Below, piece by piece: positions 1-64,000 of a stretch of 64,000 nt of DNA; position 1 is the first letter of the stretch; every line of letters begins with the position of its first letter. The stretch comes from Candidatus Zixiibacteriota bacterium (GTDB lineage Bacteria; Zixibacteria; MSB-5A5; GN15; FEB-12), in assembly GCA_040756055.1 (NCBI GenBank), contig JBFLZR010000001.1, forward strand, positions 623,849-687,848. Reading direction: 5' to 3'. The notes beneath the pieces are model-generated. The model had not been told where the DNA came from. It saw nothing but the letters and a program-made list of their open reading frames with translations, and made no database searches. The position numbers and the translations under genes were made by a program.

Positions 1-2
1 AC

Positions 3-53
3 AAAATGGAAGAGCTGCTGAATTCCGTCTTGAAAATCAGAAAGGCACGTTAA
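3..53 (+). CDS. 3' end of an upstream gene, possibly kdsA
   Basis: An open frame runs in from the left edge and stops at TAA 51-53, encoding the tail KMEELLNSVLKIRKAR. It ends 6 bases before kdsC, in the same direction. A short basic, Leu-rich helix is compatible with the end of Kdo-8-phosphate synthase (KdsA), and kdsA next to kdsC and kdsD is a common arrangement, but 16 residues are not enough to assign it. Confidence 0.4.
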   Translation, partial: KMEELLNSVLKIRKAR

Positions 54-59
54 CAGACC

Positions 60-590
60 ATGCCAAAACTCACCCTCGAGCAGCTCAAGGAAAAGCTGAG
101 AAGGATAAAATTGCTGGCTCTTGATGTCGATGGTGTCCTGACCGACGACAGCCTGTTTTTCGGCCCCGATGGATTCGAGCTGAAGCGGTTTAATATATCC
201 GATGGTCTCTATATAGTTCTGGCGATGCGCAGCGGACTCGAGATCGCTATCGTGTCAGGAAGATATTCACCGGCCACTGATACCCGCATGAAAGACCTCG
301 GTGTGAAACACATTCTTCAGGGAATGAAGGATAAAGTCGAGATGATAACGCCGCTGGTTAAGGAGCTTGACCTTACGTTCGATGACATCGCTTTTGTCGG
401 CAATGAGATCCTTGATATCAAACTGGCAAAGCTGGCTTCGGTCGGAATCGCCGTTGCCGACTCCAGTCCGGATATGCTTGATGCCGCCGATTTTGTCACC
501 GAAAAAAATGGTGGCGAAGGAGCCGTGCGGGAGGTCATCGAATACTATTTTGAGGCGAATAATATCGATCCCAAGGAGTTTTTGATATGA
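60..590 (+). CDS. kdsC: 3-deoxy-D-manno-octulosonate 8-phosphate phosphatase (KdsC), HAD family
   Basis: Removes the phosphate from Kdo 8-phosphate to give free Kdo for the lipopolysaccharide core; cytoplasmic. The 176-residue length is normal for the small C0-type HAD phosphatases that work as tetramers. HAD motif I is visible as DVDGVLTD with the nucleophile D22 and the acid/base D24. Motif IV reads GNEILD (N115, E116, D119) instead of the more usual GDDxxD; GN(D/E) variants are known in related Kdo and sialic acid phosphatases, so activity is still expected. The stop overlaps the kdsD start (ATGA), so the two are translationally coupled. The next gene in the Kdo route, kdsD, supports the call. 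Confidence 0.93.
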   Translation: MPKLTLEQLKEKLRRIKLLALDVDGVLTDDSLFFGPDGFELKRFNISDGLYIVLAMRSGLEIAIVSGRYSPATDTRMKDLGVKHILQGMKDKVEMITPLVKELDLTFDDIAFVGNEILDIKLAKLASVGIAVADSSPDMLDAADFVTEKNGGEGAVREVIEYYFEANNIDPKEFLI

Positions 591-1552
591 ACGAGTGGAG
601 GGATGTCGCAAGGGAGGTCATTCGCACCGAAGCCGAAGCGGTAGCCTCGCTGGCCGAACGCCTCAACGGAAATTTCGACCGCGCTGTCGAGGCAATTCTC
701 AAGTGCCAGGGGAGAGTCATTGTCGCCGGAATGGGTAAGTCCGGCCTTATCGGCAAGAAAATCGCCGCGACCTTTAACTCCACCGGTATCGCCTCTTTCT
801 TTTTGCACCCGGCTGAAGCTATGCACGGCGACCTGGGTCTGATTCGCCAGGAAGACATCCTGATGCCTATATCCAAATCGGGTGTTCTCGAAGAAATGGA
901 ATTGCTCATAGCCGCCGCCCGAAGACTCGATATTACTGTCATCGCCCTGTGCGGCACGGTGGACTCGGAACTCTACCGGCGAGCCGATATTCCGCTGGAT
1001 TGCTCGGTGGTTCGTGAGGCCTGCCCCAATAATCTCGTCCCTACCTCGTCATCGACGGCGGCAATGGTGATGGGCGACGCTCTCGCGGTCGCTCTGCTTC
1101 AAGCCCGAAACTTCGGAGCCTCCGACTTCGCCAGCCTGCATCCGGGCGGTTTTCTCGGTAAACGTCTTTTGAAAAAAGTCGGCGAGCTGCACCACACCGG
1201 TGAACAGTTGCCTCTGGTGCCATCCACCGCCTCGATGAAAGAGATGATTTTCGAAATGACCGGTAAACGCCTCGGTTGTGTCGTGATGCGCGATGACAAC
1301 GGCAAGGTTGGCGGGATTTTCACCGATGGCGACCTGAGAAGGTTGGCGGAAAAAACCGATGACTTCTTCCGGCTTAAAGCCGCTGATGTTATGATCAAAA
1401 ACCCGAAGTCGGTCTTTGTCGATGCCGTACTGGATACCGCCCTGGCTATCATGGAGAAACACTCGATAACACAGCTTCCGACTGTCAACCGCGATGGCAC
1501 CCTGGCGGGCATAATCCATCTCCACGATATCCTCAAGTCCAAACTGGTTTGA
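587..1552 (+). CDS. kdsD: D-arabinose 5-phosphate isomerase (KdsD/GutQ)
   Basis: Interconverts ribulose 5-phosphate and arabinose 5-phosphate, the first committed precursor of Kdo. At 321 residues it matches the family. Domains: an N-terminal SIS sugar-isomerase domain (about 30-170) with the VAGMGKSGLIGKK phosphate-binding loop, the PTSSSTAAMVMGDALAVALL helix and the conserved LHPGGFLGKRL segment, then a pair of CBS domains (about 205-321) that usually sense a nucleotide-sugar ligand. It starts inside the kdsC stop (ATGA overlap), so expression of the two is coupled. The 37-base gap to the next gene contains a perfect 16-base palindrome (1556-1571). Confidence 0.94.
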   Translation: MNEWRDVAREVIRTEAEAVASLAERLNGNFDRAVEAILKCQGRVIVAGMGKSGLIGKKIAATFNSTGIASFFLHPAEAMHGDLGLIRQEDILMPISKSGVLEEMELLIAAARRLDITVIALCGTVDSELYRRADIPLDCSVVREACPNNLVPTSSSTAAMVMGDALAVALLQARNFGASDFASLHPGGFLGKRLLKKVGELHHTGEQLPLVPSTASMKEMIFEMTGKRLGCVVMRDDNGKVGGIFTDGDLRRLAEKTDDFFRLKAADVMIKNPKSVFVDAVLDTALAIMEKHSITQLPTVNRDGTLAGIIHLHDILKSKLV

Positions 1553-1589
1553 ACGCGGCTTTTAAAAGCCGGGAAATCCGTCTACTGTT

Positions 1590-2498
1590 ATGAACTGGCG
1601 AAAGAAGTTAAAGCGCGATGCTGTCTATGCTCTTACGCTAACCCTGTTCTGGCTTTTCAATATCATCCCGCGTTCCACCGCCCTGTTTCTGGGAGCTATG
1701 ACAGGCCTGGCAGCCTGGGCTGTTCTTGCTAAAGAACGCCACAAAACCCTGCGTCACCTCGGGCTGGTCTTCAATTCTGAGTTGGCACCAACCCGGCGGT
1801 ATAACATCGGTCGTCAGTTCTTCATTAATAGCGGCAAGAATTTGGCCGATGTTATCCGGTTCAAAAAACACTATCACCGGCAGCTCAGACCGATTGTCGA
1901 AGTGGAGGGTCTTGAACATTTCGACAATGCCTATCGCCGCGGCAAAGGTTTGGTCGGTGTCACCGGGCATATTGGTAATTTTGAGCTTCTCGCTGTTCAC
2001 ATCGCCAATCTCGGCTACGATATCGCCGTCATCGGGCGTGAGATGTACGACCCCCGTCTCGATCAACTTCTCGTACAGAACCGTCAGGCTCTCGGTCTGA
2101 CTAATATTGCTACCACCGAATCGCCCCGGACATTTCTCAAGTGGTTGGGCGATGGCAAGGCTGTCGGTGTCCTTATCGACAACGACTCCTTCAGGGTCCG
2201 CAGCATCCATGTTCCTGCCTTTGGTCGGCTGGCCAATACCCCCGTCGGCCAGACAATAATGGCCCTTCGGACCGGCGCCGCTATTTTGCCGATGGCGTGC
2301 CTCAGAACCAACGACGACCGCTACAAAATCGTCATAAAACCAGAAGTTTTCGCGGACCCTACTCTGACGGGAGATCAAGCAATTTACGATGTTACTGCTA
2401 AGTGTACCAAAGAGTTAGAGGAAATCATCCGGACTTTTCCGGACCAATGGGCCTTCAATCACAACCGCTGGCGCACCAGACCAAAAAATACCCCTTGA
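1590..2498 (+). CDS. Lipid A biosynthesis acyltransferase (LpxL/HtrB family)
   Basis: Predicted to transfer an acyl chain onto the Kdo-lipid A precursor at the inner membrane. The 302-residue length fits LpxL/LpxM. There is a hydrophobic N-terminal anchor (about residues 12-45) followed by basic residues, and the HxxxxE catalytic motif as TGHIGNFELL with H127 and E132. Further family blocks are visible as the IDND segment after VGVLI, the PVGQTIMALRTGAAILP segment, and the C-terminal WAFNHNRWRTRP, close to the usual W-x-H-x-R-W end of this family. Position right after kdsC-kdsD agrees with a lipid A role. Which acyl position or chain it uses cannot be read from the sequence. Confidence 0.88.
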   Translation: MNWRKKLKRDAVYALTLTLFWLFNIIPRSTALFLGAMTGLAAWAVLAKERHKTLRHLGLVFNSELAPTRRYNIGRQFFINSGKNLADVIRFKKHYHRQLRPIVEVEGLEHFDNAYRRGKGLVGVTGHIGNFELLAVHIANLGYDIAVIGREMYDPRLDQLLVQNRQALGLTNIATTESPRTFLKWLGDGKAVGVLIDNDSFRVRSIHVPAFGRLANTPVGQTIMALRTGAAILPMACLRTNDDRYKIVIKPEVFADPTLTGDQAIYDVTAKCTKELEEIIRTFPDQWAFNHNRWRTRPKNTP

Positions 2499-2556
2499 CA
2501 TTTAGGGGAAATGTTAGACATTAAGCGCCGATAATTCTATAAATACTTGGTAAACA

Positions 2557-3123
2557 ATGATGAGATTGTCAAAAATACATATTCTTGTGGTGCTTCTGGC
2601 CGCTTTGATTCTGACCGGGTGTAGCAATGATAGCGGAAAGACATCTAACGTCGCCAGTGCCGAAGACAGCCTGACCAGGCCCGATTCTGAAGTTTCCGGC
2701 GCGAAGATTTACCTGTACGACCGTGGCCAGGTGACCAGCGCTATCGTGTCCGAAAAGATCATAAAGTTTGAGGAAATAGATTCCACCATGGCCTACCAAC
2801 TCGATATCGACATTTTCGATTCCACCGGCCATGTGTCAACCCAGGTGGTCGGGGACTCCGGTATTATTCGGGAGAATAGAGGAGTCATCAATATTTACGG
2901 CAATGTTGTTGTTATCACCGATGATAGCACCAAACTCGAGACCGAATATCTCTGGTGGGATTCCAATACCGACCGAATCAAAACCGACGCGTTTGTGCGC
3001 ATTACAAGGGGAGAGGATATCATAACCGGTTGGGGGCTCGATGCCGACAATCGACTCAAAGATTTCAAGATTCTTTCCCAGGTCTCCGGAACTATAGAAG
3101 ACCCTGAAAAACTTCAGGAGTAG
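2557..3123 (+). CDS. lptC: LPS export protein LptC-like lipoprotein
   Basis: LptC links the inner-membrane LptBFG transporter to the periplasmic LptA bridge. This 188-residue protein has a Met-Met-Arg start, a hydrophobic segment and the lipobox LILTGC with Cys22, so it looks like a lipoprotein, unlike the transmembrane anchor of Escherichia coli LptC. The rest has the beta-jellyroll pattern of LptC/OstA proteins: the repeats around IYGNVVVITDDSTKLETEYLWW and the phrase TDAFVRITRGEDIITGWGLDAD are typical of YrbK/LptC family members in FCB bacteria. No lptA or lptB follows it; lptE and lptFG lie at other loci in the window. A weak G+C hairpin (3135-3153) follows the stop. Confidence 0.85.
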   Translation: MMRLSKIHILVVLLAALILTGCSNDSGKTSNVASAEDSLTRPDSEVSGAKIYLYDRGQVTSAIVSEKIIKFEEIDSTMAYQLDIDIFDSTGHVSTQVVGDSGIIRENRGVINIYGNVVVITDDSTKLETEYLWWDSNTDRIKTDAFVRITRGEDIITGWGLDADNRLKDFKILSQVSGTIEDPEKLQE

Positions 3124-3261
3124 CTCCTCACGAGGGCGGCCCTAAAAGCCGCCAAAGCACCTCACCATCCTATAAAAGGGTGTTTCTTTTCGACATAGTT
3201 GAATTTCGCAATCCGGCTGTTTATATTCCGGCCGAGTAAACCAGAGAATCTGTCGGACGAG

Positions 3262-3633
3262 ATGAACCGATTTTTCGACTTCACATCCAAACAACTCAAA
3301 TTTTTGGCGCTTCTTGCTGCCACGGCTCTGGTCATGGGCGGATATCTGCTTATAAAAGCCTATGCCAATCAGCCCCCGCAGTCGCTTTCGTTCGAGGTTA
3401 TTATTGGTGAAGACCAGCAGAAGTTTACCGGCATTTTTGTCCTGGATCCCAATGATGCCCCCGCCGATTCGCTGGAACTGCTTCCGGGCATTGGCAAGGT
3501 ACTAGCCGACCGAATAATAGCCTACCGGCAGCACAACCGGTTCGAAAAAGAGATCGATATCACCGAGGTGAACGGAATCGGTCCCAAGCTCTATGAGCGT
3601 ATTAAACCATACCTCCGGGTGAAAAAGTATTGA
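3262..3633 (+). CDS. Helix-hairpin-helix (ComEA-like) membrane-anchored protein
   Basis: A 123-residue protein with one N-terminal transmembrane segment (about residues 12-32) and a C-terminal pair of helix-hairpin-helix motifs: LPGIGKVLADRIIAYR and VNGIGPKLYERIKPYL. This is the layout of ComEA-type DNA-binding proteins, which bind incoming DNA outside the membrane in competence systems. The ATG at 3262 is preferred over an upstream TTG at 3199 because the TTG adds a tail before a proper membrane signal and the ATG has GGACGAG upstream. It overlaps the next gene (TTGA). Whether it acts in DNA uptake here is inference; the neighbouring possible PilM-like gene and comM elsewhere are compatible. 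Confidence 0.7.
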   Translation: MNRFFDFTSKQLKFLALLAATALVMGGYLLIKAYANQPPQSLSFEVIIGEDQQKFTGIFVLDPNDAPADSLELLPGIGKVLADRIIAYRQHNRFEKEIDITEVNGIGPKLYERIKPYLRVKKY

Positions 3634-4490
3634 GTGAGTCGCAAATCAAAATAGGGGTCGATTTCCGCGGCGATCTGTTCTATGTCGCCCGTGTGGATTA
3701 CAGCGGCGGACGCCCGGAAGTCAAGGCCCTCTTTCGCCTGGAAAAGCAACACCTCGGTCAACATCACCTGCTCGAAGGCGGACAGTTGATACTATCGGTG
3801 CCCGACTCCGAGATAATTCTCAAACGTCTGAATCTTAATGGAAGTGCCGGTGATATCGAGACGCGTGCCCGCTTCGAACTGGTTCACACTCTAATGGAAG
3901 ACGAAGATCGGTTCTATTTCGATATTATTCCCACCGGTAAAGAATCGGCGTATCTGGGTTTGATCCTTCGCAAAGAGCGCCTGGAGAGTTTTCTCGATAA
4001 GCTCCTCGACCAGCGGCGGAGCTTCTTCGCACAGAGCGGATACCGGACGAGGGCGGCCGCGCTGGCCGATGGCTACATAAACTTTTGCCGCTTAACCGGC
4101 GGCGATTTGATCTGCCTTGCCGACTTCATGGGCCAGTCGGCTTCGATGGCTTTCGTTTACCGCAACAAGATTATCGATTTGACGCACATGTCGCTCAAAC
4201 GCTTCGATTTGACCACAACCGCCGGAGTCGGCAAAATGTGCGTGGAACTGAAAACCCTCGTTAATTTCAAAGTCGCAGCCTTGTTCAACGAGGGTATCAG
4301 TACGCCACTTTCGGCAATGTTGCTCTCCGGTGACACTGTTACCGAACAGGACTCTCAAATCATGAAACGGTACTTCCCTGTCGAAATTATCACCCCCACC
4401 GTAAACAGCGGCTTTTTCAACGGTCAGGCTGACCTGACCGATGTACCTCTCGAGAAATATATTGTAGCCCTCGGGCTGGCCGCCAATTAA
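3630..4490 (+). CDS. Uncharacterised protein, possibly PilM-like (ASKHA fold)
   Basis: Cytoplasmic-looking 286-residue protein without signal or membrane segments. It starts at a TTG that overlaps the previous stop (TTGA), so it is probably translated by coupling. The opening IKIGVDFRGDLFYVARVDY resembles the first beta hairpin of actin-like ATPases such as PilM, and the pattern of a later hydrophobic block (DLICLADFMGQSASMAFVYR) would fit the second lobe, but no clear ATP-binding motif could be confirmed. Its position behind a ComEA-like gene makes a type IV pilus or competence partner a reasonable guess, no more. I do not recognise it with certainty. Confidence 0.45.
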   Translation: MSESQIKIGVDFRGDLFYVARVDYSGGRPEVKALFRLEKQHLGQHHLLEGGQLILSVPDSEIILKRLNLNGSAGDIETRARFELVHTLMEDEDRFYFDIIPTGKESAYLGLILRKERLESFLDKLLDQRRSFFAQSGYRTRAAALADGYINFCRLTGGDLICLADFMGQSASMAFVYRNKIIDLTHMSLKRFDLTTTAGVGKMCVELKTLVNFKVAALFNEGISTPLSAMLLSGDTVTEQDSQIMKRYFPVEIITPTVNSGFFNGQADLTDVPLEKYIVALGLAAN

Positions 4491-4561
4491 GGTTGCCATC
4501 GGGGATTTTGTTTTATATCTTTACCAACCGTAACAACATAACTTTTCGAAACTGGAGCGAT

Positions 4562-5080
4562 GTGGCTGCCAAGAATAAAAAAAGCCTCGCCATTTATCCC
4601 GGGACATTCGACCCCGTAACCAACGGACACATGTCTCTGATAGAGAGGGCTACTCATTTGTTTGACGAGGTAATCGTGGCCGTTTCGATGAGCGCCGGCA
4701 AAAACACCTTTTTTGATTTCGAAGAACGCATTCAGATGATCACCGCCGCTGTCGAAAAAGAAGGCCACGGTAGTGTCAGAGTGATCGGATTCGAGGGTCT
4801 TCTCGCCGACCTGGCAAAACAGATGAATGCTTCGGCGATTATCCGCGGCCTGCGAGCCTTATCCGACTTTGAGTATGAGTTTCAGATGGCCCTCATGAAC
4901 CGTAAACTGGCCCGCGAAATCGAAACTGTCTTTCTCATGCCGGCCCTGTCGTGGGTTTACCTGTCATCGACCATCGTCAAAGATGTAGCCAAAAACGGCG
5001 GTGACGTCAAAGACCTCGTGCCTCCGGTGGTGAAAAGAGCGCTTTTGAAAAAACTCGGCCTCAACAACAGAAAACGCTGA
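4562..5080 (+). CDS. coaD: Phosphopantetheine adenylyltransferase (CoaD)
   Basis: Joins 4'-phosphopantetheine and ATP to form dephospho-CoA, the fourth step of coenzyme A synthesis. The nucleotidyltransferase signature YPGTFDPVTNGHMSLI is at the N terminus, with the substrate-binding IIRGLRALSDFEYEFQMA block and the ATP-site region YLSSTIVKDVA near the end. The GTG at 4562, 5 bases behind TGGAG, gives 172 residues, close to the family norm of about 160; the open frame extends to 4493 but that tail is not family-like. It lies 71 bases after the preceding gene and 27 before lysS. Confidence 0.95.
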   Translation: MAAKNKKSLAIYPGTFDPVTNGHMSLIERATHLFDEVIVAVSMSAGKNTFFDFEERIQMITAAVEKEGHGSVRVIGFEGLLADLAKQMNASAIIRGLRALSDFEYEFQMALMNRKLAREIETVFLMPALSWVYLSSTIVKDVAKNGGDVKDLVPPVVKRALLKKLGLNNRKR

Positions 5081-5107
5081 CCGACCTCAGCTTCCGGACA
5101 ATACTAT

Positions 5108-6670
5108 ATGACAGATCAAAACCAAAAAGACGATAATCAGCAAACGCCGCAGATGCCGCTGGCGGATCTGATTAAAATACGACGCGATAAAATCGCCGAA
5201 CTCAAAGCTAAAAACATTTCCGCCTACCCCTACCGCTATGAACGCACCCATGCGATTGCGGATGCGCTGAAGGACTTCGATGAATATGCGGCAAATGGAA
5301 CCACTATCCGCGTTGCCGGAAGAATGATGCTCAAGCGCAAGATGGGTAAATCTTTCTTTGCCCACATGCAGGACAGCTCCGATAGAATTCAGATATATCT
5401 GAAGCTCGACATAGTCGGCCAGGACCAGTTCGATCTGTTCAACAGTCTCGATCTCGGCGACATTATCGGTTGCGAGGGAACCCTGTTTGTCACCAAGACG
5501 GGGGAGAGAACTCTAAGAGTAACATCCTTTGAGCTTCTTACCAAAGCGCTTCACCCTCTCCCGGACAAACATTCCGGCCTCACCGACAAAGAAACGCGCT
5601 ATCGACGCCGCTACGCCGACTTGATTGTCAATCCGGAAGTCCGCGATGTATTCGTGAAGCGTTCGCAAATTATTCAGGCCATTCGCGATTACCTGAACCT
5701 GCAGGGATTTCTTGAAGTCGAAACGCCAATTCTCCAGCCCATCTATGGCGGCGGTAACGCCCGTCCGTTCATGACCCACTACATGCGCCTTGATCGCGAC
5801 ATGTATCTTCGCATCGCCGACGAGCTCTATCTCAAACGCCTGATAATCGGCGGTTACGAAAAAGTCTGGGAATTCTGCAAAGATTTCCGCAACGAGGGCA
5901 TGGACCGCCTCCACAACCCCGAATTCAGTATGATAGAATTATACTGGGCCTACGCCGACTACAAGGATATGGCGGCCATGTTCGAGCAGATGCTTCGCGA
6001 TGTCGTCTTCAAGATTCACGGCAAGTACAAGATTCCGTATGGCGACAATGAAATCGACTTCGAACCTCCCTTCCGATGGGTGACCATGCTCGGCTCTATC
6101 AAAGAGGCTACGGGGGTGGATCTGTCTGAGATGTCATACGAGGACGCCAAGAAAGCCGCGAAGGGTCTGGGTGTTGATGGCGATGAACTGATTAACTGGG
6201 GTAAGGTGGTCGAGGCGGTGTGGGAAGCCAAAGTCGAACCGACTTTGATGCAGCCTACCTTTATCGCCGATTTCCCGGTAGAGATTTCACCGCTCGCCAA
6301 GAAGCACCGCGAGAATCCGCGCCTGACCGAACGGTTCGAATTGTTTATAGCCACCAACGAGATGGGCAACGCCTTCAGCGAACTCAACGATCCTGTTGAC
6401 CAACTTCAGAGATTCATGCAGCAGGGCAAAGCGCTTGCGGCTGGTGATGAAGAGGCTCAGCCTCTTGATGATGATTTTATCACCGCGCTGGCGTACGGAA
6501 TGCCGCCGACAGCCGGATTGGGATTCGGGATTGACCGCTTGATCATGCTGCTGACCAACCAGCATTCGATTCGCGATGTTTTGTTTTTCCCGGCCATGAA
6601 AGAATTGGGCGACGGTTCCGTGCCGGTCTCGCAGATACTCTCCAAAATAATAGCGGACGAAGAGAAGTAG
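5108..6670 (+). CDS. lysS: Lysyl-tRNA synthetase, class II (LysS)
   Basis: Charges tRNA-Lys with lysine in the cytoplasm. The 520-residue protein has the N-terminal OB-fold anticodon-binding domain (about 60-160), followed by the class II catalytic core: motif 1 around RSQIIQAIRDYLNLQGFLEVETP, cut here to its core QAIRDYLNLQGFLEVE, motif 2 as FRNEGMDRLHNPEF, and motif 3 as GLGFGIDRLIMLL. Length and motifs are typical for bacterial LysS. It ends the leftmost plus-strand block; the gene beyond it is convergent and no clear terminator hairpin was seen in the 59 bases between them. Confidence 0.98.
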   Translation: MTDQNQKDDNQQTPQMPLADLIKIRRDKIAELKAKNISAYPYRYERTHAIADALKDFDEYAANGTTIRVAGRMMLKRKMGKSFFAHMQDSSDRIQIYLKLDIVGQDQFDLFNSLDLGDIIGCEGTLFVTKTGERTLRVTSFELLTKALHPLPDKHSGLTDKETRYRRRYADLIVNPEVRDVFVKRSQIIQAIRDYLNLQGFLEVETPILQPIYGGGNARPFMTHYMRLDRDMYLRIADELYLKRLIIGGYEKVWEFCKDFRNEGMDRLHNPEFSMIELYWAYADYKDMAAMFEQMLRDVVFKIHGKYKIPYGDNEIDFEPPFRWVTMLGSIKEATGVDLSEMSYEDAKKAAKGLGVDGDELINWGKVVEAVWEAKVEPTLMQPTFIADFPVEISPLAKKHRENPRLTERFELFIATNEMGNAFSELNDPVDQLQRFMQQGKALAAGDEEAQPLDDDFITALAYGMPPTAGLGFGIDRLIMLLTNQHSIRDVLFFPAMKELGDGSVPVSQILSKIIADEEK

Positions 6671-6729
6671 GCTCGGCCTCTTTTCAATTCGTCCGCGAAA
6701 TTTAGGTCGGCTCAAACCCGTCTGAGTAC

Positions 6730-7290
6730 CTATCCTTGAGCTTTCTCCTGCTCTTTGCGGAGTTTCTTAAGGCGTTTTTCGAGTTGCTTGCAGAAATCTC
6801 TCGATATCTGTCTGTAAGCATTATCTCCGGACTCCAACCCACTACTCACTGTAGCCCGAAAATTACCGCCAAACACGGTAAGACCTGTGGAGTTGTCCAC
6901 CAGCCGCATAGTCATCACGCAGTCGGCATTACCCAAACCAAATCCTACAAAAAACCTCACGACCCCACTGCCTTTTTTATATTCCAAAAAACTCCCGCGT
7001 ATCTCATAGTCTGGTATCAGCGTGTCTTCTGACAGCAGGTTGATGATGTCATACTTTTCTATTTCCTCCGTTAGGCATTCTTTGAATTTGGCAACGTCCT
7101 CGATAGTGGGTTTATCGCCTTCCGCAGTATTGATAGGCAGTTCATCGGCAAATGCGCCTATCTTACATGTTCGGTCGGGACTTATCCAATCCTCAAGGTC
7201 ATGTGTGATAGCATACCGATTGGTGCAGCCCGTCGACAGGATTGCCGTGATCATCGCTGCTATGATGCATGATTTCTTTAAGGCACTCAT
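6730..7290 (-). CDS. Lipoprotein, DUF4410-like
   Basis: A 186-residue predicted lipoprotein. The N terminus MSALKK is followed by a hydrophobic stretch and the lipobox ILSTGC. The mature part (a short acidic region, then alternating strands with VVRFFVGFGLGNADCVMTM and GLTVFGGNFRATV) resembles the DUF4410 family of envelope lipoproteins of unknown role, and the C terminus is a highly charged helix rich in Lys, Arg and Glu. The ATG at 7290 is chosen over a GTG at 7299 because GAGGG sits about 9 bases upstream of it. It lies 28 bases downstream of a barrel-protein gene on the same strand, so the two are probably one transcript. Confidence 0.65.
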   Translation of the reverse strand: MSALKKSCIIAAMITAILSTGCTNRYAITHDLEDWISPDRTCKIGAFADELPINTAEGDKPTIEDVAKFKECLTEEIEKYDIINLLSEDTLIPDYEIRGSFLEYKKGSGVVRFFVGFGLGNADCVMTMRLVDNSTGLTVFGGNFRATVSSGLESGDNAYRQISRDFCKQLEKRLKKLRKEQEKAQG

Positions 7291-7318
7291 TTGATTCACC
7301 CTCAGAATTTGCGGAACA

Positions 7319-8272
7319 TTATTTCAGCAGCAGGACCATTCCAAACTGAATATCAAAGTGATAGGCTAAATTCATTTCATCGTAGACGTAATACACGTCG
7401 CTTTGGTCCCCGTTTCCAAGCCACAAGATGTCAAGACAAGCGCCTAAGTTGAAACCCAGGTCTTGATCGATCAAAAAGTCCAACCCGGCCCCCATGGTAG
7501 TGATAAACTTGGTTTCAGTAGACTCAATTCGAGTGGTAAGGTTATATAAGGGATTGGATGCAAGGTAAGTTTGATCGGCCTCCAACTTGCTCGTGACGCC
7601 ACCGAACCCCCCGTAAACATAGTAGAGTACGCTCGGCTCGTCACGATTGAATGCCCCGTAAAATTGGGCTGAGAGCGAATATTTCCAGGTCGAAATGTTG
7701 TAGTCGTCCAATAGGTAAAAATCCACGTAGTTATCAGTAACCAAATACGCCAGACCGTCTTCCGGTCTTATCCCTGCGTAGGAGATCGACGCCCGAAAGG
7801 CGGTATTGTGAGTAAAAGGTACGATTATATTACCGTCAAAACCGAAACCGGACTGAAATCCTTCATAGTAATCTCCCAGTGGGAAACAGTAATTGCCTCC
7901 CCAGCTAAATCCTATTTTGTAAAGTTTTCGGCGCGCTTCTCTGTGTACGTCAGAGTCCGCGGATTTCCATGTTTCCCCGCCACGCTGCCGGTAATGGTCG
8001 CCTACTACTGACTCGGTGACGTCCTCGCCGTTGGAATCTACGATTACCGTGACATCCGTGAAGCTAACCACCTTTTTCTTATTTTCAAATTTGAAACTGA
8101 TAGTCTTGAGCCGACGATCCACGGTGTAGGACACATTTTCATAAACAGTGCTGTCTTTGAGCGTAATCGTGCCCTTTTCGGTTGTATAGGCGCTTACCGG
8201 TGGCGAGTATAAAGCAACTACTAGTATGCCGAACAAGACTGTCGGCCGGAGATATCCAAGGAACTGCTTCAT
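7319..8272 (-). CDS. Predicted outer-membrane beta-barrel protein
   Basis: A 317-residue exported protein. The start is placed at the second of two adjacent ATGs behind GGGGAG; the open frame extends further but without a signal sequence. The signal peptide (hydrophobic VLFGILVVALYSPPVSA) should be cut near residue 28. A short beta-rich domain follows (about 30-85; strands such as GTITLKDSTVYENVSYTV), then a region of alternating aromatic strands (for example AFRASISYAGIRPEDGLAY and KYSLSAQFYGAF) ending in AYHFDIQFGMVLLLK, as expected for a small porin-like barrel. No specific family was recognised. It is followed by a lipoprotein gene on the same strand. Confidence 0.65.
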   Translation of the reverse strand: MKQFLGYLRPTVLFGILVVALYSPPVSAYTTEKGTITLKDSTVYENVSYTVDRRLKTISFKFENKKKVVSFTDVTVIVDSNGEDVTESVVGDHYRQRGGETWKSADSDVHREARRKLYKIGFSWGGNYCFPLGDYYEGFQSGFGFDGNIIVPFTHNTAFRASISYAGIRPEDGLAYLVTDNYVDFYLLDDYNISTWKYSLSAQFYGAFNRDEPSVLYYVYGGFGGVTSKLEADQTYLASNPLYNLTTRIESTETKFITTMGAGLDFLIDQDLGFNLGACLDILWLGNGDQSDVYYVYDEMNLAYHFDIQFGMVLLLK

Positions 8273-8407
8273 CATCTCCCCTTTCACGATTAACTTTGAA
8301 TTAACTCTGATTCGCTTGAATATAGAGAAAGAGGTCCAGCAAAGCAAACGGTTTCGCCAGGCTTCGGATCGGGCCGGGTAACCATGTGAAAAATCCCACA
8401 AACCCGC

Positions 8408-8435
8408 TTGCGGCCAAACGCCAATTTGCTATATT
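8408..8435 (+). promoter_or_regulatory. Predicted sigma-70-type promoter of fumC
   Basis: A -35-like TTGCGG (8408-8413) and a -10-like TATATT (8430-8435) are 16 bases apart, about 50 bases before the fumC ATG. The divergent barrel-protein gene starts 136 bases to the left, so this gap carries promoters both ways. Confidence 0.45.
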
Positions 8436-8484
8436 CTCACAATAAAATACTGCGAAATTAAGCCACAAAATTTCGGGAGAAAAT

Positions 8485-9873
8485 ATGGAATATCGCGTAG
8501 AAACCGACACTATGGGCGAAATAAAGGTCCCCGCGGACAAGTACTATGGCGCCCAAACAGCCCGCTCGCTGATGAATTTCCGCATCGGCGGCGAACGCAT
8601 GCCCCGCGAACTCATCAGGGCCTTCGGTATCCTTAAAAAAGCCGCCGCTCAGGTCAATATGCAGCTCGGCACCCTGCCCAAGGAAAAGGGCGACCTGATT
8701 GTCAAGGCCGCCGATGAAGTCATCGAAGGCAAACTCGATGACCATTTCCCGCTCGTAATCTGGCAGACCGGCTCCGGAACCCAGACCAATATGAATGTCA
8801 ACGAGGTAGTCGCCAACCGGGCGATTGAAATGGCCGGCGGACAACTCGGCTCCAAAAAGCCGGTTCACCCCAACGACGATGTCAACAAGGCGCAGTCGTC
8901 CAACGACACTTTCCCGACCGCGATGCACATCGCGGCGGTCGAAGAAATCCACCGCCGTTTGATTCCGATGGTCACCCAGCTTCGTGATACTCTGGACAAA
9001 AAGTCCAAGGATTTCAAAGATATCATCAAAATCGGTCGCACCCACTTGATGGATGCTGTCCCGCTCACGCTGGGGCAGGAGTTCTCCGGCTATGTTGAGG
9101 CCCTTTCGCTTGGACTGGTTAGAATCAACGAGTGTCTGCAGAGGCTGTACCCGCTGGCCCTCGGTGGCACCGCTGTCGGCACCGGCCTGAACACTCATCC
9201 GGAGTTCGCCGTCAAATCAGCCGCCCAGATAGCCAAATTGACCGGTAAGAAATTCGTAACGGCCCCGAACAAGTTCGAGGCTCTGGCGGCTCACGATGCT
9301 ATTGTCGAGGCCTCCGGCGTCATGAAAACCCTGGCCTGCTCGCTGATGAAGATGGCCAACGATGTTCGCTGGCTGGCCAGCGGCCCCCGTTGCGGTATCG
9401 GCGAAATCGCTATCCCCGAAAACGAACCGGGATCGTCAATCATGCCCGGCAAAGTCAACCCGACTCAGCCCGAAGCGATGACGATGGTGTGCGCTCAGGT
9501 TATCGGCAACGATGTTGCCGTGAACATCGGTGGGGCATCGGGCAATTTCGAACTGAACGTATTCAAGCCGGTCATGATCTATAACCTGCTCCAGTCGATC
9601 CGCCTCATTGCCGATGCTTGCGAGATGTTCAACGAGAACTGCGCGGTGGGTATCGAGCCCAATAAAGCCAATATCAAGAGATTCCTCGATAACTCCCTGA
9701 TGCTGGTCACGGCTCTAAACCCGCACGTCGGCTATGACAACGCGGCGAAGATTGCCAAGAAGGCTCACGCCGATGGTTCCACTCTTAAGGAAGCCGCGGT
9801 GGCTCTGGGTCTTTTGACTGAAAAAGAGTTCGATGAGAAAGTCAGGCCGGAAAAGATGATCGGCCCTAAATAA
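8485..9873 (+). CDS. fumC: Fumarate hydratase, class II (FumC)
   Basis: Hydrates fumarate to L-malate in the citric acid cycle, without an iron-sulfur cluster. The 462-residue protein carries the class II signature [15 protein letters not shown] with the catalytic serine loop, the [14 protein letters not shown] block, and [19 protein letters not shown]. All of these fit fumarase better than aspartase or argininosuccinate lyase. GGGAGAAAAT precedes the ATG. A strong hairpin (9898-9924) follows the stop, so fumC is probably transcribed alone. Confidence 0.97.
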
Positions 9874-9897
9874 ACGGTCGATTATCGGGCATAATTT

Positions 9898-9924
9898 AAG
9901 GGCGGAGTGTCCTTCTCCGCCCTT
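9898..9924 (+). terminator. Hairpin terminator after fumC
   Basis: A perfect 10-bp stem (AAGGGCGGAG with CTCCGCCCTT) and a 7-base loop start 25 bases after the fumC stop. There is no long T run, so it may work with the second hairpin at 9953-9977. Confidence 0.6.
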
Positions 9925-9952
9925 AGCATAAAACACATGGAGTCTATTCAGG

Positions 9953-9977
9953 CTTCCGTCACCCCCTGCGACGGAAG
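9953..9977 (+). terminator. Second hairpin after fumC
   Basis: CTTCCGTC and GACGGAAG pair over 8 bp around a 9-base C-rich loop, followed by TCTTTC. It could be a back-up terminator or a leader element of the next gene. The rest of the 277-base gap 9874-10150 shows nothing else I can support. Confidence 0.4.
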
Positions 9978-10150
9978 TCTTTCACCCTATAAACGTCACT
10001 TACCCGAATAAAGTTGGCAATTTCTGTCTTTTATTTTATTCCGTCCCAAAAAATCCCACCGATTGTCATCTTCCGCCGCTCGGTATCTGCTGATCACCCA
10101 ACTAAAGCTATTAGTTGAATAACCGCCGCGATAAGGCTATATTCAACCCC

Positions 10151-11824
10151 ATGCAAACAGCCTTGCACATATTATCACTGGTGTCGGAATTGAAACACGA
10201 GGTCGAAGGCGGTAGGATTGTATCAACCGAATTTTACCGCAAAGAACGCGCGGCCTATTTTATCATCAAAAACAAACAGCGTCTGGCCCTGAGCTTTGTT
10301 TATCATCCGGTGAAATGGGGTACTTATCTGATTCCGGCTTCAAGGATAAATCTCGAAACCCGCGAAAAACCATATCCGATTTTCGATATCGAGGGCGCCG
10401 TGGTCGCCGGTGTCGAACAGCGAGGTCTTGACCGTATATTCCACCTTACCCTGGAAAAGGACAAAAAGACGTATCGTCTGTTGTTCGAGGCCATTGGCCC
10501 CAACGGAAACGTGTGGCTTCTGGACAAACACGACATTAAGCTCGCGACTCTCCGCAAGAAAGAATTTCAGGCAGGGGATAAGTACGAGCCGTTTTCACCG
10601 CCCGAAAGACTCGACCCGGCAAAAGTTACGGCTGAACAACTCGAAAATCTGGCCGGCGAGCACCCCGGCGTGCCGCCATCAATCCTTGTCGAACGCTATG
10701 TTCAGGGTTTCAGCGATACTCTCGCCCGCGAAATAACCTCTCGTGCGGGACTCGACAATGCAGGCGCGGACCAGCTCGACCCGACATCACTGGAAACCCT
10801 CGCCAAAACAATACGGGACCTGAGCATCGCTTTCGAAAGGTTCGACACCGGTTATCTCTACACTGTGCGCGGCAAGCACGAGGCCTACCCGTTCAAGTTA
10901 TCATCGAGCGATCAACAACCCCAGAAACTCAAATCCCTCTCGCTGGCGGTCATGTCCGCATGTGAGATGCGTCAGACCGTAACCGAGCAGGAAGACGAAG
11001 AAAAGATTGTAGGTGGCGCCGTTAAGCGCGCTATCAAGCGTCTCGAAAAGAAACTTGTCAATATTGAAAAGGATATCTCCGAAGCATCCAACTACGAGCA
11101 GTACAAGAAACTCGGCGAACTGCTCAAGATAAATTTCGATTCTGTGAAAAAAGGTATGACCGCTATCGAGGTAAATGATATTTACACGGACTCCGGCGAG
11201 ACGATTACCATTGACCTCGACCCGGCTCTGTCTCCGAACGAAAACGCCGAAGCTTATTTCAAGCGCTACCGGAAGGGCCGCGAAGGCCTCGAACTTCTCG
11301 AACGCCGGCTCAAAATAACAGGGGAGGAGCTTGTAGAGCTAAGGGATATCGAGGCAGAGCTCGATCGCGATTTCGATTCAGCTCGAAGCCGCTATGAACA
11401 GGAAATCGCTTCGCTGCTGCCGAAAGAGGCGTCAAAGACCGAGATCGCTCCAAGGTTGCCGTATCGTGAATTTACGCTCTCGACCGGATTGAGGATATTT
11501 GTCGGACGCGATGGAGCCGATAACGATCGCACCACTTTCGAGTTCGCCCGACCATACGAACTGTGGTTTCACACCCAGCAGTGCGCGGGGTCACATGTTG
11601 TGATGAAATTCCCGAATAAAAGTTTTGAGCCGTCGAAAAAGGAGATCGAAGAAACCGCCGCGATTGCGGCTTATTTCAGCAAGGCTCGCAAAGACTCACT
11701 GGTGCCGGTGCTTTACACACCGCGAAAATATGTCCGCAAGCCACGCAAGGCCAAGCCGGGGTTGGTAACTGTGGAACGGGAGAAGTCCGTGATGGTCGAG
11801 CCGGCCAAACCATCGGACGAGTAA
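10151..11824 (+). CDS. rqcH: RqcH / NFACT-family ribosome quality-control protein
   Basis: Bacterial RqcH (Rqc2/NEMF homologue) binds stalled 50S-peptidyl-tRNA complexes and directs C-terminal alanine tailing; older annotation calls it a fibronectin-binding protein. The 557-residue protein shows the NFACT-N domain (about 1-200), a coiled-coil middle (about 280-410, rich in Lys/Glu: AVKRAIKRLEKKLVNIEKDI), and the NFACT-R/DUF814 domain near the end, seen in YELWFHTQQCAGSHVVMKF and the basic RKYVRKPRKAKPGLV tail. The ATG at 10151 fits the family start (MQTALHILSLVSELK); a TTG at 10115 is in frame but less likely. It ends 2 bases from the stop of the convergent barrel gene. Confidence 0.88.
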   Translation: MQTALHILSLVSELKHEVEGGRIVSTEFYRKERAAYFIIKNKQRLALSFVYHPVKWGTYLIPASRINLETREKPYPIFDIEGAVVAGVEQRGLDRIFHLTLEKDKKTYRLLFEAIGPNGNVWLLDKHDIKLATLRKKEFQAGDKYEPFSPPERLDPAKVTAEQLENLAGEHPGVPPSILVERYVQGFSDTLAREITSRAGLDNAGADQLDPTSLETLAKTIRDLSIAFERFDTGYLYTVRGKHEAYPFKLSSSDQQPQKLKSLSLAVMSACEMRQTVTEQEDEEKIVGGAVKRAIKRLEKKLVNIEKDISEASNYEQYKKLGELLKINFDSVKKGMTAIEVNDIYTDSGETITIDLDPALSPNENAEAYFKRYRKGREGLELLERRLKITGEELVELRDIEAELDRDFDSARSRYEQEIASLLPKEASKTEIAPRLPYREFTLSTGLRIFVGRDGADNDRTTFEFARPYELWFHTQQCAGSHVVMKFPNKSFEPSKKEIEETAAIAAYFSKARKDSLVPVLYTPRKYVRKPRKAKPGLVTVEREKSVMVEPAKPSDE

Positions 11825-11826
11825 TA

Positions 11827-12864
11827 TCAGAAAAGCAAACCCAGCTTGAAACCAATATTATACTGAGTGCTGTTAACTTCATGATAGATGTTGGACACAC
11901 TCAGGCCGGTGTCATCGAAATCCGGCGTCGCGCCATCATCACCATACCATGTCTGCGTTTGATAGCCGGTAGCGTGGAGGGTCATGTAATCGGCAAAGAT
12001 ATCGAGATATGGCACCAGCGGCGCCCGAAGACTTGAGAACTTGAAACGGGCTCGCAGCGATCCCTCAAAACCGGCGCCGTCGCCGTCGGCAGTACTCTCC
12101 TTGTTGCGCAAGATGTGATCATCATAATCATCGAACCACACCGGCGTGAAAGCGGTCTTGAGCTTCAGGGTCATTCCCGACGGAAACTCAGTCGAGGTCA
12201 ACAGGCCAATCTGTGGCTGTTTGTAGGTCACTTCATAGTAGCCTACCGGCCCGCTGCCGGATTGCGTATACGTCTCGCTGCTGTACACGAAATTCACCGT
12301 GTCGAGAATACGGTACCAACCCTCGTAGCCGTAGATATCCTGTTTGATATTCTGATACCTGAATCCACCGAGAGCCGATACCCGTAATTTACCCAGGGTC
12401 AGGAGCCTGCGGGTGACCTCGATATTGAACCGAAGCGAACTCATGGTCGCATCGGACTCGGTATAACTAAACTTGGTCTCTTCCCACAAGCTCGTCGCGG
12501 AATCCCAGTCGGAGTCGGTTACAGCGCCACCCGGATCGTTAACCGTCGTGTAAACTCCCGTCTCAACCGACCAGAGTGTTTTGTCCAGCACAGGCTCCAT
12601 AAGAATACTGCCACCGATGAAAATAACATCCATAGGAAACTCCAGAAGACTTTTGACTTCGTAGATTATCGGGTTGCCGAAATCATCCACAGCGATTTCA
12701 CCGAACTCATCAAGAATGTAACTTCTGAATTTCAAAATATACTCCGTCTCACCGAAGCTGTGCCCGATAGTCGGAGCCAGCGAAACCTGAATTTTTTTCT
12801 CAGCGTGCGCCAATTGAAAGACACAGAGGACAAAAACGGCCAACAGGATAATCCGCTTTTTCAT
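11827..12864 (-). CDS. Predicted outer-membrane beta-barrel protein
   Basis: A 345-residue exported protein with a clear signal peptide (MKKRIILLAVFVLCVFQ, cut after LAHA) and a series of amphipathic strands of 9-12 residues with aromatic belts (for instance SSLRFNIEVTRRLLTLG, YYEVTYKQPQIGLLTS, TLKLKTAFTPVWFDDYD). It ends NIGFKLGLLF, with the C-terminal phenylalanine typical of barrels inserted by the Bam machinery. The family is not recognised; a transporter or structural porin are both possible. It overlaps no neighbour but its stop lies only 2 bases from the end of rqcH, which leaves no room for a terminator between them. Confidence 0.7.
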   Translation of the reverse strand: MKKRIILLAVFVLCVFQLAHAEKKIQVSLAPTIGHSFGETEYILKFRSYILDEFGEIAVDDFGNPIIYEVKSLLEFPMDVIFIGGSILMEPVLDKTLWSVETGVYTTVNDPGGAVTDSDWDSATSLWEETKFSYTESDATMSSLRFNIEVTRRLLTLGKLRVSALGGFRYQNIKQDIYGYEGWYRILDTVNFVYSSETYTQSGSGPVGYYEVTYKQPQIGLLTSTEFPSGMTLKLKTAFTPVWFDDYDDHILRNKESTADGDGAGFEGSLRARFKFSSLRAPLVPYLDIFADYMTLHATGYQTQTWYGDDGATPDFDDTGLSVSNIYHEVNSTQYNIGFKLGLLF

Positions 12865-12951
12865 TATATTCTCCGGAGTTTGATATTTCGTAACTGTTCA
12901 AATGATTGCAATCTGGTTGTTATGGGAATATAGACAAAAATAGTAAAATTG

Positions 12952-14040
12952 TCACCGCTGAATTTTCTCGCCGGTCATGGCTTCGATCTCGTCGAGCAAA
13001 GCTGACTCCAGTTCGGCCTCGTCCATCCGCTTGACAATCTTACCCTTCTTGATAAGAATCCCTTTGCCGTCGCCACCGGCAATGCCGACATCGGCGGCCG
13101 CAGCCTCACCGGGTCCGTTAACAGCGCAGCCCATGACGGCTACCCTCAGGAAGGTTTTGATGTGCCCCGTCTTTTTTTCAATCGATTCGGCCAGCGGTAT
13201 CATGTCAATCTGGCACCGCCCGCAGGTGGGGCAGGCAATAACCTGGACTCCTTCCTGTTTGAGATTGCAGGCGGTCAGAATCTGCTTGGCCACTCTCACC
13301 TCGTGAACCGGGTCCGCCGATAGCGACACCCGGATTGTATCGCCGATACCGGTCATGAGTATGGCCCCGATCCCCACCGATGACTTAATCGACCCGGTCT
13401 CAAGCGTGCCTGCTTCGGTGATCCCTACGTGAAGAGGATAGTCGCACTTTTCGCCAAGCATATGATAGGCCCAGAAAGCGGTCTGGGTGTTGGTTGACTT
13501 CACCGACAGAACAATATCTTCAAACCCCATTTCCTCCAGCACGGCAGCCTCTCTGAGGGCCGCCTCCGCGAAGGCGTTTGGATCGTCGTGACCGTATTTT
13601 TCCAGAAGGTCTTTCGGAAGCGAACCGGAGTTTACTCCTATTCGAATCGGCACGCCGGCGTCTTTGGCGGCCGTAGCTACCTCACGCACTTTCCAGTCAG
13701 CGCCAATATTGCCGGGATTGATGCGAATCTTGTCAAACCCCGCCTCGATTGCCTTCAGCGCCAGCTTGTACTGAAAATGTATATCCGCGACGAGGGGTTT
13801 GCTGACCCGACCGCGAATCTCTTTGAGTTCATTGGCGGCGTCATGATTCAAAACCGAGATTCGGACAATCTCGCAACCGGCCTCGAAAAGCTGATTTATC
13901 TGCTTTACCGTCGCCTCAACATCGCGCGTATCAGCGTTTGTCATCGATTGTATGACAATCGGGAAGCCGCCGCCGATGATAACATCGCCGATCTTGACCG
14001 CCCGGCTCTTGCGCCGCTTTATTGGATAACTTAGCTCCAT
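12952..14040 (-). CDS. ispG: 4-hydroxy-3-methylbut-2-enyl diphosphate synthase (IspG/GcpE)
   Basis: Reductively opens the cyclic diphosphate MEcPP to HMBPP in the MEP isoprenoid pathway, using a [4Fe-4S] cluster. The 362 residues match the short bacterial two-domain form: an N-terminal TIM barrel (VIQSMTNADTRDVEATV, VADIHFQYKLA, KIRINPGNIG) and a C-terminal cluster domain with CPTCGRC and VMGCAVNGPGEA supplying the cysteine ligands, plus the ADVGIAGG segment. It indicates the non-mevalonate route in this organism. It lies 87 bases upstream of a barrel-protein gene on the same strand. Confidence 0.97.
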   Translation of the reverse strand: MELSYPIKRRKSRAVKIGDVIIGGGFPIVIQSMTNADTRDVEATVKQINQLFEAGCEIVRISVLNHDAANELKEIRGRVSKPLVADIHFQYKLALKAIEAGFDKIRINPGNIGADWKVREVATAAKDAGVPIRIGVNSGSLPKDLLEKYGHDDPNAFAEAALREAAVLEEMGFEDIVLSVKSTNTQTAFWAYHMLGEKCDYPLHVGITEAGTLETGSIKSSVGIGAILMTGIGDTIRVSLSADPVHEVRVAKQILTACNLKQEGVQVIACPTCGRCQIDMIPLAESIEKKTGHIKTFLRVAVMGCAVNGPGEAAAADVGIAGGDGKGILIKKGKIVKRMDEAELESALLDEIEAMTGEKIQR

Positions 14041-14120
14041 AACTTTAACTTGACCGCTACGGTCATGGATTATAGCTTATTGAATTCTACGCTCTTAAGC
14101 AATCGAAAGTTGGAAGAATC

Positions 14121-14510
14121 TTGATCTGGTTGAAAAGGCTGTTGCCGTTCGCCATAATTGTGGCCGCCGTTTTCGGCTACCGTTACTACTCGGAGCAGAA
14201 GGCTGTGCGTGACGCGGAGGTTCAGCATCGATACGCCCTCGCCACAGCACAGGTATGGGTGGCATCGGCCAAGTATCGCTACGACCCCGAAAGATTCTTT
14301 CAGGTTCGTGATTCCATTCTGGCCAGTCATTCGCTGACCACCGCATCCATGGACAGCTTTGCCGAGGTCAACAAAGATCAAGCCGAGAAATTGTATCCAT
14401 TCTCGACTCTCGTGAATGACTATCTGGATTCTTTGCTGGATATTGAAGACTCGTTGTTGCAGGCCGTCACGGACTCCATCCGCAACGCGGCAACGGATTC
14501 TACCCGGTAG
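14121..14510 (+). CDS. Small membrane-anchored protein of unknown function
   Basis: A 129-residue protein starting at TTG 14121 behind GGAAG. One N-terminal transmembrane segment (about 6-22, LLPFAIIVAAVFGYRYY) is followed by a soluble, helical, acidic domain outside the membrane (AEVQHRYALATAQVWVASA; later DYLDSLLDIEDSLLQAVTDS). No family recognised. The pattern of a single anchor followed by a helical domain is also seen in short periplasmic proteins of FCB bacteria. Its last 11 bases overlap the end of yraN on the other strand. Confidence 0.55.
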   Translation: MIWLKRLLPFAIIVAAVFGYRYYSEQKAVRDAEVQHRYALATAQVWVASAKYRYDPERFFQVRDSILASHSLTTASMDSFAEVNKDQAEKLYPFSTLVNDYLDSLLDIEDSLLQAVTDSIRNAATDSTR

Positions 14511-14883
14511 CCTCGAACGCTCCCGGAAAATGCTCGATTTGCCCATCCACGAACGTGACAACATCGAACCTGAGATCCATCCCCTCAATGCCGTGTTCGC
14601 TTAGATACTGACGCGCTACCTGAGTCAAATTTTCTCTTTTTTTCTGATTAACCTTTTCGGCCGGGTGACCGAATCTGACCGACCTGGCGGCCTTCACTTC
14701 GACGAATGCGATGAGATGGTCCTTTTTTACGATCAGGTCAATCTCCTTGCGCCCGGATCGCCAATTGCGCTGGAGGATTTCGTAGCCATTGTCCAAAAAA
14801 AATCGGGCCGCCAGATTTTCGTACCGGCGCCCGATTGATGTAGTCTTCTTTTTCGCGGTCGTCTGCTTTTTAAAAGAGGGCAT
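14500..14883 (-). CDS. yraN: YraN family (UPF0102) predicted endonuclease-fold protein
   Basis: A 127-residue member of the UPF0102 family, which has a restriction-endonuclease-like fold; its cellular role is unsettled, with links to DNA repair or recombination. Family landmarks: GRRYENLAARFFLDNGYEIL, RNWRSGRKEIDLI with the acidic active-site Asp, and FVEVKAARSVRFG with the E-x-K pair, then FDVVTF. An extra basic N terminus (KKQTTAKKKTT) precedes the domain. It overlaps the end of rnhB by 14 bases, the usual rnhB-yraN order. Confidence 0.9.
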   Translation of the reverse strand: MPSFKKQTTAKKKTTSIGRRYENLAARFFLDNGYEILQRNWRSGRKEIDLIVKKDHLIAFVEVKAARSVRFGHPAEKVNQKKRENLTQVARQYLSEHGIEGMDLRFDVVTFVDGQIEHFPGAFEATG

Positions 14884-15511
14884 ACTGGTTTACGAGTTCC
14901 GCCACCGGCTTGAATGACCTCCGGTGAATCTCCGTCGGGCCGTACATCCTCAGTTCCTCCAGGTGCTCCGGGGTCGGGTAACCCTTGTGCTTGGAGAACG
15001 AGAATGATGGATACAGCGCCTGGTAGCGGTCCATGATGCGGTCGCGGGTGATCTTTGCCACTATCGAAGCTGCCGCGATCGACTGACACTGACCGTCGCC
15101 GCCGACCACCGCAAACTGCGGCTGGGCAATGTTCGGTACCGGGTAATTGCCATCGACCAGTACAATGTCCGGAGCCTGCTTGAGATCCATCACCGCTTTT
15201 CGCATCGCCATCAACGACGCTTTGAGAATGTTGATTTTATCGATACACTCGTGGTCAATCACGCCCACCGCGCATACCAGACCGAGCTCGGCGATTTCTT
15301 CGAAAATCCTCTCGCGCTGCATGGAACTCAATTTCTTGGAATCGTTGAGACCTTCTATCTGGATATCGGGCGGCATGATGACCGCGGCCGCGACAACCGG
15401 CCCGGCCAGCGGCCCGCGACCGACTTCATCCACGCCGCAGATATACCGATAGCCCTTTTCGGCTAACATATTCTCGAGATGCGTCATGTCATGTTTCGGA
15501 TTGAGTTTCAT
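14870..15511 (-). CDS. rnhB: Ribonuclease HII (RnhB)
   Basis: Cuts RNA in RNA-DNA hybrids and single ribonucleotides in DNA. The 213-residue protein has the family signature GVDEVGRGPLAGPVVAAAVI with the first catalytic Asp and Glu, the DSKKLSS segment, VLVDGN, and the AASIVAKITRDRIM block. A family-typical C terminus (HKGYPTPEHLEELRMYGPTE) follows. The start context is AT-rich and the gene leads the rnhB-yraN pair. It is separated from the rplS operon by a plus-strand methyltransferase gene and a small membrane gene, unlike genomes in which rplS and rnhB are adjacent. Confidence 0.96.
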   Translation of the reverse strand: MKLNPKHDMTHLENMLAEKGYRYICGVDEVGRGPLAGPVVAAAVIMPPDIQIEGLNDSKKLSSMQRERIFEEIAELGLVCAVGVIDHECIDKINILKASLMAMRKAVMDLKQAPDIVLVDGNYPVPNIAQPQFAVVGGDGQCQSIAAASIVAKITRDRIMDRYQALYPSFSFSKHKGYPTPEHLEELRMYGPTEIHRRSFKPVAELVNQYALF

Positions 15512-15642
15512 AATATCCTACGCATTCATATATGAGCTTTATCTCTATATTAAGCAACAAAATACTTACATTATAACTATCGACTCATTTTCAGGATTTT
15601 ATTAGATTTATTTGGCCGATATTACTACTTTAGAAGCCGGTT

Positions 15643-16218
15643 ATGGAACGAAAAAAACGAGCATTTCACGAGTTCAGCATAGTGGCAGGCGAGCTCAAAG
15701 GAAGGGTGATCAAGGCCCCCGACCTCGGTGTTACCCGCCCACCCCTGACACGACTTCGAAAAGCCATTTTCGATTTCCTGAATCCATATTTACCGAAAGC
15801 CGAGTATCTCGATTTATTCAGCGGCACCGGTTCATATCTGTTTGAGGCTGTCTCGCGGGGGGCACGGGCAGCGATCGGAGTCGAGATGGAACCAATTCTT
15901 GCGGAAGCCATAAACAAACAGGCCGAGAAATATTGTGTCTCCGACAGATTGAGGTGCCTGTGCACCGACGTGTTTGAGGCCATTCCAAACCTCGCGCGGC
16001 AGGGTAGACGGTTCGATATAATCATGATTGCCCCTCCCCAGTACAAAGGCATTATCGATAAGACCCTGCAGGCGTTAAGGGATCATCCCGTGACAAAAGA
16101 TGACGCCCTCATTCTGTGTCAGCACGATACCTCGGAAACGAAAAAGACTGACTTTGGTGATTTCGAGATTCTCCAGCAGCGAAAATACGGCAACACGACC
16201 TTCACGATTTTGGAGTAA
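15643..16218 (+). CDS. rsmD: RsmD-like 16S rRNA (guanine-N2)-methyltransferase
   Basis: RsmD methylates G966 of 16S rRNA. This 191-residue protein has the expected layout: an N-terminal VAGELKGRVIKAP strand pair, PPLTRLRKAIFDFL, then the SAM-binding fold with DLFSGTGSYLFEAVSRGA (motif I) and GVEMEP. The catalytic motif, normally (D/N)PP(Y/F), reads APPQY at residues 130-134, so the acidic residue and the aromatic residue in their usual places are both altered. Some RsmD-type proteins may share such a variant, but activity and exact target are less certain. It stands alone between rnhB and a minus-strand membrane gene. Confidence 0.75.
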   Translation: MERKKRAFHEFSIVAGELKGRVIKAPDLGVTRPPLTRLRKAIFDFLNPYLPKAEYLDLFSGTGSYLFEAVSRGARAAIGVEMEPILAEAINKQAEKYCVSDRLRCLCTDVFEAIPNLARQGRRFDIIMIAPPQYKGIIDKTLQALRDHPVTKDDALILCQHDTSETKKTDFGDFEILQQRKYGNTTFTILE

Positions 16219-16263
16219 GTCTTCTTGCGATTCGGTACGCGTCCCGCTCTATACGGTGTCGGC

Positions 16264-16725
16264 TCACTTCCTTTTGTGATTTCTCCACAAATTTATGGCT
16301 CCGACAATGTATGCTGTGATGACCGCAATTGGCACGGTGAAGGCAGCCGAATAGAAAGGGCTGAGCCAGACGTCGCTGGTGGCTACATCAGTAATCGTGT
16401 GGCTTTGTGACTCAATTATCAGCGCTGCCACCAGGAACACTAGAGAGTAAGGAAGGCTCCAGAGGAGAAGCAGTCTGACCAGTGTGTTCCTGAATCCGAG
16501 AAGCATCTGAAAACAGACGCGTACTAACAGTATGAGCATGATTAAGCCGCCGTACATTAGAAAGCCGGCGACCATCTCACCTAAGGGCTCTCCGCTGACG
16601 CCTGTCAACACGGTCAGTAGGCCTCCGCAGACTCCCAGAATGATTGTTGTTCGGGCCGTTTTCAGGAACTCAAGCAAGAAGAACCTCCAGGGTACTGCCT
16701 CTCTCTCATTACTTGTATCGGACAC
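16264..16725 (-). CDS. Small polytopic membrane protein, unknown
   Basis: A 153-residue protein with about four predicted transmembrane segments (around residues 24-44, 48-68, 72-105 and 115-140), starting at a GTG behind CGGAAA. The hydrophobic runs include LITIILGVCGGLLTVLTG-like and FLMYGGLIMLILLVRVCF segments, and it ends in a short basic tail (NHKRK). No family recognised. It lies beyond the terminator that ends the rplS operon, so it must have its own promoter, and its presence between rplS and the rnhB pair is not a standard arrangement. Confidence 0.55.
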   Translation of the reverse strand: MSDTSNEREAVPWRFFLLEFLKTARTTIILGVCGGLLTVLTGVSGEPLGEMVAGFLMYGGLIMLILLVRVCFQMLLGFRNTLVRLLLLWSLPYSLVFLVAALIIESQSHTITDVATSDVWLSPFYSAAFTVPIAVITAYIVGAINLWRNHKRK

Positions 16726-16765
16726 TTTCCGGGACTAGTTTACGAATACACAGCCCCACAAAAAA

Positions 16766-16786
16766 AACGCCCGACCTGCGGGCGTT
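16766..16786 (-). terminator. Intrinsic terminator of the ffh-rplS operon
   Basis: An 8-bp GC-rich stem (CGGGCGTT on the plus strand, 16779-16786, with 16766-16773) and a 5-base loop. Read on the minus strand it is followed by a run of at least seven T residues (plus-strand As 16759-16767), immediately downstream of rplS. The plus-strand side also has TTTT, so it may act in both directions. Confidence 0.85.
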
Positions 16787-16816
16787 TTCTTATTTACATA
16801 CCAAAGAGCTTCAGTG

Positions 16817-17230
16817 TTATTCTTCGGTCTTCTCCCCGGCGGTATCAGAACCGGTATCGGTTTCCTGGTTATTCTGAATCGAATCCGAATCAAGAATCTG
16901 TTCCTTGATTCTGGCCGACTTGCCGGTAAGCTCTCTAAGGTAATAGAGCTTTTTGCGCCTGACCTGGCCGCCCCGAATACGCTCTATCCTGGCAATATTG
17001 GGGGAGTGCAGCGGGAAAACACGCTCCACACCGATACCCGAGGATACCTTGCGGACCGTAAATGTCGCCGCCGTGCCGCCTCCGCGACGCGAGGTAACTG
17101 TCCCCTGAAAAACCTGAACACGTTCCTTATCGCCTTCCTTAATCTTGACGTGGACCCGTACCGTATCGCCGGAGCTGAATGGGGGAATCTCCCGCATATA
17201 GCTCTTCTCAATTTGGGCTAATCGTTTCAT
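16817..17230 (-). CDS. rplS: 50S ribosomal protein L19 (RplS)
   Basis: L19 sits at the 30S-50S interface. The core (residues 1-about 112) is standard: [47 protein letters not shown] cut to its central [31 protein letters not shown] and a basic [20 protein letters not shown] end. The protein is 137 residues because of an acidic, low-complexity C-terminal tail rich in Asp, Glu, Thr and Gln. It is the last gene of the ffh-rpsP-khpA-rimM-trmD-rplS operon and is followed by a strong terminator. Confidence 0.97.
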
Positions 17231-17251
17231 TGGTCGTATTCCTTTCCGAAT

Positions 17252-18016
17252 TTATTCCAACTCTATTTTATTATCTAAACTTTTTATATACTCAATCTCT
17301 TCATCGGCTAAATCTGCTGACTTCAGAAGCTCCGGACGCTGTGCGACACACTTCTTGATCGCCTCGCGACGACGAAACCTTTCAATCTCTTTGTGGTCAC
17401 CCGAAAGCAGCGCCTCCGGCACTTTCAATCCCCGGTACTCGGCCGGCCTGGTATAAGTGGGCGCGCCGAGAAGCTGATTCATAAATGAATCGTTGAGAGC
17501 CGATTCGAAATTGCCGAGCACTTTCGGAATCAACCTGGCCACCGCGTCGATTATGACCATCGCCGCCGCCTCGCCGCCGGTGAGAATGTAGTCACCAATC
17601 GAGACCTCCTCGATATCGTACAGGCTCGTGGCCCTCTCATCGACTCCCAGGTAGTGTCCGCAGATGATCGTCAGGCGATCACTGAGGGAATACTCAATGG
17701 CCAACTTCTGGTCAAACTTCTTTCCCGCCGCGGAGGTCAGAATTATTCTCCTTTTGTCCGATGACTCCGGGTTAACCGGCCGGTGCCGATACCCCAGCCC
17801 CTCCAGACAGCGGTCAAGCGGTTCGAGCTTCATTACCATCCCACCGCCGCCGCCGAACGGGGTGTCATCGACCGTACGATGCTTGTCCGTGGCAAAGTCA
17901 CGCAGATTCACGATTTCGATGTCAAAGAGCTTTTTCTCTATGGCCTTCCCGATCAACGATTGCTTCAGCGCCTGGCTGAAATAATCCGGGAAAAGCGTTA
18001 TAATCTCAAATTTCAT
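17252..18016 (-). CDS. trmD: tRNA (guanine37-N1)-methyltransferase (TrmD)
   Basis: Adds the N1-methyl group to G37 of tRNAs, preventing frameshifts. A 254-residue SPOUT-class enzyme with the deep-knot SAM site: FEIITLFPDYF start, DDTPFGGGGGMVMKLEP, IICGHYLGVDERA, and SIGDYILTGGEAAAMVIIDA. The C-terminal domain contains LLGAPTYTRPAEYRG and VPEALLSGDHKEIERFRR, both diagnostic. Gap to rplS is 21 bases and to rimM 19 bases. Confidence 0.98.
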   Translation of the reverse strand: MKFEIITLFPDYFSQALKQSLIGKAIEKKLFDIEIVNLRDFATDKHRTVDDTPFGGGGGMVMKLEPLDRCLEGLGYRHRPVNPESSDKRRIILTSAAGKKFDQKLAIEYSLSDRLTIICGHYLGVDERATSLYDIEEVSIGDYILTGGEAAAMVIIDAVARLIPKVLGNFESALNDSFMNQLLGAPTYTRPAEYRGLKVPEALLSGDHKEIERFRRREAIKKCVAQRPELLKSADLADEEIEYIKSLDNKIELE

Positions 18017-18035
18017 TCAACATCAGAGTTATAGC

Positions 18036-18551
18036 TTACTGTTCCAAAAGTCCGGCCGCGATAATCCTGACCGTTTTACCGGCCAGGTCGATATCCCTGA
18101 TGAATTCCTTAACGGCCGCTATCGAGACTTTCTTTCCCCCGGCGGTCTCTATCACATAGACATCGTTCGCCGGATATGTCTCGACATTTACAATCTCGCC
18201 GATCACCGTGTCGGAGTCATTATCAACGACACGACAGCCAATCAGGTCATAAATGTAAAACGACCCTTCGGGCAGTTCTACCACCTGATCTTTCGGCACT
18301 CCAATCTCCCGATTTGTCAGCCGCGCCGCATCCTCGGGATTATCAAAACCCTCCAGTTTAACCACCGGTCGACCCGAAACCAGCCGGGCCGAATCAATCG
18401 CAAGTTTTTCCCAGTGGTCTTTGTACCTCAGATAAAGCTCTGTCATTTGCAGGAAACGGTCGGGGAAATCTGTTTCAGCTACGATCCAGATCTCGCCGTG
18501 AACACCTCTGGTCTTGCCGAGCCTGCCTACCGTGACGAACTCTTCTGACAC
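18036..18551 (-). CDS. rimM: Ribosome maturation factor RimM
   Basis: Helps 30S head assembly by binding S19. A 171-residue protein with the N-terminal RimM barrel (VGRLGKTRGVHGEIWIVAET, shown to GRLGKTRGVHGEIWI) and a C-terminal PRC-barrel (EGSFYIYDLIGCRVVD, NDVYVIETAGGKKVSI, FIRDIDLAGKTVRI). Position between khpA and trmD is the classic order. Confidence 0.96.
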   Translation of the reverse strand: MSEEFVTVGRLGKTRGVHGEIWIVAETDFPDRFLQMTELYLRYKDHWEKLAIDSARLVSGRPVVKLEGFDNPEDAARLTNREIGVPKDQVVELPEGSFYIYDLIGCRVVDNDSDTVIGEIVNVETYPANDVYVIETAGGKKVSIAAVKEFIRDIDLAGKTVRIIAAGLLEQ

Positions 18552-18554
18552 TAT

Positions 18555-18785
18555 CTACTCTAATATCTCCAGGACTGCTCTTTTCCCCTGACGGGCGGAA
18601 ACAGCAGCCAGCAGAGTGCGAATCGACTTCGCCGTCTGGCCTTGTTTACCGATGACCTTGCCAAGGTCACCCTGTCCGACACGCAACTCATAAACCGTGG
18701 TCCGGCTACCAAGTACTTCTTTAACTTCGACCTGATCTGGATTGTCCACTAACGCTTTGACGATGAATTCGATAAAGTCCTTCAT
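18555..18785 (-). CDS. khpA: KH-domain RNA-binding protein (KhpA/YlqC)
   Basis: A 76-residue single KH domain protein that binds RNA, often as a KhpA-KhpB pair. The GxxG loop is seen in KVIGKQGQTAKSIRTLL, after the MKDFIEFIVKALVDNPDQ start. It lies 3 bases from rimM and about 100 bases after rpsP, the usual position. Confidence 0.95.
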   Translation of the reverse strand: MKDFIEFIVKALVDNPDQVEVKEVLGSRTTVYELRVGQGDLGKVIGKQGQTAKSIRTLLAAVSARQGKRAVLEILE

Positions 18786-18886
18786 AACTTCATCCTTTCC
18801 AATAGAATTTCAAGTTCAGACGCCGTAACAAGTCTCTAAGCGTGTTACAATTTCAAATAAACTCCCCAGCCGGCAGCCGGTAATTG

Positions 18887-19312
18887 TTACTCTTGCGCCG
18901 GAGTTTCTTCGCTCTTCTCGGTCTCAGCAGCAGCCGCGGTTTCTTCCTTTGCCTCGGCCTTGGCCACCGCCGCCTTCTTCATTTGACGCGTTTTTTTCGG
19001 ACGCTCCTTCAACTGGGTCTTCAATCCAACGCCGGACACATCCTCGCCGCGCTTCGCTTTCAGATACTTCTCGGTAAAACCGATCTGGGTCAGAAGTGAC
19101 TTAACCGTATCGGTCGGCTGAGCGCCCTGGTCCAGCCACGTGCCGAGCTTATCCTCGAATACCTTCACTTCCGCCGGCTTCGTAATCGGATTATAAGTCC
19201 CAACAATCTCCAGAAACCGACCGTCGCGGGCGCGACGCGAATCAATCGCAACAATTCGATAGAAGGGCCGTCTCTTTGCTCCCATGCGCAGAAGTCTAAG
19301 ATGTACTGCCAA
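18887..19312 (-). CDS. rpsP: 30S ribosomal protein S16 with extended tail (RpsP)
   Basis: S16 is a primary binder needed for 30S body assembly. The core is standard: [39 protein letters not shown], and [15 protein letters not shown]. At 141 residues it is longer than the 80-90 of Escherichia coli, due to a C-terminal Lys/Ala/Glu-rich tail (about 110-141: [20 protein letters not shown]) of a kind common in FCB bacteria. It sits 15 bases after ffh and before khpA. Confidence 0.97.
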
Positions 19313-19327
19313 AAAAAACCTCCATAA

Positions 19328-20656
19328 TTAAAGTTTGAACGGGTTGACCCCCGAAGGGAACCCTCTTGTTTTCATCTTGCCTATATTACCAAACATCTTT
19401 TGCATCGCCGAAAACTGCTTCAGAAGTTGATTGACCGCCTGGACGGAATTGCCCGACCCGGCCGCTATCCGCTTCTTACGCGATCCATCTATAATGTGCG
19501 GGTTGCGACGTTCCTGCAGCGTCATCGACTTGATGATCGCTACCATCCGCTCCATATCCCGCTCGTCAACCTTGATATTCTTGAAAGCCTTGCCAACCCC
19601 CGGTATCATCCCCACCAGCGAGTCAAGCGGACCCATCTTCTTGAGCTGACTCATCTGTTCGAGAAAGTCCTCGAAATCGAACTTGGCCTTGAGGAGCTTC
19701 TCCTGCATTTTGGCCGCTTTTTCCAGGTCCAGCGTCTCTTCAGCCTTTTCCACCAGCGAGACGATATCGCCCATCCCGAGAATACGCGATGCCATCCGTT
19801 CGGGATAAAACGGCTCGAGCTCGGAAAGCTTCTCACCGGTCGACGCCAGCTTGATCGGACATCCGGTTACCTCGCGAATCGAAAGCGCCGCGCCGCCCCG
19901 CGCGTCACCGTCGAGCTTGGACAACACCACGCCGGTGACCGCCAGACGCTCATGAAACTCTTTTGACACATTGACAGCGTCCTGACCCGTCATGGCATCG
20001 GCAACCAAAAGTATCTCGTGCGGCTGAACCTCTCTTTTTATATCCTCGAGCTCCGCCATCAACTCATCATCAATATGAAGGCGTCCGGCCGTGTCAAGAA
20101 TGACCAGGTCGATAAAATTCTTTTGAGCGTACTTGACCGCCTCGCGACAAATCTCCGGCGGCTTTTTTCCCTCGAGATGGAAATGCTCCACCTGTATCGA
20201 GTCCGCCAGTACCTGAAGCTGCTTCACCGCGGCCGGACGATAAATATCCGCGGCGACCACCAGCGGCCTTTTGTTCTTGCGCTTGTTTTGAAGCGCCAGT
20301 TTGCCGACAAGAGTCGTCTTACCCGAACCCTGCAGCCCGCACACCATGTAAACCGTCGGTGACTTGTCAACCGGCGCCATCGGCTCGGCCTTCGTTCCCA
20401 GCAGCGACACCAACTCATCATGAACGATCTTCACGACCTGCTGGCCGGGATCAATCGACTTGAGAACCTCGACACCAACCGCCTTTTCCTCAACGCTCTT
20501 AACGAACGACTTCGCGACCTTGTAGTTGACATCAGCCTCAAGTAATGCCTGACGCACTTCTCGCATGGAATCCTTGATATTCTTCTCAGTGAGAATTCCT
20601 CGGCCGCGAAGTTTCTTAAAAGCGGATTCTAATCTGTCGGACAGTTGTGCAAACAT
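19328..20656 (-). CDS. ffh: Signal recognition particle protein Ffh (SRP54)
   Basis: Binds signal sequences and 4.5S RNA and delivers ribosomes to FtsY at the membrane. The 442-residue protein has the N domain (1-about 90), the G domain with GLQGSGKTTLVGKLA, DTAGRLHIDDEL, and LSKLDGDARGGAAL, and a methionine-rich M domain (about 300-442) with the IIDGSRKKRIAAGSG RNA-binding segment and a short Met-rich end. It is the first gene of the translation operon, with a putative promoter 118 bases upstream. Confidence 0.98.
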   Translation of the reverse strand: MFAQLSDRLESAFKKLRGRGILTEKNIKDSMREVRQALLEADVNYKVAKSFVKSVEEKAVGVEVLKSIDPGQQVVKIVHDELVSLLGTKAEPMAPVDKSPTVYMVCGLQGSGKTTLVGKLALQNKRKNKRPLVVAADIYRPAAVKQLQVLADSIQVEHFHLEGKKPPEICREAVKYAQKNFIDLVILDTAGRLHIDDELMAELEDIKREVQPHEILLVADAMTGQDAVNVSKEFHERLAVTGVVLSKLDGDARGGAALSIREVTGCPIKLASTGEKLSELEPFYPERMASRILGMGDIVSLVEKAEETLDLEKAAKMQEKLLKAKFDFEDFLEQMSQLKKMGPLDSLVGMIPGVGKAFKNIKVDERDMERMVAIIKSMTLQERRNPHIIDGSRKKRIAAGSGNSVQAVNQLLKQFSAMQKMFGNIGKMKTRGFPSGVNPFKL

Positions 20657-20773
20657 TTCTAACGCGTTTTCTCAATCGGTCCCTTGCGGGCCATAAACTT
20701 AAGCTTACAGGCAGGCAAAAAAGACATACTCCTGCAATCACTAAAACGGCCCCAAGGGCCGAAATAGCCCAAC

Positions 20774-20801
20774 AATATAGTAAAATGGAGAAAATAGGCA
20801 A
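20774..20801 (-). promoter_or_regulatory. Predicted promoter of the ffh operon
   Basis: On the minus strand, TTGCCT (20801-20796) and TATATT (20779-20774) are 16 bases apart, 118 bases upstream of the ffh ATG. It would give a leader of about 110 bases. The full stretch 20657-20967 (311 bases) otherwise holds only this promoter and a short, protein-like open frame (20871-20993) with no good start. Confidence 0.45.
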
Positions 20802-20967
20802 GAAATTTGTCGATTTCAAGCTGTTGGCTGGCGCTTGCGTGGCAGTCGTAAGCCGGTGCTGGGCAATAAGTTACAATTCCCTTAAGTTAATCGGTGACAC
20901 CTCCGGATCGAGTCCATACTTTTCGAAGATCAGTCTGGCGTACAACAGCGGGAAAATCCCACGGTAA

Positions 20968-21777
20968 TCAGCCCGTCGCGCTGATGACGAGGTCTATCTC
21001 CGTGCCAACATCAAGCTCCGTGCCCTCCGGCTCCGATTGCTCCAGTACGGTCTCAGGAAGATAATTTTCATCAATGCGCGGCGCGACAATCCCAACCTTC
21101 AAGAGCTTTTCTTCCAGATGTTTTTTTGCTTCGCCCAACGTCATACCGATCACTTTCGGCATATACGTGAAACTCGAGGCTCTCCCACGATTAACCATCA
21201 GGTTCACCTGAGAACCAAGCGGAATTTCCGTCTTTGCCGCGGGATAAGAGAATACCACCACTCTTTCAGGAAGGGTGTCCGAAAAGGCCCATGCTATCTC
21301 GCCCAGATTGAGGCCGGCGGTCTCAAGGTCAAGAATCGCCTGACGAACCGACAATCCCGCCAGGTTGGGAATCGGAACCAGCCTCTGCCCGAGCGACACG
21401 ACGAACTTAATGACGCGGCCCGATTTTACCTGCGTCTCGGCGACAGGGAATTGATTCAAAATAATTCCCTTTTCCTCTCCCGGCGAATACTCCTCCGAGC
21501 TGACCTCGAATTCGAGCCCTAGGTCACTGAGCGTAACCTGTGCTTCGGCAGTTGTCTGTCCGGTGAAATCCGGAAGAGGAAATTCACTGCCGTGTCTGGT
21601 TATGACAGGCATGACGATGCCGTCAACCACGAAATAGATCACCAGCAGAATCAACAGTGGCAGGACTACCCGGATGCCAATCTTCCTCTTGGTCGAACCG
21701 GGGGGAAGGTATTTGTCGAGAAAAGCGAACCTGCTCTTTTGCTGCTGACTCAGCCGTGAAGCCTGAATAGGGGACAT
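20968..21777 (-). CDS. Membrane-anchored triple-PASTA-domain protein
   Basis: A 269-residue protein: a cytoplasmic N-terminal tail with basic residues, one transmembrane segment (about 36-58, GIRVVLPLLILLVIYFV), then three PASTA repeats (about 66-133, 134-200, 204-268), each of the pattern V-P-x-L-x-G-x-x-x-x-x-A and ending in a VDLVIS or VKFVVS strand. PASTA repeats bind muropeptides and usually sit behind a Ser/Thr kinase (PrkC/PknB) or a penicillin-binding protein. No kinase or transpeptidase domain is present here. It follows rsmB on the same strand with a gap of 108 bases, an arrangement where such proteins are also found without a kinase. Confidence 0.85.
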   Translation of the reverse strand: MSPIQASRLSQQQKSRFAFLDKYLPPGSTKRKIGIRVVLPLLILLVIYFVVDGIVMPVITRHGSEFPLPDFTGQTTAEAQVTLSDLGLEFEVSSEEYSPGEEKGIILNQFPVAETQVKSGRVIKFVVSLGQRLVPIPNLAGLSVRQAILDLETAGLNLGEIAWAFSDTLPERVVVFSYPAAKTEIPLGSQVNLMVNRGRASSFTYMPKVIGMTLGEAKKHLEEKLLKVGIVAPRIDENYLPETVLEQSEPEGTELDVGTEIDLVISATG

Positions 21778-21885
21778 ACTCGTTAAATCACTCCGGCAGA
21801 TGTTATTGTCTTTTTACAACGACACTGTCAGAAAATTTCCCGTCAAAATCAAGTATAAAACTGCTGGGGAGAGTCTGCGCTACGA

Positions 21886-23250
21886 TTAAGCTTTGCGTCG
21901 CAGCCGCGCGGCAAAGGCACCATCCAGAGTAGGGAACGATGGATACGTTTTTAGATAACCGCGCTTATCCGCAACATCGTCAGGGAAGAACATGCTGCCG
22001 GATTCTAGCTCGAAATCCTCGGCCTGCTCGAGAAAAGCTTCCACGATATCGTCGTTCTCCGCGCGCATGATCGAGCACGTGGAATACACCAGAACACCGC
22101 CCGGCTTGACGAGTCTGGCGGCCTTGCTGAGCATCGCCAACTGAATCCGGGACAACTTCTTGATGTCTTCAGGCGTTTTAGACCACCTGAGATCAGAGTG
22201 CTTGCCCGCCGTACCCCATCCAGAACAGGGCGGATCGAGCAATACTCTGTCATAACTATTCTCCGGCGGGACATTGAACATATCCGAAGCAATCGTTTTG
22301 ATAATCTTGATACCGAGGCGCTTCGCGTTCTCACTGAGGACCGATAATCGCTGACGTGATTTGTCGAGCGAAGTTATCTCACCCTGGTTTTCCATGCGCT
22401 GGGCCATGTACGTGCTCTTGCCGCCCGGAGCCGCGGTTAAGTCCGCCACGGTTTCACCCTTCTGCGGGTCCAAAAGACGTACCGCCAACCCGGCGGATTC
22501 ATCCTGGACAAACACCTTGCCGGTCTTGATGAGCTCGTTGTCGAGAGGAAGTCCGGACTCTTCGATATGAATGAATTCCGGCAGATACTTTCCGTATGAA
22601 AACTCAATTCCATTTTTCTGAAGTATGTTCGCGACCTCGTCGGGTTTCGTCTGGAGCGAATTGACCCGGTATGTTACGTGCGGGGGATTGTTATTGAGCA
22701 TCAGAAGCTGCTCGGTCTGTTCGTAGCCGAATTCGCTCAAACAGTACTCCACGAAATAATCGGGATAGCTGTAGAAATCACCCAGATACTTCACCGGATC
22801 CTGACCCTTGTGAGCAAACTTTACCTTCTGAGGTTCCCGAAGGCTCGCTCTCATGACCGCATTGACCAGATTCGCCCTCGAACGGCCGGTCATATAGTGA
22901 GCCAGATTTACCGACTCCGAGACCGCCGCGGCCGCCGGAATTCGGTCGGTGAACAGAAGCTGATAAAAACCGAGCCGAAGAATATTCGATAACTTCGGCG
23001 GGAGTTCCGTTGCCGGTCTCGAAAGATAAAACTTTATATCATGATCAAGCCGCCTGCGCATCTTGGTCGTACCGTTGACCAGCTGCAACAAAAACCGCTT
23101 GTCAATCGGCCTGAAATTTTTGCCGTTCATCACGCTCGATACGGCGCTGTCGGTCTGTTGGCCCTGCTCGATGCCAATCAACGCCTCAAGGGCGGCGGCT
23201 CGTACTACATCGAACTTCTTGTTCGAATTATTTCCTGCTGTCGGACTCAT
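21886..23250 (-). CDS. rsmB: 16S rRNA (cytosine967-C5)-methyltransferase (RsmB)
   Basis: Methylates C967 of 16S rRNA. The 454-residue protein has an N-terminal NusB-like helical domain (about 10-150) and a C-terminal Rossmann methyltransferase of the NOL1/NOP2/Sun class: VADLTAAPGGKSTYMAQ (motif I), VLLDPPCSGWGTAGKH with the first catalytic Cys region, and VYSTCSIMRAENDDIVE with the second Cys. The pairing of PPC and STC cysteines is diagnostic. The start codon lies 6 bases after the stop of the radical SAM gene, suggesting co-transcription. Confidence 0.95.
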   Translation of the reverse strand: MSPTAGNNSNKKFDVVRAAALEALIGIEQGQQTDSAVSSVMNGKNFRPIDKRFLLQLVNGTTKMRRRLDHDIKFYLSRPATELPPKLSNILRLGFYQLLFTDRIPAAAAVSESVNLAHYMTGRSRANLVNAVMRASLREPQKVKFAHKGQDPVKYLGDFYSYPDYFVEYCLSEFGYEQTEQLLMLNNNPPHVTYRVNSLQTKPDEVANILQKNGIEFSYGKYLPEFIHIEESGLPLDNELIKTGKVFVQDESAGLAVRLLDPQKGETVADLTAAPGGKSTYMAQRMENQGEITSLDKSRQRLSVLSENAKRLGIKIIKTIASDMFNVPPENSYDRVLLDPPCSGWGTAGKHSDLRWSKTPEDIKKLSRIQLAMLSKAARLVKPGGVLVYSTCSIMRAENDDIVEAFLEQAEDFELESGSMFFPDDVADKRGYLKTYPSFPTLDGAFAARLRRKA

Positions 23251-23256
23251 CGTCTG

Positions 23257-25767
23257 TTAAACATCCATTGCGGAAATCTGTTCCCCATTTTGCTCTACTC
23301 TGAACAGGTCGAACCTGTGCAGTTTTTGAGCAAAATACTCTGCTTTCTGACGGTCGCCATCTGTCAGCAGAAGCAGTATTTCCGATGGCCGGGCATAGCC
23401 CCCCTCCCCGATGCCCAAGGTCATGGTCAGCAACCCTTTTTGATAGGTAAGGCTGTAAATGGCCGGGCGTATGTCAACTACTGTCGTCTGGTTCTTTCCT
23501 GCCCTTTCGACCGGCAATTCTTTGGCGTTCATTGTCCTATCTATATTACGCAGTATTACGTCTTCCTTTAGCAGGTCGTTTGAATTAAGTTGGTAAACGG
23601 CCCGGTTAAGCGCCGCCGATAACGACTGTGTCTTACCCAGCGCTGCCTTTGCCTCGACAAAGAACAGCCCATCCGGAATGACCGACTTGAGCTTTTCTAT
23701 CATATAAGGCATCAGATTGGTCTCCAACGTGATATCCAGAAGTTCGGCTTCCGAGGTAAACCCCAGAGGCAGGGGAGGACCAAAAGACAGCTTCATCGTC
23801 GGGTTGTGTCCCTGGCTGTACGCCACAGGCAAACAGGCACGCCGGATAGAGCGCTCGATCAAGCGCATATTGTCCAGATGACTCATATACTTCAACCGAT
23901 CAGTTTTACCCCAGCGGATACGCAGACGATTCTTGGTGGGGGCCGATGTGCTCTGAGTGATCACCCTCTTTTTACTCCTGCCGAACTGAGGACCCGAATC
24001 CGATAAACGCATCGGTTGCTCATCAAGAATCTGCCGGCTCTCGTAAGTCACTTGTTCCAGCGATGTCTTCTGACGTTCCTTAAGAAGATGCTCGACAGAT
24101 ACACTCTTCTGGATATGTGACCACGGAAGATCACGGTCGAATGGTATCGGCCTGGAATGCTCCTTTATATCAATACCGCACTTTTCAAAAGATGTCAGCC
24201 ACCTCTCAAACTTGAAATCCTCACTCCAACCATCGAAGCGACATCCCTTTTCGTATGCTTTTTCAATCACCTCGTTCATTTCACGGCCCCCGCGACCGAG
24301 GACTCCTTGAAGCACCGATGTTTCCACCATCGGATACTTGAAATTGACCTGACTGACACGATTGACACGTTTGATCAGATTGATTCGCCGCAACATCTCA
24401 TCGGCCGAAATAAGCTCATCCCACTGGAAAGGCGTGTGGGCCTTCGGTACGAACGGCGACAGAGTCACATTGACGGTTTTTCGCCCCGGATACTCAAAGG
24501 CAATGTCGTAAATCTTCTTTATGAGCTTCACTATACCAATCAGGTCATCTTCGGTTTCCGTCGGCAGGCCGATCATGAAATAGAGTTTGAGTGTCGTCCA
24601 ACCCAGCTTGAAGGCCAGCGCGGCTGTCTCCACAATAGCTGCGTCGGGAATCTCTTTGCGAATAAATAAGCGCAACCGCTCCGTGCCCGCTTCCGGCGAA
24701 ATCGTCAGCCCGGCCTTACGAACCTGCTTTACCGCCTCCAGTAGCTGCGGGCTGAGGGTACCCGGCCTCAGCGACGGCAACGATATTGACACCTTCTGCT
24801 GCTCCAGCTTCCTGGCGAGGCTGGTTCCTAACTCGTCAATCCCGGGATAGTCCGACGACGACAGCGAGACCAGACTGATTTCCTCGTAGCCGGTATTTTT
24901 CAACTGCGTCTCCGTCTGCTCGATAATGTCTTTTTGAGGGCGAGGACGCACCGGACGGTAAATCGGGCCCGCCTGACAAAATCGACAACCTTGAGGACAC
25001 CCGCGCATTATCTCAACCGCCAGATGACTGTGAACAACATCAACGAGCGGCACTAAGGGCTGCTTGGGATAATACTCGGGCTTGAGCTCGGTCACCAACC
25101 GGGCAACAATCTTATCGGGGGCGAAATCATGAAGCGGTTTTCTACTGGCATCATAGAAGGATGGTACGTACACCGATGATACTTCGCGGCAGATAGCCTC
25201 CAGCTTCTCACGCCGGGACGCACCGGGCATGCCGTGAAGCACCGCCAGCATCTCGACAAGCCCCTCTTCGGCATCGCCGATAAAAAACAGATCAATGAAT
25301 TCCGCGAGAGGCTCCGGATTATATACAGCCGGTCCCCCGGCCATGATGATGGGACCTTCGTCAGTTCGGTTTCTGTTGCGAAGAGGGATGCCGGCCAGGT
25401 CGAGCATGGCCAGCACATTCGTGTACACAAGCTCATAGGTAAGAGTGAAACCGACAACATCGAACTGGTTCGCCGGACGGTAAGACTCAAGCGAGAACAG
25501 AGGTATCTGCTCGCGACGCATCACCTGCTCGGCGTCATTGTCGACGGCAAACACCCGTTCGCACAAAAAGCGGTCATCGGAATTTATGACGTGATAGAGT
25601 GTCTGCAGACCGAGATACGACTGTCCCAGCTCATACTTATCAGGGAAGGCATGAAGATATTTCACCCTGCCCTCGGGATCCTTGACGATCTGTCCCGGTT
25701 CGCCGCCGCTGTATCGCCCCGGCCTGATGACAAACGGGAAAAATTTTTGCTCCAGTAAAGCCTTCAT
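23257..25767 (-). CDS. B12-binding-type radical SAM protein fused to DUF2344 (TIGR03960/TIGR03936 type)
   Basis: An 836-residue two-part protein. The N-terminal part (1-about 600) is a B12-binding-like/radical SAM protein of the TIGR03960 type: a cobalamin-domain-like Rossmann region, then MRGCPQGCRFCQAGPIYRP with the CxxxCxxC motif that binds the [4Fe-4S] cluster used with SAM, and the PTETEDDLIGIVKLIKKI block. The C-terminal part (about 625-836) is the TIGR03936/DUF2344 domain (RIRWGKTDRLKYMSHLD, then PPLPLGFTSEAELLDI). In other genomes the two parts can be separate genes. The exact reaction is unknown; genomic neighbours elsewhere point to RNA or ribosome modification. It lies directly upstream of rsmB. 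Confidence 0.88.
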   Translation of the reverse strand: MKALLEQKFFPFVIRPGRYSGGEPGQIVKDPEGRVKYLHAFPDKYELGQSYLGLQTLYHVINSDDRFLCERVFAVDNDAEQVMRREQIPLFSLESYRPANQFDVVGFTLTYELVYTNVLAMLDLAGIPLRNRNRTDEGPIIMAGGPAVYNPEPLAEFIDLFFIGDAEEGLVEMLAVLHGMPGASRREKLEAICREVSSVYVPSFYDASRKPLHDFAPDKIVARLVTELKPEYYPKQPLVPLVDVVHSHLAVEIMRGCPQGCRFCQAGPIYRPVRPRPQKDIIEQTETQLKNTGYEEISLVSLSSSDYPGIDELGTSLARKLEQQKVSISLPSLRPGTLSPQLLEAVKQVRKAGLTISPEAGTERLRLFIRKEIPDAAIVETAALAFKLGWTTLKLYFMIGLPTETEDDLIGIVKLIKKIYDIAFEYPGRKTVNVTLSPFVPKAHTPFQWDELISADEMLRRINLIKRVNRVSQVNFKYPMVETSVLQGVLGRGGREMNEVIEKAYEKGCRFDGWSEDFKFERWLTSFEKCGIDIKEHSRPIPFDRDLPWSHIQKSVSVEHLLKERQKTSLEQVTYESRQILDEQPMRLSDSGPQFGRSKKRVITQSTSAPTKNRLRIRWGKTDRLKYMSHLDNMRLIERSIRRACLPVAYSQGHNPTMKLSFGPPLPLGFTSEAELLDITLETNLMPYMIEKLKSVIPDGLFFVEAKAALGKTQSLSAALNRAVYQLNSNDLLKEDVILRNIDRTMNAKELPVERAGKNQTTVVDIRPAIYSLTYQKGLLTMTLGIGEGGYARPSEILLLLTDGDRQKAEYFAQKLHRFDLFRVEQNGEQISAMDV

Positions 25768-25892
25768 ATCTCTCGTGTAGTCTCACTCTCCAAAAATGAG
25801 TACGCAGTTTAATAGATTTACTTTGTCCACGCAAGGGGTAAGTTCCCGTGCACCCCCCATCAGGATGGACTGGCCTCATCATCGAGCCGAGC

Positions 25893-27431
25893 CTACAACC
25901 AGAGCTTGCGGTCCAGGGTCCGATAATGGATTGCCTCGGCCACATGACCCATCTCGATCGACTCCGAACCGGCTAGGTCGGCAATCGTTCGGGCCAGTTT
26001 CAAAATACGGTCATACGCGCGGGCAGACAACCCCTGTTTCGTGATGGCGAGGGAAAGAAGAGCCTGTGATTTATCATCGATCTGACAGTACTTACGTATG
26101 TCCCGGGACTCCATATGAGCGTTGCAGAAGATGTTGCTTTCACCCCGGAACCGATTCTGCTGAATCTTTCTGGCAGTATTGGCGCGTTGGGCGATAATCC
26201 GCGATTTCTCACCGCTGGCTTCCGAAGAAAGCTCCTTGAATTTCACCGATGGAACCGTGATGTGAATATCGATCCTATCCATCAAGGGCCCCGATATGCG
26301 CGACATGTAACGCTGTATCTCGGCCGCCGAACAATTACACTCATGATTCGGGTCACCGTAATAGCCGCACGGGCAGGGATTCATGGCGGCGATGAGCATG
26401 AACCCGGCCGGGTAAGTAAGTGTCGTCGTGGCTCTGGATATGGTCACTTCGTTGTCTTCCATTGGCTGACGCAGCATCTCGAGGATATCCTTTTTGAACT
26501 CGGGTAACTCGTCCAAAAACAGTACCCCGTGATGGGCAAGTGACACCTCTCCCGGCTTGGGAATGGCGCCTCCTCCGATGAGACCGGCATAGGATATCGA
26601 ATGGTGAGGCGAACGAAACGGTCGTGTCGCGATAAGAGCTGAGTCCACCGGAAGACGCCCCGCGACCGAATGTATCTTGGTCGTCTCCAATGCCTCTTCG
26701 ATAGACATATCCGGTAAAATCGATGGCATCCGGCGCGCCAGCATGGTCTTGCCCGAGCCGGGAGGACCAATCATTATTATGTTGTGCCCTCCGGCCGCGG
26801 CCACCTCCAAGGCCCGCTTGGCCGACTGCTGACCCTTTACATCGGAAAAATCTATACTGTAGCGCTGCGCGTCACTGAAAACAGAGTCGATATCAACCTC
26901 GAACTTTCTCACCGTGCTCTCATCTTCAAGAAAATGTACCGCCTCCTTGAGCGACGACACCGGGTAGACCGGCAATGTTCCGGCAATAGCAGCCTCCTTG
27001 GCGTTCTCGCGTGGCACGATGATCCCCTTCACACCATTTGCCTCACGAAAATGCATTACCATCGGCAACACTCCCGGTACCGGTCTCAGCGTACCATCAA
27101 GCGACAATTCCCCCAGCATAACGAAGTCATCGCATCTGTCACGAAGAATCTGGCCGGTTGCGGCCAGAATTCCGACGGCGATAGGAAGATCGAACGCCGA
27201 ACCCTCCTTTCTGATATCAGCCGGCGCGAGATTGATAGTCACTCTCTTGGAGGGAAAGACAAAATCGGAGTTTTTGATTGCCGATGTTACTCTTTCTTTG
27301 GATTCTTTTACTGCCCCCTCGGGCAGGCCTACCGTTATGAAGGCCGGAAGCTGCTGCTGGATATCCGACTCAACCTCGACCGCGTAAGCATCGACCCCAA
27401 GCGTCGCCGACGAAATGACCCTGGACAACAT
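25893..27431 (-). CDS. comM: ComM / YifB-family Mg-chelatase-like AAA+ ATPase
   Basis: ComM is a hexameric helicase that drives branch migration during natural transformation. The 512-residue protein has the N-terminal Lon-protease-like (ChlI) domain (about 1-175), the Mg-chelatase AAA+ core with Walker A IIMIGPPGSGKTMLARR and LFLDELPEF (Walker B), the HHSISYAGLIGGG loop, and a zinc motif region NPCPCGYYGDPNHECNC, then a C-terminal domain ending ETAIHYRTLDRKL-like. It is first in the co-directional run comM, radical SAM, rsmB, PASTA. With the ComEA-like gene at 3262 it hints at a natural transformation pathway. Confidence 0.94.
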   Translation of the reverse strand: MLSRVISSATLGVDAYAVEVESDIQQQLPAFITVGLPEGAVKESKERVTSAIKNSDFVFPSKRVTINLAPADIRKEGSAFDLPIAVGILAATGQILRDRCDDFVMLGELSLDGTLRPVPGVLPMVMHFREANGVKGIIVPRENAKEAAIAGTLPVYPVSSLKEAVHFLEDESTVRKFEVDIDSVFSDAQRYSIDFSDVKGQQSAKRALEVAAAGGHNIIMIGPPGSGKTMLARRMPSILPDMSIEEALETTKIHSVAGRLPVDSALIATRPFRSPHHSISYAGLIGGGAIPKPGEVSLAHHGVLFLDELPEFKKDILEMLRQPMEDNEVTISRATTTLTYPAGFMLIAAMNPCPCGYYGDPNHECNCSAAEIQRYMSRISGPLMDRIDIHITVPSVKFKELSSEASGEKSRIIAQRANTARKIQQNRFRGESNIFCNAHMESRDIRKYCQIDDKSQALLSLAITKQGLSARAYDRILKLARTIADLAGSESIEMGHVAEAIHYRTLDRKLWL

Positions 27432-27644
27432 ATCTGTACCCTTTCACCCTTTCGCGTTCCGTTTCCATCAATTAGGAGGAGGCCACTCACATCGGAGTGA
27501 CCTCCCCCGTCCCCTCATTTGAAAGTTAACGTCCGGGGCGGATACCAAGCCCTTGTATCGCCCGCCCCGCACAATATCGCATGGGGCGGTGTCAGAGGCT
27601 GTCAGTTTTAGTTCAATTCAAGGTCGGGAAAAGAAAAAAGAAAA

Positions 27645-27668
27645 AGCGGCGAAAAAACTTCCGCCGCT
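27645..27668 (-). terminator. Intrinsic terminator after the 27705-28163 lipoprotein gene
   Basis: A 7-bp stem AGCGGCG / CGCCGCT around a 10-base loop; read on the minus strand it is followed by a T-rich run (plus-strand A-rich 27631-27645). It lies just downstream of the lipoprotein stop. The remaining 27432-27644 is G+C-rich without a recognisable gene. Confidence 0.8.
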
Positions 27669-27704
27669 CTCAAATTCGCGCTGGGTATAGATCAAACGAT
27701 CAGG

Positions 27705-28163
27705 TCATTCAGTGGCCGGCCAGAGAATAATCTCCTTTTGAACATCACCGATAATCTGAGTCATGATAATACTGTCGCCGGGCTGCCGCAGTGAAAATGC
27801 CCCCTGAGGGATCTTCAAGCTGTCAAACACACAACCGGCACAACCATCTTCCTTCATTATCAACTCAACTCCATCGGCCAGCGTGTAGTCACCACTGGGC
27901 TGGCAAATACAGTAGTTTTCGTCATTCTCATCATACAACCAGTATTGGCTATTAGAGAATCTCCACCTGATAGACCACGGGTCCAGGGTACGCTCAGTGG
28001 TGGCCCCTAAGTCCAATGTGTAAATATACTTGCCTTCGTAGTCACCGATGAGGGAAGCAGGTGGCTCCACTATGACATCGTCAGAACATCCAATCGAAAT
28101 GCTGATTACGATAATTAGAGTTATAAACCCGCAAAGAATGGATGTCGCCAAGGTCCTATTCAT
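27705..28163 (-). CDS. Small lipoprotein with cysteine pairs, unknown
   Basis: A 152-residue predicted lipoprotein: hydrophobic signal ending in the lipobox ISISIGC. The mature chain looks beta-rich (WRFSNSQYWLYDENDENY) with paired cysteines (CIC, then CAGC) and ends in a short strand (EIILWPATE). The pattern of a DUF-type lipocalin-like lipoprotein is possible, but no family is recognised. It is a single-gene unit: a terminator follows it and a terminator (28346-28387) precedes it. Confidence 0.55.
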   Translation of the reverse strand: MNRTLATSILCGFITLIIVISISIGCSDDVIVEPPASLIGDYEGKYIYTLDLGATTERTLDPWSIRWRFSNSQYWLYDENDENYCICQPSGDYTLADGVELIMKEDGCAGCVFDSLKIPQGAFSLRQPGDSIIMTQIIGDVQKEIILWPATE

Positions 28164-28345
28164 ACTATCTCCCTGTGTTTTTCAAAAATGCTAAGCGGCA
28201 ATATAAACAACTGTCTTCGGTCTGACAACCGAAAAAAATCCTTTCCGCATAATTTAAGACGTTCCACCGGGGCGTTCATTTAATGCAAATTACCCACTCC
28301 AACCAAAATCTACCCACCCATGAGAGTCAGATCAGAACTCTGTCA

Positions 28346-28387
28346 GGAAAAACAAGAAGCGCGCCGTCGTCATCCGTTCCAGCGCGC
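28346..28387 (-). terminator. Predicted terminator after the rhodanese gene
   Basis: GCGCGC (28359-28364) pairs with GCGCGC (28382-28387) around a 17-base loop; read on the minus strand the hairpin is followed by TTCTTGTTTTTCC. It lies about 70 bases after the stop of the rhodanese gene and would end the block that began at hutU. The remainder of 28164-28459 holds no gene I can support. Confidence 0.5.
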
Positions 28388-28459
28388 AATCGCCTGATTT
28401 ATAACAATTTAACGCAACAAGTCAGGAGTGGCCGTGCTGTTGTCAGAAGATAGAGAGTC

Positions 28460-28897
28460 CTACTTTTCAGTTACAATCTTATATCCTGCCCCCGTCCAGG
28501 CCCGAATGCCGCCGTCAACGTTGAAAACGTTTAGATATCCCATCTCAATCAATCGGCGCGCGGCAATCCCGCTGCGGCGTCCGGTGCGGCAAAAACAGTA
28601 GATGGGAGTGCTCCTGTCTGTCGGAAGCAAGTCAGTGTGAACATCAAGACTGTCATAAGGTACACGCAAATCAGCAAAACTCAGATGACCGTCTTTCCAT
28701 TCCCCGGTAGTGCGAACATCGAGCAGGAATATATTCGAGGTCGAATCCGCCGCCAGCCTGGCCAGTTCCTCGACCGTAACTGTCGGCACCGAACCATTGA
28801 CACAGACTACGGTCAAGGTTGTCGCCAGACCAAGCAAAACCAGCAGTGCTATTCGGCTGATGGATCCTGAAACGTCTTGAAGCTGTAAATCTTCCAC
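28460..28897 (-). CDS. Exported rhodanese-like protein
   Basis: A 145-residue protein with one N-terminal hydrophobic segment (about 14-34, ALLVLLGLATTLTVVCV) and a single rhodanese domain. Landmarks: VTVEELARLAADSTS, LLDVRTTGEWKDGHL, and the active loop YCFCRTGRRSG with the catalytic cysteine before RTGRR. Single-domain rhodaneses transfer sulfane sulfur or serve as redox sensors; here it probably acts in the periplasm. The GTG start overlaps the upstream lipoprotein gene by 49 bases, and a shorter in-frame start inside the hydrophobic stretch is possible, so the start is uncertain. Confidence 0.75.
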   Translation of the reverse strand: MEDLQLQDVSGSISRIALLVLLGLATTLTVVCVNGSVPTVTVEELARLAADSTSNIFLLDVRTTGEWKDGHLSFADLRVPYDSLDVHTDLLPTDRSTPIYCFCRTGRRSGIAARRLIEMGYLNVFNVDGGIRAWTGAGYKIVTEK

Positions 28898-29319
28898 TTA
28901 CCGTTTACCACATGCAGACCGAACTTGGTCAGGTAACCCCGCGAATTCTCTTTGTCCACAAAGGTCACCTCAACCGTTGCCGATTCACCCATCACCTCGG
29001 TGTCCCCAATAATACGCTGATAGGAGAACCAGCGTGTTTTGGTCAGACCTTCACCCGTGAGGTCGTTGAGCAAATCAATCGGATTGATGAACACTCTCGG
29101 CGAGTCAGTCTGAAGAGCATAATCTTCATTCAAGGACCTCATCAACTCGGGCAAATCCAGAAGATGTGCCAGGGCTGCCTGGTCATTCTTTTCCATCGCT
29201 CCGAACATCGAGATTACCGCGGATCTCGGATCAGTGGGTCCCGATGACGAACACCCGGCGATGACCACCAGAATACTCGCCAGGAAAATAAAGGTACTAA
29301 AGAGTTTCATTAGTTTCAT
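28849..29319 (-). CDS. Lipoprotein, DUF4878/NTF2-like
   Basis: A 156-residue predicted lipoprotein. The ATG at 29319 (MKLMKLFSTFIFL) is chosen over an in-frame GTG 15 bases earlier because it leaves a proper signal ending in IAGC and follows the upstream stop by 4 bases. The mature part (SAVISMFGAMEKNDQAALAHLL, then WFSYQRIIGDTEV and KFGLHVVNGKWKIYSF) is typical of NTF2-like lipoproteins (DUF4878 type), with an Asp-rich pocket region, but ligand and role are unknown. It lies in the hut/lptE/PorV block and overlaps the rhodanese gene. Confidence 0.7.
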   Translation of the reverse strand: MKLMKLFSTFIFLASILVVIAGCSSSGPTDPRSAVISMFGAMEKNDQAALAHLLDLPELMRSLNEDYALQTDSPRVFINPIDLLNDLTGEGLTKTRWFSYQRIIGDTEVMGESATVEVTFVDKENSRGYLTKFGLHVVNGKWKIYSFKTFQDPSAE

Positions 29320-29323
29320 ATTA

Positions 29324-30277
29324 TCACAACCCACCCGTTAATGTGATTCTATGACTTTCACCCAGGTCAGCCGAGGGCGAAAACGCATAAGATATTTGAA
29401 GTCGTTTTATATCGAAACCTACGCCGACCGAAAAACCCGCCCAGCTGTCATCAGACTCGGCAGCCCTGAAATTGGAGCCGAATGAATTCCAACCCAGGCG
29501 GACATAGAACGGTTTGAGCGCGAAATATTCGCCGCCCACGGCGAAGATTATATCGTTGTCGACCGGAATAATGACATCCGACGACAGCGTGATCGGAATA
29601 CCCCGCGGCTTGTAAGAACCGCCGCCCCGAAACGTAAGCGGAAGCTTATCCTTCTTTTCGCCCAGAGCGGAAAGTTGAGCACCCAGATTCTGAATCATGG
29701 CTCCGGCCGACCACCGATTACGATCGGCAGTATATTTGCCGCCCAGATCGACAGCCAGGCCGGTCGCGGAATAATCCTGAATCTTTTCGTAAATGAATTT
29801 GGCCGTGGCTCCGAAGGACATATTGTATCCGTGCTTGAAGGCGAAACTCCCCGCTATCATGAAGTCACCACCGCTGAACTCACCGGTGGTGTTGCCGAAT
29901 TGATCGGTCTGGACAAAATCGCCATAATTAAGATAGCTCGCATAAAGGCCGAGAAATCTGTTCGCGCCAATGTTCTGAATATAGCCGGCAAACCCGCTCT
30001 GTATGTCAACGAAGTAATTGTGGTAGCCAAGAATGAACCGCTTTTCTTCGAGCGATGTAATACCGGCGGGGTTATAATAGAGCGATGACTCGTCATCGGA
30101 CAAACCCGTAAAAGCGCCTCCCATCGCAACGGCGCGGGCACTGATGTTTATCTTGAGAAAAGAAAAGGCACTGGTCCCGGCATTCGAGTTGATATCCGCC
30201 CCGAACACTACCGTTGCCGGCCCCGCCCACAAAAGCAGGCCCGCCAGGAGCGCCGCCGCAATCGCTTTGTTCTTCAT
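29324..30277 (-). CDS. PorV/PorQ-family outer-membrane protein
   Basis: A 317-residue barrel protein related to PorV/PorQ (UPF0164-like), part of or linked to the type IX secretion pathway in FCB bacteria. After a signal peptide (start AAGGACAGTAT then ATG at 30277, preferred over the longer frame) comes the family opening TSAFSFLKINISARAVAMGGAFTGL and YYNPAGITSLEEKRFILGYH, cut here to shorter cores. The rest is a FadL-like barrel and it ends in RITLTGGL. A full type IX system was not found in the window, so it may serve another purpose, such as lipid transport. Confidence 0.8.
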   Translation of the reverse strand: MKNKAIAAALLAGLLLWAGPATVVFGADINSNAGTSAFSFLKINISARAVAMGGAFTGLSDDESSLYYNPAGITSLEEKRFILGYHNYFVDIQSGFAGYIQNIGANRFLGLYASYLNYGDFVQTDQFGNTTGEFSGGDFMIAGSFAFKHGYNMSFGATAKFIYEKIQDYSATGLAVDLGGKYTADRNRWSAGAMIQNLGAQLSALGEKKDKLPLTFRGGGSYKPRGIPITLSSDVIIPVDNDIIFAVGGEYFALKPFYVRLGWNSFGSNFRAAESDDSWAGFSVGVGFDIKRLQISYAFSPSADLGESHRITLTGGL

Positions 30278-30349
30278 ATACTGTCCTTCATAATGATCGA
30301 TAATAGCCTGACATCCGTCCGGAGTCAACTAACTAACGAACCAAAATTC

Positions 30350-30838
30350 CTACCAGCTTTTCGTGGTCTTATTCAGAATGTCATCGACAAGAAGCTTAAT
30401 AGCCTTCTGCTGGGCGATATCCTCAGTCTCAGTATCAACCAGATAGATCCCCTGGCGACTTATCCTCTCCGTCCATAACTCGGTATCATCGGCACGGTTG
30501 CGCAACGTCACCTGGAAAGCCATCGTCACTTCGTAACTGGTCACCCGGTCGTTCTCATCATAATTATACGGCTTTCTGTCGTAGCCAACCAGCGTTCCTT
30601 CCAGCAATGCCTCGGCCAGGTCCGACGATACCACCTGCATCGTACCATCCGATATAAGAGCATCTGTCACCAGATCGGTAACCTGATCCTCAAGTCCGTA
30701 CTCCGCAGTCTGATTCCCGAATCGTTCTACGGCGATCGACTTTATCTCCGACTTTCCTCTGGGATTGAAGGTATAGACACCACAGCCGCCAAATAAGAGT
30801 CCCAGCAAAACCACTGAAATTACGACTAAACGACTCAT
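30350..30838 (-). CDS. lptE: LPS-assembly lipoprotein LptE-like
   Basis: LptE plugs the LptD barrel that inserts lipopolysaccharide into the outer leaflet. A 162-residue lipoprotein with lipobox LLFGGC and the family opening GVYTFNPRGKSEIKSIAVERFGNQT, shown as its parts FNPRGKSEIKSIAV and ERFGNQT. It then has the alternating helix/strand LptE/LptB-associated pattern DLVTDALISDGTMQVVSSDLA. The DUF799-like relatives look similar, so the call is by family resemblance. It lies between hutI and the PorV-like gene on the minus strand. Confidence 0.8.
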   Translation of the reverse strand: MSRLVVISVVLLGLLFGGCGVYTFNPRGKSEIKSIAVERFGNQTAEYGLEDQVTDLVTDALISDGTMQVVSSDLAEALLEGTLVGYDRKPYNYDENDRVTSYEVTMAFQVTLRNRADDTELWTERISRQGIYLVDTETEDIAQQKAIKLLVDDILNKTTKSW

Positions 30839-30879
30839 AAATGATTAAACGACTTTGCTTAAAAGACGTTCCAGGCAAC

Positions 30880-32148
30880 TTAACCGTTTACGACCAGCTT
30901 ACCCTTCTTGATTACCTTGGCCGCCAGATTCACACCATAATGATACGGCAATTCTCTGTAATCGGCCATGTTCCACAACACGATGTCGGCCTGAAGACCT
31001 TCCTTGAGCTGCCCGATTTTCTCATGGCGGTCGATGGCATAAGCCGCGTTTACCGTTACAGCCGAAAGTGCCTCGGCCGCGGTGAGCTTCATCTGAAGCG
31101 CCGCCAACGAAATTATAATCGGCATCGACTCGCTGTAGCTCGAACCGGGATTGCAGTCGGTTGAAAGAGCCACGACAACACCGGCCTCGATCATCTTGCG
31201 GGCCGGAGCGTATTGTTTACTCGCCAGCGAAAAAGTTGTCCCCGGCAAAAGCACCGCGGCTGTTTGCGATGCCGCCATCGCCTTTATACCCGCATCCGAG
31301 ACGTACACCAGATGGTCGGCTGAGCGAGCTTTCATCTCGGCCGCCAGCTCGGCTCCACCGGTGGATTCCAACTCATCCGCGTGAAACTTCAACTTCAGTC
31401 CGGCCTTCGCGGCCGCTGACTGGATTCGCCGCGACTCCTCGATATCGAAAACACCCTCCTCACAGAAGATGTCCGAAAACTCGGCCAGATTGTCTTTGGT
31501 GACCGCCGGCAACATCTCGTTTATGATGATATCGATATACCTCGCCCTGTTATCACGGTATTCGTCGGGCACCTCGTGCGCCCCCAGAAATGTGGGGACC
31601 ATCTCGATCGCATGAAGTTGGTTGAGTTCGCGAATAATCTCAAGTTGCTTGATTTCCGATTCCGTCGATAACCCGTAACCCGATTTGGCCTCGATTGTAG
31701 TCACACCATACTTCAAAAAACGATCCAGCCTTGACTTTGTCTTTTCCTTTAGCACCGCGGCCGGAGTGTTGCGAAGGTCCCGAACGGATGCGCGTATTCC
31801 GCCACCCGACTGAGCTATCTCCATGTAGCTTTTGCCCTGGATGCGCATTTCAAACTCTTTTTCTCGTGTCATCGAGAAAACCGGGTGGGTGTGAGGGTCG
31901 ATAAACCCCGGCGTGGCAACCATCCCCTGGGCGTCGATTACCGTGCATCCCTCGGCCAGCGGTGCGTGTCCCTGAACCTTCTCCGATTCACCCACCGCCA
32001 GAATTTCCTCGCCGGCGATCGCAATACCGCCGTTGTTTACCAGCCCGAGGTCATTCATGTTTTTACCGATGCGAGGTACCGGACCGGTCATGGTGACCAA
32101 TTGACCAATATTTTTTATCAGCAACGTAGCTTTTTTCTCAGGTGGCAT
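30880..32148 (-). CDS. hutI: Imidazolonepropionase (HutI)
   Basis: Hydrolyses imidazolone propionate to formiminoglutamate in histidine breakdown. A 422-residue amidohydrolase with the metal-binding GFIDPHTHPVFSMTR motif, the EAKSGYGLSTESEIK loop, HADELESTGGAELAAE, and STDCNPGSSYSESMPIIIS. These are diagnostic for HutI. It is 76 bases downstream of hutU on the same strand. hutH and the formiminoglutamate hydrolase genes are not in the window, so the pathway is completed elsewhere, if at all. Confidence 0.96.
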   Translation of the reverse strand: MPPEKKATLLIKNIGQLVTMTGPVPRIGKNMNDLGLVNNGGIAIAGEEILAVGESEKVQGHAPLAEGCTVIDAQGMVATPGFIDPHTHPVFSMTREKEFEMRIQGKSYMEIAQSGGGIRASVRDLRNTPAAVLKEKTKSRLDRFLKYGVTTIEAKSGYGLSTESEIKQLEIIRELNQLHAIEMVPTFLGAHEVPDEYRDNRARYIDIIINEMLPAVTKDNLAEFSDIFCEEGVFDIEESRRIQSAAAKAGLKLKFHADELESTGGAELAAEMKARSADHLVYVSDAGIKAMAASQTAAVLLPGTTFSLASKQYAPARKMIEAGVVVALSTDCNPGSSYSESMPIIISLAALQMKLTAAEALSAVTVNAAYAIDRHEKIGQLKEGLQADIVLWNMADYRELPYHYGVNLAAKVIKKGKLVVNG

Positions 32149-32224
32149 AAGGCGATTACATCCCTGGCTTCAAGATTGTCGATCCGAAACCGGATTTATC
32201 CCGGAAACGGACCAACCTCTGATG

Positions 32225-33880
32225 CTACCTCTTCATCATCGGTATTGTGATTTTGTTCTTGCCGGCGAACTCGATCGCCTGCTTGTAGCCGGCGTCAACG
32301 TGGCGCATCACGCCGGTTCCCGGATCATTCGTCAGAACACGGTTAAGGCGCAAGGCCATCTCCTTTGTACCATCAGCCACGACCACCATGCCGGCATGAA
32401 TCGAATTACCGATACCGACTCCGCCGCCATGATGAATCGAGACCCAGCTGGCGCCGGAGATCGCGTTGAGCAATCCATTCAGCAGAGGCCAGTCCGCAAT
32501 GGCATCGGAACCATCAAGCATATCCTCGGTCTCCCGATAGGGCGACGCAACACTGCCGCAATCCAGATGATCACGGCCGATCACGATTGGCGCCGATATC
32601 TTGCCCGACTTGATATGGTCGTTGATTATCCCTCCGAACTTCTCCCGTTCACCATAGCCCAGCCAGCAGATACGCGATGGTAGACCCTGGAAGGGTATTC
32701 TCTCTCTGGCCATCTTGATCCAGCGGACCAGCATCCGGTTGTGCTTGAAATGTTCGAGAATCAAATCATCGGTAACAGCTATGTCCTTGGGATCACCCGA
32801 CAACGCGGCCCATCGGAACGGTCCTTTACCTTCGCAGAAAAGCGGCCTGACATAGGCCGGAACAAAACCGGGATAGTCAAAAGCATTCTTCAATCCACCG
32901 GTCTTGGCCTGACCGCGAAGATTATTGCCGTAGTCGAAGACGATCGAGCCGGCCTTCTGGAATTTAATCATGGCGGCACAATGCTTCACCATGGAATCAT
33001 ATGAACGCTTCATGTATTCTTTCGGGTTCTTTTTGCGCAGCCGGTTGGCCTCAACCATTGTCAGACCTTCGGGGATATACCCGTTGAGTTCATCGTGAGC
33101 CGATGTTTGATCGGTCACCATATCGGGCAGGATTCCCCTGCGGAATATCTCCGGAAAAACATCGGCGCAGTTGCCGACCAGGCCAATAGATATCGGTTCG
33201 TTGGATTTGGTGTGGTCCTTTATCAGCTTGAGAGCCTTGTCAAGTTCCTTGACTTTGATATCGCAGAATCCCTGTTTCACCCGGCGATTAATCCGCGATT
33301 CGTCAACCTCCACCACGAGAATCGATGCTCCCGCCATTGTCCCCGCCAGAGGCTGGGCGCCGCCCATGCCGCCCATGCCGCCCGTAAGAATCCACTTACC
33401 CGACAAATCCCCTTTGAAATGCTGCTCGGCGGCGGCGGCGAAAGTTTCGTAGGTCCCCTGAATGATGCCCTGCGTTCCGATGTATATCCAGCTGCCGGCA
33501 GTCATCTGTCCGTACATTATCAATCCCAGTTGATCAAGCTGGCGGAATTTCTCCCAGGTTGCCCATCTGGGTACCAGGTTGGAGTTGGCAATCAATACTC
33601 GCGGCGAATGCTCGTGAGTCTGGAAAATACCCACCGGTTTACCCGACTGCACCAGCAACGTCTCGTCATTGCCCAGTTTCTTAAGCGATTGAACAATAGC
33701 AGCGTATGCATCCCAGTTACGAGCCGCCTTGCCCGAACCCCCATAAATTATCAACTCATCCGGTTTCTCGGCTACCTCAGGATCAAGGTTGTTATTGAGC
33801 ATTCTAAGCGCGGCTTCCTGATGCCAGCCCCTGCAGGATATCTTCAAACCATGTGCGGCTTTGACTTTTTTGGCCTTCAT
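32225..33880 (-). CDS. hutU: Urocanate hydratase (HutU)
   Basis: Converts urocanate to imidazolone propionate using a tightly bound NAD+. The 551-residue protein, starting at ATG 33880 with AAGGAG six bases upstream, shows the family core [20 protein letters not shown] (NAD-binding glycine loop), [23 protein letters not shown] and [16 protein letters not shown]. The open frame extends 18 codons upstream but that part lacks a family match. It heads the minus-strand block that continues with hutI. Confidence 0.97.
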
Positions 33881-34023
33881 TATTATCTCCTTAGATAGTA
33901 AGGCGAATATAAAACCAGTACCAGCCCAAGTCAACGCCTCTCTTTGAGCTTGATATCTCCGGCCCCGGTCTGCATCTTGTCACCTTCGGGGCAACGAAGA
34001 TAACCCTTGAAGTCGTCTTAACT

Positions 34024-34572
34024 ATGATTAAGAAAATTGAAGGTACCAGGATCAACCTGAGGGTCCACCGCGGTTCGGATGCCGTCTCGATTTTCCGCTA
34101 TGCTTCCGATGAAGCCGTCAGCCGCTACACCTTCATTCCCCACCCTTACACCATAAGACACGCCCACGACTTTATTAAGCTGGCCCGCTCGACGCGCCGC
34201 AAGAAACTCGCCTTCCACTTCGGCATCGAAGACAAACAAAACGGTGAAATCATCGGCGGCATCGGGCTTGAGGCCATTGATCATTTTCATCATAAAGGTG
34301 AGATCGGTTATTGGCTGGCGACGCCCTATTGGCGCCAGGGGATAATGACCGAAGCTGTCAACCTCATTCTGGGCTTCTGTTTTTGCGAAGTCAACCTGCA
34401 CCGGGTTTACGCCCATGTATTTCCGGAGAATGCGCCCTCATCGATGCTTCTGGAGAAAGTCGGTTTCACCAGAGAAGGACTGCTTCGTCAGGCGGCCTTC
34501 AAAAACGGCACTTTCGTCGACAACTATATCTATTCCATTCTGGAGCACGAGTGGCGTCAACGCCGCCGGTGA
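34024..34572 (+). CDS. GNAT-family acetyltransferase (RimJ/RimL-like)
   Basis: A 182-residue GNAT protein of the RimJ/RimL class, which modify N-terminal residues of ribosomal proteins or small molecules. Family features: KIEGTRINLRVHRGSDAVSIF (strand/helix 1), GEIIGGIGLEAI, GEIGYWLATPYWRQGIMTEAV (acetyl-CoA P-loop region, with WRQGIMTEA) and the NLHRVYAHVFPENAPSSMLLEKVGF block, both shown in shorter parts. Its substrate cannot be assigned. It is a single plus-strand gene convergent with the DUF4416 gene, whose stop lies 15 bases beyond. Confidence 0.85.
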   Translation: MIKKIEGTRINLRVHRGSDAVSIFRYASDEAVSRYTFIPHPYTIRHAHDFIKLARSTRRKKLAFHFGIEDKQNGEIIGGIGLEAIDHFHHKGEIGYWLATPYWRQGIMTEAVNLILGFCFCEVNLHRVYAHVFPENAPSSMLLEKVGFTREGLLRQAAFKNGTFVDNYIYSILEHEWRQRRR

Positions 34573-34587
34573 AGACCTCTCGCGGTA

Positions 34588-35142
34588 TTACAGGGGCAGG
34601 ACTTCCTGGGCCGGCTCGATTATCTCAAAAGTACTTCTGACCCGTTCGAAAAAATCGACCGCTTCATCAGAGCAGAAATCCGGATTGGTCCACGGCAACC
34701 GGCAAAACTTGCCGTGAGCGAATATAAGCGCCATCTCACCCCAGACCCCGTCGCACAGATAAATCCGGTGATTGTATTCTTTGTGTGATGCCATCACGAG
34801 CGCCGATGGGGTCAGTATGCCCGGATCGATATTAATCGTCCTGAAATGATATCCGTCCACCGTATCGGAGAACCTCGGCTCTATCTTATAACAGGCCGCC
34901 TTCAAATCCGGAAGGGAGTCGCGCGGTACCAGACCATCGAACGAATAAAACCGTCTCAGCAGATCTTCACCCATCTCCTCGCGGTACTCCTCAGCATCGC
35001 AGCACGCTATCTCCAGCGTCTCGTACTGAACTCTCCCGAATTTCTTTTCGAGCATCTTGACGCCTTCCGCCAGAGCATCCATCGATGAGTACATAATGGA
35101 CACGATGAGCCGTCCCGGGGGTGGTTTCTGTATCCTTGCCAT
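34588..35142 (-). CDS. DUF4416 family protein
   Basis: A 184-residue protein with the look of DUF4416: an opening RLIVSIMYSSMDALAEGVKMLEKKFG, shown as parts RLIVSIMYSS and LEKKFGRV, RRFYSFDGLVPRD, VDGYHFRTINIDPGILTPSALV and KEYNHRIYLCDGVWGE, typical of this family of small bacterial proteins of unknown function. It shows no signal peptide. Its neighbours (an acetyltransferase and a three-gene cassette) give no clear functional clue. Confidence 0.85.
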   Translation of the reverse strand: MARIQKPPPGRLIVSIMYSSMDALAEGVKMLEKKFGRVQYETLEIACCDAEEYREEMGEDLLRRFYSFDGLVPRDSLPDLKAACYKIEPRFSDTVDGYHFRTINIDPGILTPSALVMASHKEYNHRIYLCDGVWGEMALIFAHGKFCRLPWTNPDFCSDEAVDFFERVRSTFEIIEPAQEVLPL

Positions 35143-35254
35143 GGCGTATTAATTGTGACTTAAACGAGGGGAATCAACAAAAACAGTCCGCGAAGCGTAA
35201 TTTAGACTCATGCTGATTTACGGAGGCGCTTGTGCCGCGGGGGGCTAGTTTCAT

Positions 35255-36166
35255 TCACGGACGCCGCAAGAACTTATCCACATCTGGGCTTGTCGCAAGA
35301 TACTTTTGGATCTCGCCTACTTGCTCCGATGATAGTTGATTGCCGAAACCGGCCACTATCCCTTTTGACACAGTATCAGCGAATCTTTGTCTCATATTAT
35401 CCTGGGTGTCAGCGTACTCCGAAAGAATTTCTTTGATTTTCATCTCATCAGGTTCCGAGAAATCGTCTCCCTGCTGTTCCTTCATCTCGCGGACTCTGTC
35501 CTCGAAATAACGGCGTCCGTCGCTGGTTGTCCAGAAACAGGTACTATCCATTACTTCATCGATTATTTTAGAAAACTCCTTCTCGGATATATATTCTGGA
35601 GTCCAGTCCTGTGTTCCTACCCGAGAGTAGGCATTACCTATCAACCAACCCAGCTTCGCCCTAAATATCTCCGTCAATTGACCAAACCGGGCTCCCAGAC
35701 ACTTGTCATAGTGATCTGCAGCTCTAATTGCCACAGAGAGGTTTAAGTATGCCACATGAGGTTCATAAAGCCCTAAATCAGGGTCTTCGGCTAGGTAGAA
35801 GTAATCATTCAAATTGTTGTTTAAGAGTTTCCTCAGAAAATCACCGAACCCCTCACGCTTCTTGCGATCGCATATATTGTACTTTTTTTCTGACTCATGT
35901 TTCTTTCGCTTCGAAACTTCAGCCATGAATAAGTATTTTGCCTCACGAACAACCGATAACGAGACATATCTCGCTTTGGGAGTCTTGTTATCGCGCCTTT
36001 CAAGGTCGCAAGATTGAGTTAGAATCATTAAGTAACGGTTATCTGAATTCTCTGCATAGTAGGGATGATATTTGCTGAAAAGTTCTTTTAGGTCTTGAGA
36101 AAAGAAAAGCAGGTCACCCTGCCGGAGGTTACCCGCCGGTTTTTGGTACGTGAAATGCAAAGGCAT
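35255..36166 (-). CDS. Unknown protein of a three-gene cassette, TQSCDL type
   Basis: A 303-residue, probably soluble and charged protein; no signal peptide or membrane segment. The N-terminal region looks like a small beta domain (GDLLFFSQDLKELF, then YLMILTQSCDLERRDNK and ARYVSLSVVREAKYL), with a conserved-looking QSCDLERR. The Cys-Asp pair near residue 53 could be a metal or active site. The later part is helical and basic (SKRKKHESEKKYNICDRKKR), with a Trp/Tyr-rich segment and a C-terminal helical bundle. It is the third gene of the cassette, 10 bases after the second. I do not recognise a family; a defence or stress role is a guess from the context. Confidence 0.5.
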   Translation of the reverse strand: MPLHFTYQKPAGNLRQGDLLFFSQDLKELFSKYHPYYAENSDNRYLMILTQSCDLERRDNKTPKARYVSLSVVREAKYLFMAEVSKRKKHESEKKYNICDRKKREGFGDFLRKLLNNNLNDYFYLAEDPDLGLYEPHVAYLNLSVAIRAADHYDKCLGARFGQLTEIFRAKLGWLIGNAYSRVGTQDWTPEYISEKEFSKIIDEVMDSTCFWTTSDGRRYFEDRVREMKEQQGDDFSEPDEMKIKEILSEYADTQDNMRQRFADTVSKGIVAGFGNQLSSEQVGEIQKYLATSPDVDKFLRRP

Positions 36167-36176
36167 CCCGTAACTA

Positions 36177-36446
36177 TCAGCCTTCGGCCTTTTGCAGGCG
36201 TTTATTCAAAGCTGACATGGCAGCCAATCTTTTTTCTTCTGTCATATTCAATTTGAATCGAACCGTGTCTGTGTAGCTTGCCCTTGCGTCACTAATACGA
36301 ATCCGCTTAGAATTTAGTGGCTGTTCAGTCTTATCGCTAGTCGACTGTTCATCACTCTCCGTGTAGGTCGGCCGTTTTGCTGAATCTACGAAGTCGTCCA
36401 TTTGCACGGCAGAAGACGTTGTACCATGATCAAAATGCTGTGTCAT
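36177..36446 (-). CDS. Small unknown protein of a three-gene cassette
   Basis: An 89-residue, hydrophilic protein. The N-terminal half is Asp/Glu/Ser/Thr-rich and probably disordered (DSAKRPTYTESDEQSTSDK); the C-terminal 35 residues are basic and helical (ARASYTDTVRFKLNMTEEKR and ALNKRLQKAEG). Its ATG overlaps the stop of the upstream gene (ATGA), with GGAGGAG as ribosome site, so it is translationally coupled. A small disordered partner between two larger proteins fits an adaptor or antitoxin-like part, which is a guess. Confidence 0.5.
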   Translation of the reverse strand: MTQHFDHGTTSSAVQMDDFVDSAKRPTYTESDEQSTSDKTEQPLNSKRIRISDARASYTDTVRFKLNMTEEKRLAAMSALNKRLQKAEG

Positions 36447-37060
36447 TGCTCCTCCAATTCTAGCTCAAAAACTTCTCGGATAAAGGTCCTAGACTTATTC
36501 TTAAGTTGGATTACCTTACCCTCAATTCGTGCTTTTGCCTCCTGCGAGTCCTTTATATCAGAATGAAAGTTGAAATCAATAGCCACGTGGTCGTTTAGCT
36601 CGCATTTGAGATTGAGAATTCTATCTTCACACTCAAAACTCCAGCCAAATACACGCCCCGTAATTTTTAAACCAGAACCCGCTAGCTGGTTGCTTTCAAG
36701 TGTGGACAGCAGCCCTAACAACCTTTCCGGTTCGCGATCGCTTTCGTATCCAAAATTAATGCCGATTTTCGAAACGGGTGTATGAGGCAAGACACTAAGA
36801 AGCTTACAAGCTACACCTTCCATTTGTTCAAGATTGGAGTCCGAGTCGCTGGTAGCGCCCAGTATCAGTCTGTCGGAATGGGGGATGATGCGTACGCCGT
36901 CACCAGTAATCCTGAAGGGGGCTGAAGGCTGCACTGGAAATTCTACGTTAATCTCTGGCTTGTCAAAAACGTGTTCGCTGAGCCAACGGGGGTTGAAAAT
37001 CGCCACGTTCCATTTCCCCAAAATGACTATTGTAAAATTGTCGAGATTGGCTTCAACCAT
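36443..37060 (-). CDS. Unknown protein of a three-gene cassette
   Basis: A 205-residue protein, first gene of the cassette. No signal peptide. The N-terminal part has the strands NFTIVILGKWNVAIFNPRWL and RITGDGVRIIPHSDRLILGA, and the middle has hydrophobic strands (VSKIGINFGY, LKITGRVFGWSFEC). It starts at ATG 37060 behind GGAGGAGG. The family is not recognised. Base composition is more AT-rich than the flanking genes by eye. A strong promoter is visible at 37112-37139. Confidence 0.55.
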   Translation of the reverse strand: MVEANLDNFTIVILGKWNVAIFNPRWLSEHVFDKPEINVEFPVQPSAPFRITGDGVRIIPHSDRLILGATSDSDSNLEQMEGVACKLLSVLPHTPVSKIGINFGYESDREPERLLGLLSTLESNQLAGSGLKITGRVFGWSFECEDRILNLKCELNDHVAIDFNFHSDIKDSQEAKARIEGKVIQLKNKSRTFIREVFELELEEQ

Positions 37061-37111
37061 GCGAACCTCCTCCCGCTTTCGCGGCCTCTCCGTCGTGTTT
37101 TTTTCCTATTT

Positions 37112-37139
37112 ATATATATCGGCCAAGTACTAATTGTCA
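37112..37139 (-). promoter_or_regulatory. Strong predicted promoter of the three-gene cassette
   Basis: On the minus strand, the consensus TTGACA (37139-37134) is 16 bases from TATATA (37117-37112), inside an AT-rich run, about 55 bases before the first ATG. This is one of the best promoters in the window by eye. Confidence 0.65.
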
Positions 37140-37284
37140 ACTCTGAACTTATACACGAAATGTCCAAAAAAGGTACCGATTTTGTATACGAGCAAGTATA
37201 AGTCTACCCACAAAATTCTTGTTTATTTTTGGCGACCGGTTAATCATTATTAGAACGCCAATTGTCTAAGTAACATGGGGGAGA

Positions 37285-37303
37285 GGCTGGCCTATGGCCG
37301 GCC
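37285..37303 (+). other. Hairpin in the murA leader
   Basis: GGCTGGCC (37285-37292) pairs with GGCCGGCC (37296-37303) around TAT, with one T-G pair. It lies about 30 bases before the murA ATG. There is no T run, so it is a leader structure rather than a plain terminator. The rest of 37140-37335 shows only an AT-rich promoter region. Confidence 0.35.
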
Positions 37304-37335
37304 GATGCCCCTAATCGCTTATAGTAAGGATACTT

Positions 37336-38598
37336 ATGGATAAGTTCATCATTAAGGGTGGTAAACCGCTAAACGGAAGTGTAAAAGTCGAAGGATCCAA
37401 GAATGCTGCGCTGCCCATCATTGTCGCTGCCCTGCTGATTGACAAGGGCGAAACCGTCATCAAGAATGTCCCGCCTCTCAGAGATATCTTCACCGTTATA
37501 AAAGTAATAGAATACCTCGGCGCGAAGGTCACCTACGATGACAAGAAACACGTAATGACGGTCGATGCCTCCGCGCTGAACCGAAACACCGCCCCGTATG
37601 AACTGATGCGTCAGATGCGGGCCTCGTTTCTCGTGCTGGGCCCCATTCTTTCCCGTTTGGGTGAGGCAAAAGTATCGTTGCCCGGTGGTTGTGTGCTCGG
37701 CGCAAGACCGGTCGATTTTCACATCAAGGCCTTTCAGGATATGGGAGCAAAACTTACCGAACGAAGCGGCTATATCACCGCCAAGGCGAAGCCCCTCCTC
37801 GGCGGCTCCATATACTTTGACCGTCCGTCGCATACCGGCACCGAAAACATCCTCTTCGGCGCCGCGATGGCGAAAAATAAGACCATTATCACCAATGCCG
37901 CCTGCGATCCTGAGATTGTCGATGTCGCCAGATTTCTGAATAAAGCCGGGGCCAAAATTCACGGCGCCGGCACGCCCGATATAGTTGTGGAGCCGGTCAA
38001 AAGGCTTAAGAATATCGAATACTCCGTCTCCGGAGACAGACTCGTCGCCGGAACTTTTCTGTGCGCTGCTGCTATTACCGGCGGAAAAATAGAAGTCACC
38101 GGCTGCGATCCATCCCACCTTACCCTCGTAACTCACAAGCTGATGGAAATGGGATGTCACGCTGATGTCACGAAAAACAGCCTTACCATTAAAGGACCAA
38201 AACGGCCCAGACCGATCTCCGTTACCACTTTCCCGTACCCCGGCTTTCCGACCGATCTCCAGGCCTCTATTATGGCCGTCTGTTGCCTCTCTTCGGGAAC
38301 ATCTCACATACGCGAGACTGTTTTTAAAGATAGGTTTTCTCACACCATGGAACTGCGTCGGCTCGGAGCCGATGTGAACGTTTCCAGTGACGAGGCAACC
38401 ATAAACGGCGTAAAAGAATTGACTGGTGCCGAAGTTATGTGTTCCGACATCAGAGCCGGGGCCGGAATTGTTCTCGCCGGCCTGGCCGCCAAAGGAAAAT
38501 CAGAGGTCCTTCGGGTCTATCATATAGATCGCGGGTATAACCGTATGGAAGAAAAGTTATCGTCGCTGGGAGCCGATATAGAAAGAAGAAACGAGTGA
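37336..38598 (+). CDS. murA: UDP-N-acetylglucosamine 1-carboxyvinyltransferase (MurA)
   Basis: First committed step of peptidoglycan synthesis: transfers enolpyruvate from PEP to UDP-GlcNAc. The 420-residue protein has the inside-out barrel layout with IKGGKPLNGSVKVEGSKNAALP (start), the loop PGGCVLGARPVDFHIKA with the catalytic Cys119 (the residue hit by fosfomycin), and FPTDLQASIMAV, RAGAGIVLAGLAAKG. The Cys (not Asp) predicts fosfomycin sensitivity. RBS AAGGATACTT precedes ATG. It is followed by the large protease-propeller-barrel gene 88 bases on. Confidence 0.97.
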   Translation: MDKFIIKGGKPLNGSVKVEGSKNAALPIIVAALLIDKGETVIKNVPPLRDIFTVIKVIEYLGAKVTYDDKKHVMTVDASALNRNTAPYELMRQMRASFLVLGPILSRLGEAKVSLPGGCVLGARPVDFHIKAFQDMGAKLTERSGYITAKAKPLLGGSIYFDRPSHTGTENILFGAAMAKNKTIITNAACDPEIVDVARFLNKAGAKIHGAGTPDIVVEPVKRLKNIEYSVSGDRLVAGTFLCAAAITGGKIEVTGCDPSHLTLVTHKLMEMGCHADVTKNSLTIKGPKRPRPISVTTFPYPGFPTDLQASIMAVCCLSSGTSHIRETVFKDRFSHTMELRRLGADVNVSSDEATINGVKELTGAEVMCSDIRAGAGIVLAGLAAKGKSEVLRVYHIDRGYNRMEEKLSSLGADIERRNE

Positions 38599-38686
38599 TC
38601 CGTACCGGCTGACATGACAGGCCGATCGATGGAATCGAGAATCAGGCGGCCGGGCCGCCGGAGCCTTCAAAGGATGTGATCTCTAT

Positions 38687-41600
38687 ATGAAAAAAATAGT
38701 CGTCTTCACAATAATTCTGGCTGTGCTAATGGCTGCTCTGACTCAGGCTCAGGAGACTTATTTCGGAAAAAACAAGGTTCGCTACAAAGACTTCGACTGG
38801 AGTTACATCCAGACCCGCCACTTCGATATCCATTTCTACGAAGATGCCTACCCGACCGCCAAGTTCGCGGCCACCGTCCTGGAATCCTCATACGTGGAGA
38901 TATCCAACGAGCTCGATTATGTCATCCAGAAACGAGTACCGGTTTTTGTCTATAATTCTCACAATGATTTCCAGCAGACCAACATCATCTCGTCGCTCAT
39001 ACCCGAAGGCGTGGGCGGCTTCACCGAAGCTTTCAAAAACCGAATCGTGATCCCGTTTTCGGGCTCCTACGAAGAATATCGCCATGTTCTCCACCACGAA
39101 CTGACCCACGCCGTTATCTACGACTTGCTGTACGGCAATATGTTCAGCTCGCTTTTGTCACGCCAGAGACTGTTTAACCTGCCCCTATGGTTCGCCGAGG
39201 GCTACGCCGAGTATTCCTCCAGACACGGTTGGGATTACTTTTCCGATATGTTTGTTCGCGATGCCACGATCAACAACTATATAAGACCGCCCTGGGCGCT
39301 GGGAGGTTTTTTGGCCTACAAGCAGGGTCAGGCTATGGTCAAATACATAGCCGACACTTACGGGGAAGAGCAACTGGGCAAAATCCTGCGTAAAGGCAAG
39401 GTACACCTCACCATGAACCGGGCCCTGAAAGAAACCATCGGCAAGACCGAAGACGAGCTTTTCGAAGATTTCTCCAAGGAAATGAAACGTCGCTACTGGC
39501 CCGATATCGCCGAACGCAAAGAGCCCGAAGATATCGGCAAACAACTGACTCACGCCGGTGACGATGGCTCTTATTTTAACGAGAAGCCGATGTTTTCACC
39601 CGATGGCGACAAAATCGCTATTTATACCGACAAATCCGACTATACCGAAATTGTATTTATCTCCGCCCAGACAGGCGAGATCATCAAACGTGTGGTCAAG
39701 GGTGAACGCTCGGCCGACCTGGAATCACTTCATTCGTTCGTGTCGGGAATGTCGTTTTCACCCGATGGTGACGGGATGGTCTTTGTGGCTAAATCCGATG
39801 GCAAACCGACGCTGATGCTCTACGACCTTCGAAAAGATAAAATCTATAAGAGAAAGCAGTTTGACTTTTACAATATAGTCTCGCCGATGTGGTCGCCCGA
39901 CGGCGGCAAAATCGCTTTCGCCGCCCTCAAGGGGCACAAGCGCGATATCTACGTCTATCATATCGATTCCGATGTCATCGAACAGGTCACCGACGACCGC
40001 TACGATGATCAAAGCCCGAGCTGGATGCCCAATTCGGCCGGCCTCGTTTTCTCCTCGGATCGTCCCCATCCATCCAGTCAGATGGCTCAGGCCGAAGACA
40101 ACGCCTATGTCTCTGCCGGAGCGTATCTCCCGGGAGACTTTGAGTATGGATTCTACAATATTTTCCGCGTTGATCTCGGCAACTATAATGTTTCTCCGGT
40201 CGATGTCGGTTCCGGACAGAATACCTATCCGATGGTGTCTCCGGATGGCAGCAAAGTCGCCTTCATATCCAATCGAAACGGAGTAGATAATATCTATATC
40301 GCCTATCTCGACTCGTCAAAATATTTCCCCATTACCGATATTCTCACCGGCGTCAGGTCGATCTCGTGGTCTCCTGACGGCGAGAAAATCGCTTTCTCCG
40401 CCTTCAATAAAGGCGCCTTCGATATTTTCCTGATGCGCGATCTCACGCCCTCGGGAGAGAACGGCATTCTTGCCGCAACTGATTTCGTGACAGGCAAATA
40501 TGACCTGCTGAAGTCCCACGACAGAGAAACGCAGACGGTCAAGGCAGATGACAAGTCGACGGACTCGACGCAGTCCGCGCCCTTTGCGGGACCGTACGAA
40601 AAAGACTATGAAACTTACGAGGTTGAGCCGACCAGCATAGCCGTGGTAGGCGACACCACCCGCAGTGAATCAGACAGCCTGTCTGCGGCATCCGATTCCA
40701 CCGCAGTTCCAACCGACAGCTCCGAGGTTGCCGCGGGCGAATCGTATCAGGACTCCGTTGTCACCGCTACTGGAATCCATGATGATGAATTTGTTTTTGT
40801 CAGTGATGAGAAAGAGGACGTATTCGATGATTTGCTGGTCGATGTGACGGATGATTCGAGTTCCACCACTTTTGGATCGACCATGCAGGAACCGGCCGTG
40901 TTCGACTCGATTCCTGACCCGCTGCCCGACGGCAACTACAAGATTCAGAAGTACAAAGTCAAATTTACCCCCGATTACGTGGCCGGCGGCTTGTCCTATG
41001 ACACCTTCTTCGGCCTGAGAGGACAATCATTCTTCGTCTTCTCGGATTACCTGGGTAATCACCAGATATTTTTGGCCACCGACCTGGTCAATACCATTGA
41101 CCAGTCAAACGTTCAGGCTTACTATTTCTATAACAAACACCGCACTAATTATGGCTTCGGGCTGTTCCATACGAAGAACTACTATCTCGACAATTTCGAT
41201 TTTCTGTTCTCCGATCGTTTCTACGGTGCCCAGATCTATATCAACCGGCCGTTTTCAACCTTCAGCCGGGTTGATGCTCTCGTGTCGCAGTACTTCATTG
41301 ATCGTCAGTATTACGATTTCGATGACCCTCGCGAGGACCGGAGCTCCAAAGTCACTACCGCTGAACTGTCATACGTAACCGATAACATCCTCTGGGGAAT
41401 GACCGGGCCGGTCAACGGCAGGCGCGCCAAGCTGACCATCTCCGGCGGCACCAACCTATTCGACAGCCGTGATATCAATTTCACGGCGGCCGAGTTGGAT
41501 TACCGCAAATACTGGCACTTCAAAAAGACATTCTCAATAGCCCTGCGATTTTCGGGAGGCGCCTCGTTCGGCTCGACGCCTAAACAATATTTCCTCGGAG

Positions 41601-42043
41601 GAACCACCAACTGGATCGGCAACCGCACTCTCGATGCCGAGGTATTCGAGGTTGAGAACCTGTATTTCGCCGATGTTATCACACCGCTTCGCGGCGTTCC
41701 CTATTACGAACTGTCGGGTGATCGCTACGGCCTGGTCAACGCCGAGTTCAGATTCCCCATGATTGATTATTTCGCCATGCGCTTCCCGCTGCCCATTGTC
41801 ATCAGCCGGGTGGGTGGCGCCATCTTCACCGATATAGGCTCGGCCTGGTTCGGCGATAACTTCAAGGGCGGCACCTCCAGCGGGGGACAGGACCGACTGC
41901 AAGACATTAAGATGGGCTTTGGATTCGGTATGAGGATGAATCTCGGATTCTTTCTGCTCAGGTATGACCTGGCCTGGTCAACCGATCTCAACCGGATCTC
42001 GGACAAGCCGAGCTATTACTTCTCATTCGGAGCGGATTTCTAA
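38687..42043 (+). CDS. Secreted peptidase-MA-like / TolB-propeller / outer-membrane barrel fusion
   Basis: An 1118-residue exported protein (signal peptide ending near AALTQA). Three parts are visible: a peptidase-MA-like gluzincin domain (about 25-290) with HELTH at 137-141 and the downstream WFAEGYAEY whose E171 is the probable third zinc ligand; a PD40/TolB-like six-bladed propeller region (about 300-600) with repeated SPDGDKIA-type blades such as WSPDGGKIAFAALKG and VSPDGSKVAFISNRNG; an acidic Ser/Thr/Asp-rich linker (about 620-760); and a C-terminal strand-rich barrel (about 770-1118) with a final aromatic residue (YYFSFGADF). The barrel part resembles the Omp85/BamA C-terminal domain of FCB surface proteins. 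Its role is unknown: a surface protease or a processing device is likely. It is followed by a strong bidirectional terminator. Confidence 0.72.
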   Translation: MKKIVVFTIILAVLMAALTQAQETYFGKNKVRYKDFDWSYIQTRHFDIHFYEDAYPTAKFAATVLESSYVEISNELDYVIQKRVPVFVYNSHNDFQQTNIISSLIPEGVGGFTEAFKNRIVIPFSGSYEEYRHVLHHELTHAVIYDLLYGNMFSSLLSRQRLFNLPLWFAEGYAEYSSRHGWDYFSDMFVRDATINNYIRPPWALGGFLAYKQGQAMVKYIADTYGEEQLGKILRKGKVHLTMNRALKETIGKTEDELFEDFSKEMKRRYWPDIAERKEPEDIGKQLTHAGDDGSYFNEKPMFSPDGDKIAIYTDKSDYTEIVFISAQTGEIIKRVVKGERSADLESLHSFVSGMSFSPDGDGMVFVAKSDGKPTLMLYDLRKDKIYKRKQFDFYNIVSPMWSPDGGKIAFAALKGHKRDIYVYHIDSDVIEQVTDDRYDDQSPSWMPNSAGLVFSSDRPHPSSQMAQAEDNAYVSAGAYLPGDFEYGFYNIFRVDLGNYNVSPVDVGSGQNTYPMVSPDGSKVAFISNRNGVDNIYIAYLDSSKYFPITDILTGVRSISWSPDGEKIAFSAFNKGAFDIFLMRDLTPSGENGILAATDFVTGKYDLLKSHDRETQTVKADDKSTDSTQSAPFAGPYEKDYETYEVEPTSIAVVGDTTRSESDSLSAASDSTAVPTDSSEVAAGESYQDSVVTATGIHDDEFVFVSDEKEDVFDDLLVDVTDDSSSTTFGSTMQEPAVFDSIPDPLPDGNYKIQKYKVKFTPDYVAGGLSYDTFFGLRGQSFFVFSDYLGNHQIFLATDLVNTIDQSNVQAYYFYNKHRTNYGFGLFHTKNYYLDNFDFLFSDRFYGAQIYINRPFSTFSRVDALVSQYFIDRQYYDFDDPREDRSSKVTTAELSYVTDNILWGMTGPVNGRRAKLTISGGTNLFDSRDINFTAAELDYRKYWHFKKTFSIALRFSGGASFGSTPKQYFLGGTTNWIGNRTLDAEVFEVENLYFADVITPLRGVPYYELSGDRYGLVNAEFRFPMIDYFAMRFPLPIVISRVGGAIFTDIGSAWFGDNFKGGTSSGGQDRLQDIKMGFGFGMRMNLGFFLLRYDLAWSTDLNRISDKPSYYFSFGADF

Positions 42044-42090
42044 GCGGTCCGTCGATTCATCAGCGCCGTCGTTGATGCCGAACATAAAAA

Positions 42091-42115
42091 AACGCGGTCA
42101 CAAAGTGACCGCGTT
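42091..42115 (+). terminator. Bidirectional terminator between the fusion gene and the histone-like gene
   Basis: A perfect 11-bp stem with a 3-base loop (AACGCGGTCAC / GTGACCGCGTT). It is followed by TTTTTCTT on the plus strand, and by a run of T residues read the other way (plus-strand As 42086-42092), so it can end both convergent genes. Confidence 0.88.
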
Positions 42116-42142
42116 TTTCTTAAGTTGTAAGACTTACTATTT

Positions 42143-42343
42143 CTACTTCTTGTGGACCGAGCAATATTTGCTCTTTCCATCCGTGAAGCGCTTGCAAGCC
42201 TTGCCGTCTTTTGTCTTGGCTGCGCAACGAACCTTCTTCGTCGCTTTCTTCTTTGCAACCTTCTTCTTCGGAGCTGCTTTCTTCTTCGCGGCTTTCTTCT
42301 TGGTAACTTTCTTCTTCGTTACCTTCTTTTTAGCTTTGCGCAT
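42143..42343 (-). CDS. Histone-H1-like lysine-rich protein with a C-terminal CCCH knuckle
   Basis: A 66-residue, very basic protein. The first 38 residues are nearly pure KKK-AAK/VTK repeats (for example KKVTKKKAAKKKAAPKKK), the pattern of bacterial H1-like DNA-compacting proteins. The last 28 residues hold four possible metal ligands: C40, C50, C61 and H64 (C-X9-C-X10-C-X2-H), with the motif AAKTKDGKACKRF, as in small knuckle domains. It has GGAGG 7 bases before ATG and a bidirectional terminator downstream. DNA or RNA condensing is likely; the fused knuckle is unusual. Confidence 0.75.
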   Translation of the reverse strand: MRKAKKKVTKKKVTKKKAAKKKAAPKKKVAKKKATKKVRCAAKTKDGKACKRFTDGKSKYCSVHKK

Positions 42344-42571
42344 TGAACGTCCTCCATATAAAGGATTCTAAATCAAAAAACAACCTGAATGGAATTCATG
42401 TCAAGAAAAAAGTTAATAAAATAGTCAATCTGATAAAAAAAAATTGCATCAACAAATGTGCGGCGATGAGAGTATTTGAAGTCAAATTTGTAAGAGTGAG
42501 TCCAAATTGCAGTCTGCGGCGAATCTGATGTGCGCGGTCGATGCGTTTACATACGCATCGACCAACGCATG

Positions 42572-45055
42572 CTATTTCTTTTTCCCGGAGGGTTTCTTGC
42601 CGTTGTTGTTCGCCTGGATTCGTCCGTAATTTTGAAGCGCGAGCGCCATTTCGTGAAGCTTGGCGTCCACCCGGCCAAGCACCGTATGCGCTTGAAACTT
42701 TCCGGTGGCACGACGTTTGCCCGCAGGCACTCCGGTGAGAATCTCGATCCCCTCTTCAATCGTCTTCACCGGATAGATATGGAACTTGCCCGCCTTGATG
42801 GCCTCATTGACGTCCGGACGAAGCATTAAATCAGATACGTTCTGATGAGGGATGATCACGCCCTGCCTGCCGGTGAGGCGCCGCGATTTGCATACGTCGA
42901 AGAACCCCTCAACTTTCTCATTTACACCGCCAATCGGCTGAATCTCGCCCTTCTGATTGACTGATCCCGTGACCGCGATGTCTTGCCTGATGGGAATTCC
43001 GGAGATCGATGAAAGTATGGCGTATATCTCGGTTGACGATGCCGAGTCACCATCAACACCGCTGTATGATTGCTCGAACGATATCGATGCCGCCATGGCC
43101 AGGGGCTTGTCCTGCGCGAACATCTCCCTCAAGTATCCACTCAATACCAGCACGCCCTTGTTGTGAATCGGGCCCGACAAATCCGCCTCGCGCTCAATGT
43201 TGATCACACCCTCCTTGCCGAGCGCCGTATTGACCGTGATTCTGGTGGGCCTGCCAAACGAATACTCACCGAGATTGTACACGGAGAGGCCGTTAATCTG
43301 ACCCACCGCTGAGCCGGTGGTCGATACCATCAATGTATTGTCGTCATACAGCTCCTGAATCTTCTCCTCGACCAGGTTTATGCGCGAGCGCTTGTTGCGG
43401 ATAGCACAATGCACGTCTTCTCGCGTAACCTGTTTCCCCTGGCGCTCCTGGGCGCAGAAAGCACTTTCTTTGATTATATCCGAAACCGGCGTGAACCGCG
43501 TTGTGAGCCGATCGCGACGACCCGACAGACGCATGCCGTACTCACAGACAGCCTGCATGCCGGTGACATCGAACGGCATAAGCTGCTCGTCGTCAACAAC
43601 CTTGCGGACAAACTCGAAGTACTCCCGAAGGCTCTTCTTCGTCAGCGGCATAACATTGTCGAACTCCGCCTTGACCTTGAAAATCTTCTTGAAATCCTCA
43701 TCGAGACGCCACAACAGACGATAAATCTCCGGCTCACCAATTAACACCACCTTGACATCCAGCGGAATAGGCTCAGGTTTGATACCGGCGCCGGCCATCA
43801 TGTAGAACGGATCATAACCGGTGATCTCGATCTCACGGTTGCGAAGTGCCCTTTTCAAAAATGTCCACATGCCCGGCTCGGTAAGCACATCCATCGCATT
43901 CATGATGAAAAATCCACCCGATGCCTGCAGCAGCGAGCCCGAAAAAATACGCGTGAAATCCGTTCGCCAGTATCCGAAGCGGTCTACCACACGCTCGAGC
44001 GATCCAAATATATTTTTATACGATGGCGATTTTTCGATTACTATCGGCGCTTTTTCGGCCTCGGAATTGTCCAGAATCAAGTTAACCGAAAACTCTTCGA
44101 ACGGCTCGCGCTTGCGAAACGGCGGAGGCTCCTCTTCACCCCGTCTGGGCTGTGCTTCACGAAAACGATCTATATCGCCCAGTAGAGCTTCCTCAACCTC
44201 ATCCAGGTACTGCTGTACCTTATCCTCGGGATATCTCTTCTTCAAAAGAGCGATCTTGTCCGAAATAAGCGGTGATAGTATATCCAGATCGAGCTTGCCC
44301 AGAGCATCTTCAAGCTTATTGGTGAGCTTCTTTGACTCGACCGTAACAGTGTCGAACTCGCGACGAAGACTGTCCCACCGCCGGCGAAGCTCATCGAGCC
44401 GCGAAAGCGAAAACTTGCCCTCCTTCGCCAAACGCTCAAGCTTCTCCAGAGAATTCGGCTCACCATCAATCAACGGCTGTATCTCATTGCGTACGCCCAT
44501 GCCGATTTGGAGCTGAACCATCACGAATCCACCTTCGGTCAGCTTATCCTCAAAAGCATTGATGATGTCCTTCTGACGACCCTCGAACTCGCGGATGATC
44601 CTGCTCTGACGATCCTTGTAATCCTCGGACATGAATATCTTGGGAACGACCTTGCGGACCGAGCCAATAAGATAATTTACATCCTTCTTGAACCGAGTGC
44701 CGTCGCCCGCCTTGAAAGTCAATACTTTCGGCTGGTCTTCGTTTTTGAAGTTGTTCACATAGCAGATGTCGTTCAGTTGCGGCCTTTCCTGGTCGAGCTG
44801 CTCCAAAAGAAGCTTGATAGTCGTCGATCGTCCCGTTCCCGATAAACCGGTCACGAAAATATTGTAACCGGCGCTTCTGACGCTGAGCCCCAGCTTGATA
44901 GCTTCAATAGCCTTCACCTGCCCGATGATGCCCGCGCAGCGGGGAACATCCTTTGAGGTCTTTATTCTGGCTGGACTGAAATCTATCGTGTAATCAAGGT
45001 CTTTGAATTTGAGTTCTCGCGGTGATTTTATCTTCCGGGGCATTCGTGCGGGCAT
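42572..45055 (-). CDS. Lon-like ATP-dependent protease (AAA_32/Lon_C type)
   Basis: An 827-residue ATP-dependent protease of the LonB/LonC-like family without the Lon substrate-binding N domain. Domains: a nucleotide-binding P-loop near the N terminus (FVTGLSGTGRSTTIK, about 70-84), a long helical insert (about 100-330), an AAA core region with FGYWRTDFTRIFSGSLLQASGGF, shown as GSLLQASGGFFIMNAM, and the Lon protease domain with the catalytic dyad S671 (GVDGDSASSTE) and K714 (IGGVNEKVEGF), 43 residues apart as in Lon. It starts at ATG with GGAGGAATAG in front. Substrates are unknown; LonB-type proteases are often membrane-bound or cytosolic quality-control enzymes. Confidence 0.9.
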   Translation of the reverse strand: MPARMPRKIKSPRELKFKDLDYTIDFSPARIKTSKDVPRCAGIIGQVKAIEAIKLGLSVRSAGYNIFVTGLSGTGRSTTIKLLLEQLDQERPQLNDICYVNNFKNEDQPKVLTFKAGDGTRFKKDVNYLIGSVRKVVPKIFMSEDYKDRQSRIIREFEGRQKDIINAFEDKLTEGGFVMVQLQIGMGVRNEIQPLIDGEPNSLEKLERLAKEGKFSLSRLDELRRRWDSLRREFDTVTVESKKLTNKLEDALGKLDLDILSPLISDKIALLKKRYPEDKVQQYLDEVEEALLGDIDRFREAQPRRGEEEPPPFRKREPFEEFSVNLILDNSEAEKAPIVIEKSPSYKNIFGSLERVVDRFGYWRTDFTRIFSGSLLQASGGFFIMNAMDVLTEPGMWTFLKRALRNREIEITGYDPFYMMAGAGIKPEPIPLDVKVVLIGEPEIYRLLWRLDEDFKKIFKVKAEFDNVMPLTKKSLREYFEFVRKVVDDEQLMPFDVTGMQAVCEYGMRLSGRRDRLTTRFTPVSDIIKESAFCAQERQGKQVTREDVHCAIRNKRSRINLVEEKIQELYDDNTLMVSTTGSAVGQINGLSVYNLGEYSFGRPTRITVNTALGKEGVINIEREADLSGPIHNKGVLVLSGYLREMFAQDKPLAMAASISFEQSYSGVDGDSASSTEIYAILSSISGIPIRQDIAVTGSVNQKGEIQPIGGVNEKVEGFFDVCKSRRLTGRQGVIIPHQNVSDLMLRPDVNEAIKAGKFHIYPVKTIEEGIEILTGVPAGKRRATGKFQAHTVLGRVDAKLHEMALALQNYGRIQANNNGKKPSGKKK

Positions 45056-45540
45056 CTATTCCTCCGTTTGTGAAACGTTGACCGGTAATATAAAGACTAC
45101 GTTAATCGAAAAAAGTTAAAAACAGGTATTCACCTCAACAACAGTCACAGCCGGCCGACTGGTTCTCCGGTTGACAATACTCACCCCTAAATATTCGAAA
45201 GCCGGCCTAATATTGCCCGGAACGCCTGTCAACCGGCACTAAATCGGCCGACATCAGCCTGCATGACCTGCGTAGAATCTCTTCTTAATAAGCTGTTAAT
45301 AGACAATAAAATCTGAAAGTAGCGGCCACAATGGCAGCGGCAGTGCCGTATTGGCATTATTGTCGATACAAAAATCTTAAAAAAAACGCGAAATTGTGAC
45401 TTTTAGTAACCCGTTCATGGCCTTATTATTACAGAAAAGGGCCTTGTAAGTCGTTGATAATCAACATAATCTTATTTCTTGACAGGCATCCGGGTCATAT
45501 AATATCTTTAGCCGTTGCTTTTTAGCATTGCGCATTGAAT
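45056..45540 (+). other. 485-base intergenic region with a 10-bp inverted repeat and a tRNA promoter
   Basis: No gene is visible. A pair of 10-base arms, CCGGTTGACA (45167-45176) and TGTCAACCGG (45227-45236), encloses a 50-base spacer about 110-180 bases upstream of the Lon-like gene. Several GCCGGCC repeats lie within and beside it. Near the right end TTGACA (45479-45484) is 15 bases from TAATAT (45500-45505), about 36 bases before tRNA-Glu, a likely tRNA promoter. Confidence 0.5.
45479..45505 (+). promoter_or_regulatory. Predicted promoter of tRNA-Glu
   Basis: TTGACA (45479-45484) and TAATAT (45500-45505) with a 15-base spacer. TATAAT itself appears at 45498-45503, but at only 13 bases from the -35. 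Confidence 0.5.
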
Positions 45541-45612
45541 GGCGGTATCGTCTAGTGGTTAGGACGGGTGGTTCTCAGCCATCAAACCGGGGTTCGATCC
45601 CCCGTACCGCTG
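45541..45612 (+). tRNA. tRNA-Glu (anticodon CTC)
   Basis: A 72-base cloverleaf without encoded CCA. Acceptor GGCGGTA (45541-45547) pairs with TACCGCT, with one G-U end pair; the D arm has the Glu-type CGTCTAGTGGTTAGGAC; the anticodon loop is TTCTCAG with anticodon CTC; the T arm is CGGGG TTCGATC CCCCG. Discriminator G73. A strong hairpin terminator (45620-45653) follows. Confidence 0.93.
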
Positions 45613-45619
45613 GAAAGCT

Positions 45620-45653
45620 CCGGGTGTTTTCGAATAATATTGAAAACACCCGG
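45620..45653 (+). terminator. Intrinsic terminator after tRNA-Glu
   Basis: A 12-bp stem (CCGGGTGTTTTC with GAAAACACCCGG) and a 10-base loop, followed by TGTTCTTTTT. It ends the tRNA transcript and separates it from the membrane operon. Confidence 0.85.
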
Positions 45654-45815
45654 TGTTCTTTTTGGTGTATTCACAGAAATTCGTCGCGTTACATCTGCGC
45701 ATCTTGTCAATCCTGTCAACACCACCACTGTCGACACGTCTATTACACGTGGTTATACTGATTGACATTTGATGGTTACAGACTATATTCGTCTGTGCCC
45801 ACTGATTTTAAGCAT

Positions 45816-46670
45816 ATGTTTCGACACTGCCTTTATTTAGTCTCAGCAATCATCATTTTTGGCTATGACCTGGCCATGGCGCAGGCGCCGGACACTGTCA
45901 TCCGGTGGGATCGACTCAATGCCCTCATTCTGGTCGTCGTTTTCAGCGCCGCGGTACTTCTTTACACCCGATGGGCCAAAGCCGGCAAGCCGCTCTATTT
46001 ACGCAAGATTGCGGGGCTCGCCGCCGTAGAGGAAGCGGTCGGAAGAGCTACCGAAATGGGCAGACCGGTACTGTATATTCCTGGAATCGCGGAGCTCGAC
46101 GAGATCGAAACGATAGCGGGTGTGTCTATTCTCGGCAGAGTCGCCAAAATTACTGCCCAGTACGATACTCCCCTGATGGTCCCCGTTCGCTATCCTTTGG
46201 TCCTGGCCGCTGGACAGGAAGTCGTGGAGCAGGCCTATGCCGAGATGGGCAGAAAAGACTCTTACGATAAAGACACCGTTCGCTACGTGGCCGGTGAGCA
46301 ATTCGCGTTCACGGCGACGGTCAACGGCTATATGATGCGAGAGCGGCCTGCCACAAACATCTATATGGGCGCTTTCTTTGCCGAGTCACTCTTGTTGGCT
46401 GAAACCGGAAACGCCGCAGGCTCAATTCAGATAGCCGGTACCGCCCGGGCCGAGCAGCTTCCGTTCTTCATTGCCGCCTGCGACTACACCCTGATGGGCG
46501 AAGAGTTGTATGCGGCGTCTGCCTATCTGTCCCGCGAACCGGTGATGACTGGCGGGCTGAAAGGGCAGGATTTCATTAAGGTGATCATCGTCGTCATGGT
46601 AATCATTGGTGTTCTGTTGGCCACTTTTGGGTTCGGCGACTGGTTTATCAGCCTGTTTGAGGAAGTCTAA
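45816..46670 (+). CDS. Membrane protein, DUF6754-like, first gene of a four-gene membrane operon
   Basis: A 284-residue membrane protein. The ATG at 45816 gives a signal-like N terminus (MFRHCLYLVSAIIIFGYDL, cut after AMA) and then a transmembrane segment (about 34-51, LNALILVVVFSAAVLLY). A large soluble middle (about 55-245) has a conserved look: LRKIAGLAAVEEAVGRATEMG, shown as AVEEAVGRATEMGRPVLYI, PGIAELDEIETIAGVSILG, VPVRYPLVLAAGQEVVEQA, and GTARAEQLPFFIAACDY. A C-terminal transmembrane helix (about 250-270, FIKVIIVVMVIIGVLLATF) closes it. It resembles what I recall as DUF6754, whose role is unknown. A TTG at 45762 is possible but less likely. Confidence 0.65.
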   Translation: MFRHCLYLVSAIIIFGYDLAMAQAPDTVIRWDRLNALILVVVFSAAVLLYTRWAKAGKPLYLRKIAGLAAVEEAVGRATEMGRPVLYIPGIAELDEIETIAGVSILGRVAKITAQYDTPLMVPVRYPLVLAAGQEVVEQAYAEMGRKDSYDKDTVRYVAGEQFAFTATVNGYMMRERPATNIYMGAFFAESLLLAETGNAAGSIQIAGTARAEQLPFFIAACDYTLMGEELYAASAYLSREPVMTGGLKGQDFIKVIIVVMVIIGVLLATFGFGDWFISLFEEV

Positions 46671-46676
46671 TACTGC

Positions 46677-47363
46677 ATGCGTACTGCTATACCGACAATC
46701 ATGGCTTTCATCTCCGGATTCGTACTGGTCGTGGCATTCTTTTTCCGTGGCGACACTCCCATTGGAAGCCTCCGCCAGGAATTCACCGTCTGGCTGACAA
46801 TTGTGGGCGGATTTACGCTCATACTCGGCGTTGCGTCGATAATCAGGGTCAATTGGTCCTCGGTAGCCAGGAAAAAGGCCGGGTGGGGTTACAAACTGCT
46901 AACCCTCATTGCGGTTTTCGCTATGGCGATACCTTCAGTCTTGCCCACTTCATGGGCCACTTACGTTGTGGACGGAGGTACATTTTCACTCTTCGGTCAC
47001 ACGGATGGTTCAATATATGACTGGCTGTTCAATTACATGCAGGCGCCGATGATGGCGACTATGTTCGCCACCCTCGCTTTCTACATCGCGTCAGCGGCAT
47101 ACCGGGCGTTCCGCGCCCGCTCCGCACAAGCCACGCTGCTTTTGCTAACCGCCACGTTGATCATGCTGGTGAGAGTTCCGATGGGAGAAGCTTTCCTGGG
47201 AATGCTCCCCGGCGACGTCCCCGGGTGGCTGAACACCTATATCATGAGTGGTGTCAATATGGCCGTCCAAAGAGGTATTATCATCGGGGCCGCTCTTGGA
47301 GCCGCTTCCATGGCGCTGCGAATCATGCTTGGCATCGAACGGACATACATGGGGAACCGGTAA
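46677..47363 (+). CDS. Polytopic membrane protein, second gene of the four-gene operon
   Basis: A 228-residue protein with about five to six transmembrane segments (approximately 5-22, 35-58, 72-92, 120-140, 148-168 and 190-212). Recognisable hydrophobic runs are AFISGFVLVVAFFF, WLTIVGGFTLILGVASII and ALGAASMALRIMLGIE. Loops are short and moderately polar. Starts 6 bases after the previous gene and ends 3 bases before the next. No family recognised; it could form the membrane core with its neighbours. Confidence 0.65.
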   Translation: MRTAIPTIMAFISGFVLVVAFFFRGDTPIGSLRQEFTVWLTIVGGFTLILGVASIIRVNWSSVARKKAGWGYKLLTLIAVFAMAIPSVLPTSWATYVVDGGTFSLFGHTDGSIYDWLFNYMQAPMMATMFATLAFYIASAAYRAFRARSAQATLLLLTATLIMLVRVPMGEAFLGMLPGDVPGWLNTYIMSGVNMAVQRGIIIGAALGAASMALRIMLGIERTYMGNR

Positions 47364-47366
47364 GAG

Positions 47367-48203
47367 ATGAACTTCTGGGAGAAAATGGAAAACATTGACC
47401 GCCGCTGGGTCTATCTGGCTGTCGCAGTGGCGGTAGTGATGCCGTTTCTTTTTCCCACCCCTCTGCCGATTGGTGTCACTCCCGAGGCTCAATCATTGTA
47501 TGATGCTGTCGAGGCTTTACCGAATGGCTGCAATGTGATGGTTGTCTATGACTACTACCCATCAACCATTGCCGAATGCGAGCCGATAGCAATCGCCGCA
47601 CTTCACCACCTCTTTAGAAAAGACTGCAAAGTGATAACACTTAGCAACATACCTTATGGTGGGCCATCGATGGCTGAGAGGGTAACGAGGATGATGGCCG
47701 AGCAGTACGGTAAAGAGTATGGAGTCGATTTCGTAAATCTCGGCTACAAATACGGCTACGTTGCTGTTTTGTCCGGGATGGGTCAATCAATTGAAGGAAT
47801 TTTCCCAACCGATAACTCGGGTACCCCTTTGTCAGAATTGCCGCTCATGGATTCAGTTAAAAATTACGACGACATTTCGTTCATTTTTGAAGTTGCGGAT
47901 AACGCCACTGCTGACTACTGGGTGTCAATTGTAAACGCTCAGTACGGTGTTCCAATCGGTTGCGGAGGCACGGCCGTGATGGCGCCGAAGTTCTATGCTT
48001 ATGTATCTTCGGGCCAGTTCGTCGGATTGCTGGGAGGTATGCGCGGAGCGGCCGAATACGAACTGTTGATCAATGAAAAGGGCGATGCTGTTACCGGGAT
48101 GCAGGCCCAGTCGCTGGTTCATCTGCTTATCATCGCCTTGGTGGTTTTAGGAAACATTGGCTATTTCCTGGGACGGGGTAGACGCGGGAAGGGATTGAGG
48201 TAG
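47367..48203 (+). CDS. Membrane-tethered protein with a large soluble domain, third gene of the operon
   Basis: A 278-residue protein with an N-terminal transmembrane segment (about 14-32, WVYLAVAVAVVMPFLF) and a C-terminal one (about 248-268, LVHLLIIALVVLGNIGYFL). In between is a compact alpha/beta domain (about 40-235) with NVMVVYDYYPSTIAECEPIA, FVNLGYKYGYVAVLSGMG, and VPIGCGGTAVMAPKFYAYV. The pattern resembles small NTP- or sugar-binding periplasmic domains but no motif is firm. It starts 3 bases after the second gene. Confidence 0.65.
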   Translation: MNFWEKMENIDRRWVYLAVAVAVVMPFLFPTPLPIGVTPEAQSLYDAVEALPNGCNVMVVYDYYPSTIAECEPIAIAALHHLFRKDCKVITLSNIPYGGPSMAERVTRMMAEQYGKEYGVDFVNLGYKYGYVAVLSGMGQSIEGIFPTDNSGTPLSELPLMDSVKNYDDISFIFEVADNATADYWVSIVNAQYGVPIGCGGTAVMAPKFYAYVSSGQFVGLLGGMRGAAEYELLINEKGDAVTGMQAQSLVHLLIIALVVLGNIGYFLGRGRRGKGLR

Positions 48204-48208
48204 GGCCA

Positions 48209-48835
48209 ATGGAAACCTTTCAACTCTGGCTGATGGCTCTTCTGACTCTGGCCCTGTTCTCTTTCATGTACCGGGACAACCCGATATACAGAATCGCGGA
48301 GCACATCTTCGCAGGGCTTACCGTCGGGTATCAGGTCGGTCTGATCTGGCACTCGATTATCCTGCAACAATTGTGGACGCCGATCCTCGATGGCGATTGG
48401 TGGAAGATCGTCCCGGGTGTGCTGGGATTGTTGATGCTCACTCGACTGAGCGGTAAGGTCTCCTGGATATCACGAACCTCGCTGGCCTTCGTGATGGGCA
48501 CCACCGCCGGTATTTTCCTCATTTCCGAACTTCACGGACGAGTTTTGCCACAAATGCAGGATACTATGCTGTCTCTCAGTGGTGAAGACGGCTTCGCGAC
48601 GACACTGTTGTCGATAATCATCGTGGTTGGTGTTCTCTCGACGCTGATATATTTCTATTTCTCAAAAGAACACTCCGGCGTTCTGGGTGTCACCGCCCAG
48701 GTAGGTATCTGGTTTATTATGGTCGCTTTCGGCGCCCATTTCGGCTATACCGTCATGGGCCGTGTGTCGCTTCTTATCGGCAGGGTCCAGTTCCTCATCG
48801 AAAACTGGATAGGTTCTTTCGACCAACTCCTCTAA
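48209..48835 (+). CDS. Polytopic membrane protein, fourth gene of the operon
   Basis: A 208-residue protein with five to six predicted transmembrane segments (about 5-22, 34-52, 70-90, 100-118, 132-152, 160-185). Conserved-looking stretches are YRDNPIYRIAEHIFAGLTVG, LLMLTRLSGKVSWISRTSLA, and GTTAGIFLISELHGRVLPQM. The pattern YRIAEHIFAG with acidic residues inside the membrane region is notable. Begins 5 bases after the third gene; no family recognised. Confidence 0.65.
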   Translation: METFQLWLMALLTLALFSFMYRDNPIYRIAEHIFAGLTVGYQVGLIWHSIILQQLWTPILDGDWWKIVPGVLGLLMLTRLSGKVSWISRTSLAFVMGTTAGIFLISELHGRVLPQMQDTMLSLSGEDGFATTLLSIIIVVGVLSTLIYFYFSKEHSGVLGVTAQVGIWFIMVAFGAHFGYTVMGRVSLLIGRVQFLIENWIGSFDQLL

Positions 48836-48983
48836 ATGTCGCCCCCGAATATTGCGCCACTCGAACGTATATCTGCATATTGCATAGCCGGTTAACCTCT
48901 TAGAACATCTCCGAAGATATTTCCTTGTCAAAACCGGACTGTTTGCATACTATTAAGACAAACGCAGAACGGAACAGCATTTT

Positions 48984-49958
48984 ATGAAAGTAATTATTCC
49001 AGCGGCCGGCGTCGGTACCCGGCTCAAGCCGCACACCCTCACCTTGCCCAAGCCGCTTTTACACATAGGCGGCAAAACAATCCTCGATTACCTGCTCGAG
49101 CCTGTCACCGAACTCGACCCCGAGGAAGTCCGGTTCGTGATCGGCTACAAAGGCGACATGATCAAAGAGCATGTCGAGAAGAATTACTCCTTTAATTCTA
49201 CCTTCGTGGTTCAGGATGAACTGCTTGGCCTCGGCTATGCTCTGCACATCGCCCTCAGAGATGTCGCGAATACGCCACTCATGGTCCTGCTCGGCGACAC
49301 CATCATCGAAAGTGATCTTAAAAAATTCATCCGGGCGGGCAAATACGCTCTCGGTCTTCGCCAGGTGCCGGACCCGCAACGATTCGGAATCGCCGAGCTG
49401 GATGACGGCTATGTCTCCCATCTGATCGAAAAACCGAAAGAACCAAAAAGCAATTTAGCATTGATAGGTTTGTACTATTTCGAAGAATCCGACAGTCTGA
49501 AACTCGAACTCCAGAAACTGGTCGAGTCCGGCAAGACGACCAGGGGGGAGATTCAACTGACCGATGCTCTCGCCAGGATGATAGCAAACGGCACCAAATT
49601 CACGCCATTCGAAGTAGAAGGGTGGTTCGACTGCGGCAAGAAGGAAACGATGCTGTCTACCAACCGTCACTTTCTGAAAAAAGTGCCGGTACCGGAGAGA
49701 ATACAAGATTCCGTAATCATCCCGCCGGTGTATGTGGGTGACGATGTTTCAATCGAAAAGTCCGTGATCGGTCCCAATGTTTCTCTGGCCAGGGGCGCCG
49801 TTATAAAACATTCTATCATCTCCGACTCGATCATTGGTCGCGATGCCCGCGTGGAAGATATGGTTATACAGGAGTCTATCGTGGGCCGCGAGGTTGTTCT
49901 CAAGGGAAGGAAAAAGATCCTCAATATTGGCGATTCAACCGAAATATCCGGTTGTTAA
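48984..49958 (+). CDS. Sugar nucleotidyltransferase (GlmU/RmlA-like)
   Basis: A 324-residue nucleotidyltransferase with a C-terminal left-handed beta-helix tail. The catalytic domain opens with IIPAAGVGTRLKPHTLTLPK (G-x-G-T-R-L and PKPLL pattern) and has LLGDTIIESDL, LIEKPKEPKSN, and EVEGWFDCGKKETMLSTNR, which match glucose-1-phosphate thymidylyltransferase / mannose-1-phosphate guanylyltransferase type enzymes. The C-terminal part (about 240-324) consists of hexapeptide-like repeats (VIGPNVSLARGAVIKHSI). The exact sugar and nucleotide are undetermined. It ends 36 bases before metK's frame and may supply activated sugars for surface polymers. Confidence 0.85.
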   Translation: MKVIIPAAGVGTRLKPHTLTLPKPLLHIGGKTILDYLLEPVTELDPEEVRFVIGYKGDMIKEHVEKNYSFNSTFVVQDELLGLGYALHIALRDVANTPLMVLLGDTIIESDLKKFIRAGKYALGLRQVPDPQRFGIAELDDGYVSHLIEKPKEPKSNLALIGLYYFEESDSLKLELQKLVESGKTTRGEIQLTDALARMIANGTKFTPFEVEGWFDCGKKETMLSTNRHFLKKVPVPERIQDSVIIPPVYVGDDVSIEKSVIGPNVSLARGAVIKHSIISDSIIGRDARVEDMVIQESIVGREVVLKGRKKILNIGDSTEISGC

Positions 49959-50018
49959 TATCCGCAAAATTCCGTATATCTCTGACTTCGGTCAATGGTA
50001 AAGATTAAGGAGTCAAAA

Positions 50019-51182
50019 ATGGCTGGTGGAGATTTTCTCTTTACTTCGGAATCCGTCACCGAAGGACATCCCGATAAACTCTGCGACAGGATTTCCGATG
50101 GTGTCCTCGATGAAATTCTCAGGCAGGACAAAAACGGGCGCGTGGCCTGTGAGACATTCGTAACGGCTGGACTGGTCATTGTCGGCGGCGAGATTACTAC
50201 AACCGGTTACGTTGATATTCACAAACTGGTCAGGCGAATCGTCAGGGATATCGGTTACACCAAAAGCAAGTACGGTTTCTCCTATGATACCTGTGCCATT
50301 CTCAACGCCATCGGTTCCCAGTCGCCGGATATCGCCCAGGGTGTTGACACCGGCGGCGCCGGTGACCAGGGTCTTATGTCCGGATACGCCTGCCGTGAGA
50401 CGAAGGAACTTATGCCTCTGCCGATTATGCTGGCTCACAAACTCACAAGACAACTGGCCGCCGTGCGAAAGAAAAAAATTCTGCCGTATCTTGGCCCCGA
50501 CGGAAAATCGCAGGTCACAGTCGAATATCGCGGCGGGAAACCACACCGTGTCGAATGCGTTGTCATCTCCACCCAGCACACCGAGGATATCCTCAACGCC
50601 TCCGGCAAGAAAATCACCAAACAGGCCGTCGAGGAAATTATCGATAAAGTTGTCAACCCAATCGTGCCCGCCGAGCTATTGGACAAGAAAACCAAATATT
50701 ATATCAACCCCACCGGAAAATTCGTCATTGGCGGCCCGCAGTCGGATACCGGCATGACCGGACGCAAAATAATTGTCGATACTTACGGTGGTATGGCTAC
50801 CCACGGAGGCGGCGCTTTCTCCGGCAAAGACCCGACCAAGGTAGACCGCTCGGCAAGCTACATGGCGCGCTATATCGCCAAAAACGTCGTGGCCTCCGGG
50901 CTCGCCGACAAGTGCAATATCCAGCTCGCCTACGCCATCGGTGTCGCCCAGCCGGTTTCGATGATGATCTACACCAGCGCCAGCAACAAGGTCCCCGAAA
51001 AGCGAATTGCCGAACTTGTCAGAAAACATTTCGATATGACACCGCGCGGCATTATTAAACAGCTCGACCTGCTCCGTCCCATTTATGGCGCCACTTCGGC
51101 TTATGGCCATTTCGGTCGCCACGAAAAAGAATTCACCTGGGAGAAAACCGACAAGGCCAAAATCCTTGCAAAGGAAGCGTGA
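50019..51182 (+). CDS. metK: S-adenosylmethionine synthetase (MetK)
   Basis: Makes SAM from methionine and ATP. The ATG at 50019 is chosen because AAGGAG precedes it by 6 bases; an upstream ATG at 49995 is in frame but has no good site. From there the protein is 387 residues, normal for bacterial MetK. It shows [54 protein letters not shown], and [16 protein letters not shown], all diagnostic. The stop lies 2 bases before the ahcY ATG, so the pair is coupled. No SAM riboswitch was seen in the 60 bases upstream. Confidence 0.98.
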
Positions 51183-51184
51183 CG

Positions 51185-52444
51185 ATGGCTCTCAAATACG
51201 ATATCGCCGACATCAGGCTCGCCGGCGGAGGAAAAAAGAAAATCGAATGGGCCGAACGTTCCATGCCGGTCCTGCGCCTGATAAGGGAGAGGTTCGCCAA
51301 AGAGAAACCCCTCAAAGGAATCAACATGGCCTGCTGTCTTCACGTTACCACCGAGACGGCCAATCTCATGCGCACACTGAAAGCCGGTGGAGCAAATGTC
51401 GCTCTGTGTGCCTCCAACCCTCTCTCCACCCAGAACGACACCGCCGCCGCCCTTGTCAAGGAATACGGCATCAGCGTTTTCGCCATCAACGGCGAAAACA
51501 ACAAGACCTATTATAAACACATCCACCAGGCGCTCGACATCAAACCCCACATCACTATGGACGATGGCGCCGATCTGGTCTCGACCCTTCACACCAACCG
51601 CAAAGAACTGGCCCAGCACGTCATGGCGGGCACCGAAGAAACCACCACCGGGGTGATCCGTCTGCGCGCCATGGAAAAAGACAACGCCCTGCTGTTTGCC
51701 GTAGTCGCCGTCAACGACTCCAAGACCAAGCACTTTTTCGATAACCGCTATGGTACGGGACAGTCGACGCTTGACGGTGTCCTCAGATGCACCAATATGC
51801 TCATTGCCGGCTCCACGGTCGTGATCGCGGGTTACGGATGGTGCGGGCGGGGACTCGCTATCAGGGCAAAGGGTATGGGCGCTAATGTAATCGTGACCGA
51901 GGTCGATGCCGTCAAGGGGCTCGAAGCGGCTATGGACGGTTTGATGGTGATGCCGATGAGCAAAGCCGCCCCGATCGGTGATCTGTTCATCACTGTCACC
52001 GGCGATATAAACGTCATCCGCCTTGAACACGTGAAAAAGATGAAGGATGGCGCCATAGTGGCCAACTCCGGCCACTTCAACGCCGAGATAGATCTGCCCG
52101 AAATCACGAAAGCCGCCACCGCGCGAAGAATCGTCCGTCCGTTAGTCGAAGAATTCTCTTTTGGTAAAAAACGGATTTACATCCTGGGCGAAGGACGCCT
52201 TATAAATCTGGCGGGCGCGGAAGGTCACCCGGCTATGGTGATGGATATGTCTTTCGCCAATCAGGCCCTGGCGTCGGAGTATGTTGTCAAAAATCACGAG
52301 AAACTCGAACGCCGTGTATACAGCCTGCCGGAAAAGCTCGACATGCAGATAGCATCGCTGAAACTCAAATCGATGGGCATATCGATTGACAGGCTTACGC
52401 CGGAGCAGAAGAAGTACCTCTCCTCATGGGAGATGGGTACATAG
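51185..52444 (+). CDS. ahcY: Adenosylhomocysteinase (AhcY/SAHH)
   Basis: Hydrolyses S-adenosylhomocysteine to adenosine and homocysteine, removing the inhibitor formed by SAM-dependent methylation. About 419 residues, the short form lacking the insertion found in many eukaryotic enzymes. Motifs: [56 protein letters not shown], the NAD loop [20 protein letters not shown] and [17 protein letters not shown], all diagnostic. An ATG at 51185 with AAGGAA upstream is preferred over a GTG at 51179. With metK it forms a SAM cycle pair. Confidence 0.97.
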
Positions 52445-52466
52445 CCCGCTGAAAAAAAGCGGATAT

Positions 52467-53387
52467 CTACTGCCCGTGCCGCGATAGCCAACGAAAGATA
52501 TTCAATAGAAACGGCAGATTCTGCCCCGCATAGGGAGAATTCATTCCGAATTTCATTCTTTCTTCACCGGCAATCTGCGCCGTAAATTCCGCCGCCTCGC
52601 CGAAAACCGCCACCCGACCCTTGCCGAATTCCAAAACACCGCCCTGAAACCAGCCCTCAATCGGCGCTATGGTCGTGGTGCTGTCAAACTCCCATGCCTC
52701 CACCGGCATAAGCGACACATACCCTGAATCGAATATCAGAAGCGGCTCAAAGGCTTTATTATCGACCTGAAACGCCTGTCCAGTGAATGTCACCACCGAA
52801 TCGATTCTATGCGGGTCGTCCGCGAATCCGGTGATAGTGTGTTCGCGCAGCGTGCCGTCAGATCGGCGGAAAAAGTCCGGACTTCGCTTCAAGGTATCAA
52901 GAGCGAAGCCATTGTTGAGCATTACGCCAAAGGCCCCGGCCAGGTCTTGCGCCGCACCTGGAAACGGCATGTGGTCGGCGATCAGGAAAAGAGCCCCGCC
53001 GCCTTCAACCCACTGTCTTACCGCTTCGATCTCTTCGGCGTCGAAAGCCGATGGTGTCGGCAGCGACCAATCCTCAACATTGCGCTCGTTCAGCGCGTTG
53101 GATATAACAAGAATGTCGCCGGTCTTCAGTGAGTCGAGCGTGAACCTCGCTGCATACCGTCTAACCGTGTATCCGTCGCGCCTGAGCAACTCGGCAAAAG
53201 GAAGAAACCTTCCCTCCGCGGTGTGAAAATTGTGATGAGCCTCGTCGATCATCACCACCGGCCCCGAACCGGCTTCATACGTGGGGTTTTCAATCACTCC
53301 GATAAAAGCGGTATCCGCTTCCTGCTGGGCAAAACACAGCGAGGAGCATATCAATATCACCGCGATTACAAATAAGATGCGAGTCAT
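52467..53387 (-). CDS. Secreted DUF4350-type protein, unknown
   Basis: A 306-residue exported protein: signal peptide ending near LCFA, followed by a glutamine-rich start. The central part looks like DUF4350 / glutamine-amidotransferase-like folds of GldG-type proteins: VVMIDEAHHNFHTAEGRFLP, ADHMPFPGAAQDLAGAFGV, ERMKFGMNSPYAGQNLPFLL and the central GGGALFLIADHMP. A catalytic role is not evident. It lies 15 bases downstream of the methyltransferase gene on the same strand. Confidence 0.65.
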   Translation of the reverse strand: MTRILFVIAVILICSSLCFAQQEADTAFIGVIENPTYEAGSGPVVMIDEAHHNFHTAEGRFLPFAELLRRDGYTVRRYAARFTLDSLKTGDILVISNALNERNVEDWSLPTPSAFDAEEIEAVRQWVEGGGALFLIADHMPFPGAAQDLAGAFGVMLNNGFALDTLKRSPDFFRRSDGTLREHTITGFADDPHRIDSVVTFTGQAFQVDNKAFEPLLIFDSGYVSLMPVEAWEFDSTTTIAPIEGWFQGGVLEFGKGRVAVFGEAAEFTAQIAGEERMKFGMNSPYAGQNLPFLLNIFRWLSRHGQ

Positions 53388-53401
53388 TTAAGACCTCCCA
53401 T

Positions 53402-54184
53402 TCAACGGGCCTTGATAGCCTTTAATGAAAATGTCAACGGATATGGGGATGAACCCTCCGGCGGATAATAGTAACCGTCTTTCTCGATCCAGTTTTTCTC
53501 GCGGGCATCGATACTGCCTTCATATTCATTGAGAAACTCAATCGTTAGGCCCGCCTTTATAAAAGCATTGACTATATCCGCAAGTTTGTGCTGCCATTCC
53601 ACCAACTCGTTTTTGATTATATATTCCCTGTCACAATAATCCGGCTGACCGGCGACACGATACGGTCCCTTTTTGAAATATGCCGTGTCGTCGTCCAGCC
53701 AGACTGCCCCCACCGGGTGAAAATCCACGATATAAAATACGCCGCCGGGCTTCAAGTGACCGGCCACCACCTCGGCCCATCGTTCCACGTCATGTATCCA
53801 GCAATGCGTCCCGTAGGATTGAAACACGATGTCGAACGTCTCATCAAGCTTTCCCTCGAGGTCCAAAACATCCGACCTCACGAACTTAGCGGCAAGGTTC
53901 GCCTTCTTGGCCAGGATGTTGGCATACTCTATCGATGTATCCGAGATATCAACGCCGGTCACAGCAGCCCCCATTCGAGCCCATGAGAGCGTATCAAGCC
54001 CGAACTGGCAAAACAGGTGCAGCAGCGTTTTTCCCGTCACGTCACCAAGCTCGCGAAGCTCGATAGGGTGGAGGGTGATGGCGCCATCCAGAAATTCTCT
54101 CACTCTGTAATCGGGATGTTTGTAGTGAACCTCTGCCATCTCATTCCAGGCTGTCCGGTTCTTTTCATGATCCTCGTGTGGCAT
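53402..54184 (-). CDS. Class I SAM-dependent methyltransferase coupled to lptG
   Basis: A 260-residue methyltransferase with the Rossmann SAM fold: LLHLFCQFGLDTLSWARMG (motif I, G-x-D at the end), TGVDISDTSIEYANILAKKA and HCWIHDVERWAEVVAGHLKP (shown in pieces), and GGVFYIVDFHP. It resembles the small-molecule class (UbiE/COQ5 and related). The ATG at 54184 overlaps the lptG stop (TGATG), so translation is coupled to the LPS export gene. Substrate unknown. Confidence 0.8.
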   Translation of the reverse strand: MPHEDHEKNRTAWNEMAEVHYKHPDYRVREFLDGAITLHPIELRELGDVTGKTLLHLFCQFGLDTLSWARMGAAVTGVDISDTSIEYANILAKKANLAAKFVRSDVLDLEGKLDETFDIVFQSYGTHCWIHDVERWAEVVAGHLKPGGVFYIVDFHPVGAVWLDDDTAYFKKGPYRVAGQPDYCDREYIIKNELVEWQHKLADIVNAFIKAGLTIEFLNEYEGSIDAREKNWIEKDGYYYPPEGSSPYPLTFSLKAIKAR

Positions 54185-55266
54185 CACTTGCGCGCCTTTA
54201 TCATCGCTGCCAGGCCTATTAAAAAGAACAAACCGTTCACTCCCCATACCGCCAGCTCCGCTGGAATCTTCTCGTTGTACCCGGCTGATTGAAGTATCCG
54301 GAACAGGACGAAATACACCAACGCTATCATGGCTCCGGCCGCGAACGACACAGCGATACCCCCTCGGCGGGGATTCGATGCGAACGGTATGCTTATCAGA
54401 AGTACGATAAACGATGACAGGGGATAGGAATACTTGAACCTCAAATCTATCGCCTCTCTAACGTATGGTCCGCCGGTGCGCTTCATCAGATCGATATATG
54501 AACGAAGCTCCTCGATTCCCATATCCTCCGGCTTGCCGATCTTTTTCGATAGATCCGCCGGCGTGTCCTCGATATCCGGAAGCTTCATCACCGCGAACTG
54601 ACTGAATGACTCATGAGCCGAATCATCAAATGAGCGAATGATTCCTCTTCGCGCCTCCCACGCGAAATCACGATATATGATTTCTTCGGCCGTGATAATC
54701 TGACTCAAACGATTCTCATTCGTCTTGTACACCTTCAAGTCCGAGCCTTCGCTTCGCTCAGTGTTAAACGTTCCGATAGTATAGAAATAACCCGGCTCAA
54801 TCTGGCGATATATGTTCTTGACCTGCTTGTAGCGGTGTGCGGAGCGTTTTTCGATGGTGAATTCCTTGATCTCGAGACGCTTTTTGTTGGCCGGCGGAAA
54901 AATATACTCACTGTAATAGAAGTGACCCGCCACCAGAAGAAGCGTCACCCACAACAGCGGCGCCGAAATCCGATACAACGACAACCCCGATGCCTTCATG
55001 GCCAGTATCTCGTTCTTGCGGGCTAGAATCGAAACCGAAAACAGCGCGGCCAGAAGTATGAACATGGGGAAAAACGCCTTGAGAACCCATCCCCCGAAAT
55101 AAACATAGTATTCCAGTATCTCGACCAGCGGAATCTGGTGATCGATAAAATCGCGAAGCTCCTCGATCATGTTAATCACCACGATCGTGAATCCGATCGC
55201 CACAATCACGACAAACAATGATATGAAGAAATGCCTGAGAAGATACAGATCTAATTTCTTAATCAT
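54184..55266 (-). CDS. lptG: LPS export permease LptG-like (YjgP/YjgQ family)
   Basis: A 360-residue inner-membrane permease of the LptF/LptG family, which with LptB extracts lipopolysaccharide from the inner membrane. It has about six transmembrane segments (three near the N terminus, about 12-34, 50-75 and 95-115; three near the C terminus, about 275-345) flanking a periplasmic beta-jellyroll domain (about 125-265). The family signature LYLLRHFFISLFVVIVAIGF and the block SILARKNEILAMKASGLSLY (a conserved cytoplasmic loop) are clear. It follows lptF by 15 bases and overlaps the methyltransferase gene. Confidence 0.9.
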   Translation of the reverse strand: MIKKLDLYLLRHFFISLFVVIVAIGFTIVVINMIEELRDFIDHQIPLVEILEYYVYFGGWVLKAFFPMFILLAALFSVSILARKNEILAMKASGLSLYRISAPLLWVTLLLVAGHFYYSEYIFPPANKKRLEIKEFTIEKRSAHRYKQVKNIYRQIEPGYFYTIGTFNTERSEGSDLKVYKTNENRLSQIITAEEIIYRDFAWEARRGIIRSFDDSAHESFSQFAVMKLPDIEDTPADLSKKIGKPEDMGIEELRSYIDLMKRTGGPYVREAIDLRFKYSYPLSSFIVLLISIPFASNPRRGGIAVSFAAGAMIALVYFVLFRILQSAGYNEKIPAELAVWGVNGLFFLIGLAAMIKARK

Positions 55267-55281
55267 AGCCGGATAGAGGTC

Positions 55282-56607
55282 CTACCTTGTCCTTCTAAAA
55301 TAACTGAACAGCGGCCGTTCCGTAACAACAATGTAAAGAAGATAGATACCCACCCCGGCCATAAGAAAATTCGCGCTCCACATCGCCCAGAACGGCGATA
55401 TAATCCCGCGATCGGCCAGGTCCTCGCCGCCGATCAGAAAGGCCCAGTAGATGATAAACAGCACAATCGATACCGCAATCGCCATCCCCATTCCCTTGCG
55501 CCTCGATATCGTACCCAGCGGGGCGCCAATAAGAATGAAAGCCAGTATGGCCGATGGAATCGAGTACTTCTTCTGTATCTCGATATTATACTTATCCATC
55601 GTACGCTGCTGCGCCATGATCTGTTGCGCGGCCCGCTCTATATTGCGGGAAAAATTGATCCCGTTCGTTCGCGCCAGGTACAACGCCGTCGAATCCGAAA
55701 CACTATCGGCGCGAACATATTCAAATGTGTCCGCGAACAAATAATTCATCCGCTCTTCGAAACTCAGGTATATCTTCTCGCGAAACGGCCCGATCTGCGT
55801 ACGCGCATTGTCAACCCGCACCTGCATGTCCTGTATGCCCATCTCACGATCCGTGCGATATTCCGGATCGGAACGTTTCAGCTCCGAACCGGTCCCCGAT
55901 ACATTGATAACCTGATTCTCGAAATCAACCTTGCGATATTCGTCCGGATCCTTGGTGTCAAGCGAGTGAATCTCGCCATTGTAAAGCGTGAACTGCATAT
56001 TCTTGTTGTTGTCGGTCATCTTCAGATAACCGTATTCGGCGACGATAATCCTCGGCCTGGTATCGTCCTTGGTTTCCGTAATCCGAACACCCTCAACGCG
56101 CGATGTCTTGTGGTCAATCCTGTCAATTAAAACCAGATATCCCGGAATGTCGGATATAAACACGCCCGACCGGAACACCAGCGTCGGCCGCATGGCCGAT
56201 ATGTCACCCCACAATACCCGCGCCTTCTTGTTGAGATCCGGCAGAATCTTGTCATGGAACTGAATCATGGAGAATGTTCCGATACAACCCACCACCAGAA
56301 GGGGGAATATCACCCGGAACATATTAATCCCCGAAGTCTTTATGGCGGTGATTTCGAAATCCGATGTCAACCTGCCAAAAGCCATCATCGTCGCCACCAG
56401 CACCGACATCGGAACCGACAATGCCAGCATCCAGGCGAGATTCAGCCCCAGAAGTTCCAGGGCCACCCACACCGATAAGTCCTTATCGATAACGTGGTCG
56501 GTTATCTTGGGCACATAGTCAATTATCAGAAGAAATGTAATAGTGAAGAAAGCAAACAGAAACGGTGCGATATGCTCTTTTAGTATGTACCGGCTAAGTA
56601 TCTTCAT
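55282..56607 (-). CDS. lptF: LPS export permease LptF-like (YjgP/YjgQ family)
   Basis: A 441-residue member of the same permease family as the next gene; larger because of a longer periplasmic domain (about 120-360). Three N-terminal transmembrane segments (about 12-32, 55-80, 100-120) and three C-terminal ones (about 348-425) are predicted. Family segment FGRLTSDFEITAIKTSGINM is present. The pair forms the transmembrane core of the Lpt complex. Which of the two is functionally LptF rather than LptG rests on order alone. Confidence 0.88.
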   Translation of the reverse strand: MKILSRYILKEHIAPFLFAFFTITFLLIIDYVPKITDHVIDKDLSVWVALELLGLNLAWMLALSVPMSVLVATMMAFGRLTSDFEITAIKTSGINMFRVIFPLLVVGCIGTFSMIQFHDKILPDLNKKARVLWGDISAMRPTLVFRSGVFISDIPGYLVLIDRIDHKTSRVEGVRITETKDDTRPRIIVAEYGYLKMTDNNKNMQFTLYNGEIHSLDTKDPDEYRKVDFENQVINVSGTGSELKRSDPEYRTDREMGIQDMQVRVDNARTQIGPFREKIYLSFEERMNYLFADTFEYVRADSVSDSTALYLARTNGINFSRNIERAAQQIMAQQRTMDKYNIEIQKKYSIPSAILAFILIGAPLGTISRRKGMGMAIAVSIVLFIIYWAFLIGGEDLADRGIISPFWAMWSANFLMAGVGIYLLYIVVTERPLFSYFRRTR

Positions 56608-56739
56608 AAGTGTCAGCCAATTTATGACTTATACAGCATGGGGTCAGCCTAATATGCAACTGTTTATACCTCCAGACCAGCAAAAATGTCAACAGATTGA
56701 TTTGCCTTAACCGGCAACTCGTTATTATACTCTATCATT

Positions 56740-57696
56740 ATGGAAAACAAGCAGATTAAGGACCTCGTCGTCGAGGATAAAGTAACCTCGTATTTCGCCG
56801 TCCGCAAAAAAACCGTTCGCGAATACACTAAAGGTCAGTTCATTTCTCTGGAGCTGGGCGATGCAACCGGTCGAATTGGAGCCGTTATCTGGGAGCCGGA
56901 TCAGTTCAGCCTGGCCGATCTGGCCGAAGGCATGGTGGTGAAAATCCGGGGTGTGGTGGGCGAATACAATAATAAAAAACAGATAACGATAAACCGTATC
57001 CGCCTCGCCGAAGACAACGAGTACCCCCTCGAGCAAATCCTGCCGCATTCCAGTCAGCCAATCGAACAGCGCAAAGCACGAATTATGGCCCTGATCGACA
57101 AAATCGAAAACAGCTATATCAAGTCCTTAACAGAATCATTCTTCGGCGAAGAGAAGTTCTTAAACGACTACCTCACCGCCGCCGCCGGAAAGCTCTGGCA
57201 CCACGCCTATATCGGCGGACTTTCCGAGCACTCCGCCAATGTTGCCGAACTTGCCCTTCGCGCGGCCGCCGGATACGATTTTCTCGAAAAAGACTACCTG
57301 ATCTTCGGCGGGCTTTTTCACGATGCCGGCAAAATCAGCCAGTACTCGACCGGGACCGTGATCGACTACACCGATGAAGGCCGATTAGTAGGCCATATCT
57401 GTGTCGTCGATGACTGGATCTGCACCCGGGCGCGAAAAATCGAGAACTTCCCGGATAAACTGCTCATGAAACTCCGCCACATCATCCTCTCCCACCAGGG
57501 AGAACTGGAATATGCCACGCCGGTGGTGCCGCAGATGCCGGAGGCGTTCGTGGTCTATTACTGCGACGAAATAGACAGCAAGATGGGCGCGATCGAGAGA
57601 ATCCGTGAGAGACAGGATGGTAAAGGATGGTCGGAATTCGTCAGTCTGCTCAACCGCTATCTCTATTTCGGCGAAGAACAACCTGACAAAGAATAA
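56740..57696 (+). CDS. YhaM-like 3'-5' exoribonuclease (OB fold plus HD domain)
   Basis: A 318-residue protein with an N-terminal OB-fold nucleic-acid-binding domain (about 5-95; VTSYFAVRKKTVREYTKGQF) and a C-terminal HD phosphohydrolase domain with H-x-n-HD ligands: LWHHAYIGGLSEHSANVAEL, GGLFHDAGKISQYSTG (the HD pair), and LRHIILSHQGELEYA. The match to YhaM/CBF1 is strong. These cut DNA or RNA from the 3' end. Its end lies 4 bases before the fetA ATG, with no gap for a separate promoter. Confidence 0.9.
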   Translation: MENKQIKDLVVEDKVTSYFAVRKKTVREYTKGQFISLELGDATGRIGAVIWEPDQFSLADLAEGMVVKIRGVVGEYNNKKQITINRIRLAEDNEYPLEQILPHSSQPIEQRKARIMALIDKIENSYIKSLTESFFGEEKFLNDYLTAAAGKLWHHAYIGGLSEHSANVAELALRAAAGYDFLEKDYLIFGGLFHDAGKISQYSTGTVIDYTDEGRLVGHICVVDDWICTRARKIENFPDKLLMKLRHIILSHQGELEYATPVVPQMPEAFVVYYCDEIDSKMGAIERIRERQDGKGWSEFVSLLNRYLYFGEEQPDKE

Positions 57697-57700
57697 CAGC

Positions 57701-58426
57701 ATGAGTGATTCGATTCTCGACATTGTCAATCTCACCCGCACTGTCGTCCAGGATGGCCAGTCTCTCACGGTTGTCAACGATATTTCATATAGCTTCCAGA
57801 AAAACAGAATCTACACCATAATTGGACCATCCGGCGCGGGCAAATCATCGCTTTTGAGACTCATAAACCGTCTCGATGAACCCACCAGCGGCAAAGTGCT
57901 CTTTCACGGCAGAGAGCAATGCGATTACCACCCCTGCGAACTGCGGCAAAAAGTCGGTTACCTGTTTCAAACCCCGCACCTTTTCGAAGGCACCGTACGC
58001 GACAATCTCCTCTACGCCAGCGACAAACTCACCGACGACCACATCAAATTTCTCGCCGACCAGGCCCAGATACGGCCCGAGCAAATTGACCGTCCCACCA
58101 CAAAGCTCTCGGTCGGGGAGAAGCAGCGCGTGGCGATCGCAAGACTTCTGGCTACCTGCCCGGAGATGATCCTGCTCGATGAACCTACGTCGGCCCTAGA
58201 CCCGAGCTACACCGAGGCTATCGAGCAGCTCATTGTCGATATCGTCTCCAAAGGCAACCTTACCGCCATTGTTGTTACACACCATCCCGAGCAGGCCCTG
58301 CGCATAGGGCAGGAAGCGCTGTTGATGGTGGGCGGCAAACTGGTCGAATCGGGCGACATAAATCAGGTCATCAGTGACCCGCAGTCCGAGCAGGGGAAAC
58401 TCTACAAAAGAAAGCAACTCAAATGA
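57701..58426 (+). CDS. fetA: ABC transporter ATP-binding protein, FetA (YbbL)-like
   Basis: A 241-residue ABC ATPase with all motifs: Walker A GPSGAGKSS, Q-loop in FQTPHLFEGTVRDN, signature LSVGEKQR, Walker B MILLDEPTSALD, and the H-loop VVTHH. It overlaps the permease gene (58423) by 4 bases. The partner is a UPF0014 protein, so this is the FetA/FetB (YbbL/YbbM) type, linked in Escherichia coli to iron export and oxidative stress tolerance. Confidence 0.88.
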   Translation: MSDSILDIVNLTRTVVQDGQSLTVVNDISYSFQKNRIYTIIGPSGAGKSSLLRLINRLDEPTSGKVLFHGREQCDYHPCELRQKVGYLFQTPHLFEGTVRDNLLYASDKLTDDHIKFLADQAQIRPEQIDRPTTKLSVGEKQRVAIARLLATCPEMILLDEPTSALDPSYTEAIEQLIVDIVSKGNLTAIVVTHHPEQALRIGQEALLMVGGKLVESGDINQVISDPQSEQGKLYKRKQLK

Positions 58427-59184
58427 CCACTCCCGGATTCACCGAAGTATTCATATCGTTCGGTCTGGTGCTTGTGGCGATTCTCATCAGCCGCTACTGG
58501 CGCATCCCCGTGGCGAAAGATATGGCCCTCGGCTCCGTACGCGCCTTCGCACAACTCGTGGCAGTGGGCTACGCCCTCAAATTCATTTTCGATCTCGAGT
58601 CTCCCTGGCTCATTCTTCTCGCCCTGCTCATCATGATTACGGTTGGCGCTCACGCCGCCGCGGGAAGAGTGAAAAAGCTCAAAGGGGCTTTTGTCATCAC
58701 GGTTGCATCGATGGCGGTTGGGTCGCTGGTTACCATCGGTATTATGCTGGCAGCGAGGATAATCTCTTTCGAAGCGCGCTATATCATTCCCCTCGGGGGA
58801 ATGATCATAGGCAACTCCATGAACGCCTCGGCGCTCACTGTAGATCGCATTTCCTCCGACCTTCGTAACAACCGTCTCGCCATCGAAACCGCTCTCGCCC
58901 TCGGCAAACCGTGGAGAACAGCGTCGGCTACCTACATAAGAGCATCCGCCACCGCGGGCATGATGTCGATGCTCAACTTTATGAAAACAGTCGGCATTGT
59001 GGCCCTGCCCGGCGCCATGACCGGTATGATTCTGGCCGGGGCCGAACCGATCGATGCTATCCTGCTCCAGATAATCGTTGCCTATATGCTTTTGGCTGCT
59101 GTTACCATGACATCAGTGGCTGCCGTCGAATTAACAATTCGCCGCTTTTTCACCCGCTGCCACCAGCTGCAGCACGATGTTTAG
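58423..59184 (+). CDS. fetB: UPF0014-family permease, FetB (YbbM)-like
   Basis: A 253-residue membrane protein of UPF0014 with about seven transmembrane segments. Diagnostic stretches are ISRYWRIPVAKDMALGSVRA, FAQLVAVGYALKFIFDLESP (near the first loop), LGGMIIGNSMNASALTVDRI, ALGKPWRTASATYIRASATA and TGMILAGAEPIDAILLQIIV. Its ATGA overlap with fetA shows coupled translation. Predicted to form an exporter for iron or a related metal. Confidence 0.9.
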   Translation: MTTPGFTEVFISFGLVLVAILISRYWRIPVAKDMALGSVRAFAQLVAVGYALKFIFDLESPWLILLALLIMITVGAHAAAGRVKKLKGAFVITVASMAVGSLVTIGIMLAARIISFEARYIIPLGGMIIGNSMNASALTVDRISSDLRNNRLAIETALALGKPWRTASATYIRASATAGMMSMLNFMKTVGIVALPGAMTGMILAGAEPIDAILLQIIVAYMLLAAVTMTSVAAVELTIRRFFTRCHQLQHDV

Positions 59185-59216
59185 CCATTAAACAAACACG
59201 CCGGGAGGATTTGACA

Positions 59217-59789
59217 ATGGACTTTGATATCCAACAAAAAATCAACGCTCAACTGAATCCGGGAGAGCGAATACTCTGGACTGGCCACCCCAGAGGCGGA
59301 TTGGTCTTTCGCGGCTCGGATATACCTTTTACTCTGTTCGGTATCATCTGGTTATCCTTTGTCCTGACTGCGGCATTTAATGCCTTGACATTTGAGGAGA
59401 TTCCTATCCCCGTCCTGGTGGTCCTGGTTCCCTTTCTCGCAATCGGTCTGTACATTGTACTCTTTCGTTTTCTTCATGACGCCTGGCGTCGTTCGCGGAC
59501 CTACTATAGCCTAACCGACAGGCGCGTCATAATTGTCACCGGATGGTTCAAGCTTGAGGTGATGAGTCTTTCGTTGCGAACCCTTCCGGGTATGTCGTTA
59601 TCGGAAAAGTCCGATGGCAGCGGGACAATTCAACTGGGGACCTCGCGTTCCGGTTTCGGATGGCCTTCATCGATGTACTGGCCCGGCACGTCATCGCGGA
59701 TTGTCCCCTCGCTTGAGCTTGTTCAAGATGTCCGCAGCGTCTATAACCAGATTCTCCAGACCCATGAACGCGGCTTTCAGGGCAACTAA
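59217..59789 (+). CDS. Bacterial PH-domain membrane protein
   Basis: A 190-residue protein. The N-terminal part has the DIQQKINAQLNPGERILWTG opening typical of bacterial PH (DUF304) proteins, a pair of transmembrane segments (about 35-55 and 62-82), then the PH-like strands YYSLTDRRVIIVTGWFKLEV and RTLPGMSLSEKSDGSGTIQL. A strong RBS (GGGAGG) lies ahead of the ATG. bPH proteins are poorly understood; this one is probably a stand-alone gene behind fetB. A longer open frame upstream is a shadow of fetB. Confidence 0.8.
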   Translation: MDFDIQQKINAQLNPGERILWTGHPRGGLVFRGSDIPFTLFGIIWLSFVLTAAFNALTFEEIPIPVLVVLVPFLAIGLYIVLFRFLHDAWRRSRTYYSLTDRRVIIVTGWFKLEVMSLSLRTLPGMSLSEKSDGSGTIQLGTSRSGFGWPSSMYWPGTSSRIVPSLELVQDVRSVYNQILQTHERGFQGN

Positions 59790-59847
59790 CTAAGCTCTTG
59801 GCACACACTTGAATAGGGATCACTTGACGGTTATGGCAGGCACGCTC

Positions 59848-59877
59848 TTGACAAACCGGACCTATCCGGTTTATATT
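59848..59877 (+). promoter_or_regulatory. Promoter with a palindromic operator-like spacer
   Basis: TTGACA (59848-59853) and TATATT (59872-59877) are 18 bases apart, and the spacer is filled by the perfect palindrome AAACCGGA-CCTA-TCCGGTTT (59853-59872). It lies about 150 bases upstream of the Cys-repeat lipoprotein. A regulator could bind between -35 and -10; alternatively the palindrome is a weak terminator of the preceding gene. Confidence 0.45.
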
Positions 59878-60025
59878 ATGGATAACAAAGTACACAAATT
59901 TTTCCACACTTCCGCGCACTCACCGTCTGTACTTTAATAGAAACACGGTCTGCCCTCCGCGTTTGCCCGGCCAAGACTACTTCGGGCATGCCTTCAAATT
60001 AGAGATATGCATAGGAGAGAACACT

Positions 60026-61018
60026 ATGAAAACCAGATCCTCAAATTTGAGCATAGGCAGCGCTCTTAAAATCCTCACGTCAATATGCTTAATCTGCGTT
60101 GTCATTACCATTAGCTGCGGCCGCGACAGCACCGGACCACAGGCTGACCTGGCAGCCACTAAGGCTGCCCTAAGCGCGGCCCCGACGGACCCGACGCTGG
60201 AAATTATCTCACACACCGACTGCCTCACTTACGGCGATGGGGACGAGGATCCCTACATACCGTCAACCCAGACTGCCGTGATGTGGGAGTATGATGGCAA
60301 CGGTAACCTTGATCTTCGCCGCCTCAACGCCGGACTCAATTGTTGTCCGGACCTGGCCTTTTCTGTCGATCTGACCGACCGCGTCATCACCGTGATGGAA
60401 CAGGATAACGGGATTTGCGATTGCTTCTGCCTGCTGAATGTCGATCTCCGCGTCAGCGACATCAAGCCGGGCAAATATTTGCTGCGGTTTGAAGAGTTCG
60501 TTAGCATTGGCGAAGATGAGCCGCTCGAATGCGAAGTGACCCTCAAGGGTGTCGGCTCATCGGGTATGTTCACGGCCGAACGCACTCTGGTGCCATGGGG
60601 CGACATTCAGTACCCACCCTCTGGCGCCTTTATCGGCTTTCATCCGTGCGGGATAAACAACACCGTAGTCGATGTTCCCGATGAACTGAATACCAGCTAC
60701 TGTTTCACATGGGAATACGACCAGAATCAGACCCTTAAACTCGGGCAACACAACTCGATGATCAACTGCTGCATGGACACTCTCTACGTGACATTCGACT
60801 TTTCCGGCAACGTGATAACAATAGACGAGGTTGACACGCTGTCATACATTTGCCCCTGCTTTTGCGCTTTCGGGGCGGACCTGGAGATTCACAATCTCCC
60901 GGCAGGGGAGTACACTTTCAGGGTAAACGAGCCCTTTTACGATATGACCTTTGAGTTTACGGTCGATCTGCTGTCGCAGCCATTGGGCTACTACGCCCCG
61001 TTCGCGAGTTCTCGGTAG
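60026..61018 (+). CDS. Lipoprotein with two tandem Cys-rich repeats
   Basis: A 330-residue predicted lipoprotein; ATG 60026 follows AGGAGAG. Signal region ends in a lipobox near VITISC, followed by a linker (to about residue 60). Two similar domains follow (about 68-160 and 213-318). Each holds a W-E-Y-D core (VMWEYDGNGNLDLR and FTWEYDQNQTLKLG), a CC pair (LNCCPDL and INCCMDT), and a C-x-C-F-C cluster (CDCFCLLNVDL and CPCFCAFGADL) before a G-x-Y strand. The spacing is nearly constant, implying a duplicated domain. Disulfides or metal binding are likely; the family is not recognised. Confidence 0.7.
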   Translation: MKTRSSNLSIGSALKILTSICLICVVITISCGRDSTGPQADLAATKAALSAAPTDPTLEIISHTDCLTYGDGDEDPYIPSTQTAVMWEYDGNGNLDLRRLNAGLNCCPDLAFSVDLTDRVITVMEQDNGICDCFCLLNVDLRVSDIKPGKYLLRFEEFVSIGEDEPLECEVTLKGVGSSGMFTAERTLVPWGDIQYPPSGAFIGFHPCGINNTVVDVPDELNTSYCFTWEYDQNQTLKLGQHNSMINCCMDTLYVTFDFSGNVITIDEVDTLSYICPCFCAFGADLEIHNLPAGEYTFRVNEPFYDMTFEFTVDLLSQPLGYYAPFASSR

Positions 61019-61406
61019 CCGCGTACGCCTTTCGGTAGAGCAGTTTAAATAGGGCAGGAAGCTTTTCTGCCCGCCTCGGGCGGATCAGATTCCTGCCTTC
61101 TTGTTTGCATAACAGTAGGCGTTTGATAAATCAAACGCCTACTGTTATGCAAATAGATGCTTCAGGCGAACAGACCGGTGGACCAGCCTCTGACCTCCTT
61201 GCTAATTTGCCCCATAGGCGACAATAAGTTAAGGGCAGGCGTGTTGCCCTTTGTTATCCGTTTGCTTTTTTCCTCGATTTGGTTTACATTATGGCCTGTT
61301 TCGGCTTACGCCTAACCGGGCCGGCCGGAACGCTAACCGCGAAAACTACCGGTAGATCGAAATCCCATGTGGTTTCGACATACTCGCGGTACATCAGCAG
61401 AAAGTC
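61019..61406 (+). repeat. Structured 388-base gap with a perfect 23-bp inverted repeat
   Basis: The arms at 61104-61126 and 61131-61153 pair perfectly over 23 bases around a TAAA loop. No T run follows, so it is not a plain terminator. Upstream, GGCAGGAA and TTCCTGCC (about 61053-61098) enclose smaller hairpins and are followed by TTCTTG, probably the terminator of the lipoprotein gene. No coding frame is supported here. Confidence 0.75.
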
Positions 61407-61495
61407 GGAGAGGTGTCCGAGTTGGCTGAAGGAGCACGCCTGGAAAGTGTGTACAGGTAAAACTGTCCAGGGTTCGAATCCCTGCCTCTCCGCCA
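61407..61495 (+). tRNA. tRNA-Ser (anticodon GGA)
   Basis: An 89-base class II tRNA with encoded CCA (61493-61495). Acceptor GGAGAGG (61407-61413) pairs with CCTCTCC (61485-61491), discriminator G73. The anticodon loop CTGGAAA carries GGA, and a long variable arm (GTGTACAGGTAAAACTG region) is typical for serine. The T arm is CAGGG TTCGAAT CCCTG. Confidence 0.93.
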
Positions 61496-61605
61496 TAAAA
61501 GGTATATTCCGAGCACATCCTTAACAGTCTTCGTACGGAAGAACCCGGCAGTGGTTTTGCCGCGAAAAGACCGCTACGGTGTTGAAAGTGTTACAATCGA
61601 AGATT

Positions 61606-61665
61606 GGCAGAACCGCTCACGTTTATAGTCTTTTATGGAAAAAGGTTCTGCCCTTGGCTTTTTTT
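61606..61665 (+). terminator. Possible terminator before the zinc-ribbon gene
   Basis: GGCAGAACC (61606-61614) and GGTTCTGCC (61644-61652) pair over 9 bp around a 29-base loop, and seven T residues follow (61659-61665). The long loop makes it less certain; it would end the tRNA-Ser transcript. Confidence 0.5.
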
Positions 61666-61766
61666 ATACATCCGGACCAGCGAGACAGAACCGTTGTTTT
61701 GTATTGAATTTCCACACCCGGTGTCGAGTATATATCTGCAGACAACCTTACGAAGGCGGTGATAGC

Positions 61767-61949
61767 GTGTTTACGTTTCAGCAAAGAGAAGATGTTAATC
61801 CCAGATGCCCCCACTGCAAGAGAGAAATCAATGCCGTGCTGTATCGCGAAATGAAGCGCGATCTGGGGAAACGATGTATCTATTTTTGCCCTGACTGCAA
61901 GTGCGTCCTGGGTGTCTCCCATCGCAAAGGACTTACCTTCGGATTGTAA
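61767..61949 (+). CDS. Small double-CxxC zinc-ribbon protein
   Basis: A 60-residue protein from GTG 61767 (GAAGG about 11 bases upstream). Two CxxC pairs, C14/C17 (CPHC) and C41/C44 (CPDC), suggest a zinc ribbon; extra cysteines at 37 and 46. The middle (EINAVLYREMKRDLGKR) is a helix. An open frame runs further upstream to 61635, but the region has no other sign of coding. Function unknown; small zinc ribbons of this kind often bind nucleic acids. Confidence 0.5.
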   Translation: MFTFQQREDVNPRCPHCKREINAVLYREMKRDLGKRCIYFCPDCKCVLGVSHRKGLTFGL

Positions 61950-62062
61950 CTTCTTGACTCGATGGCTGCAAAAGGTGAGGTGGGACAGTTTCCGGTAACC
62001 ATCCCACCAGCGATGAATTGATAAGCTGCCACTCTTTTATAGCACACTCTTCCACCAGCGTA
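61950..62062 (+). other. Spacer between the zinc-ribbon gene and the decayed remnant
   Basis: Holds a hairpin with arms GGTGGGA (61979-61985) and TCCCACC (62002-62008). No gene is supported in this stretch. Confidence 0.4.
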
Positions 62063-62361
62063 CTACTTGAGAAGCAGCATCTTCTTGCTGGCGGCTTTGT
62101 CTCCTATAGTGAGGCGATATGAATTTGAAGCTCCGAATGTCTTCTGCGGCGTCGGATGCGGCGAAATCCACGGCGCCGACAATCCGGAGAATCACAATCG
62201 ACACTCATTCTTCTTGCAGGGTCAGCTCAAAGAGGTATTCTCAAAAACCGGCTGTAATGAACGAAGGATCAATCTCTGGGTGGACCGGTGTAGCGCCAGG
62301 GCGATGAACCACAACAAGCTGCGTCGCAAAAGTGGTGAAGCCAAATGCCCGAAGGTCCACT
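62063..62361 (-). pseudogene. Decayed 3' end of a secreted-protein gene (FlgD-like / C-terminal sorting type)
   Basis: The minus-strand frame ending at the TAG 62065-62063 encodes the tail YRLTIGDKAASKKMLLLK, a typical end of FCB secreted proteins with a FlgD-like or type IX sorting domain. The frame is blocked by a stop about 40 codons upstream. Further upstream, protein-like strings (FATQLVVVHRPGATPV, then EYLFELTLQEE) occur in other frames, split by stops. This pattern indicates a decayed gene, not an active one; the limits are approximate. Confidence 0.55.
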
Positions 62362-62364
62362 TTC

Positions 62365-62529
62365 TCAAATAACAGCCCTTTTGTATACGTAATTCAAAGA
62401 CGAAATAGTTGCCTCATATGTCCAATATCGCCCGGCGCTAACCCGATTTTCTTTCAAAACGTTGAATTCTGCGTCATTCAATTCGTAAGTATGGTCATTC
62501 AAGATGAAAGAAGTCTGCTTTAGATTCAT
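62365..62529 (-). CDS. Possible small 54-residue protein
   Basis: An ATG-to-TGA open frame on the minus strand with a protein-like composition (MNLKQTSFILNDHTYELND, then a polar end with YWTYEATISSLNYVYK). The ribosome-binding site is weak and it lies next to a decayed gene, so it may be a remnant of that gene. Family not recognised. Confidence 0.3.
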   Translation of the reverse strand: MNLKQTSFILNDHTYELNDAEFNVLKENRVSAGRYWTYEATISSLNYVYKRAVI

Positions 62530-62558
62530 GTCCGGCCGCTCTCAGTAAGCAAAAAAAA

Positions 62559-62587
62559 TTGACCTGAACCGCAATACATATTATCCT
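62559..62587 (+). promoter_or_regulatory. Predicted promoter of the FlgD-type lipoprotein gene
   Basis: TTGACC (62559-62564) and TATCCT (62582-62587), 17 bases apart, about 30 bases before the ATG at 62619. An A-run lies just upstream. Confidence 0.5.
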
Positions 62588-62618
62588 ATTATCTGAAGCA
62601 CATCTTAAGGAGGGATTC

Positions 62619-63077
62619 ATGGGTTATCGATTTCTTTTCATATTTCTGGTTATTCTAATGTTCGCGCTCATTAGCGGGTGCAACGATGACAATCCTGTTG
62701 ATGGCGGTTCGGCGGCGTATTATCCGTTTATTGCGATTACCGATGAGACCGGCCAGGTGATCGGAGGAACCACCGATGATTGGTGCTGGGACTACAGCGC
62801 CACCAATCCCCCGAATGAATTCATGCTGTACCCGGCCTATCCGAATCCGTTCAACGGCACGACAATTATCCGCTTTGCGCTGCCGGAGATGACATATGTA
62901 AGAATTACCCTGCAGAATGATCGATGGCGACTGGCATTCACCATAATGGACAATTACATTCCGGCGGGACTTCACACGCTCGAATGGAGCTCCGGTGACC
63001 TTCCCTGCGGATACTATGAGTGCTACATGACAGCGGGCAATTTCCAGTGCCAGGGTACCTTGATGGTGCTGCGGTAA
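62619..63077 (+). CDS. Lipoprotein with a YPNPFN/FlgD-like C-terminal domain
   Basis: A 152-residue predicted lipoprotein (RBS AAGGAGGGATTC, ATG 62619): hydrophobic signal with lipobox ALISGC. The C-terminal half has the sorting-domain features MLYPAYPNPFNGTTIIRFAL, an L-E-W-S-S-G-D block (HTLEWSSGDLPCGYYE), and an ending strand QGTLMVLR. This is the FlgD Ig-like or type IX-type C-terminal domain commonly found in FCB exported proteins. Because a lipoprotein signal and a C-terminal sorting domain occur together, its location is uncertain. Confidence 0.75.
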   Translation: MGYRFLFIFLVILMFALISGCNDDNPVDGGSAAYYPFIAITDETGQVIGGTTDDWCWDYSATNPPNEFMLYPAYPNPFNGTTIIRFALPEMTYVRITLQNDRWRLAFTIMDNYIPAGLHTLEWSSGDLPCGYYECYMTAGNFQCQGTLMVLR

Positions 63078-63133
63078 ATCAGGACTTGCCTTTCCTGTTA
63101 TCCCTACGATCCTTTGCCTCCGCAGGATAGACG

Positions 63134-63877
63134 ATGAATAGCAACGTTTTCTCACAATCCCCCTATCGGTGCAAATTCGACTGGGGAGCAATCGGCGCGA
63201 AAAGAGCCGCCGAGCGCGGCGACGTCATCGTACTGGTCGATGTCCTGAGCTTTTCCACCACCGTTGTGCACGCGGTCAGCAAAGGAGCTGTGGTCTTTGC
63301 ATGTCCGGAGTCTGCAGATGCCCGAGCAATAGCCGACAGGGAGGGGGCAGAGATCGCGGTAAGACGGTCCGAGGCCTCGCCTAAAGGGCAGTATTCTTTA
63401 TCTCCATCGACCTTTGATAACGCGAAGCCTGGCGTGAAAATTGTGTTGCCGTCGCTGAACGGTGGTACATGTGTTAATATCTGTCAGAACGCCCCTGTGG
63501 TCGTCGTTGGCGCGCTTATAAATGCGTCCGCGGTCGGTGCTGCCCTTCGCAACGCCACTGACTCCAGCGAGTCGGCTGTCACGATTATCGCTTGCGGCGA
63601 GCGAGAGAAATTTCCCCACAACGATCTTCGCATGGCGATTGAGGACTTCCTTGGAGCGGGTGCCATACTTGCGCAGTTGCCGTTTGACAAATCTCCCGAA
63701 GCTATTGTGTGCGAAGAAGCCTTCAAGGCAAATATCACTCGTATCGACAGTCTTCTGTGGGAATGTATGTCGGGGAGAGAATTGCGCGGCGAAGGATTTG
63801 CCGATGATGTCCGTTTTGCCTCACGAATTGACACACACGACCGAGTACCAAATCTCAGCAACGGTTGTTTTCGCTGA
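63134..63877 (+). CDS. comB: 2-phosphosulfolactate phosphatase-like protein (ComB family)
   Basis: A 247-residue protein of the ComB family. Archaeal ComB removes the phosphate from 2-phosphosulfolactate in coenzyme M synthesis; bacterial members have related or unknown substrates. Family features: VIVLVDVLSFSTTVVHAVSK near the start, the SLSPSTFDNAKPGVKIVLPS and LNGGTCVNICQNAPVVVVGA region, IIACGEREKFPHNDLRMAIEDF (shown in parts) and ARIDTHDRVPNL-like end. No other coenzyme M genes lie in the window, so the specific substrate here is undetermined. About 123 bases beyond the stop to the window end hold no gene I can support. Confidence 0.85.
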   Translation: MNSNVFSQSPYRCKFDWGAIGAKRAAERGDVIVLVDVLSFSTTVVHAVSKGAVVFACPESADARAIADREGAEIAVRRSEASPKGQYSLSPSTFDNAKPGVKIVLPSLNGGTCVNICQNAPVVVVGALINASAVGAALRNATDSSESAVTIIACGEREKFPHNDLRMAIEDFLGAGAILAQLPFDKSPEAIVCEEAFKANITRIDSLLWECMSGRELRGEGFADDVRFASRIDTHDRVPNLSNGCFR

Positions 63878-64000
63878 TCAAACGATAGACATCAAAACTT
63901 CGCCTTTATGAGATTCCGGTCCAGGGTCGTCGGAATTCCCTGTGGATAACGAGCATATTGAGACATCCGCAACCAGTCCGACATCGATGGCTCATACCTG

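Follow-up and report, generated by a model that had tools for sequence, protein, structure and literature searches.

A four-gene membrane cassette with one named family

The question raised by this locus is what four closely spaced genes for membrane proteins (A to D) do together, and whether their products form one complex. In the window, i.e., the whole stretch of 64,000 nucleotides analyzed here, all four open reading frames were intact and co-directional, with gaps of 6, 3, and 5 nt at A/B, B/C, and C/D, respectively, as the initial annotation had described (Table 1). Its account of the flanks was also accurate, since a tRNA-Glu and a terminator hairpin were found on the left, and the right-hand neighbor of D was identified as an NTP_transferase by Pfam search. 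The promoter-like site upstream of A ends 26 nt 5' of its ATG, and together with the second such site before the downstream gene, it fits ABCD as a separate transcription unit, as far as consensus matches can indicate.

TABLE 1 Coordinates of the features in the window and of the individual features at other loci
Feature	Location	Position	Strand	Remarks
ATPase/Lon-protease-like protein	Window	42572-45055	minus	827 aa; left of the tRNA; by inspection
tRNA-Glu	Window	45540-45613		Left of gene A
Terminator hairpin	Window	45620-45653		14 bp; between tRNA-Glu and gene A
Promoter-like site TTGACA-16-TATATT	Window	45762..45789	+	11/12 consensus matches; consensus alone, not proof
Gene A	Window	45816..46670	+	284 aa; ATG at 45816; ORF intact
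Gene B	Window	46677..47363	+	228 aa; polytopic, about 6 TM
Gene C	Window	47367..48203	+	278 aa; TM, Rossmann-like domain (predicted periplasmic), TM
Gene D	Window	48209..48835	+	208 aa; polytopic membrane protein
Second promoter-like site	Window	48925-48953		Before the downstream nucleotidyltransferase gene; consensus matches only
DUF6754 protein, PQQ/BamB-like N-terminus	L110	8330-10753		
DUF6754 protein, PQQ/BamB-like N-terminus	L116	954-3632		
MutL + E-like barrel-sandwich fusion	L123, genome G121 (Zixibacteria)	6965-9808	minus	About 947 aa
Tol-Pal-like set	L007, contig 2 of the window's genome	2149-6861		After E, beside the tandem cassettes; by inspection

Gene A belongs to DUF6754 (PF20539), the identity that the initial annotation had correctly proposed, with a Pfam score of 388.8 bits (E = 1e-116; cut-off, 27) and an alignment that pairs residues 28 to 273 of its 284 with positions 5 to 250 of the 257-position model. 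This family has no assigned function; no mention of DUF6754 or PF20539 was found in the searched literature, and broader literature searches were uninformative. B, C, and D are without a family name in the searched libraries, as none of them matched a Pfam, NCBIfam, or PADLOC family above the cut-off, and the best Pfam match of B was DUF6077 at 18.2 bits, below the cut-off of 27.

The cassette is widespread, multicopy, and inherited as a unit

Five copies of A were detected in the window's genome, and reading of the loci revealed five complete ABCD cassettes: the one in the window, a tandem set of three on contig 2, and a further one on contig 5. Identity of the other copies to the window copy was 43 to 51% for A, 35 to 40% for B, 34 to 41% for C, and 41 to 48% for D. 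PF20539 was present in 132/132 sampled genomes of the phylum, most often in 4 to 6 copies, and in 0/14 named control genomes. Some genomes carry a single cassette copy, indicating that one cassette can suffice.

A contig scan returned more than 560 relatives, among them records under the titles Zixibacteria, Stahlbacteria, Latescibacterota, Coatesbacteria, Fermentibacteria, Cloacimonadota, Edwardsbacteria, Eisenbacteria, Riflebacteria, and Muiribacteriota, these phylum labels being the titles as deposited and some of them probably mislabelled. The initial annotation had named conservation of gene order as a test of its proposal, and the order A-B-C-D proved to be kept across many phyla in 223 distinct complete cassettes, a set to which additional genomes contributed, each on a single strand, with a median intergenic gap of 4 nt (110 of the 223 cassettes). 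Its recurrence on this scale means that the four-gene arrangement is not due to chance.

In the phylogenetic tree of A, Zixibacteria sequences from the three tandem positions fell mostly into separate groups, and the window type formed a Zixibacteria clade of its own (23 rows; support, 99). At multi-cassette loci, mirror-tree correlations among the four members of one cassette were high (r = 0.83 to 0.87) versus r values of at most 0.48 after paralogous cassettes had been shuffled within a locus, and thus the four genes are inherited and diverge together; the ABCD cassette is hereby shown by computation to be an evolutionary unit. In tandem arrays, the three paralogous cassettes diverged from each other early, and their products may assemble into distinct complexes or into hetero-oligomeric ones. 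Mean-field DCA of the 223 cassettes (Meff, 167) yielded a single inter-protein outlier, B75-D29 (10.9 sd), with both residues in parts predicted to be cytosolic, while all other inter-protein co-variation was at noise level.

Soluble domains are predicted on both faces of the membrane

The initial annotation had counted two polytopic proteins and two proteins anchored at both ends, and these were recovered as B and D and as A and C, respectively. TM segments at residues 36 to 54 and 253 to 271 of A enclose a soluble part of 198 residues, and those at 17 to 35 and 250 to 268 of C enclose one of 214 residues. A has a signal-peptide-like start (..FGYDLAMA-QA), by which its N-terminus is predicted to lie outside, and the basic stretch past its first TM segment predicts a cytosolic DUF6754 domain by the positive-inside rule. 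By the same rule, the nearly invariant RR12-13 before the first TM segment of C and the basic C-terminal tail RGRRGK after its last one predict a soluble domain on the periplasmic face. The Rossmann-like domains of A and C (described below) probably face opposite sides of the membrane, which sharpens the complementary topology noted at the outset. Profile-profile comparison of A, B, C, D, the neighboring protein E (see below), and two small neighbors detected no homology among them, and A and C are therefore not detectably paralogous.

Across the 223 cassettes, nearly invariant polar residues included R63, R77, E80, E190, S191, E196, Q205, D223, E229, and E230 in A; D62, E70, D121, Q217, E232, H252, and N263 in C; and D23, N24, E31, Q115, and R185 in D, which also carries the motifs SFxYxDNPxYxxAEH and FGAxFGYTVMxRxS. 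The extracytoplasmic N-terminal part of A varies among paralogues: the A protein of the window is almost devoid of an outer domain, the A proteins of the tandem copies in the same genome bear an extra FnIII/Ig-like stretch after the signal-like start, and in other organisms this place is taken by PQQ/BamB-like or different sequence. Two DUF6754 proteins whose extracytoplasmic N-terminus is PQQ/BamB-like instead of FnIII-like are listed in Table 1. An S49 peptidase apparently fused to A at another locus (L084) was discarded, because the junction spans a run of N.

Variable outer parts of this kind (FnIII-like or PQQ/BamB-like) are found in receptors, and they would suit an envelope scaffold or signal transducer in which the outer domain of A senses or binds and a signal is passed inward with no substrate moved, as would the Tol-Pal-like genes that follow E in the window's genome. 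However, A to D contain no Pfam output domain (kinase or cyclase), and an outer domain is nearly missing from the window's own A, so that we consider such a role unlikely.

An in-frame model supports one complex

At some loci, A, B, C, and D happen to share one reading frame. The four naturally in-frame genes of one such locus, labelled Coatesbacteria (L075), were modelled with AlphaFold as a single chain with stops read as glycine, using an alignment of this chain and 141 relatives, many of which span at least two genes in frame. The resulting model of 1056 residues had a mean pLDDT of 85.9 and a pTM of 0.87, the latter being a value for a read-through fusion, whose covalent linkage can favor packing, and standing without a negative control. 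Low confidence was confined to linkers (residues 274 to 292, 504 to 523, 790 to 808, and 814 to 821) and the last residues, and the high pTM across four chains points to a defined relative placement. The earlier suggestion of one complex thus gains support from the conserved order, the co-inheritance of the cassette, and the in-frame model, and A to D very probably constitute one inner-membrane complex.

In this model, the soluble parts of A (residues about 47 to 222) and C (residues about 570 to 755) aligned to Rossmann folds with VIA Z scores of 8 to 9.5 and about 8 to 9, respectively. RCK gating domains were among many Rossmann neighbors of A (Z, 8.5 to 9.3, with the four-chain model as query), and transhydrogenase and short-chain dehydrogenases scored similarly, so that RCK is no standout and the Rossmann matches are generic. 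In fold, the soluble domains of A and C in the model resemble RCK/TrkA-N (MthK, GsuK, and TrkA) and SDR/transhydrogenase domains, but identity is only about 10%, the window's A has no canonical GxGxxG, and the domain of C is predicted to be periplasmic. Foldseek with the 1056-residue four-chain model returned nothing at E ≤ 0.001, and the Foldseek/VIA list for this query was dominated by GPCR fusion constructs and Rossmann domains, an outcome that we consider uninformative for B and D, whose helical parts were barely probed.

It is conceivable that B and/or D are diverged forms of a known transporter, channel, or enzyme fold, for which A and C would act as regulatory lids, so that the system would be a novel form within an established transporter class, considering the many invariant polar residues of the polytopic proteins B and D and the resemblance of A to RCK gating domains, among other folds. 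Yet B, C, and D had no Pfam or NCBIfam match over the cut-off, the fold query being the four-chain model only, and we regard this explanation as rather improbable. A match to a transporter or secretion complex, which the initial annotation would have taken as evidence against a new complex, was not clearly present in the sequences of A to D, the fold of B and D being barely tested.

Comparison with known membrane machines

Known systems were compared with the cassette at the level of motifs and families. The Walker A motif GxxxxGK[ST] of ABC transporters occurred in 0/223 sequences of B, C, and D and in 6/223 of A, and A to D had no ABC Pfam hit, a result that covers these operon subunits and leaves an unlinked ATPase possible. 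The MotA_ExbB and ExbD domains expected of MotA/TolQ/ExbB proton-driven motors had no match in A to D in Pfam/NCBIfam at E values up to 1, and no PADLOC family of known anti-phage defence matched at the same limit. Moreover, no ATPase, flavin, or catalytic motif common to A to D and no transport motif in any of them was found. In our assessment, ABCD fits no known system, by sequence searches and by the fold search of the whole four-chain model.

A MutL-family ATPase and protein E accompany the cassette

A MutL-family protein and protein E (375 residues) neighbor ABCD in 21-22 of the fetched loci, one or both of them adjoin it in many loci, including Riflebacteria- and Muiribacteriota-labelled ones, and two small genes likewise recur beside cassettes. 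The window's genome has one copy each of MutL and E, both located next to the tandem cassettes and not next to the window copy, and E was present in 77/78 near-complete genomes of the phylum. Some of these genomes additionally carry a natural fusion of MutL with an E-like barrel-sandwich protein, the full sequence of which was read in one Zixibacteria genome (Table 1), and this argues that MutL and E work together. In several further genomes, open frames of about 870-980 aa contain an E-like match, besides a separate E.

The classical client of MutL is methylaspartate mutase. The neighbor of ABCD matches MutL/GlmL (PF13941, methylaspartate mutase reactivase) with 430 bits, but unlike GlmL it adjoins a membrane cassette, and scores below the GlmL equivalog cut-off (231.8 versus 475 bits). 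The methylaspartate mutase E subunit (PF06368) was not found in the window's genome, on which ground this mutase was rejected as the client here. More generally, the module could serve a cobalamin enzyme or glycine metabolism, with MutL reactivating a B12 mutase that ABCD anchors or feeds. Although the adjacency of MutL and the gcvP/gcvT genes read upstream in seven loci (Fermentibacteria, Aegiribacteria, Effluviviaceae, and other bins) agree with this scenario, PF06368 is missing as above, a mutase gene was never observed next to the cassette, and Zixibacteria loci did not show the gcv link, which makes it quite unlikely.

E comprises a barrel-sandwich domain, an RraA/PEP-utilising-type swivelling domain, and a NusG-like KOW domain. 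Its barrel-sandwich part weakly matches RnfC_N/NQRA_N (E = 6e-4, below the cut-off), and Na+-NQR was among its Foldseek hits, as might be expected if E were the RnfC/NqrA-like peripheral subunit of a redox-driven ion pump akin to Rnf/Nqr. Unlike RnfC and NqrA, however, E continues into the swivelling and KOW domains and has no conserved FeS cysteines (CxxC in 2/19 E rows), barrel-sandwich domains are generic, and in A to D the flavinylation-type motif SGA[ST] (by the regex used) was found in 0/223 cassettes and CxxC in at most 5/223 sequences of any member. A pump of this type is accordingly very unlikely, the least probable of the alternatives weighed here.

Wider gene context differs among lineages. 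The Tol-Pal-like set of the window's genome comprises, by inspection, TolQ/R, TonB-like, TolB, Pal, and YbgF-like genes. Glycine cleavage genes lie upstream of MutL-E-ABCD at L061, L067, L068, L082, L100, L106, and L107, and a lipoate-ligase-like gene lies downstream in a few gcv-linked loci. At L057, L060, L062, and their relatives, a window-type cassette is preceded by HPr, PTS enzyme I, and sugar-phosphate isomerase genes and followed by nucleotidyltransferase, MetK, and adenosylhomocysteinase genes; in the window itself, tRNA-Glu takes the place of the former three. These lineage-dependent contexts (gcv, Tol-Pal-like, and PTS), obtained by sequence reading, are leads and not evidence of function.

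Proposed mechanism and implications

As judged from topology, B and D would form the membrane core, to which A would contribute a cytosolic Rossmann-like domain and the paralogue-variable extracytoplasmic part, and C a Rossmann-like domain on the periplasmic face. Conservation of the nearly invariant polar residues suggests a candidate ligand site in A after strands 4-6 (E190, S191, E196, Q205, T209, Q214, C222, D223, T225, E229, and E230), where binding could be coupled via B and D to C outside. Their gene neighborhood suggests that the MutL-family ATPase and E may serve the complex from the cytosolic side, either powering or regulating it. Its most likely role would be trans-membrane coupling in the form of transport or ligand-gated passage, with transport or gating as such being a tentative assignment. 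Taken as a whole, an ABCD complex for trans-membrane coupling (transport or ligand-gated), served by MutL-E, is on balance the probable and best explanation of these data.

The initial annotation missed that the cassette is present five times in the genome, that MutL and E are its partners, and that the outer part of A varies among paralogues. ABCD is invisible today because no subunit other than A bears so much as a DUF name. The tight, strongly conserved cassette with its confident model is a practical candidate for expression and cryo-EM, and its link to MutL-E provides a first handle on the energy source or regulation of the complex. ABCD together with the MutL-E pair is plausibly, if less than probably, an undescribed class of ATPase-served membrane machine, core to Zixibacteria and many candidate phyla. 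The presence of the cassette in every sampled genome of the phylum, usually in multiple copies, and the order kept across phyla suggest that it likely belongs to the core physiology of these bacteria.
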